From positions 1 to 45,936 of the forward strand of contig JAOUFN010000020.1 in the NCBI GenBank assembly GCA_029858285.1: a stretch of 45,936 nucleotides of DNA, written 5' to 3'. The notes beneath the pieces are model-generated. The model did not search any database and was not told the origin of the DNA. It saw only the letters and a list, made by a program, of their open reading frames with translations. Both the position numbers and the translations under genes were made by a program. Shown here piece by piece: positions 1 through 45,936 of the stretch. Each line of letters begins with the position of its first letter. Position 1 is the first letter of the stretch. The stretch comes from Nitrospirota bacterium (GTDB taxonomy: Bacteria > Nitrospirota > JACRHL01).

Positions 1-866
1 GTGGGCATAGCAGGCACACTGCCATTGGACACAGCGTAACCCCCGTTGAACGCGGTGGTGTACGTGGTGGCCCAGACATTGGTCGTGGCGGCCCAGGTCA
101 CGTTGGTGACCGTCTTGCTGTTAAAGATCTGGTTGTGGGCAAGGGTAGTGCCAAACCAGTTACCACCATCCTGATATTTGCCCCACCCCGAGCCGTTGAT
201 GCTGCCGGACAGCGGAAGCCCGCCACTGAAATTGATGGCAACCATTGTAGCCATGTTATTTTCGGTCTGCCTGTCGTTGGCAGTGGACTTGTCGATGAGG
301 GTCTCGTTACCGCCCTGCGTGAGGCTGATCGATTGGTTGGTAAAGTAATTCGCCGTGAAATCAGTCAAGGTGGTGCTACCCAGTCCGGTCAGGTTGGCGT
401 AGAAGCTGCCATTCATCGAATCCCAGGTACCGGTGTAGTTGCCGGTGGCGTCCGCAGTACAGGTGGCGGCACCGCCCAAAGTCAGCCATCCCTGGGTATA
501 GTTGATGGTGGCGGGGTAGGTGAAACCAGCGGCGGCGGCATACGCGGCCGCAGTGTAGTTAAGTGTCTGCTTCGGACAACCGGAGTTCAAATTGATCGGG
601 TCCAGATCCCCGGCAGACATGGGCATTTCGCCCATAGCGTCCGTCACCGGATCCATACCCATGCCCCTGACCAAGTTGAGAACCAACGCCTGATTGTCCG
701 CCAGCGTGGAGGACCAGTACAGGCTCGCAGGCTTGTTGCTGTTGCCCACCACCGGGGCGCCGACCGCGTTGTCGCTGCCGCAACCCGCGGCCACCAGGCC
801 CGCCACCGCCGCCACGGCAACCGCCGCAGCCGCCTTGCTGGCCGTGCTGTTAAAAATCGTTTTCAT
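1..866 (-). CDS. Secreted lipoprotein, function unknown (C-terminus beyond window)
   Basis: The frame stays open from ATG 866 to the window edge (288 complete codons), so the 3' end is missing. The N-terminus reads MKTIFNSTASKAAAAVAVAA and continues into GLVAAGC. This is a basic n-region, an Ala/Val-rich hydrophobic core and a Cys at about residue 30 that fits a relaxed lipobox, so signal peptidase II processing and membrane anchoring are likely. The mature part is rich in Asn, Thr, Gly, Ser, Tyr and Trp, poor in charge, and has a few Cys, which suggests an extracytoplasmic beta-rich protein. A GGAGAGG ribosome-binding site lies about 8 nt before the ATG. I recognise no family. The opposite strand is also open for long stretches here, but it has no comparable signal peptide or ribosome-binding site. 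Confidence 0.75.
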   Translation of the reverse strand, partial: MKTIFNSTASKAAAAVAVAAVAGLVAAGCGSDNAVGAPVVGNSNKPASLYWSSTLADNQALVLNLVRGMGMDPVTDAMGEMPMSAGDLDPINLNSGCPKQTLNYTAAAYAAAAGFTYPATINYTQGWLTLGGAATCTADATGNYTGTWDSMNGSFYANLTGLGSTTLTDFTANYFTNQSISLTQGGNETLIDKSTANDRQTENNMATMVAINFSGGLPLSGSINGSGWGKYQDGGNWFGTTLAHNQIFNSKTVTNVTWAATTNVWATTYTTAFNGGYAVSNGSVPAMP

Positions 867-1258
867 CGTGTGTCCCTCTCCTGTGTGTTGTACAAATAGC
901 GGAAGGTCCCATCACCCCATCTGGTGGCAGGCAATCCTTCCGCTCAATTCCCGGCTGTGTTGTTCAAGGTCTGCAATCAACCTCATCGGGTATTGCTACC
1001 CCTCTCCAGAAGGTCGTTTCAAACCACAAGATTCCGTCGCAAACCAGCGCGCGCCATCCTTGCGGGCACTGGCCCACCCCCGTTTCCGGGAGCTGCGCAT
1101 CACCTTGCGGTCCTGCGTCGGGGGCTTATTCAAGCAGGTGATTCGGTAACTGTCAACCCGCCAATACCCCGGAATTTCAATGAATTGCATATTATGTGTG
1201 CAGACATCCGCCACACTGCCCACATAGCGAACAGATAGCGGGAAACACCGGCACACCG
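867..1258 (-). other. Intergenic leader region of the lipoprotein gene
   Basis: About 390 bp with no convincing gene. Read on the minus strand, it holds a sigma70-like promoter (1128-1156), then a leader of about 250 nt. Near the gene the leader contains an 8-bp inverted repeat, GCGGAAGG/CCTTCCGC (about 899-942), with an inner CACC/GGTG pair. I recognise no known riboswitch class. Confidence 0.4.
1128..1156 (-). promoter_or_regulatory. Sigma70-like promoter for the lipoprotein gene
   Basis: On the minus strand TTGACA (1156-1151) is followed after exactly 17 bp by TTGAAT (1133-1128). The -35 is a perfect consensus and the -10 matches 4 of 6. It points at the lipoprotein gene and predicts a 5' leader of about 250 nt. 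Confidence 0.5.
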
Positions 1259-1297
1259 AAAAAAGGCCCCCGGAGCCGTAAGCTCGCGGGGGCCTTT
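1259..1297 (-). terminator. Intrinsic terminator after ahcY
   Basis: On the minus strand, AAAGGCCCCCG pairs with CGGGGGCCTTT around a short loop and is followed by a run of T (A-run 1259-1264 on the plus strand). It lies about 50 bp past the ahcY stop codon. Confidence 0.8.
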
Positions 1298-1346
1298 GGA
1301 GGTCGCAGTCCGTCGCGCCAGCGGGGCGCGGCGTGCCGGATCGGTA

Positions 1347-2648
1347 TCAGTAGCGGTAGTGCTCCGGCTTGTACGGCCCCTCGACCGGCACGTCGATGTA
1401 GGTGGCCTGCTGCGGGGTCAGCACGTCCAGCTCCACGCCGATCTTGCTCAGGTGCAGGCGGGCGACCTTTTCGTCCAGCACCTTGGGCAGCACATACACG
1501 CCGATCTCGTACTTGTCGGCGTGGTTCCACAGCTCGATCTGCGCCATCACCTGATTGGTGAAGGAGTTGGACATCACGAAGCTCGGGTGGCCGGTGGCGC
1601 ACCCCAGGTTCACCAGCCGCCCTTCGGCCAGGATGATGATCTGCTTGCCGTCCGGGAAGGTCACCCGGTCCACCTGCGGCTTGATGTTGTCCCACGGCAG
1701 GCTGCGGATTTCGGCGATTTCGATCTCGGAGTCGAAGTGGCCGATGTTGCACACGATGGACTGGTCCTTCATGGCTTCCATGTGCTTGCGGGTGATCACC
1801 CGCTCGTTGCCGGTGGTGGTCACAAAGATGTTGCCGAGTTTGGCGGCGTCGTTCATCTTCATCACCCGGTAGCCCGCCATGGCGGCCTGCAGGGCGCAGA
1901 TGGGGTCGATTTCGGTGACGATCACCTGGGCGCCCATGCCCGCGAAGGCCTGCGCGCACCCCTTGCCCACGTCGCCGTAGCCGACCACCACCGCCACCTT
2001 GCCCGCGATCATCACGTCGGTGGCGCGCTTGATGCCGTCCAGCAGCGACTCGCGGCAGCCGTACAGGTTGTCGAACTTGGATTTGGTGACAGAATCGTTG
2101 ACGTTGAACGCGGGCACCATCAGCTTGCCCTTCTTGTGCATTTCGTACAGGCGGTGCACGCCGGTGGTGGTCTCTTCCGAGATGCCGCGCACGTCCTTCA
2201 TCAGTTCGGGGAACTTGTTGTGCATCATCACGGTCAGGTCGCCGCCGTCGTCCAGAATCATGTTCGGGCGCCAGCCGGCCGGGCCGAGGATGGTCTGCTC
2301 GATGCACCAGTCGAATTCCTGCTCGTTCATGCCCTTCCACGCGAACACCGGAATGCCCGCGGCGGCGATGGCGGCGGCGGCCTGATCCTGGGTGCTGAAG
2401 ATGTTGCAGGACGACCAGCGGATCTCGGCACCCAGCTTCACCAGCGTCTCGATCAGCACGGCGGTCTGGATGGTCATGTGCAGGCAGCCCGCGATGCGTG
2501 CGCCGGACAGCGGCTTGCTCTTGCCGAACTCCTCGCGCAGGGACATCAGGCCCGGCATTTCGGCCTCGGCGATCTCGACCTCCTTGCGGCCCCACACGGC
2601 CAGTTTGATGTCGGCAACCTTGTAATCGGTAAAAGTAGCGGTAGACAC
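1347..2648 (-). CDS. ahcY: Adenosylhomocysteinase (S-adenosyl-L-homocysteine hydrolase)
   Basis: 433 residues, the normal length for the family. It splits S-adenosylhomocysteine into adenosine and homocysteine, relieving product inhibition of methyltransferases, and acts as a cytosolic NAD-bound tetramer. Visible signatures are the substrate-domain segment [16 protein letters not shown], the NAD-binding [17 protein letters not shown] near residue 220, the [10 protein letters not shown] segment, and the C-terminal KPEHYRY, which in this family reaches into the partner subunit's cofactor site. The start is GTG at 2648, chosen because AAGGAGA lies just upstream and the protein then begins [17 protein letters not shown], like homologues. 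It lies downstream of metK on the same strand with a terminator hairpin between them, so it may be partly or wholly separately transcribed. Confidence 0.97.
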
Positions 2649-2678
2649 GGCAGTCTCCTTGTTGTTCAGGTCCGGACG

Positions 2679-2720
2679 AAAAAATTGCGGGGCGCCCCCG
2701 GCTGAAGGGTGCGCCCCGCT
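2679..2720 (-). terminator. Intrinsic terminator between metK and ahcY
   Basis: On the minus strand, GCGGGGCGC pairs with GCGCCCCGC across a loop of about 14 nt and is followed by AATTTTTT. The flanking GGACGAA/TTCGTCC can extend the stem. It ends metK transcripts, or it could attenuate read-through into ahcY. Confidence 0.75.
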
Positions 2721-2764
2721 TCGTCCACGATTTATCTATACAGACAATGCACTTGCGGCCCGCC

Positions 2765-3937
2765 TCAGGCGCCCAGCTTTCCAGCCGCCTTCTTGAGCGT
2801 GTCGGCCATGTCGGTGCGCTCCCAGGTAAAATCCTTGTCCTCGCGGCCAAAGTGCCCATAGGCCGCAGTCTTGCGGTAGATGGGGCGCCGCAGGTCCAGG
2901 GTCGTGATGATGCCCTTGGGGGTCAGGTCGAAGTGCTTGCGCACCAGCTTTTCCATCTCCTTGTGGGGGATGGAGCCGGTGCCGAAGTCGTGCACATAGA
3001 CCGACACCGGCTCGGCCACGCCGATGGCGTAGGCCACCTGCACCTCGGCGCGCTGCGCCAGACCCGCCGCCACCAGGTTCTTGGCGATGTAGCGGGCCAT
3101 GTAGCAGGCCGAGCGGTCCACCTTTGTGGGGTCCTTGCCCGAGAACGCGCCGCCGCCATGGCGGCCCATGCCGCCGTAGGTGTCGACGATGATCTTGCGC
3201 CCGGTGAGACCGGCGTCGCCGTGCGGGCCGCCGACCACGAAGCGGCCGGTGGGGTTCACGTGAATGGCCACGGTGTCATAGTTGACCATGTTGGCGGGGA
3301 TCACCGGCTGGATGATCTTCTCCAGCACGTCCTCGCGGATTTCGCGCAGGGTGATGTCCGGGCTGTGCTGGGTGGACAGCACGATGGCTTCCACGGCCAC
3401 CGGTTTGTAATCCTCGTAGCGGATGGAGACCTGCGTCTTGCCGTCCGGACGCAGGTAGTGGAGCACGTCCTTCTTGCGCACTTCGGCCAGTTTGTGGGCC
3501 AACTGGTGCGACAGGGCGATGGGCATTGGCATCAACGAGGGGGTCTCGTTGGTGGCATAGCCGAACATCAGCCCCTGGTCGCCCGCGCCGCCGGTGTCCA
3601 CGCCCATGGCGATGTCCGGGCTTTGCGAATGGATGGACGACAGCACCGCGCAGGTTTCGTAGTCGTAGCCGTAGGCCGCATGGGTGTAGCCGATGTCCTT
3701 GATGACACCGCGCACCAGGTCCTGAATTTCCACATAGGTATTGGTGGTTACCTCGCCACACAGCATGGCGAGGCCGGTGGTGACGGTGGTCTCCACCGCC
3801 ACGCGGCTCATGGGGTCACCCGCCAGCATGGCGTCCAGCACCGCGTCGGAAATCTGGTCGCAGATTTTGTCGGGGTGGCCTTCGGTTACGGATTCGGAGG
3901 TGAAAAGGAAATCACCCTCACCGGTTTTACGCGACAT
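2765..3937 (-). CDS. metK: S-adenosylmethionine synthetase
   Basis: 390 residues. It makes SAM from methionine and ATP, releasing phosphate and pyrophosphate, as a cytosolic tetramer that needs Mg and K. Signatures include [20 protein letters not shown] at the N-terminus, [12 protein letters not shown] near residue 115, the P-loop-like [17 protein letters not shown], and HFGRED near the C-terminus. The ATG at 3937 is chosen over the upstream in-frame ATG at 3958 because a near-perfect AGGAGGAATCC ribosome-binding site lies between them. A sigma70-like promoter about 210 bp upstream gives a long leader. Downstream are a terminator and ahcY, the next step in the SAM cycle. Confidence 0.97.
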
Positions 3938-4409
3938 GGATTCCTCCTGAAGAAACACTCAAATAAAGGAACGACAAACACGCCTGTTAATGATTTTCCG
4001 GACAGGCCCAGGTCGAACAACCGCTCCCCTGCAACAGGTTACGCGACAGTCTTCCAGGCCCCACCCTTCAACGGGGAAGGCGCGAGCACAACAATCCCCC
4101 CGGACCATAAACGCGCAGTTCTCACAGTATGGCCGGTCCCGCCATTTTTATCATCGAATTGGCGTTTTTGTCAAATGGTGTCACTGAATTGGAATTTTGT
4201 GCCTCCCCTGTGAATCAAGGCGACCATGTGCCTGAGTTAGCGGCAGAGCGCCCCGGACCGAGCATGGCGCGGGGGGGCGTTTTTGTGGCAGAATGGGCCG
4301 TGGCGCCCGCCATCGGTTGCCTGTTCATTGCGCATTTTAGATCACCCCCACCCCGCCCCCCCCGCACGCCGTCCCCATCCGGTCAGGGCGGGCGGCGCAT
4401 TCAGGACCC
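3938..4409. other. Divergent intergenic region between metK and the rep-like helicase
   Basis: About 470 bp without a convincing gene. The minus-strand promoter of metK and its leader of about 200 nt occupy the left part. The right part is C-rich and holds no clear plus-strand promoter. I looked for the conserved cores of SAM-I, SAM-II and SAM/SAH riboswitches in the metK leader and did not find them. Confidence 0.4.
4147..4174 (-). promoter_or_regulatory. Sigma70-like promoter for metK
   Basis: On the minus strand TTGACA (4174-4169), 16 bp, then GATAAA (4152-4147), set in a locally AT-rich stretch. The predicted start is near 4139, leaving about 200 nt of leader before the metK ATG. Confidence 0.5.
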
Positions 4410-6422
4410 ATGGCCCAGCCCCGCGAAGCAATCTCCCTCAAGGACCTCAACTCCGAGCAGCGCGAGGCCGTGGTGCACCGCGAGGGGCCGCTGATCGTGT
4501 TCGCGGGCGCGGGCACCGGCAAGACGCGGGTCATCACCTACCGCATCGCCCACATGATCTCGGAACGCGGCGTACCGGGCTCCAAAATCCTCGCCGTCAC
4601 CTTCACCAACAAGGCCGCGCGGGAAATGCGCGAGCGCGTGCGCGAGCTTTTGGGCGAGGGTGGCGCACGCGGCACCACCATCTCCACCTTTCACTCCCTG
4701 TGCGTGCGCATCCTCCGGGAGGACGGCCACCACATCGGCCTGGGCGAGAATTTTTCCATCTTCGCCGAGGCCGACCAGTCGGCCCTGATCCGCGCCCTGC
4801 TCACCGAAGCCGGCGTCGAGGCCCCCCCCGGCGAAATCCTCGCCGCCATCTCCCTGGCCAAAAACCGCCTCATCACCGCCTCCGACTACCCCACCGAAAC
4901 CGCCCAGGACGTGCTGGTTCAAGGCATCTACGGCCAGTACCAGAACCAGCTCGCAGGCATGAACGCGGTGGATTTTGACGATTTGCTGCTGTCCGTCATC
5001 CGCCTGTTCCGCGCCCACGGCCACGCCAAGGTTGGCTGGCAGCGACGCTTCGAGCACATGCTGGTGGACGAGTTTCAGGACACCAACACCGCCCAGTACG
5101 AACTGCTGCGCCTGCTGTGGTCCGGCCACGGCTCCCTGTGCGTGGTGGGCGACGACGACCAGTCCATCTACACCTGGCGCGGCGCCGCCGCCGACACCTT
5201 TCAGCGCTTCGCCGCCGATTTTGCCCCGTGCAAGGAGGTGGTGCTGACCCAGAATTACCGCTCCACCACCCACATTCTGGACGCCGCCCACGCCATCATC
5301 ACCGGCGTCCCGGAGCGCAAGGACAAAAAATTGTGGTCGGCCCTCGGCAAGGGCGCGCCCATCGAGATCGTCACCGCCACCGACGCCGATCACGAGGCCC
5401 GGCAGGTGGTGGAGCGCATCAATCTGGCGCGCTTTGCGGGCAAAAAGGACCTGTCCGAGTTTGCCGTGCTGATCCGCACCAACATCCAGAGCCGCCCCTT
5501 CGAGGCCGCCCTGCGCGAATCCCATCTGCCCTACGTGGTGGTGGGCGCCACCGGCTTTTTCGACCGTCAGGAGGTGCGCGACCTCACCGCCTACCTGCGT
5601 TTTCTGCACAACGACGCCGACGAGGTGGCCCTGCGGCGCATCGTCAACACCCCCCGGCGCGGCATCGGCGCGGGCACCCTGGCGGGCTGCGGCCGCTTTG
5701 CCCAGGCCCACGGCATCAGCCTGTTCGAGGCCATGGACAAGGCCCCCGTCGTGCCCGATCTGCCCAAGGCCTCCGTGCCCGCCCTGCGCACCTTCGTGGA
5801 CCTGATCGCCGAACTGCGCTTCGATTTCCAGCACGGCGACCTGATCGCCGCCCTGCGCCGGGTGATTCAGGACACCGGTCTGGCCGGACACTGGGTCGAG
5901 AGCGCCGACAACGAGCGTCAGGGCGAAGCCCGGGTGGAAGGCGCCGAGGAGATTGTGCGCATGTTGTCCAACTACATGAAGCGCGAGTTCGCCCCCACCC
6001 TGGCCGGTTTTCTGGAACACCTGTGCCTGCTGGACCGTCTGGACGACAACGACGAAACCGGCAAGGGCAAGGTGACCATTATCACCCTGCACGCGGCCAA
6101 GGGGCTGGAGTTCCCCCACGTGTTCCTGGCCGGGTTCGAGGAGGGTTTTTTGCCCCACACCCGCAGCGTGGAGGAAGGCCGGGAACTGTCCGAGGAGCGG
6201 CGCCTGGCCTATGTGGGCCTCACCCGCGCCCAGCGGCGGCTGACCATCTCCTACGCCCGTACCCGCAGCCGTTATGGTGAGCAGCAGGGCCGCACCCCCA
6301 GCCGCTTTCTGGCGGACATCCCGCCCCATCTGATCGGCAGCGGCGAAGAGGTGGAGCCGGAGGCCAGTGCCGAGGATCTGGCCGCCGGCTTCTTCTCCGC
6401 CATGAAAGACATGCTCAAATAG
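4410..6422 (+). CDS. rep: ATP-dependent DNA helicase, Rep/UvrD/PcrA family (SF1A)
   Basis: 670 residues, matching Rep (about 670) better than UvrD (about 720). A 3'-5' DNA translocase that clears proteins from DNA or supports replication and repair. Visible helicase motifs are Q-motif LNSEQREAVVH, Walker A AGAGTGKT (32-39), Ia AVTFTNKAAREM, II VDEFQDTN, III GDDDQSIYTWRGA, IV LTQNYRST, V TLHAAKGLEFPHVFLAGFEE, and VI EERRLAYVGLTRAQ. The tail FFSAMKDML is short and lacks the UvrD/PcrA Tudor-like extension. The start is ATG 4410 with only a weak AGGA upstream. It is the first gene of a plus-strand run, and a G/C hairpin follows its stop. Rep rather than UvrD/PcrA is an inference. Confidence 0.92.
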   Translation: MAQPREAISLKDLNSEQREAVVHREGPLIVFAGAGTGKTRVITYRIAHMISERGVPGSKILAVTFTNKAAREMRERVRELLGEGGARGTTISTFHSLCVRILREDGHHIGLGENFSIFAEADQSALIRALLTEAGVEAPPGEILAAISLAKNRLITASDYPTETAQDVLVQGIYGQYQNQLAGMNAVDFDDLLLSVIRLFRAHGHAKVGWQRRFEHMLVDEFQDTNTAQYELLRLLWSGHGSLCVVGDDDQSIYTWRGAAADTFQRFAADFAPCKEVVLTQNYRSTTHILDAAHAIITGVPERKDKKLWSALGKGAPIEIVTATDADHEARQVVERINLARFAGKKDLSEFAVLIRTNIQSRPFEAALRESHLPYVVVGATGFFDRQEVRDLTAYLRFLHNDADEVALRRIVNTPRRGIGAGTLAGCGRFAQAHGISLFEAMDKAPVVPDLPKASVPALRTFVDLIAELRFDFQHGDLIAALRRVIQDTGLAGHWVESADNERQGEARVEGAEEIVRMLSNYMKREFAPTLAGFLEHLCLLDRLDDNDETGKGKVTIITLHAAKGLEFPHVFLAGFEEGFLPHTRSVEEGRELSEERRLAYVGLTRAQRRLTISYARTRSRYGEQQGRTPSRFLADIPPHLIGSGEEVEPEASAEDLAAGFFSAMKDMLK

Positions 6423-6438
6423 GGGGGGAAATCCCCCC
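6422..6438 (+). repeat. G6-AAAT-C6 stem-loop at the end of the helicase gene
   Basis: A perfect GGGGGG/CCCCCC stem with a short AT loop overlaps the stop codon of the helicase gene. There is no T-run, so it may protect the transcript end or stall polymerase rather than act as a standard terminator. Confidence 0.35.
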
Positions 6439-6685
6439 GGCGGCGGGCACGGCCCGCACCGGTTTTTGCACAAATCAGCCGAAGGGCCGCGTCCATCGCG
6501 CAACGGGCCATCCCGGACAGCGCGGCCCGGACAGCGCGGCCCGGGAAAAACACCCTCGGCCCGCCCCAAGGTTTGGCGTGTTTGCCCGGAAGGCTCCGCG
6601 AATCCCCCTGCCGCCCTGGCCTGAACGCGGGAATTTTTTGTACAGTGGGCCGGTCTCCCGATCCGCCCCCCGAACCGGACGTGTC

Positions 6686-7546
6686 ATGCCCAACCCGCCC
6701 CGAGAATCCGAAGACCCGGACGCCTACCAGCCCTCGCCGGATGAACTGGAGGGCCACGCCGCGCAGGACGCGCAGGACACCGTGAACATGGAAGACTCCC
6801 CGGACGACCCCGGCGGACCGGACGCGGAAGCGGACGATTTCGACCCGGAGGAAGCCCGCGCCCACGAGCAGGATTTCATGCTCAAAAGCGGCATCGCCCT
6901 GTTTTTGGTGGTGGTGGCATTTACCTTCGGGGTGTGGTCGTTGCAGTGGTCCCTGCTGAACAAAAAGGCCACCCGTCCCGAGGTCGCCCACAAAATCACC
7001 ATCCCTGTCACCGGTCTGCACCGGGCCATGCACGGGCAGGGCATCATCCTGCACCAGAGCGGCAACCCGGCGGAACTGGACGACTGGGTGAAGGCCACCC
7101 TCGGCCCCCACGCCTCGGTGCCGGACCTGTCGGCGGCGGGGCTGTCTCCGGTGGGGGCGCGGGCGCTCAAAACCGGCAAGGGCTTCGGCTTCATCCGCTA
7201 TCAGGGCAGCGGGGGCGATCTGCTGGTGCTGTTCTCCCCACGGGACATGATGGTGGTCCCCGCCGAAGTGGAGTCCCTGCGGATGGGCGGTGCCGAGATG
7301 TGGCTGGAGACCACACCCACACTGCGCCTGCTTTACCTGCCGGGGGCCAGTGCCGACTGGGCGCTGGTGGCGGCGCCGGGGCAAGCCGACCTGCCCGCCG
7401 TGGCTCGGGTGATGCTGACGGCTCCGGGGGCCAACGGCTCCCGGCTGACGGCTCCCGGCCAACGGCTCCCGGCCAACGGCTCCCGGCCAACGGCTCCCGG
7501 CCAACGGCTCCCGGCTGACGGCTCCCGGCTGACGGCTCCCGGCTGA
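6686..7546 (+). CDS. Single-pass membrane protein with anti-sigma-like periplasmic domain
   Basis: 286 residues from ATG 6686, the start placed just before a strongly acidic N-terminus (PRESEDPDAYQPSPDELEGH). In-frame sequence further upstream is Pro/Arg-rich and looks non-coding. Residues about 1-70 are acidic and probably cytoplasmic. One hydrophobic helix, SGIALFLVVVAFTFGVWSL, follows. The domain after it carries a PDLSAAGLSPVGARAL segment and a following beta-rich stretch that recall the periplasmic half of RsiW-type anti-sigma or transmembrane regulators. No zinc-finger anti-sigma domain and no adjacent sigma factor are seen, so that role is uncertain. The last 43 or so residues are encoded by a 14-bp tandem array (7418-7550), and the stop codon itself lies in the last repeat unit. 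Confidence 0.65.
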   Translation: MPNPPRESEDPDAYQPSPDELEGHAAQDAQDTVNMEDSPDDPGGPDAEADDFDPEEARAHEQDFMLKSGIALFLVVVAFTFGVWSLQWSLLNKKATRPEVAHKITIPVTGLHRAMHGQGIILHQSGNPAELDDWVKATLGPHASVPDLSAAGLSPVGARALKTGKGFGFIRYQGSGGDLLVLFSPRDMMVVPAEVESLRMGGAEMWLETTPTLRLLYLPGASADWALVAAPGQADLPAVARVMLTAPGANGSRLTAPGQRLPANGSRPTAPGQRLPADGSRLTAPG

Positions 7547-7550
7547 CGGC
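7418..7550 (+). repeat. 14-bp tandem array at a gene 3' end
   Basis: One imperfect 16-bp unit and eight units of ACGGCTCCCGGC followed by TG or CA. The unit is not a multiple of three, so it is read in all three frames as TAPG, QRLPA and NGSR blocks. Units ending in TG give a TGA stop in one frame, which is used at 7544. Confidence 0.9.
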
Positions 7551-7634
7551 AGCGGCTCCTGACCGGGGGCGGTTTTCCTTTCTTTCCCCAAAGCGCATAA
7601 TGAACGCCCCTTTGGCCGCTTAAGGAGAGGCCCC

Positions 7635-8588
7635 TTGAATCAACCCATCGTCTGGCTGGACCCCGCCAAATGGCAGGCCATCGCCCTGCACGGCGTCGAA
7701 TTGCTGGTGATCCTGGCCGGGACCTTGCTGGCGCTGGGCGTCAGCCGCCGTGCCATGCGCCTGCTGGAAAAGCGTGCCCTGGAACGCATCCAGAAAGACG
7801 AAACGGTGCCCAGCGACGCATCCAAGCGCGCCCAGACCTTTGTGAAACTCACCCGCCAGGGGGTTACCGTCACCATCTGGGTGGTGGCGATTCTGGTGTT
7901 GTTGACCACCCTCGGCGTGGACATCCGGCCGATTCTTGCCAGCGCCGGCATCGCCGGACTGGCCCTTGGCTTTGGCGCGCAGAATCTGGTGCGCGACGTC
8001 ATCTCCGGCTTCTTCCTGACCATGGAAAATCAGGTGCGGGTGGGGGACGTGGCGCGCATCAACGGCACCGGCGGGCTGGTGGAAAACATCGGCCTGCGCA
8101 CCATTACCCTGCGTGACGCCGAGGGCACCGTGCATGTGTTCCCCAACGGCACCATCAACACCCTGGCCAACCTCACCATGGGCTGGTCGGCTGCGGTATT
8201 CGACATCGGCGTCGCCTACAACGAAGACACCGACCGGGTCTCCGACGTGATGCGCCGGGTGGGGGCGGAAGTGCGTGCCGATCCGGCCTTCGCGACCTGC
8301 ATTCTGGACGACCTGGAGCTGTTCGGCGTGGATTCCTTCGGCGATTCGGCGGTGGTCATCAAGGCGCGCATCCGCACCCACCCCGGCAAACAGTGGGACG
8401 TGGGGCGCGAATACCGGCGCCGCCTCAAGCAGGCGTTTGACCGCGAGGGCATCGAAATTCCCTTCCCCCAGCGCACCGTGCGGGTGGTGGAGGACGTGGA
8501 CGCCCGGCAAGGCTCCGGCCAGGCTGCGGTTCAACCCCCCGGAGCATCCTCTGGCGCCGCCCGCAAGTCTCCCCGTATCTTGGGATAA
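7635..8588 (+). CDS. Small-conductance mechanosensitive channel, MscS family
   Basis: 317 residues, similar to minimal MscS. It forms an inner-membrane channel that opens under membrane tension and releases solutes on osmotic downshock. An N-terminal hydrophobic helix (about 18-37) is followed by a second (about 78-96). The pore-lining TM3 is GIAGLALGFGAQNLVRDVISG, with the Ala/Gly pattern typical of MscS. Then come the beta domain (VRVGDVARINGTGGLVENI, FPNGTI) and the C-terminal alpha/beta domain. The start is TTG 7635, directly after a strong AAGGAGAGG site. It ends inside a 10-bp repeat array, 58 bp before the zinc transporter gene, so both may be co-transcribed. Confidence 0.9.
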   Translation: MNQPIVWLDPAKWQAIALHGVELLVILAGTLLALGVSRRAMRLLEKRALERIQKDETVPSDASKRAQTFVKLTRQGVTVTIWVVAILVLLTTLGVDIRPILASAGIAGLALGFGAQNLVRDVISGFFLTMENQVRVGDVARINGTGGLVENIGLRTITLRDAEGTVHVFPNGTINTLANLTMGWSAAVFDIGVAYNEDTDRVSDVMRRVGAEVRADPAFATCILDDLELFGVDSFGDSAVVIKARIRTHPGKQWDVGREYRRRLKQAFDREGIEIPFPQRTVRVVEDVDARQGSGQAAVQPPGASSGAARKSPRILG

Positions 8589-8640
8589 GCCGGGAGAAGC
8601 CGGGATAAGCCGGGATAAGCTGGAACAGGCCGGAACAAGC
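8581..8640 (+). repeat. Six 10-bp tandem repeats between mscS-like and zntB-like genes
   Basis: Six consecutive units of the pattern [CT]GG[GA]A-N-A[AG]GC with an exact 10-bp period. The mscS-type stop codon lies in the first unit and the next ATG is 7 bp after the last. Confidence 0.85.
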
Positions 8641-8646
8641 ACGGAA

Positions 8647-9720
8647 ATGAGCACGCACGAAACCAACCGCCCCGACACCCCCCAGGCCGCCTCTGCCCCC
8701 CCCTCCGACGCGCTGCCGGACGACGTGGTGGAGGTGCTGCCCAGCGACGCCCCCGACAACGGCCCCCTGGTGGTGGGTTTTTGCCTCGACGGACGCGGCG
8801 GCGCCACCGAACTCACCTGGGAGCAGGTGCGGGACGGCCCCTGCGAGGGCGCGGTCTGGGTCCACCTGCACTTCCCCAACGTCGAGGCGCGCCGCTGGCT
8901 GCGCCACCAGCCCGGCGTGGAAGAGGTGGTTTACGAGGCGCTGGTAGCCGACGAAACCCGCCCCCGCGCGGTGGCGCAGGGCAGCGGCCTGATGGCCAAC
9001 CTGCGCGGCGTGAACCTCAACCCCGGCGCCGATCCGGAAGACATGGTGTCGATCCGCATCTGGCTGGAGCCGGGACGCATCATCACCGCCCGCCGCCGTC
9101 AGCTCAGTTCTGCGGTGGACATGCGCGCCGCCTTCCAGCGCGGTCAGGGGCCGGAAACCCCGGCGCAACTGTTCGTGCTGCTGGCGGAGCGGCTGGCGGA
9201 CCAGACCTCGGACATGGTGGAATCCCTGGCGGATCAGGTGGACAGCCTGGAAGCCGCCGCCGCCCTGGACGACCCCCGCCCGGCGCGCCGGGTGCTGGCC
9301 GAATGCCGCCGTCAGGCGGTGGCCCTGAGGCGCTTCATCGCCCCCCAGCGCGACGCCCTGTCCCGCGCCGGGCACGAGCGCATCGCGGTGCTGGACGACA
9401 CCGACCGCCTGCACCTGCGGGAAATCGCCGATCGCCTCACCCGCGTGGTGGAAGAACTGGACGCCGCCCGCGAGCGCGCCCAGGTGATTCAGGAAGAGAT
9501 CGCCTCGCGCATGGGTGAGCAGCTCAACCGGCGCATTTACGTGCTGTCGCTGGTGGCCGGGGTGTTTTTGCCCCTGAGCTTTCTCACCGGCCTGTTCGGC
9601 ATCAATGTGGGCGGCATCCCCGGCGCCGAAAACCCCAACGGCTTCATCTGGGTGGCCGGTCTGCTGGCCGCCTTGCTCTTCTCCCTGGCCGTCCTGTTCC
9701 GCTGGGTCCGCTGGATGTAG
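8647..9720 (+). CDS. zntB: ZntB/CorA-family divalent cation transporter
   Basis: 357 residues. The cytoplasmic N-terminal domain begins after an acidic, Pro-rich 40-residue lead and contains a long helical region (about 170-290). Two C-terminal membrane helices follow: YVLSLVAGVFLPLSFLTGLF and FIWVAGLLAALLFSLAVLF. The loop after TM1 reads GINVGGIPG, the ZntB version of the CorA GMN signature, which favours a Zn2+ transporter over a Mg2+ channel. The start is ATG 8647, preceded only by a weak CGGAA. An in-frame upstream extension overlaps the MscS coding region and is rejected. A terminator follows at 9751-9775. Confidence 0.85.
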   Translation: MSTHETNRPDTPQAASAPPSDALPDDVVEVLPSDAPDNGPLVVGFCLDGRGGATELTWEQVRDGPCEGAVWVHLHFPNVEARRWLRHQPGVEEVVYEALVADETRPRAVAQGSGLMANLRGVNLNPGADPEDMVSIRIWLEPGRIITARRRQLSSAVDMRAAFQRGQGPETPAQLFVLLAERLADQTSDMVESLADQVDSLEAAAALDDPRPARRVLAECRRQAVALRRFIAPQRDALSRAGHERIAVLDDTDRLHLREIADRLTRVVEELDAARERAQVIQEEIASRMGEQLNRRIYVLSLVAGVFLPLSFLTGLFGINVGGIPGAENPNGFIWVAGLLAALLFSLAVLFRWVRWM

Positions 9721-9721
9721 G

Positions 9722-9775
9722 CGCGGGGGAGCCCCCGCGGGCGCATTTACGGCCGGGCCTCCCCGGCCCCCTTTT
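9722..9775 (+). terminator. Tandem hairpins and intrinsic terminator after zntB
   Basis: First a perfect CGCGGGGG/CCCCCGCG hairpin (9722-9739). Then GGCCGGG/CCCGGCC with a 4-nt loop (9751-9768) followed by CCCTTTT. Confidence 0.65.
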
Positions 9776-9781
9776 CGTTGA

Positions 9782-11749
<1,968 letters not shown>

Positions 11750-11803
11750 GACAGGGAGCCCACGTATCTGGAGGGGGTTCTTCACCGCACTCAAGGCGAA
11801 TAT

Positions 11804-12607
11804 TCATTGGCCTGACGACTCGAATAAAAGCCTGTGCTTAGAAATAAATCGAGCGTCCGGAAGAAACCTGTCTGGAAGAGTTATGCGTCTCCCTTCTAGC
11901 TGTACAAACGCTTGACTGATCAGTGGTTCTTTGGCGCGCCGTTTTATGGATTCCCCGACCAAAACATGCAGATCATCGGTCAGAGAGATCAGGTATTGAT
12001 CGAATGCCCGGTCGTGGATCGCTGATAGACAAAGCCCATTGCGGGGGTTCAAGCGATTGGCTTTATCCTCATGCCACGGGACGATATGGCTGGCGATCAG
12101 TAATCGAGGCTCGGAGATCCCGGACATACAGCAACGATTTTGGTAGCTGCTAAGCACCGTCCGGCGGAAAAATTGCTGCCTGATACGCTGTTTGGTGATG
12201 ACATCGCGCGATTCCCCCGTGAATTCACCAAACTCACCTTCATCCGCTGGCGGAAGATCGGAGGGCTCTGGTTCACCATGAGTCTTGCGCAACAGACTGT
12301 ACAAACCAGCGCATTCGAGAGCCAGCCGGTCCCAGTCGGAGTGAAACTCATCCCATATTTCGCGATCAAGGGATGAGGCATTTCCAAGCCCAGCACGACC
12401 ACTGTTCGTGATCGCTGGATCGAGGCTGGCAAAATTCACCAGTTTCATCGCCACCGAGTTGGCCGTCCGACCGATCAGCCGGGAGAGGTGAACAATCTCC
12501 GGATTTCGGCTGTGTAGCTTTCCGAATGGAATCTGACAATAGAGATGGAAAGCCAACTTGAGGTGGTCATGCGACCAACGATCACCGGACTTCCCCGTGG
12601 CGCTCAT
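11804..12607 (-). CDS. HNH endonuclease, restriction-type
   Basis: 267 residues. The C-terminal half is an HNH nuclease domain. CCMSG is followed by [20 protein letters not shown] and then HDRAFDQ, giving candidate catalytic His174, Asn190 and His198. The N-terminal half resembles that of restriction-type HNH proteins often found beside cytosine-5 methyltransferases. The ATG at 12607 overlaps the TGA of a methyltransferase relic (ATGA), so the two were once translationally coupled. Base composition is clearly lower in GC than both flanks, which suggests horizontal acquisition. If it is active, the chromosome would need protection from another methyltransferase. Confidence 0.85.
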
Positions 12608-12750
12608 TCAGATATGTACCGCATTCCCAAAGCGTTCTTCTTCGATGCCCCCACAATCAAAAATGGCTGACAAGGGAAGCCAACCAGCAAAACATCGTGG
12701 GTCGGGCTGTCACCGGTTAGCAGGTCTTGAGGGGGGTCAACGGGTGGCAT
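12604..12750 (-). pseudogene. Relic of a Dcm-like DNA cytosine-5 methyltransferase
   Basis: A 48-codon open frame (ATG 12750, TGA 12604-12606) contains [13 protein letters not shown] followed by SKKNALG. This is motif IV of m5C methyltransferases, with the catalytic Cys of PCQ, and its Dcm-type continuation. A full enzyme is 350-470 residues and has motifs I, VI, VIII-X and a target-recognition domain, none of which I see nearby. After NALG the frame diverges and ends at once (MRYISE). The TGA overlaps the HNH start codon. Internal deletion of a methyltransferase gene from an R-M operon is the simplest reading. Confidence 0.75.
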
Positions 12751-12782
12751 GCTGGGCTCCGGGCGGCAGGAAGAAATGCGGA

Positions 12783-12797
12783 CATCCTGTCAGGATG
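12783..12797. repeat. Perfect 7-bp inverted repeat upstream of the R-M relic
   Basis: CATCCTG-T-CAGGATG, a 15-bp palindrome about 35 bp upstream of the relic's ATG. It could be an operator or the scar of a rearrangement. Nothing in the sequence decides. Confidence 0.3.
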
Positions 12798-12871
12798 GTT
12801 TCCCGCCGTCAAGGTGGTAGCCTATACTCGGGCCAAAGCCCCGGATCCCCCCCCCGCGCGCTGGAGCCGCC

Positions 12872-13708
12872 ATGCCCCACCCCCGCCCGCACATCGCCAG
12901 TGTCAGCGGCACCGCCTTTGTCACGGCGGTGTTCCGCATGTGGGGGCAGCGCGGTTACGAGCCCCTTTACCACGACGACATCACCCCCCTGCTGGTAGAC
13001 CGCGAGGCAGTGGACCACGCCCGCGAGGCGGCGCGCCGCTTTCCGCACGCGCCGGACATGATCCGCCTGCGCACCCGCTATTTCGACGACGCCCTGAACA
13101 CCGCCATCGTGCAGGGAGTGCGGCAGGTGGTGATCGCCGGTTCCGGGCTGGACACCCGCGCCACCCGCATCGGCGGCGACGGCGTGCAGTATTTCGAGAT
13201 CGATCGGGGCGAAACCCTCAAATTCAAGCAGGCCGTTCTGCACCGCCACGGCCACACCCCCCGCGTCCACTACATCGCCGGGGACTATGTGCACAGCGAC
13301 ATTGCCACCCTGCTGGCCGGGGCCGGCTTCGACCCCTCCCGGCCCGCCTTCTTCCTGTGGGAGGGCAACACCACCTACCTGGAGGTAGACACCGTGCACG
13401 ACGTGCTCGCCCACATGGCCGGGGCCGCAGCCGCCCCGGTCTCCGTGGCCCTGGATTTCATGCACGAGCGGGTGATCCTGGGCACCACCGGCAGCGCCGA
13501 ACTGACCGCCTACATTGCTTACCTGGAGCGCATGGGCGCGCCGTGGCGCTCCGGCTTCGACGACATTGCCCCGCTGGCCACCAGCGCCGGGCTGCGGGTG
13601 CGGGAGCACGCCACCTGCTCCGCCCTGGCCAGTCGCTACCAGCCCGCCCTGCCCCTGGCCTCGCCCCTGTTCGACCACTACAGCGTGTGCACCCTCATCT
13701 CCGCCTGA
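12872..13708 (+). CDS. SAM-dependent methyltransferase, TIGR00027/LCMT-like family
   Basis: 278 residues. The SAM-binding signature QVVIAGSGLDTRATRI (about residues 90-105), the acidic ribose-binding FEIDRGETLKFKQAVL, and the AFFLWEGNTTYLE segment are characteristic of the leucine carboxyl-methyltransferase-like (PPM1/TCMP) group. Bacterial members act on carboxyls or hydroxyls of small molecules or proteins, but most have no known substrate. The ATG at 12872 is supported by GGAG about 8 nt upstream. The next gene is an adenosine-kinase-like enzyme. I infer only that this protein uses SAM. Confidence 0.85.
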   Translation: MPHPRPHIASVSGTAFVTAVFRMWGQRGYEPLYHDDITPLLVDREAVDHAREAARRFPHAPDMIRLRTRYFDDALNTAIVQGVRQVVIAGSGLDTRATRIGGDGVQYFEIDRGETLKFKQAVLHRHGHTPRVHYIAGDYVHSDIATLLAGAGFDPSRPAFFLWEGNTTYLEVDTVHDVLAHMAGAAAAPVSVALDFMHERVILGTTGSAELTAYIAYLERMGAPWRSGFDDIAPLATSAGLRVREHATCSALASRYQPALPLASPLFDHYSVCTLISA

Positions 13709-13772
13709 GGCGGGCCGGATAACCCCCGCCCCGCCGCGCGGCCCGGAAGCGGCCCGCCAGGCGCTCTCCCCA

Positions 13773-13807
13773 AAGCGCCCTTCAAGGTTGTCCCCGGAGG
13801 GGCGCTT
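13773..13807 (+). repeat. Inverted repeat in the methyltransferase-adenosine kinase gap
   Basis: AAGCGCCC pairs with GGGCGCTT across about 18 nt. There is no T-run. It precedes a second hairpin with a T-run at 13843-13875. Confidence 0.35.
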
Positions 13808-13842
13808 CCGGTAAAGTGGCGCAATCAGAGCAGACCGCCATC

Positions 13843-13875
13843 CGCCCCGGTGTACCGTGTGGGGCGCCGTTTTTA
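13843..13875 (+). terminator. Terminator-like hairpin in the adenosine kinase leader
   Basis: CGCCCC pairs with GGGGCG around a 12-nt loop and is followed by CCGTTTTTATT. It ends 27 bp before the kinase ATG, so it could terminate the upstream methyltransferase transcript or attenuate the kinase. Confidence 0.5.
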
Positions 13876-13902
13876 TTCCTCTTCGGGAGCATCCAACCCC
13901 CC

Positions 13903-14886
13903 ATGTCATACGACGTTTACGGCATCGGCAACGCCATTGTGGACCTGCAAGTGCAGGTGGAAGATTCCTTTCTGGAAGCCATCGGCGTGCAGAAGGGCAT
14001 CATGACCCTGGTGGAAGCCGACCAGCAGCAGCAGATTCTCGGCGCCCTGACCGGCAAACCGGTCAATCGCTGCTCCGGCGGCTCGGCCTGCAACACCGTG
14101 GTGGGGGTGGCGGATTTCGGCGGAAGGGGCGCCTACGCCTGCAAGGTCGGCACCGACGAGTTCGGCTCCTTCTATCTGGGCGAACTGCGCGACCTGGGCA
14201 TCAGTTGCGAAGTGCCCGCCGACGGCGCCCAGACCGGCACCAGCGTGATCCTGATCTCCAACGACGCCCAGCGCACCATGCTCACCCACCTGGGGGCCTC
14301 CACCGGCCTGTCCACCGACGACGTGAACCGCTACGAGATCACCAAGGCCCGGTACATCTATGTGGAAGGCTACCTGTTCGCCAGCCCCGGCACCCGCGCC
14401 GCCGCACTGGCCGCCATCGACATGGCCAAGGAAGAGGGCGTCAAGGTGGCGCTCACGGTGTCGGACCCGTTTTTGATTTCCATGTGCCGCGACGTGTTCT
14501 GGGAACTGATCCGCGGGCCGGTAGACCTGCTCTTCTGCAACCGCGAGGAGGCCCACGCCCTGACCGGTCTGGAAGACCCCGTGGCCTGTGCGCGGCTGAT
14601 CCACGAGCATCAGGCCAACGTCTGCTTGACCCTGGGCGCCGACGGATCGCTGATCCTGCACGACGGCGCGGTGTATCCCATCGAAGGTGTGCCGGTGCAG
14701 GCGGTGGACACCACCGGCGCGGGGGACATGTACGCCGCCGGGGTGCTGTATGGCATTACCAACGGCCTCACCTGGAAGCAGGCGGGGCACCTGGGCAGCC
14801 ACGCCGCCGCCCGCGTGGTGAGCCAGCTCGGCGCCCGCATGGGCCGCAAGTTCACCCCGGCGGAGATCGAAAAGCTGCTGCGCTAG
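13903..14886 (+). CDS. PfkB-family sugar kinase, probable adenosine kinase
   Basis: 327 residues. It begins [20 protein letters not shown], the adenosine-kinase-like form of the PfkB fold. [16 protein letters not shown] is the substrate-binding Gly/Asn segment. [16 protein letters not shown] near residues 269-284 is PfkB signature 2, with catalytic Asp at about 275. It would phosphorylate adenosine to AMP in the cytosol. That fits the window, because adenosine released by AhcY must be removed to pull SAH hydrolysis forward. The start at 13903 follows GGGAG with a somewhat long gap, and homologues start at the same point. Ribokinase-type alternatives cannot be fully excluded. Confidence 0.85.
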
Positions 14887-14920
14887 GGCAAACGCGGCGC
14901 GCGCGGGCAGCCCCCTCCCT

Positions 14921-16609
14921 TCACCCGGCGGGATTCGGCCGCCCGGCGCACCACTCCCGCCACATGGACCGATAGCAATTTTCCAGGGCCTTGCCGAAGG
15001 CCTGGGCGTCCAGCAGACGGCTGGCGCGCATGCGCCCCCGCAGCCCGGCGCGCAGTTCCGCCAGCCGCCCGGTGTCGGTAGCCAAAGACACGGCCAACCG
15101 CACGAAGGCGTCCTCGCTGTCCGCCACCATTTCCGGCATGCCCAGCATGTCGTACAGCGCCATCCCCACGCGGGAGATGTACGCATCCCCCGCCAGAGCC
15201 ACCACCGGCACCCCCATCCACAGGGACTCGCAGGTGGTGGTGTGGCCGTTGTAGCGAAAACTGTCCATGGACAGATCCACGGTGTTGTAAAACGCCAGCA
15301 CGTCCTCCCAGCGCGACCCCTCCTCGCCGCCAAAGTCGATGCGCCCGCGCGCCACCCCGTGTTCCGCAAACGCTGCGGCCAGCCGCTCGCGCACCTCGGG
15401 GCGCCCCAGGGCATAGCGGAACAGGCGCAGCCGCGAACCGGGCACCGCGTTCAGCGCCCGCGCCCAAACCCCCACCACCCGGGGGGTGATCTTGCGCGGG
15501 TTCATCACGCTGCCGAAGGTCACGTGGCCGTTGGCCAGGGCCGGCAGCGGCCCCACGGCCAGCATCTCCTCCGGGGGCGGGGTGTAGCAGCAAAACCCGC
15601 CTTCCAGATACGCGCAGCGCTCCGTGTACAGCGCCTCGGTTCCCGCCGGGTCCAGCACCCGGCTGGTGATGCGATAATCCACCGTCGGCAGGCCGGTGGT
15701 GGTGGGGTGCCCCAGATAGGTGACCTGAATCGGCGCCGGACGCAGCGCCATGACCCGCAGGCGGTTGTCCACGGTGTGTCCCGCCAGGTCTACCAGAATG
15801 TCGATGCCGTCCTGATAGATCTGCATCGCCACCTGCGGATCGGGCACCCCCCGGATGTCGCGCCAGCGCGGCACCAGTGACCGTTGCGCACGGGTGATCT
15901 CGTCCTCCGCAGGGACGTTGGCATACACGGTCACCTCCAGCGCGGCGGGGTCGGCAGCGGCGAAGATCGGCGCCAGAAAATAGCTGACCGCATGGCGTCG
16001 GAAATCGCCGGAGATATAGCCGATCCGCAGCGGTCGGCCCGGATCGGGGGGATTCGGATAACCGGGGGGAGCCATCCACGCCGAACGCGCCATCAGGGAG
16101 CGCCCCCAGCGTTCGGAGCGCGCGCGCAGCTCGGGCAAGGAAACGCTCTCGTCATAAAGGCAGCAGAACAGGTAAAAATCCTCGGCCTCGACAAACCCCG
16201 GCCGCAGCATTGCGGCCTTGCCGAACCAGCGTCCGGCCTCGGCCAGGTTGTCCTCGGCCAGGACCACATTGCCCATCTCGCAGTGGGCGCTCCCCCCCGG
16301 CACCCCCAGCTTGAGGGCGGCCTCCGCCGCCTGCCGGGCCTCGGGCAGATGACCGGCAAGGCGCAGGGCGCGGGCCAGTGCCAGTTGGGTCAGGCCGTGC
16401 CCCGCCTGGGCCTGGGCAGCCCGGCGCAGCAACGGCAGCGCCGCCTCCGCATCGCCCTCGTCCAGCGTCAGCGAGCCGGAAAGGAACAGGGCGCCGTGGT
16501 GATGGGGATCAACCTCAAGAATGCGACCCAGGCTGCTCAGGGCGGCGACAGCGTCCCCCCCCTGCATGGACTGCAACGCCTCGCGATACCACGTCTCCAC
16601 ACTGCTCAT
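14921..16609 (-). CDS. TPR and O-GlcNAc-transferase-like glycosyltransferase (GT41, SPINDLY type)
   Basis: 562 residues. The first 170 or so form tetratricopeptide-like helical repeats (WYREALQSMQGGDAVAALSS, LGRILEVDPHHHGALFLSG and others), usually used for protein-substrate binding. The catalytic half has RIGYISGDFRRHAVSYFLAP, DILVDLAGHTVDNRL, RPAPIQVTYLGHPTTTGLPT, NPRKITPRVVGVWARAL, and HTTTCESLWMGVPVVAL, all hallmarks of the GT41 catalytic domain. It probably transfers a sugar to Ser/Thr of a cytoplasmic protein. Bacterial homologues often modify flagellins or other surface proteins, but none is in this window. The start at 16609 follows the last of three 13-bp repeats. It is convergent with the adenosine kinase, 34 bp apart. 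Confidence 0.9.
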   Translation of the reverse strand: MSSVETWYREALQSMQGGDAVAALSSLGRILEVDPHHHGALFLSGSLTLDEGDAEAALPLLRRAAQAQAGHGLTQLALARALRLAGHLPEARQAAEAALKLGVPGGSAHCEMGNVVLAEDNLAEAGRWFGKAAMLRPGFVEAEDFYLFCCLYDESVSLPELRARSERWGRSLMARSAWMAPPGYPNPPDPGRPLRIGYISGDFRRHAVSYFLAPIFAAADPAALEVTVYANVPAEDEITRAQRSLVPRWRDIRGVPDPQVAMQIYQDGIDILVDLAGHTVDNRLRVMALRPAPIQVTYLGHPTTTGLPTVDYRITSRVLDPAGTEALYTERCAYLEGGFCCYTPPPEEMLAVGPLPALANGHVTFGSVMNPRKITPRVVGVWARALNAVPGSRLRLFRYALGRPEVRERLAAAFAEHGVARGRIDFGGEEGSRWEDVLAFYNTVDLSMDSFRYNGHTTTCESLWMGVPVVALAGDAYISRVGMALYDMLGMPEMVADSEDAFVRLAVSLATDTGRLAELRAGLRGRMRASRLLDAQAFGKALENCYRSMWREWCAGRPNPAG

Positions 16610-16628
16610 CCGCCACGCTCCCGACACC

Positions 16629-16656
16629 AGTATATGGGCACCAAATATGGGCACAA
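16629..16656 (-). promoter_or_regulatory. Candidate promoter of the GT41 gene embedded in repeats
   Basis: On the minus strand, TTGTGC, 16 bp, then TATACT. The -10 matches 5 of 6 and the -35 is weak. Both boxes lie inside the 13-bp direct repeats. The predicted start is only about 13 nt before the ATG. Confidence 0.35.
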
Positions 16657-16673
16657 AATATGGGCACCAAAAA
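16633..16673 (-). repeat. Three 13-bp direct repeats upstream of the GT41 gene
   Basis: Three units of TATGGGCACCAAA at 16633, 16646 and 16659 (plus-strand reading) with an exact 13-bp period and one mismatch in the middle unit. They overlap the candidate promoter, so they may be regulator-binding sites. Confidence 0.8.
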
Positions 16674-17090
16674 TACAATTTATCCCGTCTGGAGGCTATC
16701 CTAGCACAGGGTCACAATAGCTCCGGCATTGGCCCCGGTATGGGCCTCTGTCCCCCGGAGGTGGCAGATCGGACGGGCTTGACACCCCGCCGCCACCCGG
16801 CATAGACTTCCCCGCCATGTCGATGAATGCACACATTTTGGGCGCTGTGGCCAAACGCCGCAGCATGACCGTATCCGCCTGGTGGCTAATTACCGCCACC
16901 GGCCACGGCCCGGCCCGCCTGCGTGCGTTCGTCGTCATCCCCTAGGTTCCCCCCGAACCGGATCCCCCCGAACCCAACCCAGACACAAGCCCGGCGCCGT
17001 GGTTTCCCGCGCCGGGGCCGAGTGCCGTGCCGTTGTCACGTTCATCCCCCCGCCGCGTGGTTTCCCGGCCCGTTGCGGAAAGGACAGAAC
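16674..17090. other. Divergent intergenic region, GT41 gene to EamA gene
   Basis: About 420 bp. It holds a good plus-strand sigma70-like promoter (16779-16808) and a 42-codon open frame (16817-16945) that would start almost at the transcription start without a ribosome-binding site. I do not call that frame a gene. The rest is a leader rich in CCCCGAACC-type repeats. Confidence 0.35.
16779..16808 (+). promoter_or_regulatory. Sigma70-like promoter upstream of the EamA gene
   Basis: TTGACA at 16779-16784, 18 bp, TAGACT at 16803-16808. The -35 is perfect and the -10 matches 4 of 6. The start would be near 16815, leaving a leader of about 275 nt before the EamA GTG. Confidence 0.45.
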
Positions 17091-18164
17091 GTGACACCCC
17101 AACCCGACCCCCGGCACGGCGCCCCCGCGCCGCCGGGGACAACATCGCCGCACACCGCTGCTCTCGCCCGGTCTTCGGCCTCCGCACACCTGACCGGCAC
17201 CTTGCTGGTGATGGCCGCCGCCGTGCTGTTTTCCATCAAGCCGATCATGGTCAAGCTGGTCTACGCCAGCGCCGGGCAGGGCGCCGCCACCGTGGAGCCG
17301 ATCACCGTCATGGCCGGACGCCTGGTGTTCAGCCTGCCCCTGTTCGTGCTCATCGCCCTGTGGAGCAATCGCCCGGGACAGGCGCGCATGGCCGCCGGAG
17401 ACTGGGCGCGGGTGGGGGTGCTGGCGCTCATCGGCTACTATTTTTCGCAGCTTCTGGATGTCACCGCACTGGCCCACATTCCGGCCGGGCTGGAGCGCAT
17501 CGTGCTGTTCGCCTACCCCACGCTGGTGGTGCTGATCTCCGCCCTGACCTTCGGCACGCCGGTGCGGCGCACCGCGCTGCTGGCCCTTGGCCTCACCTGG
17601 GCCGGGGTAGCGCTGGCGGTGTCGGCCCATGTGGACCTGTCCCAATTCGGCTTCGGTCGACCCGGCTTCAGTCAATTCGGCCTCGACCCGTCCGGCCCCG
17701 ACCCGTCCGCCTCCGCCCGTGCCGACACGGCTTTCGGTGTCGCGCTGGTGCTGGGGGCGGCGTTCACCTTTGCCGTCTACTCGGTGGGCAGCGCCTCGAT
17801 GATCGGCAAGCTGGGCGCCACCCGCTTTACCGCGCTGGCCATGTGCGGCTCGTCGGCGGCGGTGGGGCTGCACTATGAGCTGTCCGGCGCCGCGTCGCCC
17901 CTGGCGATGCCGACCCCGGCCCTGCTGTGGTGCGCCGCCATGGCCCTGTTCGCCACCCTGCTGCCCGCCTTCCTGTTCAGCGCCGGGGTGGCGCGGGTGG
18001 GGGCGTCCCGCGCGGCGATTTTGAGCAGCGTGGGCCCGGTGGCCACCATCGGTCTGGACGCCATACTCCTCGGCGAGCCGCTGCACGCGCCGCAACTGAT
18101 CGGCGCGGCGCTGGTGGTGGCGGGCGTCACCCTGGTGGGGAGGGGCGGCAGGACGGCACACTGA
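17091..18164 (+). CDS. EamA/DMT-superfamily transporter
   Basis: 357 residues with about ten hydrophobic helices in two homologous halves, the usual EamA arrangement. Examples are GTLLVMAAAVLFSIKPIMVK, RIVLFAYPTLVVLISAL, AFGVALVLGAAFTFAVYSVG and LIGAALVVAGVTLVG. Such inner-membrane proteins export metabolites such as amino acids or their derivatives. The substrate cannot be read from sequence. The start is GTG 17091 after GGAAAGGA. Longer in-frame versions add a Pro/Arg-rich stretch unlike protein. The loop between the halves contains a low-complexity repeat (QFGFGRPGFSQFGLDPSGPD). Confidence 0.85.
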   Translation: MTPQPDPRHGAPAPPGTTSPHTAALARSSASAHLTGTLLVMAAAVLFSIKPIMVKLVYASAGQGAATVEPITVMAGRLVFSLPLFVLIALWSNRPGQARMAAGDWARVGVLALIGYYFSQLLDVTALAHIPAGLERIVLFAYPTLVVLISALTFGTPVRRTALLALGLTWAGVALAVSAHVDLSQFGFGRPGFSQFGLDPSGPDPSASARADTAFGVALVLGAAFTFAVYSVGSASMIGKLGATRFTALAMCGSSAAVGLHYELSGAASPLAMPTPALLWCAAMALFATLLPAFLFSAGVARVGASRAAILSSVGPVATIGLDAILLGEPLHAPQLIGAALVVAGVTLVGRGGRTAH

Positions 18165-18463
18165 ACCGCGTCGGCAGCCCGGCCAGGGGGGGCGGGGCGG
18201 AGCGGCGGGATGAAATAACCCGATCCGCCCCGCCCCGCCCCGCCGCCCTAAAGGTTTTCCATGAATTGCCGAAAGGATAGGCGTTAAAAACAAGTTTTTT
18301 CACTGGCAAGCCGTGCGCAACGCCAGCCCCCCGGAAGCGTGTCAGACGGGCAGAACGTGGAAGGGCGGGGGCTGGCGGGGGTGCCCCCCGCTGTCCGGGG
18401 GCGCGCAGACGGCCTTTTTTCCGGATTCCACCCGCCCGGCACCGTCCCGAAAAGGGGATCGAC
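18165..18463. other. Intergenic region before the DUF898 gene
   Basis: About 300 bp with no gene that I can support. The left half is a long GC hairpin (18189-18236). The middle has an AT-richer patch (about 18250-18300, including TTAAAAACAAGTTTTTT) that could hold a promoter, but no clear -35/-10 pair is visible. Confidence 0.3.
18189..18236 (+). terminator. 13-bp perfect GC stem-loop after the EamA gene
   Basis: GGGGCGGGGCGGA pairs perfectly with TCCGCCCCGCCCC, with an inner CGGG/CCCG pair. It starts 24 bp past the EamA stop. No T-run follows, so its role as a terminator is inferred from position and stability. Confidence 0.45.
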
Positions 18464-19786
18464 ATGGGGTTTGGCAAGTCTGACGGCGGGGGTTCTTCCT
18501 CCGATTCCATCAACGCCCGGCGCATCCGTGTCCAGTCCGGGAGTGGGGGTGGTTCCCGAATATTCGCATCGCCCGCCAGCCCGGCAACGCCGCCCGCCAG
18601 CCCGGCAACGCCGCCCGCCAGCCCGGAGCGCGGGACCGCTGCGGAAAATCCCGCCACCGCCACGCTCGCCGCCGATACCGCAACCGATACCGCAACCGAT
18701 ACCGCAACCGATACCGCAACCGATACCGCAACCGATACCGCAACCGATACCGGCACCCGGACCGCAGCGGACGTCACCAAAACCCCGACCACCAGCTTCA
18801 TCCTCAAGCCGACGGCGGCGCCACCGGGCGACGTCCAGCGCATCGAGTTTCAGGGCAAGACCGGTGAGCTGTACCGCGTCATGCTGCGCAACCTTGTGCT
18901 CAATGTGCTGACTCTGGGCATCTATCAGGCCTGGGCCAAAACCCACCTGCGCCGCTACCTGTGGAGCCGCATGTCTTTCGCGGGAGACCCCCTGGAATAC
19001 ACCGGCACCGGACGCGAATTTTTCCGTGGTTTGATGATGGGCGGCGCCGTCCTGACCCTGTTCTCGATGTTCTCCCAGGGCCTTTCCTTCGCCGTCGGCA
19101 CCGTTTTCCCCCCCACCTCGCCCCAGGCCATCCTGATCGGCATGACGGTCAACGTGCTGTTCTTCATTTTCATCATGCCCATGGCCCGCTACGGCGGCCA
19201 GCGCTACCGCTTCAGCCGCACCACCTGGCGCGGCATCCGCCTGGGGGTGCGCGGTTCGGCGCGGAACTATGCCTTCTACTGCATGGGCCAGTCGCTGCTG
19301 ACCCTGCTCACACTGGGTTTCTACCACCCCTTCGCCACCAACAACGCCCGAGCGCGCCTGGTCCGCGACACCACCGTGGGCGGCACCCACCTGGAATACG
19401 ACGGCAACGGCAAGGACCTGCTGCGCCCCTGGCTGCTCACCACGGTGTTGATGATCCCCACCCTGGGGCTGATCTGGTTCTGGTATGGGCTCCGCGCCCA
19501 CCGTTACATGATGGAGCACACCAGCCTGAACGGCGTGCGCTTCACCTCCGACATGACCTACCGCAACTGGTCCTCGCTGTTTACCGGCAACTTCCTGCTG
19601 CTGCTGTGCACTCTGGGACTCGCCTGGCCGGCGGTGGTGCGTCGCGACATGAGCTTTGCCTGTGCCCACAACGGTATCACCGGAGATCCGGGCTTCGAGG
19701 CCATCGTTCAGGGGGCACGCCAGGAGGCGGGCACCGGCGAGGGCATCGCCGAGGTCATGGACGTGGGCAACATGGGGTTTGGATAA
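18464..19786 (+). CDS. DUF898 (YjgN-type) multi-pass membrane protein with repetitive N-terminus
   Basis: 440 residues. Residues 1-120 are low complexity: Gly/Ser-rich, then SPATPPA units from a 21-bp repeat, then (TDTA) units from a 12-bp repeat. From about residue 125 (RIEFQGKTGELYRVMLRNLV) comes the DUF898 core with LTLGIYQAWAKTHLRRYLWS, FAGDPLEYTGTGREFFRG, and repeated LGFYHPFATNNARARL- and LGLIWFWYGLRAHRYM-type segments. Several hydrophobic helices place it in the inner membrane. Its biochemical function is unknown. A GGGGAT site precedes ATG 18464. The next gene, an M48 protease, starts 6 bp after the stop, a pairing that points to a shared role. Confidence 0.85.
   Translation: MGFGKSDGGGSSSDSINARRIRVQSGSGGGSRIFASPASPATPPASPATPPASPERGTAAENPATATLAADTATDTATDTATDTATDTATDTATDTGTRTAADVTKTPTTSFILKPTAAPPGDVQRIEFQGKTGELYRVMLRNLVLNVLTLGIYQAWAKTHLRRYLWSRMSFAGDPLEYTGTGREFFRGLMMGGAVLTLFSMFSQGLSFAVGTVFPPTSPQAILIGMTVNVLFFIFIMPMARYGGQRYRFSRTTWRGIRLGVRGSARNYAFYCMGQSLLTLLTLGFYHPFATNNARARLVRDTTVGGTHLEYDGNGKDLLRPWLLTTVLMIPTLGLIWFWYGLRAHRYMMEHTSLNGVRFTSDMTYRNWSSLFTGNFLLLLCTLGLAWPAVVRRDMSFACAHNGITGDPGFEAIVQGARQEAGTGEGIAEVMDVGNMGFG
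18571..18627 (+). repeat. 21-bp tandem repeat encoding SPATPPA units
   Basis: GCCCGCCAGCCCGGCAACGCC occurs twice in full and once in part, in frame, within the DUF898 gene. Confidence 0.8.
18674..18757 (+). repeat. 12-bp tandem repeat encoding TDTA units
   Basis: Six perfect copies of GATACCGCAACC and one variant (GATACCGGCACC). The unit is a multiple of three, so copy-number change lengthens or shortens the Thr/Asp/Ala linker without breaking the frame. Confidence 0.9.
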
Positions 19787-19792
19787 GGCCGG

Positions 19793-21031
19793 ATGGGCAC
19801 GTTTTCCGGTCGATTCTGCGACGGCCTCACCGCCCGCTCCCACGCGGTGCGGGTGGAGGTGACCCGCGCCTACCTCGACATCCGCCCCGAGGGCGACGAC
19901 CTGTCTCCCGCCAATTGGTGGTTGAACGGGCTGGACTGGACCGATCCGGTGCTGCCCGGCGACCCGGTGACGATCACCCACCGGGACTTTCCGGACGCGC
20001 TGCTGACGGTGAGCGACGCCAAATTTCTTGCCGAAATTCAGCGTTTCGACCCCGAGGCGCTGGGCAAATCGGCTCGCGCCGCCACCCGCCGCCACAGCGG
20101 CCTGAAGACCACGGCCACCGCCGCCGGAGCCCTCGCCCTGTGCGCAGTGGCGGTGATGGTGTTGCCCGGTCTGCTGGCGCCACTGATTCCGCCGTCCTGG
20201 GAACGCCATCTGGGCGACTCGGCGGCCGCCTCCTTTCTGAGCCACGCCAGGGAATGCCATTCCACGGCAGGGGACGACACAGTCGCCGTCCTGACCCGCC
20301 GGTTGCAGGACGCTTCCCGGGGGCCGTTCGACCTCACCCTGCATGTGGTGAAATCGGACATGGTCAACGCATTCGCCATGCCGGGGGGGCAGGTTGTGCT
20401 GTTCAGCGGCCTGATCGACAAGGCCGAATCGCCGGACGAGGTAGCCGGGGTGCTGGCCCACGAAACCGCCCACGTGGTGCGCCGCCACGGCACCCAGGGG
20501 CTGATTCGCTCCACCGCGCTGAGTGTGGCGGTGAGCACGCTCACCGGTTCGACGGACGGCGGCGCCTTTACCGGTCGCGTCGCCGCCCAGTTGACAGATC
20601 TGTCATTCTCCCGCGTTCAGGAGGAGGAGGCCGACCGCGTGGGGGCGGACATCATGCGCCGCGCCGGCTGGTCCGTAGCCGGCATGGGCCAGTTCTTCGA
20701 GCGCATGCAACGGGACCATGGCGACCAGATTCCGGCCCTCCTGTCCACCCACCCGCGCCCGGCGGACCGGGCGCAACAACTGGCACGGGAACGGACCAAT
20801 CAGGAGCGGCAGGGAACCCCCACCACAGCGGCGCTGACCGAAGAGCAATGGCAGGCGCTGCGCGGCATTTGCGGCGTCCCCGCCAAAGTGCCCGCCAAAG
20901 CCTCCGACGCGACCTCGGCTGACCCACCGGCCGAAACCGCCAAAACCCCCGCGTCCCCCGCGCCACATCATCCACCGCGCCAGCCCCGTGGCCGGAACAC
21001 GGCCAGCGCCGATTCAGGCGCCCACGCCTGA
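19793..21031 (+). CDS. M48-family metalloprotease, membrane-anchored
   Basis: 412 residues. The N-terminal 100 residues have no recognised catalytic motif and resemble a small beta domain. A hydrophobic helix (about 106-130, ATAAGALALCAVAVMVLPGL) anchors the protein. The protease domain then shows NAFAMPGGQVVLFSGLI, the zinc motif HETAH at 223-227 (HExxH) and the third-ligand helix EEEADRVGADIM. This is the M48 (HtpX/Ste24-like or BepA-like) layout. The C-terminal 80 residues are Pro/Ala/Thr-rich. AAGG precedes the ATG. The gene follows the DUF898 gene at 6 bp, so the two form an operon. Its 3' end overlaps the convergent antiporter gene by 18 bp. Confidence 0.9.
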   Translation: MGTFSGRFCDGLTARSHAVRVEVTRAYLDIRPEGDDLSPANWWLNGLDWTDPVLPGDPVTITHRDFPDALLTVSDAKFLAEIQRFDPEALGKSARAATRRHSGLKTTATAAGALALCAVAVMVLPGLLAPLIPPSWERHLGDSAAASFLSHARECHSTAGDDTVAVLTRRLQDASRGPFDLTLHVVKSDMVNAFAMPGGQVVLFSGLIDKAESPDEVAGVLAHETAHVVRRHGTQGLIRSTALSVAVSTLTGSTDGGAFTGRVAAQLTDLSFSRVQEEEADRVGADIMRRAGWSVAGMGQFFERMQRDHGDQIPALLSTHPRPADRAQQLARERTNQERQGTPTTAALTEEQWQALRGICGVPAKVPAKASDATSADPPAETAKTPASPAPHHPPRQPRGRNTASADSGAHA

Positions 21032-22186
21032 CGCCGTGCGGCCGGTAAGGCGGCGCGCGGCGCCGATCCACAGGGGGCTGACCGCCAGCGACAGGGCGAT
21101 GACGGAGATCGCCATCTGGTAGCCGCCCATCCCGATCACCCCCACCTGCAGCCCGAGAGCCGCCAGCACAAAACTGAATTCACCGATCTGGGCCAGCAGG
21201 GCGCCGCCATACAGGCTGTCGCGCCACCCGCCGTGCAGCAGCCGCAGGATGGCCGCGTTGACCACCGTCTTGGCAACCAGCACCAGCAGCACGAACAGCA
21301 GCACGGTGCCCAAAAAGTCGCGCAGGAACGCCAGATCCACCAGCATCCCCACCGATACGAAGAACAGCGCCACGAACACCACCTGGAACGGCGCCACATG
21401 GCGGCGCACCCAGTGGGCCTCCCGCGCCGCCCCCACCAGCATCCCGGCCACCAGCGCGCCCAGCGCGGCGCTGAGCCCGGCCAGTCCGGTGACCCACGCC
21501 AGCCCGAAGCACAACGCCAGAGCGGCGAACACCTCCATTTCGTGATCGGCCCGCAACGGCCACAGCCACGGCAGGCTGATGCGCGGCGACAGGGCCATCC
21601 ACCCCACCACCCCCAGCAGCGCCACCACGCCGCTGATCTGGGTGGCCAGTTCCGGCCCCGACAACACCTGCCCGCCCATCATGGAAACCCCCAGCAGCAT
21701 GGGGATCAACAGCACGTCCTGGGCCACCAGCACCCCGGCCACACCGTGACCGGTGGGGGTATCCAGTTCACTGTTCCGGGTGAGCAGTTTGAGCACCACC
21801 ACGGTGCTGCTCATGCTGACGATGCAGCCCAGCAGCACCACCCGCTCCGGCGGCCAGCCGGTCCAGCGGGCCAGAATCGCCACCAGGGCGATGCACAGGG
21901 CCACCTGCAGCAGGGTTCCCCCCACCGCCACCCGCCACGCGCCAACCAGTTCCCGCGGGTGCAGTTCCATGCCCACGAAGAACAGCAGCAACACCACGCC
22001 CATGCCGCCCAGACGGGTCAGCACGGCATGGTCGGTGACCACCGCCAGGCCGTGGGGCCCCAGCGCCACACCGGCGCACAGATAGGCCAGCACCTGCGGC
22101 AGACGCAGGGCGCGCAGCACCAGGCCAAAGCCCAGTATCGCCAGCAGCGCCCCCACCAGCGCGGGCATGGCGGGATCCAGCGGCAT
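21014..22186 (-). CDS. CPA2-type cation:proton antiporter (KefB/KefC-like membrane domain)
   Basis: 390 residues, nearly all membrane helices. LVLRALRLPQVLAYLCAGVALGPHGL, SMSSTVVVLKLL (the broken-helix region), GVLVAQDVLLIPMLLG (the conserved Gln-Asp of CPA2 exchangers), and LAQIGEFSFVLAALGL are typical. No TrkA-N/RCK domain follows, unlike KefB/C. It probably exchanges K+ or Na+ for H+. It lies 35 bp downstream of the methyltransferase-ATP-grasp gene on the same strand, so co-transcription is likely. Start ATG 22186 has GGGG about 9 nt upstream. The 3' end overlaps the M48 gene tail by 18 bp. Confidence 0.88.
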   Translation of the reverse strand: MPLDPAMPALVGALLAILGFGLVLRALRLPQVLAYLCAGVALGPHGLAVVTDHAVLTRLGGMGVVLLLFFVGMELHPRELVGAWRVAVGGTLLQVALCIALVAILARWTGWPPERVVLLGCIVSMSSTVVVLKLLTRNSELDTPTGHGVAGVLVAQDVLLIPMLLGVSMMGGQVLSGPELATQISGVVALLGVVGWMALSPRISLPWLWPLRADHEMEVFAALALCFGLAWVTGLAGLSAALGALVAGMLVGAAREAHWVRRHVAPFQVVFVALFFVSVGMLVDLAFLRDFLGTVLLFVLLVLVAKTVVNAAILRLLHGGWRDSLYGGALLAQIGEFSFVLAALGLQVGVIGMGGYQMAISVIALSLAVSPLWIGAARRLTGRTASGVGA

Positions 22187-22221
22187 TTACGAAATCCCCG
22201 GTATCAAGCGTTCCCGGAGTT

Positions 22222-24183
22222 TCAGGCGCCCCCGGAAGCGCTGGTGGTGGCCGCCTGCACCTCTTGCGGGGTCAGCCCCAGCCGGTCCTCGGTGGTCCGC
22301 AGAATCGCCCCCAGCATGTCGGTGTAGCGCATGCCGGCCAGCCCCGCCATCTTGGCCAGATGGCCGTCCCAGCACCAGCCGGGATTGGGGTTTACCTCCA
22401 GCAGGCGCGGCACGCCGCTGGCGTCCAAACGCCAGTCGATGCGGGTGTAGTCGCGGCACTCCAGACGTTCCGCCAGGCCCACGCACCACTCCACCAGCGC
22501 CTGCTCGGTTTCGATGGGCAGGTTGGCGGGGACCGAGCGCAGGACGGAATAGGGGGAGTCCGGCACCCACTTGGCCTCGTAGCCGCAGATTCTCGGCAGG
22601 CCGTCGGGCAGGCCCGTGTAATCCTCCTCGAGCACCGGCAGCACCGTGTAGCCGGCGGGCGGCGTGCCGATGATGCCGACGGTAAGGTCCTTGCCGGTGA
22701 GGAATTCCTCCACCAGCACCGGTTTTTCGTAACCGAAGCGGTCGCGGATGGTGCGCACCTGGTCGATCAACTCTTCCGGGGTGTACACCACGCTCTTGGT
22801 GGTGATGCCGAAGCTGGAATCGCCGAAGTTTGGCTTGACGATGGCCGGGAACGGGAACGGCAGGTCATAGGCCATGTCCTCGGCCTGCAGGAACACGCCG
22901 GAGGGTGTCGGCAGGCCCATTTCCTTGGCGATGCCGCGCACCAGCGACTTGTCGTAGCAATAGGCCAGACACTGGGGATTGGAACCGGAATACGGGATGC
23001 CCAGCATCTCCAGCAGGGCGGGCACGTGCAGTTCGCGCCGCGCGTCGTTGGAAAAGCCCTCGTCGCACAGGTTGAACACATAGTCCACACGCCCCGCCAG
23101 ACGCCCGAGGTCCTGAATCAGGGTGCCGTGGTTCTGCAGGTAGGTGAACTTGTATCCCTCGCGCTCGGCCAGGGCTTCCTTCATGCGGTCGATGGTATAG
23201 AAATCGTCCTCGTCGAACACCGTGAGCGGTTTCAGCGGGTCCGGCCGCTCCGGATCACCCATCACCACGGCCACATGGCGCACCCCCTGGCTGACGGGTT
23301 TGCGCACCGCGCTCCACTCCTTGCGCACCACCGCCACGGCAATATTGCGCTGGGCCATCATGCCCAGGTCCTGATCGCGCTGCGATTCGGTGCGCACGGC
23401 CACGTCCGGGAACGCCGCATCGGTGAATCCGGCCCGCTCCAGCAGGCGCTGAATGGCGTCGCGGGAATACAGCCGCTCGGCGTAGAACTGGTCGGCCAGC
23501 ACCCCTTTTTCCACATGGGTGACCACCTCGCGGGACACCAGACGGTCGCTGTCGTCGGTCAGGGAGCGCTCACGGCAGACAAACAGTTTGCTGTCGATCC
23601 ACTCCCAGGAGCGCGGCTGGAAATGGCTGCGCAGATAGTCGCCATCGGCGATGTCGATGAGAATTTTGCCCCACGGCTTGAGCACGCGCATCACCTCGCG
23701 CAGCACCGCCAGGTCGTCCTGCAGGCTCTCGAAATAACCGAAGCTGTTGCCCAGAATCAGCACCGCGTCGAAGCGGTCGGACTGAAAACCCAGACGGCGG
23801 GCGTCGCCCTCGCGAAAGCGGATGCGCAGCCCTTCCTTGCGTCCCTGATCGCGGGCCTTCTGGATCAGATAGTGGGAACGGTCCAGCCCCTCCACGCCAA
23901 CAATCCCGCGCCGCGCCAGTTCCAGGGTGTGCCGACCCTGACCGCAGCACAGGTCCAGCACCCGGGACTCGGGGGCGAGGTTCAGCAGTTCGATGATGCG
24001 GCCCACCTCGCGGCGGGTGATTTCCGCATCGCCCACCACGTCGCCGTCGGTCTTCAGGTAAAGGGGATTGAAAATCTTCCGCCACCAGTCGCCGCGAACG
24101 TGGGCTTCCAGATCCGGGACGGGGCCCAGGGTGCGTGCGCGGGAACCAACGCGGCGGGTACCGCCGGTCTTGCTCCGGTTCAT
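22222..24183 (-). CDS. Fusion of class I methyltransferase and D-Ala-D-Ala-ligase-like ATP-grasp enzyme
   Basis: 653 residues, two catalytic domains. Residues about 30-290 are a Rossmann SAM methyltransferase: motif I VLDLCCGQGRHTLEL (75-89), then GVEGLDRSHYLI, FDAVLILGNSFGYF and VLKPWGKILIDI. Residues about 300-640 are an ATP-grasp ligase of the Ddl type: GIPYSGSNPQCLAYCYDKSL (395-414), lysine in AIVKPNFGDSSFG (Lys450), hinge VEEFLTGKDLTVG, and metal ligands in RIDWRLDASGVPRLLEVNPN (Glu596, Asn598). True Ddl is about 310-360 residues and has no methyltransferase, and the cell presumably has ddl in its division cluster. I infer a peptide-like or amino-acid-derived small molecule that is ligated and methylated. 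The substrate is unknown. Start ATG 24183 follows GGAGA. The antiporter gene is 35 bp downstream. Confidence 0.88.
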   Translation of the reverse strand: MNRSKTGGTRRVGSRARTLGPVPDLEAHVRGDWWRKIFNPLYLKTDGDVVGDAEITRREVGRIIELLNLAPESRVLDLCCGQGRHTLELARRGIVGVEGLDRSHYLIQKARDQGRKEGLRIRFREGDARRLGFQSDRFDAVLILGNSFGYFESLQDDLAVLREVMRVLKPWGKILIDIADGDYLRSHFQPRSWEWIDSKLFVCRERSLTDDSDRLVSREVVTHVEKGVLADQFYAERLYSRDAIQRLLERAGFTDAAFPDVAVRTESQRDQDLGMMAQRNIAVAVVRKEWSAVRKPVSQGVRHVAVVMGDPERPDPLKPLTVFDEDDFYTIDRMKEALAEREGYKFTYLQNHGTLIQDLGRLAGRVDYVFNLCDEGFSNDARRELHVPALLEMLGIPYSGSNPQCLAYCYDKSLVRGIAKEMGLPTPSGVFLQAEDMAYDLPFPFPAIVKPNFGDSSFGITTKSVVYTPEELIDQVRTIRDRFGYEKPVLVEEFLTGKDLTVGIIGTPPAGYTVLPVLEEDYTGLPDGLPRICGYEAKWVPDSPYSVLRSVPANLPIETEQALVEWCVGLAERLECRDYTRIDWRLDASGVPRLLEVNPNPGWCWDGHLAKMAGLAGMRYTDMLGAILRTTEDRLGLTPQEVQAATTSASGGA

Positions 24184-24546
24184 GCTGTTTTCTCCATAGA
24201 GACAGGCGGGAACGTTCCGCCCGGATCATCACCCCGCCCAACACGGGCGGTGGCTTCCGAGGACGGATTCGGCGCACGGGCCAGGCCCCTGGGGATGGAC
24301 CTTGCGGGAGGCGTCCGGCCGACCGAACGGCGTGATTTTCAACCTTGCCGACAAATGATGCAATGGGATTTTCGCCTCACGGGAATTTTTTTTTTGATAC
24401 CCTCTCCCAGTCCATTAAAAAGTGGGGGAAAAAGCCCCCCGCGCCACATCGTCCCTTCCCTTCAGGTGCCCCTTCCATGGACAATGGCGGCGGGACCTGA
24501 AGCGGAAGAAAATTCAGTGGGTGGTTCGGGGGAGAGGTCGGCACAC
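24184..24546. other. Divergent intergenic region, fusion gene to SLC13 permease
   Basis: About 360 bp. Near the fusion gene is a nearly perfect palindrome, GGCGGGAACGTTCCGCC (24204-24220, core GGAACGTTCC), 20 bp before its ATG, a possible operator. Further right are a T10 run (about 24388-24397) and a GGGGGAAAAAGCCCCC hairpin (about 24424-24440). I see no clear promoter boxes. Confidence 0.35.
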
Positions 24547-26319
24547 ATGGACCACAGACAAATTGCCATACTGGGCATCCTCGGTGGCGCCATGGGCCTG
24601 TTTTTGTGGGGCCGCTGGCGCTACGACGTGGTGGCCCTGCTGGCGTTGCTGGCGGGTGTCGGGCTGGGCGTGGTGGACGCGGGCACGGCCTTCAACGGCT
24701 TTGCCCACCCGGCGGTCATCACGGTGGCGGCGGTGCTGGTCATCAGCCGCGCCCTCACCCGCTCCGGCGCCATCACCCCCCTGGCCGATTTTCTGGCCAT
24801 GCACGTGCGCAACGGCCTGATCTACCGCATCACCCTGCTGGGGGGCAGTTCGGTGGTGTCCGCCTTCGTCAACAACGTGGCCGCCCTCACCATGTTCATG
24901 CCGGTGGCCTCCTCCACCTGCAAACGCACCGGCATTGCCCCCTCCAGCATCTTCATGCCGCTGGCGTTCTGCACCATGCTGGGGGGCATGACCACCATGG
25001 TCGGCACCCCGCCCAACATTATTGTGGCCAACTTCCGCGCCACCGCCACCGGCACCCCCTTCGGCATGTTCGATTTCACTTCGGTGGGTCTCTCGGTGGC
25101 GGTGGCGGGCATCCTGTTTGTGACCCTGTTCGCCCCATGGCTGATCCCGCGCCACCGTACCGCCCGTCCGGAACCCGAAGAATTGTTCGACATCAACAAC
25201 TACTTCTCCGAGCTGGAGGTCGGCGCCGGTTCCCCGCTGGTGGGCCAGAACGTGGGCGATTTTGCACAGGGCAGCGGCCTGGACATCCAGATTCTCGGCC
25301 TGTTCCGTGGCGAGCGGCGCATGTGGGGGCTGTTGCGGCTGGAGGTGATGCAGCCCGGCGACGTGCTGCTGGTCAACTGCGGCGCCGACGTCATCCGCAC
25401 CCTCACCGAGCGCCACGGCCTGCAGGTGGTGGGCGAGGAATCGCTCATGGAGCAGATGAGCCGCGCCGACATCGCCGTGGCCGAAGCGGTGGTCAAGCCC
25501 GATTCGGCCGCTGCGGGCGGCACCCCCCTGGGCCTCAAGCTGCGTTCCCGCTACGGCATCAACCTGCTGGCGGTGGGCCGCGAGGGGCAGCCGGTGCGCA
25601 GCCGACTGCGCGACGTGGTGCTGCGACCCGGTGACGTGCTGTTGTTGCAGGGCGACGCCCAGGAGCTGCCGGAGGTCATGTCCACATTGGGACTGCTGCC
25701 CCTGGCCAGCCGCAAGCTGCACATCAGCGCCCGCCGCGCCGCCCTGCCCCTGAGCATTTTCGCCATCGCCATTGCGCTGATCGGCTTCGGCGTGCTGTCC
25801 GCCCCCCTCTCCCTGGCCGGGGCTGCCGTGGTCATGGTGCTGCTGGAAATTGTCCCGGCGCGTGAAATGTACGACGCGGTGGACTGGCCGGTGGTGGTGA
25901 TGCTGGCGGCCATGATCCCGGTGGGCGAGGCCCTGGACCACACCGGCGCCGCCGGGCTGGTGGGCGCCCAACTGGCGCGGCTGGGATCGGGGCAGTCGCC
26001 CCTGGTGATGATGGCGCTGCTGCTGGTGATCACCATGTTCCTGTCGGACGTGATGAACAACGCCGCCACGGCAGTGGTGATGGCCCCCGTGGGGCTGGAC
26101 CTGGCATCCCGCGTGGGGGCGAGCCCGGACCCGTTCCTGATGGCGGTGGCGATTGGCGCGTCCTGCGCCTTCCTGACCCCGGTGGGGCACCAGAACAACA
26201 CCCTGGTGATGGGACCGGGGGGCTACCGGTTTGGCGATTACTGGCGGCTGGGACTACCGCTGGAGGCGGTGATCGCGGGGGTTTCCATCCCCCTCATCCC
26301 CCTCTTCTGGCCGTTCTAG
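24547..26319 (+). CDS. SLC13/DASS-family permease with two TrkA_C domains
   Basis: 590 residues. Membrane half 1 contains NGFAHPAVITVAAVLVISRA and VVSAFVNNVAALTMFMPVA, then GGMTTMVGTPPNIIVANF. This matches the SNT-like signature of divalent anion:Na+ symporters (half 2: FLSDVMNNAATAVVMAPVGL). Between the halves (about 220-410) lie two TrkA_C/RCK_C-type regulatory domains, seen as GSPLVGQNVGDFAQ with VMQPGDVLLVNCGAD, and GLKLRSRYGINLLAVGREG with RPGDVLLLQGD. Members with this layout carry sulfate, dicarboxylates or similar anions, but the exact ion cannot be read. The ATG at 24547 has GGGGAGAGG about 10 nt upstream. The frame is open far upstream through the antisense of the fusion gene, which I reject as coding. 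Confidence 0.9.
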   Translation: MDHRQIAILGILGGAMGLFLWGRWRYDVVALLALLAGVGLGVVDAGTAFNGFAHPAVITVAAVLVISRALTRSGAITPLADFLAMHVRNGLIYRITLLGGSSVVSAFVNNVAALTMFMPVASSTCKRTGIAPSSIFMPLAFCTMLGGMTTMVGTPPNIIVANFRATATGTPFGMFDFTSVGLSVAVAGILFVTLFAPWLIPRHRTARPEPEELFDINNYFSELEVGAGSPLVGQNVGDFAQGSGLDIQILGLFRGERRMWGLLRLEVMQPGDVLLVNCGADVIRTLTERHGLQVVGEESLMEQMSRADIAVAEAVVKPDSAAAGGTPLGLKLRSRYGINLLAVGREGQPVRSRLRDVVLRPGDVLLLQGDAQELPEVMSTLGLLPLASRKLHISARRAALPLSIFAIAIALIGFGVLSAPLSLAGAAVVMVLLEIVPAREMYDAVDWPVVVMLAAMIPVGEALDHTGAAGLVGAQLARLGSGQSPLVMMALLLVITMFLSDVMNNAATAVVMAPVGLDLASRVGASPDPFLMAVAIGASCAFLTPVGHQNNTLVMGPGGYRFGDYWRLGLPLEAVIAGVSIPLIPLFWPF

Positions 26320-26403
26320 GGGAGGAAGGGGGAGGCGACGCCCCCCCTGCCGGGATCGAAGCAAGGGGGCTCCGGGAGGATCGCGGCGACCCGTACCCGT
26401 CGG

Positions 26404-27291
26404 CTACCCGACCGCCGTCATGGCCCGACGGGCGCTGTTCCACTCGTGCGCCACCTGTGCGGCAAAGCCCTCGAAACTGCGCGGCGAGCGGCCCAGAATC
26501 TGCGTCTGCACGCGCAGCGCGGCAGGATCGGCGGACAGGCCGTGAATCTGCATCTGGTGATACATTTCCGCCAGGCCGTCCACCACCCCGCGCGGCATCT
26601 CGGGCGGCGCCTGCGCCACCCACGCGGCCACCGAATCCCCGGCATAGACCACGCTGCGTCCCAGATGCCGACGCCACGCTGCGGCCACCTCGGAGCCGGT
26701 GAGGGGGTCCGGGCCGTCCAGACGATAGGACTGGCCGTTGTGGCCGGAAGTGGTCAACGCCGCCGCGGCCACTTCCGCCACATCGCGCACGTCCACCCGG
26801 CTGACGCCCGCAGACCCCAAGGGTAGCGGGTAGAAGCCGCGCTCGATGACGCCGCGCCAGGCAATGTCATTTTGAAACAGATGATTGGGGCGCAACACCG
26901 TCCAGCGCAGGCCGGAATCTCGAATGGCCTGTTCGACCAGCCGCTTGGCGGCGAAGGCCGGAACCTTTTCCGCCCACGACGGCGCGGGGGCGGACAGATA
27001 GACAATGCGCTTGCACCCGGCGGCCTTGGCCGCCCGCACCAGGCCAATGCCCCGATCCGCCTCGTCCGGTCCCACCCCGGTGACCAGAAACACGGACTCG
27101 AAATCGGCCAGCGTGGACTTGAGGCCGTCCGGCTTCGAGGCGTCACCCAGACGCCCCTCCACGCCGAACGGCAGTGTGTTCAGACGCTCCCGCGAACGGC
27201 TCAGCACGGCCACGGTGTCCACCCGCCCCAACAGGGCGCGGGCCGTGGCGGCGCCGATGGTCCCGGTGCCACCGACCAGCAAAATGGCCAT
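26404..27291 (-). CDS. NAD(P)-binding NmrA/SDR-like protein
   Basis: 295 residues from ATG 27291, preceded by GAGAGGGGAG. The frame could begin 48 bp earlier, but that adds an Arg-rich stretch before the nucleotide-binding strand. The N-terminal MAILLVGGTGTIGAATARAL is the Rossmann GxxGxxG of atypical short-chain dehydrogenases. Further on are VFLVTGVGP, KRIVYLSAPAPS, WTVLRPNHLFQNDI and RVDVRDVAEVAAAAL, typical of NmrA/NAD(P)H-binding sensors and reductases. The Tyr-x3-Lys active site is not evident, so it may be a redox-sensing or isomerase-type protein rather than a classical dehydrogenase. It is convergent with the permease gene. Confidence 0.82.
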   Translation of the reverse strand: MAILLVGGTGTIGAATARALLGRVDTVAVLSRSRERLNTLPFGVEGRLGDASKPDGLKSTLADFESVFLVTGVGPDEADRGIGLVRAAKAAGCKRIVYLSAPAPSWAEKVPAFAAKRLVEQAIRDSGLRWTVLRPNHLFQNDIAWRGVIERGFYPLPLGSAGVSRVDVRDVAEVAAAALTTSGHNGQSYRLDGPDPLTGSEVAAAWRRHLGRSVVYAGDSVAAWVAQAPPEMPRGVVDGLAEMYHQMQIHGLSADPAALRVQTQILGRSPRSFEGFAAQVAHEWNSARRAMTAVG

Positions 27292-27464
27292 AACTCCCCT
27301 CTCGCGAATCCGCGACCGCCCACGAGGAGCGATCCACACCGAAAAAAGGCCATCTTACATGATTTTCGGAACGGGTGGCACCCCCGGAAACCGGTCCGGA
27401 GCGGGTAATCCGGAGAAGGCCGCCTCCCCCGTCCGGGTCTGCGTGGCGCCCCCCTGCGCCGCCG

Positions 27465-28886
27465 TCAGTGCAGCTTCAGGCGGGCGCGGCCGCGCCGGGA
27501 CAGCCAGTCGGAGAGCATCATCAACGTGGTGCGCGGCAACCCGAACAGGGCCGCCTGATGCTTGCGGTACAACAGGCGGTAGGCCAGCCGCGCCAGCCAC
27601 CCCTCGATCATCACCGCCCCCGACAGGCGCAGCAGGTTGCCCATCAGGTTGCCCACCGCGGTGTAGTGAGACAGGGACACCATCAGCCCGTGGTCGTGGT
27701 AACGGAAACGGCGCAACGGGCGACCGTTCAGCCGCCGCTCCAGAGAGCTTGCCAGCATGGCCGCCTGCTGATGGGCGGCCTGTGCGGTGGGCGGCACGTT
27801 GCGCCCGGTGGCGGGCCACGCGCAGGCCGCCGAGTCTCCCAGCGCGAAAATGTCCGGGTCGCGGGTGGTTTGCAGGGTTTCCCCCACCACCAGTTGTCCG
27901 ATGCGGTTGACCTCCAGCCCCATGGCGGTGGTTACCCGCGGGGCGCGGATGCCCGCCGCCCACACCCGGAGGTCGGCGGGGATGCACACGTCCCCGGTCT
28001 CCAGCCCGCGGGCGGTGACCTGGGTAACAGTGACGCCGGTCTGCACCACCACGCCCAAACTCGTGAGCTCTCGCTCCGCCAGCCGCGACAGGCGCTCCGG
28101 GGCGGCGGGCAGCAGGCGTGGACCGGCCTCCACCAGCACCAGGCGCACATCCCGGTCCGGGTCGATGCGGTCAAAGCCGTAGGCCACCAGACGCCGCGTC
28201 ACATGGTGCAGTTCGGCGGCCAGTTCCACGCCGGTGGCGCCGCCGCCGACAATCGCCACGGTAATGCCGTCGGCGCGGGTGTGTTCCTGATGCTGGGCGC
28301 GCAAATATCCGTTCAGCAGCGCCTGCTGGAAGCGGTCGGCCTGCTCCCGCGTGTCGAGGAAGTGGCAGTGCTCGCGCACCCCGGCCACGCCAAAATCGTT
28401 GGATACCGACCCGATGGCCAGCACCAGTGTGTCGTAGGCGATCTCCCGTGGGCCGCTCAGGGGCGCGCCGCCGGCGTCGAGGATGGGTGACAGGTGCACC
28501 ACCTTGCGCTCCCGGTCCACCCCGTCCATGGTGCCGAGGCGGAAGGTGAAGTGGTGGTGCATGGCCTGGGCCAGAAACTGGATGTCGTCGTCGCTGGAGT
28601 CCAGGGTACCGGCGGCCACCTCGTGCAGCAGGGGTTTCCACAGATGGGTGAGGCGCGAGTCCACCAGGGTGATGTGCGCGCGCCCCTTCCTGCCCAGGGA
28701 GTTGCCCAGGCGGGTGGCCAGTTCCAGCCCCCCCGCGCCGCCGCCCACGACCACCACCCGATGCACGCCGGGCGGAGCCTCGGAAGGCGGCGGGCCGCCC
28801 AGGGCCGCAGCCACCGTCGCAGGGCGGACAGCCGCCGTTTCCGGGTCGGCCAGCCCGACTCCAGTCGCCGATTTGCCGTGATCCAT
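27465..28886 (-). CDS. ndh: Type II NADH:quinone oxidoreductase
   Basis: 473 residues from ATG 28886. A longer in-frame version to 28970 has an N-terminus unlike the family. Two dinucleotide folds are visible: HRVVVVGGGAGGLELATRLG for FAD (GGGAGG at 48-53) and ITVAIVGGGATGVELAAELH for NADH. The C-terminal FAD contact is DPDIFALGDSAAC, and the tail is amphipathic (LARLAYRLLYRKHQAALFGL), which in NDH-2 attaches the enzyme to the cytoplasmic face of the membrane. It passes electrons from NADH to quinone without pumping protons. The ribosome-binding site is weak. The gene follows the cation ATPase gene on the same strand with about 110 bp between. Confidence 0.92.
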   Translation of the reverse strand: MDHGKSATGVGLADPETAAVRPATVAAALGGPPPSEAPPGVHRVVVVGGGAGGLELATRLGNSLGRKGRAHITLVDSRLTHLWKPLLHEVAAGTLDSSDDDIQFLAQAMHHHFTFRLGTMDGVDRERKVVHLSPILDAGGAPLSGPREIAYDTLVLAIGSVSNDFGVAGVREHCHFLDTREQADRFQQALLNGYLRAQHQEHTRADGITVAIVGGGATGVELAAELHHVTRRLVAYGFDRIDPDRDVRLVLVEAGPRLLPAAPERLSRLAERELTSLGVVVQTGVTVTQVTARGLETGDVCIPADLRVWAAGIRAPRVTTAMGLEVNRIGQLVVGETLQTTRDPDIFALGDSAACAWPATGRNVPPTAQAAHQQAAMLASSLERRLNGRPLRRFRYHDHGLMVSLSHYTAVGNLMGNLLRLSGAVMIEGWLARLAYRLLYRKHQAALFGLPRTTLMMLSDWLSRRGRARLKLH

Positions 28887-28994
28887 GCCGAAAATAACCC
28901 CAGGTGAAACGCCGTCAGACCGTCCATCCAGTCCCCATCGCCGTCCCCCGTCTGCACACTCTACGACCATTCACCCGTGCCGGGCAAACCCCCG

Positions 28995-31727
28995 TTACGC
29001 CGCAACGCCCCGGTCGGAACGTTCTCCATACAGGCCAAAGCGGCGCAGCACCCACTTTTCCGCCTCCACCGCCAGAAACACCACCCCCGGCAGCAGCAGG
29101 CAGAAGGCCATTTCCCCTGCGCTGAGGGGCACGGTGTGCAACAGGGTGTTGCCCACGGGCAAATAGATGACCGCCACCTGCAACCCCACCGTGGCCAGCA
29201 CTGCGGCCAGCAGCAATGGATTGGAACCGATGCCGATGGTGAACAGGCAGTCGCGCTCCGAGCGGATGGCCATGGCGTGGGCCAGTTGGCAGAAGGTGAG
29301 CACGGTGAACACCATGGTGCGGGCGCGGTCCTCCTCCCCCGCGCCGATGGCCCACGCCTGGGTGAGGATCGACAGGCCGCCGATGAGCAGCCCCACGAAC
29401 AGCACGTGCTGCCACATGCCACGGGCAAAAATACCCTCCCCCGGCGGGCGCGGCGGGCGCCGCATTACCCCGCGCTCCTCCGGTTCGGCGGCCAGGGCCA
29501 GCCCCGGCAGGCCATCGGTGACCAGGTTCACCCACAGGATGTGGGTCGGCAGCAGGGGCAACGGCAGCCCCAGGAACGGCGCCAGGAACAGGGTCCAGAT
29601 TTCCCCGGCGTTGCTGGTCAGGGAATAGCGGATGAACTTGCGGATGTTGTCAAAAATGCGCCGCCCCTCGCGCACAGCGGCGACGATGGTGGCGAAGTTG
29701 TCGTCCAGCAGCACCATGCCGGCGGCCTCCCGCGCCACGTCGGTGCCGCGCTGCCCCATGGCCACGCCGATCTGCGCCGCCTTCAGGGCCGGGGCGTCGT
29801 TGACGCCGTCGCCGGTCATGGCCACGCACTCGCCGTCCGCCTGCAGGGCGCGCACGATGCGGATTTTCTGCTCCGGCGCCATGCGTGCGTACACCGTCAC
29901 GCGCCGCACCCGCTCCGCCAGCGCGGCGTCGGTGAGGGCCGCCAGTTGCCGCCCGGTGAGCACCGGGTCACCGGGTGCGGCAATGCCCAGATGCATGGCG
30001 ATGGCGCGGGCGGTGTCGGGGTGGTCGCCGGTGATCATCACCGGCACGATGCCCGCGCGGCGGCATTCGGCCACGGCGGCGGCGGCCTCCGGGCGCGGTG
30101 GATCGGTCAAAGCCACCAGCCCCAGCAGGCGGTACCCGCTGTCGGGAATGGCCCCGGAGCCTGCGCCGACGGAGTCGGCATCCACCATCCGCCACGCGAA
30201 GGCCAGCACCCGTTCTCCGTCCTCGGCGCGGCGGGCGGCGGCGGTGGCGGCGGTCCCCTGCGCGTCTTCCCCGCAGGCCCCCAGCACCTGCTCCGGCGCC
30301 CCCTTCACATACGCCACCGTCCCACCTCCTTCCGAGGCGGACCGATGCAGGGTGATCATGCGCTTGTGTACGGAATCGAAGGGCACCTCGGCCAGGCGCG
30401 GCCACGCCCGTTCCAACTCCTGCCGATGAAAACCCGCCGCCCCGGCGGCCTCGGCCAGCGCCTCCTCCGTGGACGCCCCGCGCCCGGCCACCGGCCCCGC
30501 ATCCGGGGGCCTGTCCGCCCCGGCAACAGGCGCCACGTTGCTGTTCAGGGCCACGGCTCTGCCCAGTTCTCCCAGGGGGGAGTCGCCGGGGGCGGCGCTC
30601 AGGGGCTGCCACTCCCCGTCCACCCACACGGCGGACACCGCCATGCGTCCGCTGGTGAGGGTGCCGGTCTTGTCGGCGCAGATGAAGGTCACCGAACCCA
30701 GTGTCTCGGCGGCGGGCAGATTGCGGATCAGCGCCCCGGCGGCGGCCAGCTTGCGCGCCCCCACCGCCAGGGTCACGGTGAGCACCGCCGGAAACGCCTC
30801 GGGGATGGCGGCCACCGCCAGGCTCACGGCGGTGAGGAACATCAATAAAGTGGGTTCACCGCGCAGCAGACCGGCGCCAAAAATCACCGCGCAGATGCCC
30901 AGCACGAACAGCGCCAGACGGCGGCCAAAGGCGTCCATGCGGCGTTTGAGGGGGGTGGTGCCGGCCTGCTCCCCGGCCAGCAGCCGGGCGGTGCGCCCCA
31001 GTTGGGTGGCCATGCCGGTGGCCACCGCCACCCCCATCGCCCGGCCACCGCTGACCAGCGTCCCCTTGAACACCATGTTGGACTGCTCCACCACCGGCAG
31101 GGCGGGGTCAATCAGCCGCAGCGGCGATTTTTCCACCGGGTGCGCCTCGCCGGTAAGGGGCGATTCGTCCACCGTCAGGTGGCCGTGGGCGGACAGCAGG
31201 CGCACGTCGGCGGGGACCAGGCTGCCCGCCTCCAGCAGCACCAGATCGCCGGGCACCACCTCGCGCACCGGAATGTGCCGGTCGGCGCCGCCGCGCCGCA
31301 CCCGCGCGCTGGCGGGCACCAGTTGGGCCAGCGCGGCCAGGGCGCGCTCGGCGCGGAACTCCTGCACAAAGCCCACGGCGGCGTTGAGCAGCACGATGAC
31401 CACGATCACCAGCGTGTCGCGCAGTTCGCCGATCAGGCCGGAGATGACGGCGGCGCCAACCAGCACCACGATCATCAGATCGGTGAACTGGCGCGCCAGC
31501 ATCTTCCACCACGGCCGGGCGCGGGCCGCCACCAGTTCGTTGGGGCCGCGGGCCAGCAGCCGCCGCCGGGCCTCCCCGCCACTCAACCCGTGGCCGGGGT
31601 GGGAATCCAGCGCCCGCACCACGGCGTCGGCCTCCCGCGTGTGCCAGCCTCCCCCCTCCTGCGGCAGGTCAATCTGACCGGGCGGACCGGGCGGATCAGG
31701 TACCGATGACGAGGGTGGCCGATCCAC
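28995..31727 (-). CDS. P-type cation-transporting ATPase (P2, Ca2+-ATPase-like)
   Basis: 910 residues. The N-terminal cation-ATPase domain (GLSGGEARRRLLARGPNEL) precedes the membrane domain. The TGE loop is at 192-194, the phosphorylation motif ADKTGTLT carries Asp352, and the nucleotide-binding KGAPEQVL, MITGDHPDTA and TGDGVNDAPAL motifs are intact. Ion-site clues are PEAFP in M4 (309-313) and NLVTDGLPGLAL in M6. These resemble SERCA/PMCA-type pumps (PEGLP, NLVTDGLPA) and suggest Ca2+ or another cation rather than a heavy metal. The start is GTG 31727, whose G is also the last base of the upstream TAG, so translation is coupled to the HPF-like gene. Confidence 0.9.
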   Translation of the reverse strand: MDRPPSSSVPDPPGPPGQIDLPQEGGGWHTREADAVVRALDSHPGHGLSGGEARRRLLARGPNELVAARARPWWKMLARQFTDLMIVVLVGAAVISGLIGELRDTLVIVVIVLLNAAVGFVQEFRAERALAALAQLVPASARVRRGGADRHIPVREVVPGDLVLLEAGSLVPADVRLLSAHGHLTVDESPLTGEAHPVEKSPLRLIDPALPVVEQSNMVFKGTLVSGGRAMGVAVATGMATQLGRTARLLAGEQAGTTPLKRRMDAFGRRLALFVLGICAVIFGAGLLRGEPTLLMFLTAVSLAVAAIPEAFPAVLTVTLAVGARKLAAAGALIRNLPAAETLGSVTFICADKTGTLTSGRMAVSAVWVDGEWQPLSAAPGDSPLGELGRAVALNSNVAPVAGADRPPDAGPVAGRGASTEEALAEAAGAAGFHRQELERAWPRLAEVPFDSVHKRMITLHRSASEGGGTVAYVKGAPEQVLGACGEDAQGTAATAAARRAEDGERVLAFAWRMVDADSVGAGSGAIPDSGYRLLGLVALTDPPRPEAAAAVAECRRAGIVPVMITGDHPDTARAIAMHLGIAAPGDPVLTGRQLAALTDAALAERVRRVTVYARMAPEQKIRIVRALQADGECVAMTGDGVNDAPALKAAQIGVAMGQRGTDVAREAAGMVLLDDNFATIVAAVREGRRIFDNIRKFIRYSLTSNAGEIWTLFLAPFLGLPLPLLPTHILWVNLVTDGLPGLALAAEPEERGVMRRPPRPPGEGIFARGMWQHVLFVGLLIGGLSILTQAWAIGAGEEDRARTMVFTVLTFCQLAHAMAIRSERDCLFTIGIGSNPLLLAAVLATVGLQVAVIYLPVGNTLLHTVPLSAGEMAFCLLLPGVVFLAVEAEKWVLRRFGLYGERSDRGVAA

Positions 31728-32272
31728 TACATGGACACCAGACTGGCCTGCGGCCCCTCCTCCCCCGTGGTTTCGACAAAGCGCACCCTGGCGCCGATCT
31801 CCAGACGGTCAAAGGCCTGATCCTGCACGCTGTGGCGATGAAAATAGATGGAGCGCCCGTCGGACGTCTCGATGCGGCCGTGGTCCCGATGCGGCAGCAA
31901 CTCGGCCACCACCCCCGCCATCTCGCCCGCCTCGTGCGTTTTCACCTCGCCGCGCTGGCGTCCGGCATAGCCTTCCAGTTGCTTGCGCATGGCGTCAAAG
32001 GCGTCGCGCACGGCAACATAGGCGTCCTCGTGGGCGTGGCGGTCGTCCTGGGAGTGGCTCACCACCAGTTCGGTGCCCGGCACCGTCAGCGCCACCCGCA
32101 CGTGGTACAGGCGCCCCTTGTGATGATGCCGGTGGGGAGCCTCCACCACCACCCGGCATCCCAGGATGCGGGGGTAGAACTCCTCCAGCTTGGCGGCTTT
32201 TTCGCGTACCGCCACCTCGATGGCGTCGGACGGCGGAATGTCCCGGAACGTGATCTGCATCGGCACTTGCAT
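31727..32272 (-). CDS. Ribosome hibernation factor-like protein with cold-shock-type C-terminal domain
   Basis: 181 residues from ATG 32272, supported by AAGGAGA. A further in-frame ATG lies 12 bp on (32260). The first half, MQITFRDIPPSDAIEVAVRE to about residue 100, is the HPF/RaiA (sigma-54 modulation) fold that binds the 30S subunit and stalls ribosomes. The second half (GVVAELLPHRDHGRIETSDG, SIYFHRHSV, RFVETTGEEGPQASLV) has the pattern of a cold-shock OB-fold. This fusion is a known variant of HPF, distinct from long HPF with its dimerising tail. It is translationally coupled to the cation ATPase gene. A G13 tract (minus strand) sits about 47 bp before the start codon. Confidence 0.88.
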   Translation of the reverse strand: MQVPMQITFRDIPPSDAIEVAVREKAAKLEEFYPRILGCRVVVEAPHRHHHKGRLYHVRVALTVPGTELVVSHSQDDRHAHEDAYVAVRDAFDAMRKQLEGYAGRQRGEVKTHEAGEMAGVVAELLPHRDHGRIETSDGRSIYFHRHSVQDQAFDRLEIGARVRFVETTGEEGPQASLVSM

Positions 32273-32318
32273 CCGCTTTCTCCTTTTTCTTCCACCCGAA
32301 CCTACGGTCCCCCCCCAA

Positions 32319-32331
32319 CCCCCCCCCCCCC
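32319..32331 (-). repeat. C13 homopolymer (G13 on the coding strand) upstream of the HPF-like gene
   Basis: Thirteen consecutive C, preceded by C8 and AA. It lies in the presumed leader or promoter of the minus-strand HPF-like gene. Slippage-prone. Confidence 0.85.
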
Positions 32332-32460
32332 GGTGGACCTGCCCCCATCTTATGCCCCGCAACCCGGAAGGGGAACCGCATTTGTCATGCCGTATGTTTT
32401 TCTTATAACAAACAATCAGTTAGATAAACTATTTTTTCCAGATTTTTTTTCTGTAATCCG

Positions 32461-32488
32461 TAAAGTTTTCTATCCACACCCCCGAAAA
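32461..32488 (+). promoter_or_regulatory. Candidate sigma28 (FliA) promoter for receptor 1
   Basis: TAAAGTTT (32461-32468) is the enterobacterial FliA -35 exactly. It is followed after 12 bp by CCCGAAAA (32481-32488), which matches GCCGATAA at 6 of 8. The usual spacing is 11 bp. It faces a chemoreceptor gene, the expected target class. Confidence 0.4.
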
Positions 32489-32698
32489 GACAAGTAGGTG
32501 AGGTGAGGGACAACTAAACAGTTCTCACCCCCCTCTCCGGAACCGGCTGTTCGACCGTCCCGGAGCTTGTGTCAAGGCACCTCCCCGGGGGGGAGGTGGG
32601 CCGCATCGGATCCGGGCGACGGCTGGCAAGGGAAATGTGGGCCTCCTCGCCCCTGAGCATGTCACGCCGCGAGGGCGTATGGAAAAAGGGACCAGACC

Positions 32699-34402
32699 AT
32701 GAATTTTTCAGTCAAGGGCAAGCTGCTGTTGTTTGGCGTCACCAGCGTGGCCGCGGCCGTGCTCATCGGCCTGGCGGGGCACTGGGGCCTGAGCCGGGTG
32801 GACGCCTCCATGGACAAGATCGCCATCAACGGCAAGGCGCTCAGTTACCACCAGGACATCGACATGTACCACGACGGCCTGGTGGGCCAGATGTACGGCG
32901 TGCTGCTGTCGGCCCAGCGCCAGGACCATGAGCGCTACCGCGAGCGCCTGGCCACCTTCCGCGAAATGTCCGCCAGCATGCGCGAGGACATCCGCGCCAT
33001 CGAAGGGCTGGAACTGGACACCGAAATCCGCGACGCCCTGGCCGACACCAAGGGCCCCCTGGAGAACTACCTCGGCACCGGCGACCGCATCAACGCCATG
33101 GCCGCCACCGACCCCGACGCCGCCTACGCGGAATCGCCCAAAATGCAGGCCGCCTTCGAGGAACTGGAAGGCAAGCTGGACGAGGTGTCCAAGCTGATCC
33201 AGAAGGCCAACGACGAATCCCGCGAAAATGGTGACAAGGCCGTGGTCATGGCCGACCGCTCCATCGTGGTAGTGGCCGCGCTGTCGGCGGCCGTGCTGAT
33301 GCTGCTGTCGCTCTGGCTGGCCCGCCTCATCACCGCCCCGCTGGCGCAGGCGGTGCGGGTGGCCGAGTCCATCGCCGACGGCAACCTGAACAACCGGATC
33401 CACGTCACCAGCCACGACGAAACCGGCCAGATGCTGGAAGCCCTCAAGGTCATGAACGACAAGCTGCGCAGCACCGTGTCCGACGTGCGCATGGCCGCCA
33501 CCACCATCACCAGCGGCGCGGGCGAAATCGCCCAGGGCAACAGCGACCTGTCCCAGCGCACCGAGGAACAGGCCGCTTCGCTGGAAGAAACCGCCTCGTC
33601 CATGGAAGAGATGACCGCCGCCGTCAAGGCCAACGCCGACAACGCCGCCAAGGCCAATCACCTGGCGGGCGGCGCCCGGGAACAGGCGGACGGCGGCAGC
33701 GCCGTGGTGGGCAAGGCGGTTACCGCCATGCAGGAGATCACCCACTCGTCCAAAAAGATTGCCGAAATCATCGGCATGATCAACGAAATCTCCTTCCAGA
33801 CCAACCTGCTGGCGCTCAACGCGGCGGTGGAGGCCGCCCGTGCCGGGGAGCACGGCCGCGGCTTCGCCGTGGTGGCCTCCGAGGTGCGCAACCTGGCGCA
33901 GCGGTCAGGCAACGCGGCGGGCGAGATCAAGAAGCTGATCGAAGATTCGGTGTCCAAGGTGGGCAACGGCTCCGCGCTGGTGGAAGAGACCGGCAAGGCG
34001 CTGATGACCATCCGCGATTCCGTGGCCAAGGTCACCGACATCGTGTCCGAGATCAACGCCTCCAGCCAGGAGCAGGCCTCGGGCATCGATCAGGTCAACA
34101 AGGCCATCGCCCAGATGGACGAAGTGACGCAGCAGAACGCCGCGCTGGTGGAAGAAGCCGCCGCCACCTCGGACAATCTGGCCGAAGAGGCCCGCAACCT
34201 GAACGACTTGATGACCTTCTTCAAGATCGACGGCATGGAAACCCAAACCCGCCAGCGCGAAAACCGGACCACCGGGCACGGCACCGGGCACAGCACCGGA
34301 TTTGTCGGCAAGGCCCCCCGCCGTCGCGCCCGAACCGAAACCACCGTCCATGCCGGGGCCATGGCAGGTGGCGCTTCCGCCCCCCCGGAGGCGGACTTCT
34401 AG
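32699..34402 (+). CDS. Methyl-accepting chemotaxis protein 1
   Basis: 567 residues. TM1 is about 9-31 and TM2 about 187-210. They flank a periplasmic four-helix-type sensor of about 155 residues containing DMYHD (55-59). HAMP covers about 208-262 and the MA signalling domain follows, with the invariant tip [33 protein letters not shown]. It senses a ligand outside the cytoplasmic membrane and controls CheA through CheW. After the coiled coil comes a tail with [11 protein letters not shown], ending PPEADF. The other receptors end in MEDF, so this tail is variant. AAGGGA precedes the ATG. Bases 33704-34201 are identical to part of receptor 5. A sigma28-like promoter lies 210 bp upstream and a terminator follows. 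Confidence 0.95.
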
Positions 34403-34430
34403 TCCCCTCGCCAACCCACCCGCCCCCGCA

Positions 34431-34470
34431 AGGCCCCCGGAACGTCCCCTCCGTTCCGGGGGCCTTTGTT
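34431..34470 (+). terminator. Intrinsic terminator after receptor 1
   Basis: GGCCCCCGGAACG pairs with CGTTCCGGGGGCC around a short loop, then TTTGTTTG. Confidence 0.8.
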
Positions 34471-34702
34471 TGTCCGCCCCGTCACGGTCAATTTTTTCTT
34501 ATGTGCCCCCCCTCTCCGTCCGATACAGAGCAATCGGCGTAAAGCAGGTAGATGCTACTTTCCGCTGATACCGGGAACACAGCATATGGGGGCCGTCCTC
34601 GGACGGAGCGAATATTCCGTGTCCTCCCGTGGGGTGAGGCCACGTCAAAAACAACCAGGCTGGGCCACCCGCCGGAATGCCCGGCGGGGGAAAGAGGGAA
34701 CC

Positions 34703-35200
34703 ATGTCATTGCAGGGCAGCACGCTGGAATCCACCCGCAACGCGTCCGCCGAGGTGGAGCATACACAGGAATTTTTGACCTTCGGACTGGGCAGCGAGGA
34801 ATTCGGCATCCCCATCCTGAAGGTCCAGGAAATCATCGGCTTTCAGCGCTCCACACCGATTCCCAACGCCCCGGACTGGGTGCTGGGGGTGGTCAACATC
34901 CGCGGCGTGGTGATCCCGGTGCTGGACATCCGCTCCATCTTCGGCCTGGGTTTCCGGGAATACGACGCCACCAGCGTGATCATCGTCGCCCGCATCGGCG
35001 AAAAGGTGATCGGCGCGGCGGTGGACCGGGTCAACGACGTGCTGGCCTTCACCGATGGCCAGATTCAGGCCACCCCCGAGGTTTCGGAGCGCGTCGACAC
35101 ACACTACCTGACCGGCGTCGGCAAGATGGACGAGCGCATGGTGCTGCTGCTGGACATCGAACAGGTCCTGGGCGGCAGCATCCACGGCGTGGCGGTCTGA
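34703..35200 (+). CDS. cheW: Chemotaxis coupling protein CheW
   Basis: 165 residues, a single CheW domain after a roughly 20-residue lead. Motifs are EFLTFGLGSEEFGIPILKVQ, TPIPNAPDWVLGVVNIRGVV, IPVLDIRSIFGL, and RMVLLLDIEQVL. It bridges receptor tips and CheA in the chemosensory array. ATG 34703 is preceded by AGAGGGA. A longer in-frame reading upstream is not protein-like. It sits between receptors 1 and 2, and each gene has its own leader or terminator. A second, similar cheW starts at the window's right edge. Confidence 0.96.
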   Translation: MSLQGSTLESTRNASAEVEHTQEFLTFGLGSEEFGIPILKVQEIIGFQRSTPIPNAPDWVLGVVNIRGVVIPVLDIRSIFGLGFREYDATSVIIVARIGEKVIGAAVDRVNDVLAFTDGQIQATPEVSERVDTHYLTGVGKMDERMVLLLDIEQVLGGSIHGVAV

Positions 35201-35222
35201 CGCCGGGCCGCGCAAATCGAAA

Positions 35223-35255
35223 TTGAACCGGGTATGAACCGGGATTGAACGGGTA
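35223..35255 (+). repeat. Three short direct repeats upstream of receptor 2
   Basis: TTGAACCGGGTA, TGAACCGGGAT and TGAACGGGTA follow one another with an 11-12 bp period just after cheW. Possible regulator sites. Confidence 0.5.
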
Positions 35256-35420
35256 CGGCAAGGGGAGCCGCGCAAACAGGGGAACAACGGTTCGCCGTTG
35301 AATGAATGCCAGGCCGCGGGGGCGGAGGGCAACACAGAACACCGGGGGTTCGCGTCCGACGCGGGGGCGACCTTTCCGGCCGAAGAGCCACTAATCATAG
35401 ACCCGAAGGAGGGGACTCAC

Positions 35421-37187
35421 ATGAATCTGACTGTAAAGGCAAAACTGCTCTGGTACGGTATCGTGGCGCTGGCCATGTCCGTCACCCTGGGCGTCACCGG
35501 CTACATGAGCCTGACCACGGTGGACGAGGCCATGGACGAGATCGTCACCAATTCCGCCGGCCTGGCCGTCCAGCTCACCGCCGATATGCGCCACGATACG
35601 GTCAAGAGCGACATGCTCAACGCCTTGGTGGCAGTGGCCCGCAACGACCGCGGCGCACTGGAAGACGCCCACGCGGCCTTCCGCGAATCCAGTTCCGACT
35701 TCCGCGACCAGCTCGACAAGCTCGACAAGATGGACGGGCTGGACCAGGGCGTCAAGGACGCCGTCGCCTCTGCCCGCCCGGCACTGGAGCGCTACATCGA
35801 CTTCAGCCAGGAGATCATGAAGAAGGCCGAGACCGACCTGATGGGCGCCTACGCCATGCTGCCCCAGTTCGAGCAGACCTTCGACGCCCTGGCGGTGGAA
35901 ATGGAAAAACTCTCCGCCGACATTGCAAGCGACAACGATCGCGTTCAGGGGAACGGCGACCACGCCGTGGTTACCGGCAAGAACCTCATCATCATGGTGT
36001 CGATTGCGGCCTTCATCCTGCTGATGACCGTCGCCATGTGGCTGTCGCGCCAGATCACCGCGCCCCTGGAGCAGGCAGTGCGGGTGGCCAGCGCCATCGC
36101 CGATGGCGATCTCAACGTGAAGGTGAACGTCACCAGCCACGACGAGACCGGCCAGATGCTGGAAGCCCTCAAGACCATGAACGAAAAGCTGCGCGAAACG
36201 GTGTCGGACGTGCGCATGGCCGCCACCACCATCACCAGTGGCTCGGGCGAGATCGCCCAGGGCAACAGCGACTTGTCGCAGCGCACCGAGGAGCAGGCGG
36301 CTTCGCTGGAAGAAACCGCCTCGTCCATGGAAGAGATGACCGCCGCCGTCAAGGCCAACGCCGAAAACGCCGCCAAGGCCAACCAGCTCGCGGGCGGCGC
36401 CCGGGAGCAGGCCGACAGCGGCAGCCAGGTGGTGGGCAAGGCGGTCACCGCCATGCAGGAGATTACCGATTCGTCGCGCAAGATCGCGGAGATCATCGGC
36501 ATGATCAACGAAATCTCCTTCCAGACCAACCTGCTGGCGCTCAACGCGGCGGTGGAGGCGGCCCGTGCCGGTGAGCACGGCCGCGGCTTCGCCGTGGTGG
36601 CGTCGGAGGTGCGCAACCTGGCCCAGCGCTCCGGCAATGCGGCCAACGAGATCAAGAAACTGATCGAGGACTCGGTCAGCAAGGTCAGCAACGGTTCGAG
36701 CCTGGTGGAAGAGACCGGCCGCGCCCTGCTCACCATCCGCGACTCGGTGGCCAAGGTCACCGACATCGTGGCCGAGATCAACGCCTCCAGCCAGGAGCAG
36801 GCGGCGGGCATCGATCAGGTGAACAAGGCCATCACCCAGATGGACGAGGTGACGCAGCAGAACGCCGCGCTGGTGGAAGAAGCCGCCGCCACCTCCGACA
36901 ATCTGGCCGAGGAGGCCCGCCACCTGGCCAAGCTGATGACCTTCTTCAAGGTCGACGGCATGGAAGGCCACACCCGCCAGCGGGAGCGCGAAAACCACAC
37001 CACCGGCAACTGGCAGGGTGCCGGACACGGCGCCGGGCGCACGGCGGCCCGCACCACCGGGTTTGTCGGCAAGGCCACCCGCCGCCGCGCCCAGGCGGTC
37101 AGGGCCCACGCCCCCGCCAAGGCCCACGCCACGCAGGACGCGGACGCGCCGTCCACCACCGGCGGCGACACGATGGAAGACTTCTAG
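35421..37187 (+). CDS. Methyl-accepting chemotaxis protein 2
   Basis: 588 residues from ATG 35421, which directly follows GAAGGAGGGG. The frame is open upstream but not protein-like. TM1 is about 9-31 and TM2 about 192-215. The sensor is homologous to that of receptors 1 and 5, with DMRHD at 55-59. HAMP follows, then the MA domain with [20 protein letters not shown]. The tail has [13 protein letters not shown], an Ala/Arg-rich stretch, and ends TMEDF. The MEDF end may be the local version of the C-terminal pentapeptide that tethers CheR/CheB (NWETF in E. coli), but this is inferred. Two hairpins follow the stop. Confidence 0.95.
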
Positions 37188-37213
37188 ACCCCGGCGTCTG
37201 GAACCACCGTTCA

Positions 37214-37297
37214 GGGGAGCCGGTGTCCACCACCGGCTCCCCTTCGGCCCACAATAAAGAACCGGTCCGGGACTCACCTCCCGGACCGGTTTTTTTG
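37214..37297 (+). terminator. Tandem hairpins after receptor 2
   Basis: GGGGAGCCGGTG/CACCGGCTCCCC (37214-37242) without a T-run, then ACCGGTCCGGGA/TCCCGGACCGGT followed by T7 (37261-37297). The second is a standard intrinsic terminator. Confidence 0.85.
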
Positions 37298-37483
37298 TTT
37301 CCCCCCGACCGGCCGCCGACAAACGATGTTTCCAACACACCAAAAAAATCTTCGCGTCCGACTCATGTCGTACGTGTTTGTACCGAATAGAACAAACGCG
37401 GGGGAGTGGTCCCCCGATCCGGCAAGGGGAATTTGCCGGGCCACTGTTTACATTCCGTTTGCACATTGAGGGGGATATATCCC

Positions 37484-39595
37484 ATGGACTGGATCAAACA
37501 CATGAACGTCGGTCGCAAGATCGGCTTCGGTTTTGGCGTGGTGGCGTTCATCATCGCCGTCACGGTGATTTTGTCGATCGTCCGGGTCAAGTCGAATCAG
37601 AGCGTCAACGACCGGGTCATTTCGGTGCGGCAGCCGACGGTTCTGGCCTCCACCAACCTGCTCAACGGGGTCAACCACTCCCTGGCCGGGCTGCGCGGCT
37701 ACATGATCCTGGGCAAGGACAAATTCAAGGAGGAGCGCCGTGACGGCTGGAAGGAGATCCGCTCCGCCCAGTCGGAAATGACCACCCTGTCGAAGAACTG
37801 GACCAATCAGGAAAACGTCCGCCGCCTGCAGGAGATCACCCAGCGTCTGGACGTGTTCGAAGACGCCCAGAACCAGGTGGAGTCCATCAGTTGGACCGAC
37901 GACAACACCCCGGCCACCAAAATCCTGATCACCCAGGCCGCACCTCTGGGCGAAGTGATGATGACCTCCCTCACGCGCATGATTGATCTGGAAGCGGGCC
38001 AATCGGCGGGCGCCGACCGCAAGGCGCTGCTGGGCATGATGGCCGACGTGCGCGGCACCACCGGCGTGGCCCTGGCCGATATCCGCGCCTTTTTGCTCAC
38101 CGGCGACAACAAGTTCCGCGAAAGCTTTGACGTCCGCTGGTCCAAGAACGAGCGCCGCTTTGCCGACCTGTCGCGCAACGCGGGTCTGCTCACCGGCGAG
38201 CAGCGAGCGGCCTTCAACCAGTTGCGGGACGCCCGCGACAAGTTTGATTCCCTGCCCGCCGAGATGTTCCGGATTCGCGGTGGCGACCAGTGGAACATGG
38301 CCAACTTCTGGCTGGGCAGCAAGGCCGCGCCGGAAGCGGGCCGCCTTGTCACCCTGCTGAACGAGATGATCGACAACCAGGTGATGCTGGCCTCCACCGA
38401 CATTCAGGAGGCCCACACCTCGTCCCGCAACCTGACCGCCTTCATGGTGACCCTGGGTATCGTGGCGCTGGTGCTGGCCATCGTCATCGCCCTGGTCATC
38501 ACGCGCCTTATCACGGTGCCGGTGAACATGGCCGCCGAGGGCGTCAAGGCCATCACCAAGGGCGACCTGACCCGCCGCTGGGAGGTGGACTCCCGCGACG
38601 AACTGGGGCAGATGCTGCACGCCATGAACGAAATGGGTGAAAGCCTGCACAAGATCGTGGGCGACGTGCGCAACGCCTCGGGCACCATCAGCAACGGCTC
38701 CGGCGAACTGGCCCAGGGCAACACCGACCTGTCGGCCCGCACCGAGGAGCAGGCCGCCTCGCTGGAGGAGACCGCCTCGTCCATGGAGCAGATGACCGCC
38801 GCGGTCAAGTCCAACGCCGAAAACGCCTCCAAGGCCAACCAGTTGGCCAGCGGCGCCCGCCAGCAGGCGGAAACCGGCAGCGAGGTGGTGGGCAAGGCGG
38901 TCACCGCCATGCAGGAGATCACCCACTCGTCCCGCAAGATTGCCGACATCATCGGCATGATCAACGAAATCTCCTTCCAGACCAACCTGCTGGCCCTGAA
39001 CGCCGCCGTGGAGGCGGCCCGCGCCGGTGAACACGGCCGCGGCTTCGCCGTGGTGGCGTCGGAGGTGCGCAACCTGGCGCAGCGGTCGGGCAACGCGGCC
39101 AACGAGATCAAGAAGCTCATCGAGGACTCGGTGTCCAAGGTGGGCAACGGCTCCGCACTGGTGGAAGAAACCGGCAAATCCCTGCTCACCATCCGTGACA
39201 GCGTGGCCAAGGTCACCGACATCGTGTCCGAGATCAACGCCTCCAGCCAGGAGCAGGCCGCGGGCATCGATCAGGTGAACAAGGCCATCGCCGAGATGGA
39301 CGAGGTGACGCAGCAGAACGCCGCGCTGGTGGAAGAAGCCGCCGCCACCTCCGACACCCTGGCCGACGAGGCCCGCCGCCTGAACGACCTGATGACCTAC
39401 TTCAAACTGCGTGACGGCACCGTGGTCAGCCACGAGGCGGTCCACCAGAACCGCATGAAGCAGGCCAGCATGAGCGGCCGTTCCGGCTTCGTCAAAAAGG
39501 CCCGCCGTGGCGCCACCGCGCGTCAGGTCAAGGCCGCACAGCACACCACCGTGGGGGGTGGCGACAGCGGCCAGGGCGAGATGGAGGACTTCTAA
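37484..39595 (+). CDS. Methyl-accepting chemotaxis protein 3, large duplicated sensor
   Basis: 703 residues from ATG 37484 (GAGGGGG 9 nt upstream). TM1 is about 13-36, and TM2 about 325-348 ([21 protein letters not shown]). The periplasmic part is about 285 residues, nearly twice that of the other receptors. It contains two related segments, [20 protein letters not shown] and [20 protein letters not shown], so it looks like a duplicated helical module (helical-bimodular or CHASE3-like). HAMP ([20 protein letters not shown]) and an MA domain follow, with [14 protein letters not shown] rather than [11 protein letters not shown]. The tail has [12 protein letters not shown] and ends GEMEDF. A strong terminator follows. 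Confidence 0.95.
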
Positions 39596-39636
39596 AAGCC
39601 CCCGCGGTCACGGTGGGTCCCCTCCCATCGGGCCGA

Positions 39637-39675
39637 CCCCGGCAGCCTCCCGGCTGCCGGGGTTTTTTTATTTTG
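39637..39675 (+). terminator. Intrinsic terminator after receptor 3
   Basis: CCCCGGCAGCC/GGCTGCCGGGG with a 4-nt loop, followed by TTTTTTTATTTT. Its core sequence recurs after receptors 4 and 5. Confidence 0.9.
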
Positions 39676-39934
39676 TTGCCCGAACTATGCGCATTCCTGC
39701 GCATAACCCCAGGTGTACACAGGAAAAAAAACCTCAAGCCTCGCCGTTTATCCGCCGATGCGGGAACATCACCCTGGTCCGGGGGCCGGACAGTTGTTCC
39801 CACTCGGGGACACTGCCGGAACGGCCGGGTGACCGCGTACAAATCGCAGGATCAAATAAAACCGGGTCGGCCCGCGGGGGGCAAAACCGGACCGGGAAAA
39901 CACACCGGGGAAAACAAGCACAGGAGGGGAAACC
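39676..39934 (+). other. Leader region of the porin gene
   Basis: About 260 bp between the terminator and the porin ATG. AT-richer near 39720 and GC-rich after. No gene and no clear promoter boxes seen. Confidence 0.3.
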
Positions 39935-41257
39935 ATGGAAGGTTCAATCTCGAAGCGGGCCACCGCGCGGCAAATCATGTGGAAGCACCGGCTGGCGCAG
40001 GCGCTGGTAGCCACCGGCATTGTGTGCCTGGCCATCGGCACCGCCCACGCCCAATCGGCGGATGGGGGCACGATCGACCCCGGCGCCACCCGGGCGCACA
40101 TTTACTCCCACGGACTCATGGACCGCGACACCCTCACCGGCGACTGGGGCGGCGCGCGCTCCTCCATGACCGACAAGGGCATCACCTTCGAGGCCGTCTA
40201 TACCGGCGAATATTTTGTCGAAACCAGCGGCGGCGTGGCCCACGGCGACGGCTATCTGGACAACCGGGACATCTCCCTGGAACTGGACGCCGAAACCCTG
40301 TGGGGCTGGCACGGCGCCACCTGGTTCTTCTATGCACTGGGCAACGACGGCAACTCGCCGTCGCGCTTTGTGGGCGACGCCCAGGCCACCAGCAACATCG
40401 AAACCGGCGTCTACACCTGGAAGCTGTACGAGGCGTGGCTGGAGCAGAAGTTCGGCGAGGGCACCAGCGCCAAGCTCGGCCTCATCGACCTGAACAGCGA
40501 GTTCGACGTCACCGAAACCGCCGGGCTGTTCCTCAGCAGCTCCCACGGGATCGGCCCGGACTTTTCCCAGAGCGGCCTGGGCGGCCCGTCCATCTTCCCC
40601 ACCACCAGCCTGGCCCTGCGTCTGGAAACCCATTTTGGTGAAAACGCCTACCTCCGCGCCGGCATGTTCGACGGCGTCTCCGGCGACCTGAACAACCCCA
40701 AGGGCACGCAGGTGGAACTGCACCCCGGCAAGGAGGGGTGGCTGGTCACCGTGGAGGCCGGTTTGCAGCAGGGGCTGGACGAGGACGACACCCGCCCCTT
40801 CCACAAGTACGCGCTGGGCTACTGGACCTACACCGAGGACGTTCCGGCCACCGACACGGTCACCGGCAATCCCGAAACCGGCTCCGGCTTCTACGCCATC
40901 GCCGACCGCGCCCTGGGGGACAACCTGAGCGCCTTCCTGCGCCTGGGCATGGCCAGCGACAAGGCCTATGGCATCGGCTCCTATGTGGGCACCGGCGCGG
41001 TGCTGACCGGGGTTTTTGGCGAGGACGACCAGCTTGGTCTGGGCATCGCCCACGCCATCATCGGCGACACCCTGGCGCAGAGCGTTCCGGCCCCGGGGCT
41101 GGAGAATGCCGAAACCAGCATCGAGCTGACCTACTGCACCCAGATTGCCCCGTGGCTGACGGTGCAGCCGGACGTGCAGCACGTGTTCGCCCCTGCCGCC
41201 GACCCGACGCTGGACGACGCCACCATCGTCAGCCTGCGCTTCGAGGCGGCGTTCTGA
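39935..41257 (+). CDS. Carbohydrate-selective porin, OprB family
   Basis: 440 residues. A signal peptide (LAQALVATGIVCLAIGTAHA, then Q) follows a basic lead. The OprB pattern is visible in LTGDWGGARSSMTDKGITFEAVYTGE, LDAETLWGWHGATWFFYALG, KLYEAWLEQKFGEGTSAKLGLID, and the terminal beta-strand IVSLRFEAAF ending in Phe, as outer-membrane barrels do. OprB porins admit sugars across the outer membrane. AGGAGGGG precedes the ATG. Its place inside the receptor cluster could mean that its solute is also a chemoeffector, but this is inference. A terminator follows. Confidence 0.92.
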   Translation: MEGSISKRATARQIMWKHRLAQALVATGIVCLAIGTAHAQSADGGTIDPGATRAHIYSHGLMDRDTLTGDWGGARSSMTDKGITFEAVYTGEYFVETSGGVAHGDGYLDNRDISLELDAETLWGWHGATWFFYALGNDGNSPSRFVGDAQATSNIETGVYTWKLYEAWLEQKFGEGTSAKLGLIDLNSEFDVTETAGLFLSSSHGIGPDFSQSGLGGPSIFPTTSLALRLETHFGENAYLRAGMFDGVSGDLNNPKGTQVELHPGKEGWLVTVEAGLQQGLDEDDTRPFHKYALGYWTYTEDVPATDTVTGNPETGSGFYAIADRALGDNLSAFLRLGMASDKAYGIGSYVGTGAVLTGVFGEDDQLGLGIAHAIIGDTLAQSVPAPGLENAETSIELTYCTQIAPWLTVQPDVQHVFAPAADPTLDDATIVSLRFEAAF

Positions 41258-41296
41258 ATCCCCACAACGCCCCCCCACGGGTTACAACCACCCGCA

Positions 41297-41333
41297 ACGC
41301 CCTGCCCTTCACCGGAGCAGGGCGTTTTTTTTT
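41297..41333 (+). terminator. Intrinsic terminator after the porin gene
   Basis: ACGCCCTGC/GCAGGGCGT with an 11-nt loop, followed by T9. Confidence 0.9.
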
Positions 41334-41716
41334 GGCCAAACACACCCCGGACAAAAAAAGTTTCCGCTCCCGTTCCGCTTTGTGCAAGTTCACGAGTGAT
41401 ACCCGGCCAGCCGCACGGCAATTGTCTGAAAACCGATTAATGCACAGCCGGACCAGTCCCTGACCTGGGGCATCACCACGACACATGTAACGTTTTTGTA
41501 ACTAACAGCACTTATCCACGGCGGAATTTCATCCGATACATGTCCGTCTGGGGAAGAACACACATCCGATTCTCCCCAAACAAGTGATCGCGGGCAGGAG
41601 CGCGGGGGATCACCCCGGTTCCACCGTAGCTTCGACATCGGGCGATGCTGCAAGCAAGACAAGTTGACCAAACACCCCGCCGCCGGGACGGTGGGAAAAT
41701 CGAGGGGATCAATACC
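41334..41716 (+). other. Intergenic region before receptor 4
   Basis: About 380 bp, AT-richer than the genes around it. It contains TGTAACGTTTTTGTAACTAACA (near 41485), a TGGGGA/TCCCCA pair (about 41551-41579), and a GTGATC/GATCAC pair (about 41584-41613). No gene supported. Short frames on either strand have no ribosome-binding site. Confidence 0.3.
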
Positions 41717-43474
41717 GTGAACAATCTGAGCATTCGTGCGCGTTTAATGATGATGATCGGCTTCATGTCCCTGCTGCTGATGGTGGTGGGGTTCATGGGC
41801 ATTCAGGGCATGAAGAGCACCAGTTACGGGCTGGAGACGGTCTACAAGGACCGCGTGGTGCCCTTGGCGGACCTCAAGAAAATCGCCGACAACTACGCTG
41901 TGGCAATCGTGGACAACCTGCACAAGACACGCGCCGGAAACCGCACGTGGAACGAGGGCATCCGCACCATCAACGAGGCGCGGGCCGACACGAACCAGCT
42001 CTGGAAGGAATATTTGGGAACCGTGCTGGTGGCCGATGAGGAGCGGCTGGTGGCGGAAATCAAACCACTCATGACCAAGGCCGACAGCGACCTGGACGCG
42101 GCGCTCTCCATCCTGCAGCGGCAGGACCAGGCGGCATTGGAGGAGTTTGTTTCCACCCGCCTCTATCCGGCCACTGACCCGGTGTCGGATAAGTTCAGCG
42201 AACTGATTACGGTGCAGGTGGACGTATCCAAGAAGGAGTACGACCACGCCACCGAACTGTACAACAGCATCCGCGTGGCGGCCATTGCCTCCATCCTGGT
42301 TGGCCTGTTCCTGTCCATGTCCATCGGCCTGTGGCTGGTGCGTGCCATCACCCGTCCGCTGGACAAGGCGGTAAGCGTCGCCGGGGCCATCGCCGCAGGC
42401 AACCTGAACAACACCATCGAGATCACCAGCCACGACGAAACCGGTCGCCTGCTGGAGGCCCTGCGGGAGATGAACGACAAGCTGCGCACCACGGTGTCCG
42501 ACGTGCGCATGGCCGCCACCACCATCACCAGTGGCTCCGGCGAAATCGCCCAGGGCAACAGCGACCTGTCGCAGCGCACCGAGGAACAGGCCGCTTCGCT
42601 GGAAGAAACCGCCTCGTCCATGGAAGAGATGACCGCCGCCGTCAAGGCCAACGCCGACAACGCCGCCAAGGCCAATCACCTGGCGGGCGGCGCACGGGAA
42701 CAGGCCGACACCGGCAGCGAGGTGGTGGGCAAGGCGGTCAGCGCCATGCAGGAGATCACCCATTCGTCCAAAAAGATTGCCGAGATCATCGGCATGATCA
42801 ACGAAATCTCCTTCCAGACCAACCTGCTGGCCCTCAACGCGGCGGTGGAGGCGGCCCGCGCCGGTGAGCACGGCCGTGGTTTCGCCGTGGTGGCCTCCGA
42901 GGTGCGCAACCTGGCCCAGCGGTCGGGCAATGCCGCCAACGAGATCAAGAAGCTGATCGAGGATTCGGTCACCAAGGTGGGCAACGGCTCCGCGCTGGTG
43001 GAAGAGACCGGCAAGGCGCTGATGACCATTCGCGACAGCGTGGCCAAGGTCACCGACATCGTGTCCGAGATCAACGCCTCCAGCCAGGAGCAGGCGGCGG
43101 GCATCGATCAGGTGAACAAGGCCATCGCCCAGATGGACGAAGTGACGCAGCAGAACGCCGCGCTGGTGGAAGAAGCCGCCGCCACCTCGGACAACCTGGC
43201 CGAGGAGGCCCGCAACCTGGCCGAACTGATGACCTTCTTCAACGTGGGCGACATGGGTGGGCAGAGCATGAGCCACCGCACCACCCACCACGACCAGCAG
43301 GCCCGCCAGACCCGGCAGGCCCGCCAGACCCGGCAGACGCACCAAACTTCCGGGTTCGTCGCCAAGGCCGGGCGTGACAACGCCGTGACCCGCCGCCGCA
43401 GGACGGCAGTCGCCCATACGGCGGACGCCACCCCCCACGAAGGTCGTGGTGATTCGGAAATGGAGGACTTCTAG
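41717..43474 (+). CDS. Methyl-accepting chemotaxis protein 4 (4HB_MCP sensor)
   Basis: 585 residues from GTG 41717, chosen because GAGGGG lies 9 nt upstream and the protein then begins (M)[20 protein letters not shown] like typical four-helix-bundle receptors. TM1 is about 8-30 and TM2 about 190-212. The sensor contains [20 protein letters not shown] and [11 protein letters not shown], the 4HB_MCP pattern known from Tar/Tsr-like receptors, unlike receptors 1, 2 and 5. HAMP and a near-identical MA domain follow. The tail has an RQTRQA repeat, [21 protein letters not shown], and ends SEMEDF. Confidence 0.95.
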
Positions 43475-43515
43475 AGCCCCCGCGGCCACAGTGGGTCCCC
43501 TCCCACTTGGGCCGA

Positions 43516-43547
43516 CCCGGCAGCCGCAAGGCTGCCGGGTTTTTTTA
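43516..43547 (+). terminator. Intrinsic terminator after receptor 4
   Basis: CCCGGCAGCC/GGCTGCCGGG, loop GCAA, then T7. The 40 bp before it (GCCCCCGCGGCCAC, GTGGGTCCCCTCCCA) closely match the region after receptor 3. Confidence 0.9.
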
Positions 43548-43884
43548 TGCGGCTTTTTTATGCCGACATTTTGTCCGGCTGAAACCGGGCCTCCCCCCAC
43601 CGCGTCCGCGCCGCATACGTTCGTTCATATCAAAACACACACGGAATTAGCTGTTTGATTATATTTTACCGCACATCGCTTCAGGGAAAACCCCTATTCA
43701 CACGGCCCGGCGGCCACCCGACAAGTACCCACGTGGAAACCCTGTCATTGCGACAGGATACCGGGGGGTACAGAGAAAAGAGGGGGGGCGAGCCCACTGC
43801 GGTGGCCGCCAGAAATGGTTATGGATATCACCGGCAGGAGCACCCGCAACGCTCACTGCCGGAAACGGGGAAAAAAGGGGCAAA
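43548..43884 (+). other. Leader region of receptor 5
   Basis: About 335 bp. An AT-rich patch (43650-43672, TTTGATTATATTTTA) may be a promoter. Two stem-loops follow: CCTGTC-ATTGC-GACAGG (43741-43757) and CCGGCAG/CTGCCGG (43831-43862). The latter ends just before the ribosome-binding site, so it could affect translation. No gene supported. Confidence 0.35.
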
Positions 43885-45606
43885 ATGAAGAACATGAGTG
43901 TTAAGGGGAAGCTGGCCGGATTCGGACTGGTCAGCATCGTCATGGCGGTGATTGTGGGGGCCACCGGCCTGTGGGGGCTGGGGACGGTAGACCGCAGCAT
44001 GGACGAAATCGTCACCAATTCACTGGCCCTCAGAACCCACATGATGGCCGACATGCGTCACGACTCCCTCAAGAGCGACGTGTTCGTGGCCCTGTATGCC
44101 GCCAGCCGTGGCGACCGGGCAACCTTGTCCATGGCCCACGACGACATGGATGAAAACGCCAAGCAGTTCCGGCTTGCGCTGAAGGAAAACGAAGAGCGCG
44201 ACCTGGACAGCAACATCAAGTCGGCCCTGTCCCGTGCCACGCCTGCGCTGGAAAACTATATCGATTCCGCCGAACTCATCCTGAAGACCTCCGGCACCGA
44301 CGTTGCGGCCGCCGACGCCATGCTGCCCGATTTCTACAAGGATTTCGACTCCCTGGCGGAAGAAATGGAGTCCCTCAGCCAGTTGATTGAGGACGCCACC
44401 AGGAAAGCCCAGTCTCAAGGCGACCAGGCCGTGGTGCGTTCGCGCACCTTCATCGTTGCCATGGCCCTTGCGGCCTTCGGTCTGATCATGGTCGTTTCCA
44501 TGTGGCTCTCGTCACTCATCGTGCGCCCGCTGGGTGCCGCTGTCTCCGTTGCCGGCGCCATCGCCCAGGGCGACCTGACCCGCAGCATCCAGATCACCAG
44601 CGACGACGAAACCGGCCAACTGCTGGAGGCCCTCAAGGTCATGAACGACAAGCTGCGCACCACGGTGTCGGACGTGCGCATGGCCGCCACCACCATCACC
44701 AGTGGCTCGGGCGAGATCGCCCAGGGCAACAGCGACCTGTCCCAGCGCACCGAGGAGCAGGCGGCTTCGCTGGAAGAAACCGCCTCGTCCATGGAAGAGA
44801 TGACCGCCTCCGTCAAGGCCAACGCCGACAACGCCGCCAAGGCCAATCACCTGGCAGGCAGCGCCCGGGAACAGGCCGACACCGGAAGCGAGGTGGTGGG
44901 CAAGGCGGTTACCGCCATGCAGGAGATCACCCACTCGTCCAAAAAGATTGCCGAAATCATCGGCATGATCAACGAAATCTCCTTCCAGACCAACCTGCTG
45001 GCGCTCAACGCGGCGGTGGAGGCCGCCCGTGCCGGGGAGCACGGCCGCGGCTTCGCCGTGGTGGCCTCCGAGGTGCGCAACCTGGCGCAGCGGTCAGGCA
45101 ACGCGGCGGGCGAGATCAAGAAGCTGATCGAAGATTCGGTGTCCAAGGTGGGCAACGGCTCCGCGCTGGTGGAAGAGACCGGCAAGGCGCTGATGACCAT
45201 CCGCGATTCCGTGGCCAAGGTCACCGACATCGTGTCCGAGATCAACGCCTCCAGCCAGGAGCAGGCCTCGGGCATCGATCAGGTCAACAAGGCCATCGCC
45301 CAGATGGACGAAGTGACGCAGCAGAACGCCGCGCTGGTGGAAGAAGCCGCCGCCACCTCGGACAATCTGGCCGAAGAGGCCCGCAACCTGTCCAGCCTGA
45401 TGACCTTTTTCAACGTGGGCGACATGGGCGGTCAGGACATGAGCCACCGCACCACCCGGCAGGGTCGCCGGACGCAACAGACCTCCGGGTTTGTCGCCAA
45501 GGCGGGCCACGATACTGCCGGCGGTCGCCGCCGCAGGACGGTCACCACCCATGCATCGGCCGCCCCCCACACCGGGCAGGGCGATCCGGGCATGGAGGAC
45601 TTCTAG
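43885..45606 (+). CDS. Methyl-accepting chemotaxis protein 5
   Basis: 573 residues. ATG 43885 follows AAAGGGG. The lead [14 protein letters not shown] resembles receptor 1. TM1 is about 10-32 and TM2 about 190-213. The sensor is homologous to those of receptors 1 and 2, with DMRHD at 56-60. HAMP is followed by an MA domain whose coding sequence from 44893 to 45390 is identical, base for base, to that of receptor 1. The tail ([20 protein letters not shown], ending PGMEDF) resembles receptor 4 rather than receptor 1, so the gene is a mosaic. Confidence 0.95.
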
Positions 45607-45649
45607 AGCCCCCACGGCCAGGGTGGGTCCCCCCACCTGGGTCAAAAAG

Positions 45650-45686
45650 CCCCCGGCAGCCTCAACACTGCCGGGGGTTTTCTTCC
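45650..45686 (+). terminator. Intrinsic terminator after receptor 5
   Basis: CCCCCGGCAG/CTGCCGGGGG, loop CCTCAACA, then TTTTCTT. Confidence 0.85.
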
Positions 45687-45843
45687 TCAAGGTTCCCGTT
45701 CGATCTGCCGAAAGGGGTGAACGGGCCGCTGTGCCGAACGGGCACGGGGGACCAGGGCGGGGTCCACGGAAAAAGCGGGTGAAATTGCAACGGACCAACG
45801 CATTGCGGCCACACGAAGTATTTGTTTTGAAAGGAATCAAACC

Positions 45844-45936
45844 ATGAGTGCAACGATTACCGCACCGAATACCGGCATCAGCAACGACGGCCGTCTCGAC
45901 ACCGAGAGCCAGGAGTTCCTCACCTTCGGTCTCGGT
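45844..45936 (+). CDS. Second CheW-like coupling protein (N-terminus only)
   Basis: 31 codons to the window end. ATG 45844 follows AAAGGA at a normal distance. The peptide ends ESQEFLTFGLG, the same entry into the CheW domain as HTQEFLTFGLG in the first cheW, after a differing 18-residue lead. The gene is cut by the window, so only its family can be judged. Confidence 0.8.
   Translation, partial: MSATITAPNTGISNDGRLDTESQEFLTFGLG

Follow-up and report, generated by a model that had tools for sequence, protein, structure and literature searches.

MTAG, a methyltransferase–ATP-grasp fusion shared by bacteria and archaea, is a candidate single-gene source of an N-methylated dipeptide-like metabolite

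D-Alanine-D-alanine ligases (Ddl) are ATP-grasp enzymes whose residue roles are established for E. coli DdlB: the GGxSxER motif of the N-terminal domain binds D-Ala1, GMTxxSLLP forms the D-Ala2 site, and Tyr216 is a residue of the omega-loop. NmbA, whose structure was deposited as 'Methyltransferase, putative' (PDB 9RI2), is the N-methyl-bacillithiol synthase and methylates the cysteine amine of bacillithiol (PMC12719100). We analyzed a window of 45,936 nucleotides from a Nitrospirota genome (contig JAOUFN010000020.1), in which one gene, here named MTAG, fuses a methyltransferase related to NmbA with an ATP-grasp ligase of the Ddl type. Each domain is of a familiar kind, and their fusion defines an uncharacterised variant family. 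A literature search for the architecture found no description, which is weak evidence of novelty because its coverage was partial, and public protein families name the ligase half a D-Ala-D-Ala ligase.

The MTAG gene occupies positions 22222–24183 of the minus strand, from an ATG at 24183 through the stop codon, and encodes 653 amino acids. The first-pass annotation had proposed a 653-residue methyltransferase/ATP-grasp fusion, an architecture borne out by the open reading frame, by Pfam and by homologues; of the span it gave, 22186–24183, the upper bound is right, but the frame ends at 22222, and at 22186 the following gene has its start codon. The N-terminal part is a class I SAM methyltransferase domain with a cap (aa ~26–286; 23326–24108, minus strand), identified by Pfam as Methyltransf_25 (aa 75–172, E 1.9e-20). 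Alignment, model and Pfam agree on its class I features, namely motif I (DLxCGxG), an acidic residue after β2 and a Rossmann-like fold. The C-terminal part is a Ddl-like ATP-grasp ligase domain (aa ~300–632; 22288–23286, minus strand) that matches Dala_Dala_lig_C (aa 442–628, E 1.6e-21). A predicted model built with 65 homologues consists of two folded parts (mean pLDDT 82.1) whose relative orientation is uncertain (pTM 0.56), and a structure search with it retrieves Ddl structures (target TM scores reaching about 0.80) as well as class I methyltransferases.

Both active sites are preserved in the alignment of 65 homologues. Asp77, Gly81, Gly83 and Asp101 of the methyltransferase are invariant, as are Lys450, Arg581, Asp583 and Asn598 of the ligase, with Glu596 present in 64/65; the ligase residues that had been listed as intact from the window alone (Lys450, Glu596, Asn598) are all among these. 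Chance is excluded, because mean column identity reaches 66% over homologues drawn from both prokaryotic domains. Cysteines 79, 80, 203, 373, 405, 409, 533, 576 and 604 are each conserved in at least 91% of the 65 homologues, and Cys604 (invariant) and Cys533 (98%) look specific to MTAG inside the ligase clade.

A scan of genome contigs yielded at least 573 candidate relatives, and the best 80 of these all contain both domains, at 60–81% identity over ~630 aa. Carriers (at least 80 loci) span over 20 phyla, mostly uncultured, of bacteria and archaea; as the majority are metagenome bins, an individual placement may be in error. Bacterial carriers belong to Nitrospirota, Nitrospinota, Planctomycetota, Chloroflexota, Omnitrophota, Zixibacteria, Atribacterota, Acidobacteriota, Actinomycetota and several candidate phyla, and archaeal carriers to methanogens (including the cultured Methanoculleus chikugoensis), Nitrososphaerota, Jordarchaeia and Lokiarchaeota. 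Full-length MTAG occurs in 24/197 genomes of the phylum of Methanoculleus and in 4/199 Planctomycetota genomes, and intact MTAG in 8/296 sampled genomes of the window's own phylum, a patchy distribution. The window's family has the gene in three of four genomes, with no copy found in G002, and each of 15 carrier genomes tested (15/15) has one full-length copy. Bacteria and archaea interleave in the MTAG tree, with 8 changes by parsimony, only 1 of them forced by well-supported branches; this pattern suggests repeated horizontal transfer, and the gene has probably been transferred often.

Incomplete copies also exist. Genome G654, from the window's phylum, has a methyltransferase-only remnant at 60% identity (L174:1613–2491), flanked by transposase-like frames and likely a truncation. 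Broken copies in G080 and G196, from the phylum of Methanoculleus (L156:823–2309 and L165:1598–3070), may be pseudogenes or assembly errors. A natural separation of the two domains was rejected on the basis of these three copies.

The ligase half differs from Ddl at the positions that would define its substrates. In a ligase-domain tree, MTAG forms a single clade (100/100) whose stem is long (1.56 changes per column) and whose crown is short, and canonical Ddls form a separate clade (100/100) that leaves MTAG outside. Pfam detects no Dala_Dala_lig_N in MTAG. The GGxSxER motif is missing, and an Asp-rich segment, GDPxxPDxLKP...FDxDD, stands instead. Trp539, at the end of a YEAKW motif (aa 535–539; 22567–22581, minus strand), replaces omega-loop Tyr216, and the motif NPNPGWCWDGH (aa 598–608; 22360–22392, minus strand), invariant in the 65 homologues, replaces NTxPGMTxxSLLP of Ddl, with GWCWDGH in place of GMTxxSLLP; both substitutions are found in 65/65 homologues. 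The first-pass annotation had named a comparison of the ligase pocket with Ddl as a check, and by alignment the D-Ala-D-Ala-specific residues are not kept. The window genome encodes a canonical Ddl of its own (GGRSSEREIS, with Dala_Dala_lig_N), located between FtsZ-like and FtsW-like frames (names given from their sequences). On sequence criteria, with its position outside the Ddl clade, the loss of the N-domain and substrate residues and a separate Ddl in the genome, the MTAG ligase is not a D-Ala-D-Ala ligase.

The closest unfused ligase, P0003 of genomes G661, G599 and G729 (at L172:7450–8475), is 39–40% identical to the MTAG ligase and contains the motifs GDP...EED and NPNPAWAYDG. Its gene has no methyltransferase fused or adjacent and is convergent with an S15-type peptidase gene. 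The first-pass annotation would have been contradicted by homologues in which the two domains are separate genes of a known pathway; the ligase of G661 and G599 has neither a partner methyltransferase next to it nor a known pathway. On the rhizobial symbiosis plasmid pNGR234a, an ATP-grasp protein 28% identical to P0003 lies upstream of a CapA-family gene (L191:5725–8807). In other loci, a KamA-family aminomutase accompanies two tandem Ddl-like ATP-grasp ligases (L140:5321–8989, L141:5481–9257, L142:4464–8237, L143:4884–7996, L145:5262–8918, L109:4576–8868), with a GNAT acetyltransferase in some loci and a further RimK-like ATP-grasp protein in L109. These clusters look like an uncharacterised pathway for β-amino-acid peptides. 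Their ligases group with the MTAG ligase, apart from Ddl (larger clade 100/100), and the KamA setting of these unfused relatives is as would be expected of small-peptide ligases. A link between the aminomutase and MTAG itself was rejected, since KamA is present in 21/40 carriers versus 16/40 non-carriers and does not track MTAG.

For the methyltransferase half, the nearest solved relative is NmbA (E 4.6e-29 over aa 26–254, cap included), ahead of the next methyltransferase at 8.4e-14. Unfused methyltransferases too have NmbA as their best PDB match, so the resemblance lends only slight weight to N-methylation of an amino-acid-like amine. The cap, which in NmbA is the substrate lid, is conserved like the SAM core (mean column identity 83% versus 81%), suggesting that the substrate is the same in every host. 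Bacillithiol is unlikely to be that substrate, as BshC is absent from 19/21 MTAG carriers; it is also absent from the window genome.

No recurrent partner gene was found in the direct flanks of 80 MTAG loci, whose neighbors were clustered and scanned with Pfam; repeats are at chance or genus level, and an operon partner was rejected accordingly. Tabulating neighbors for the same architecture across genomes was a check put forward by the first-pass annotation, and it returned a fusion that is widespread in the 80 loci and neighbors that are not conserved. The functional unit is the MTAG gene alone. A role as a defense system was rejected, with PADLOC yielding just a generic methyltransferase-fold match, and so was a mobile carrier, as no MTAG relative turned up in the collections of viral contigs, plasmids and phages that were searched.

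Upstream, a CitMHS/TrkA_C transporter gene in the opposite orientation begins near 24547 (start taken from sequence, family from Pfam), and between it and MTAG sits a 44-bp block (24286–24329, minus strand) with the palindrome CGTTCGGTCGGCCGGACG, ~103 bp upstream of the MTAG start. The block is 82% identical to one upstream of the sister-genus MTAG gene (E 7e-8), which makes it a possible operator or promoter element. A palindrome-bearing upstream region had been claimed for this gene and is there, the palindrome itself being modest. A regulon was rejected: CGTTCGGTCGGCCGGACG has one mismatch-free site in the genome, and a control pattern is at least as frequent. A riboswitch or leader RNA was likewise rejected, as Rfam has no match near MTAG (just one tRNA in 8 loci scanned) and the leader folds no better than shuffled sequences (z -0.10).

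We consider it probable that MTAG works on its own as a bifunctional N-methyltransferase/amide ligase, turning common precursors into a single conserved metabolite that is N-methylated and dipeptide-like. The N-terminal domain would carry out a SAM-dependent methylation, most likely on nitrogen, of an amino-acid-like substrate. The ATP-grasp domain would use ATP to convert a carboxylate to an acyl phosphate and then couple this with an amine, following the chemistry of Ddl on a different substrate pair. The product would be a small N-methylated dipeptide-like metabolite built from compounds that every cell has, and because such precursors are present everywhere, MTAG could act alone in many lineages without an operon. 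A lone gene in which both active sites and the substrate-facing parts are conserved points to one product from universal precursors. The fusion shows linked use of the two domains, which is not proof that both act on one molecule. We infer that they share a compound, that methylation falls on nitrogen and not on oxygen or carbon, the order of the steps, and what the product is and does. As to its class, the first-pass suggestion of a small peptide-like or amino-acid-derived compound is still the best guess, since the catalytic residues are kept and the D-Ala-D-Ala residues lost. More tentatively, and with less confidence than in the enzymatic assignment, MTAG alone may make in two steps a new N-methylated small metabolite (a solute, thiol or cofactor), common to many anaerobic bacteria and archaea and horizontally spread across dozens of phyla.

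Other readings of the locus were weighed against this one. That MTAG is a Ddl variant serving the cell wall is extremely improbable. Pfam, NCBIfam and Foldseek do name Ddl as the nearest kind, but MTAG scores 117.6 bits against an NCBIfam Ddl cut-off of 243, its specificity residues are replaced, and its carriers include archaea without peptidoglycan; the cell wall does not need MTAG, because the window genome has its ordinary Ddl near ftsZ. Only slightly more credible is a functional unit with the downstream gene, in which a cation/proton antiporter would export or respond to the product. The CPA2-type antiporter (Na_H_Exchanger; 21014–22186, minus strand) does follow MTAG by 35 bp on the same strand, as first reported, and the two genes also adjoin in the sister genus (L010/L110). 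The adjacency is limited to these two genera: the antiporter was not found beside MTAG in the next relative (L011/L111), the window's copy is the sole Na_H_Exchanger that Pfam finds among 34 downstream neighbors tested, and between the two genera it is 67% identical versus 81% for MTAG. With the neighbors of other homologues mutually unrelated, the proposal that the two genes form a biosynthetic unit is not supported, and we judge the antiporter to lie outside the system.

The remaining alternatives concern the target. One is an N-methylated low-molecular-weight thiol, for example an N-methyl-cysteine dipeptide, which would act as a redox buffer or bind metal in anaerobes without glutathione and bacillithiol. 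It is unlikely; in its favor, NmbA acts on a cysteine amine, 19/21 carriers lack BshC and 19/21 a GshB-type domain. Methanogens are among the carriers, as are many lineages from the subsurface or from sediments, and surveys describe methanogens without GSH or γ-Glu-Cys and unidentified thiols in anaerobes (PMC7278568, PMC6336425). Against a thiol, unrelated methyltransferases match NmbA too, anaerobes commonly lack GSH and BSH, and no conserved thiol-handling gene neighbors MTAG. We regard as about equally unlikely a zwitterionic, betaine-like compatible solute made by multiple N-methylation and amide formation. Its patchy, probably transferable single gene is distributed as solute genes are, the invariant Trp539, Trp603 and Trp605, which lie within the ligase pocket or close to it, could build an aromatic box, and Methanoculleus, an MTAG carrier, is reported to use small solutes under ammonia stress (PMC12776343). 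Yet the known Methanoculleus solutes are made by other pathways, groundwater or fresh sediments are the source of many carriers, and neither a solute transporter nor an osmotic gene is conserved beside MTAG. Modification of a macromolecule (a protein side chain, a protein terminus or RNA) seems just as doubtful as the solute. Modification of proteins is known for both ATP-grasp and methyltransferase domains, and 66% mean column identity across domains would fit a conserved target, but a universal target sits poorly with a gene that is patchy even within a family, and both Ddl and NmbA, which the domains resemble, are small-molecule enzymes.

The N-methyltransferase/amide ligase reading is directly testable, as it concerns one gene and one protein with homologues in cultured methanogens such as M. 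chikugoensis. An identity of 55–81% over ~630 residues, seen across Nitrospirota, Planctomycetota, methanogens and Asgard archaea in a protein with no fixed neighbor, indicates strong, uniform selection for one reaction, and the product of MTAG, once identified, would likely reveal a small molecule common among anaerobic microbes. Compared with known systems, MTAG shares with Ddl and VanA-type ligases the ATP-grasp fold and the catalytic Lys, Arg, Asp, Glu and Asn, and differs from them by the missing Ddl N-domain motif, the Tyr216-to-Trp exchange, another acceptor motif, a clade of its own and the fused methyltransferase. NmbA has the same class I fold as the MTAG methyltransferase and is similar in sequence through the cap, whereas it is a stand-alone enzyme, distant in sequence, from bacillithiol-making bacteria. 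The ligases of the KamA clusters (L109, L140–L146) have FNLxEG, AKW and NPNP-type motifs like those of MTAG, but are 31–41% identical to it, unfused, and present as two per cluster with an aminomutase.
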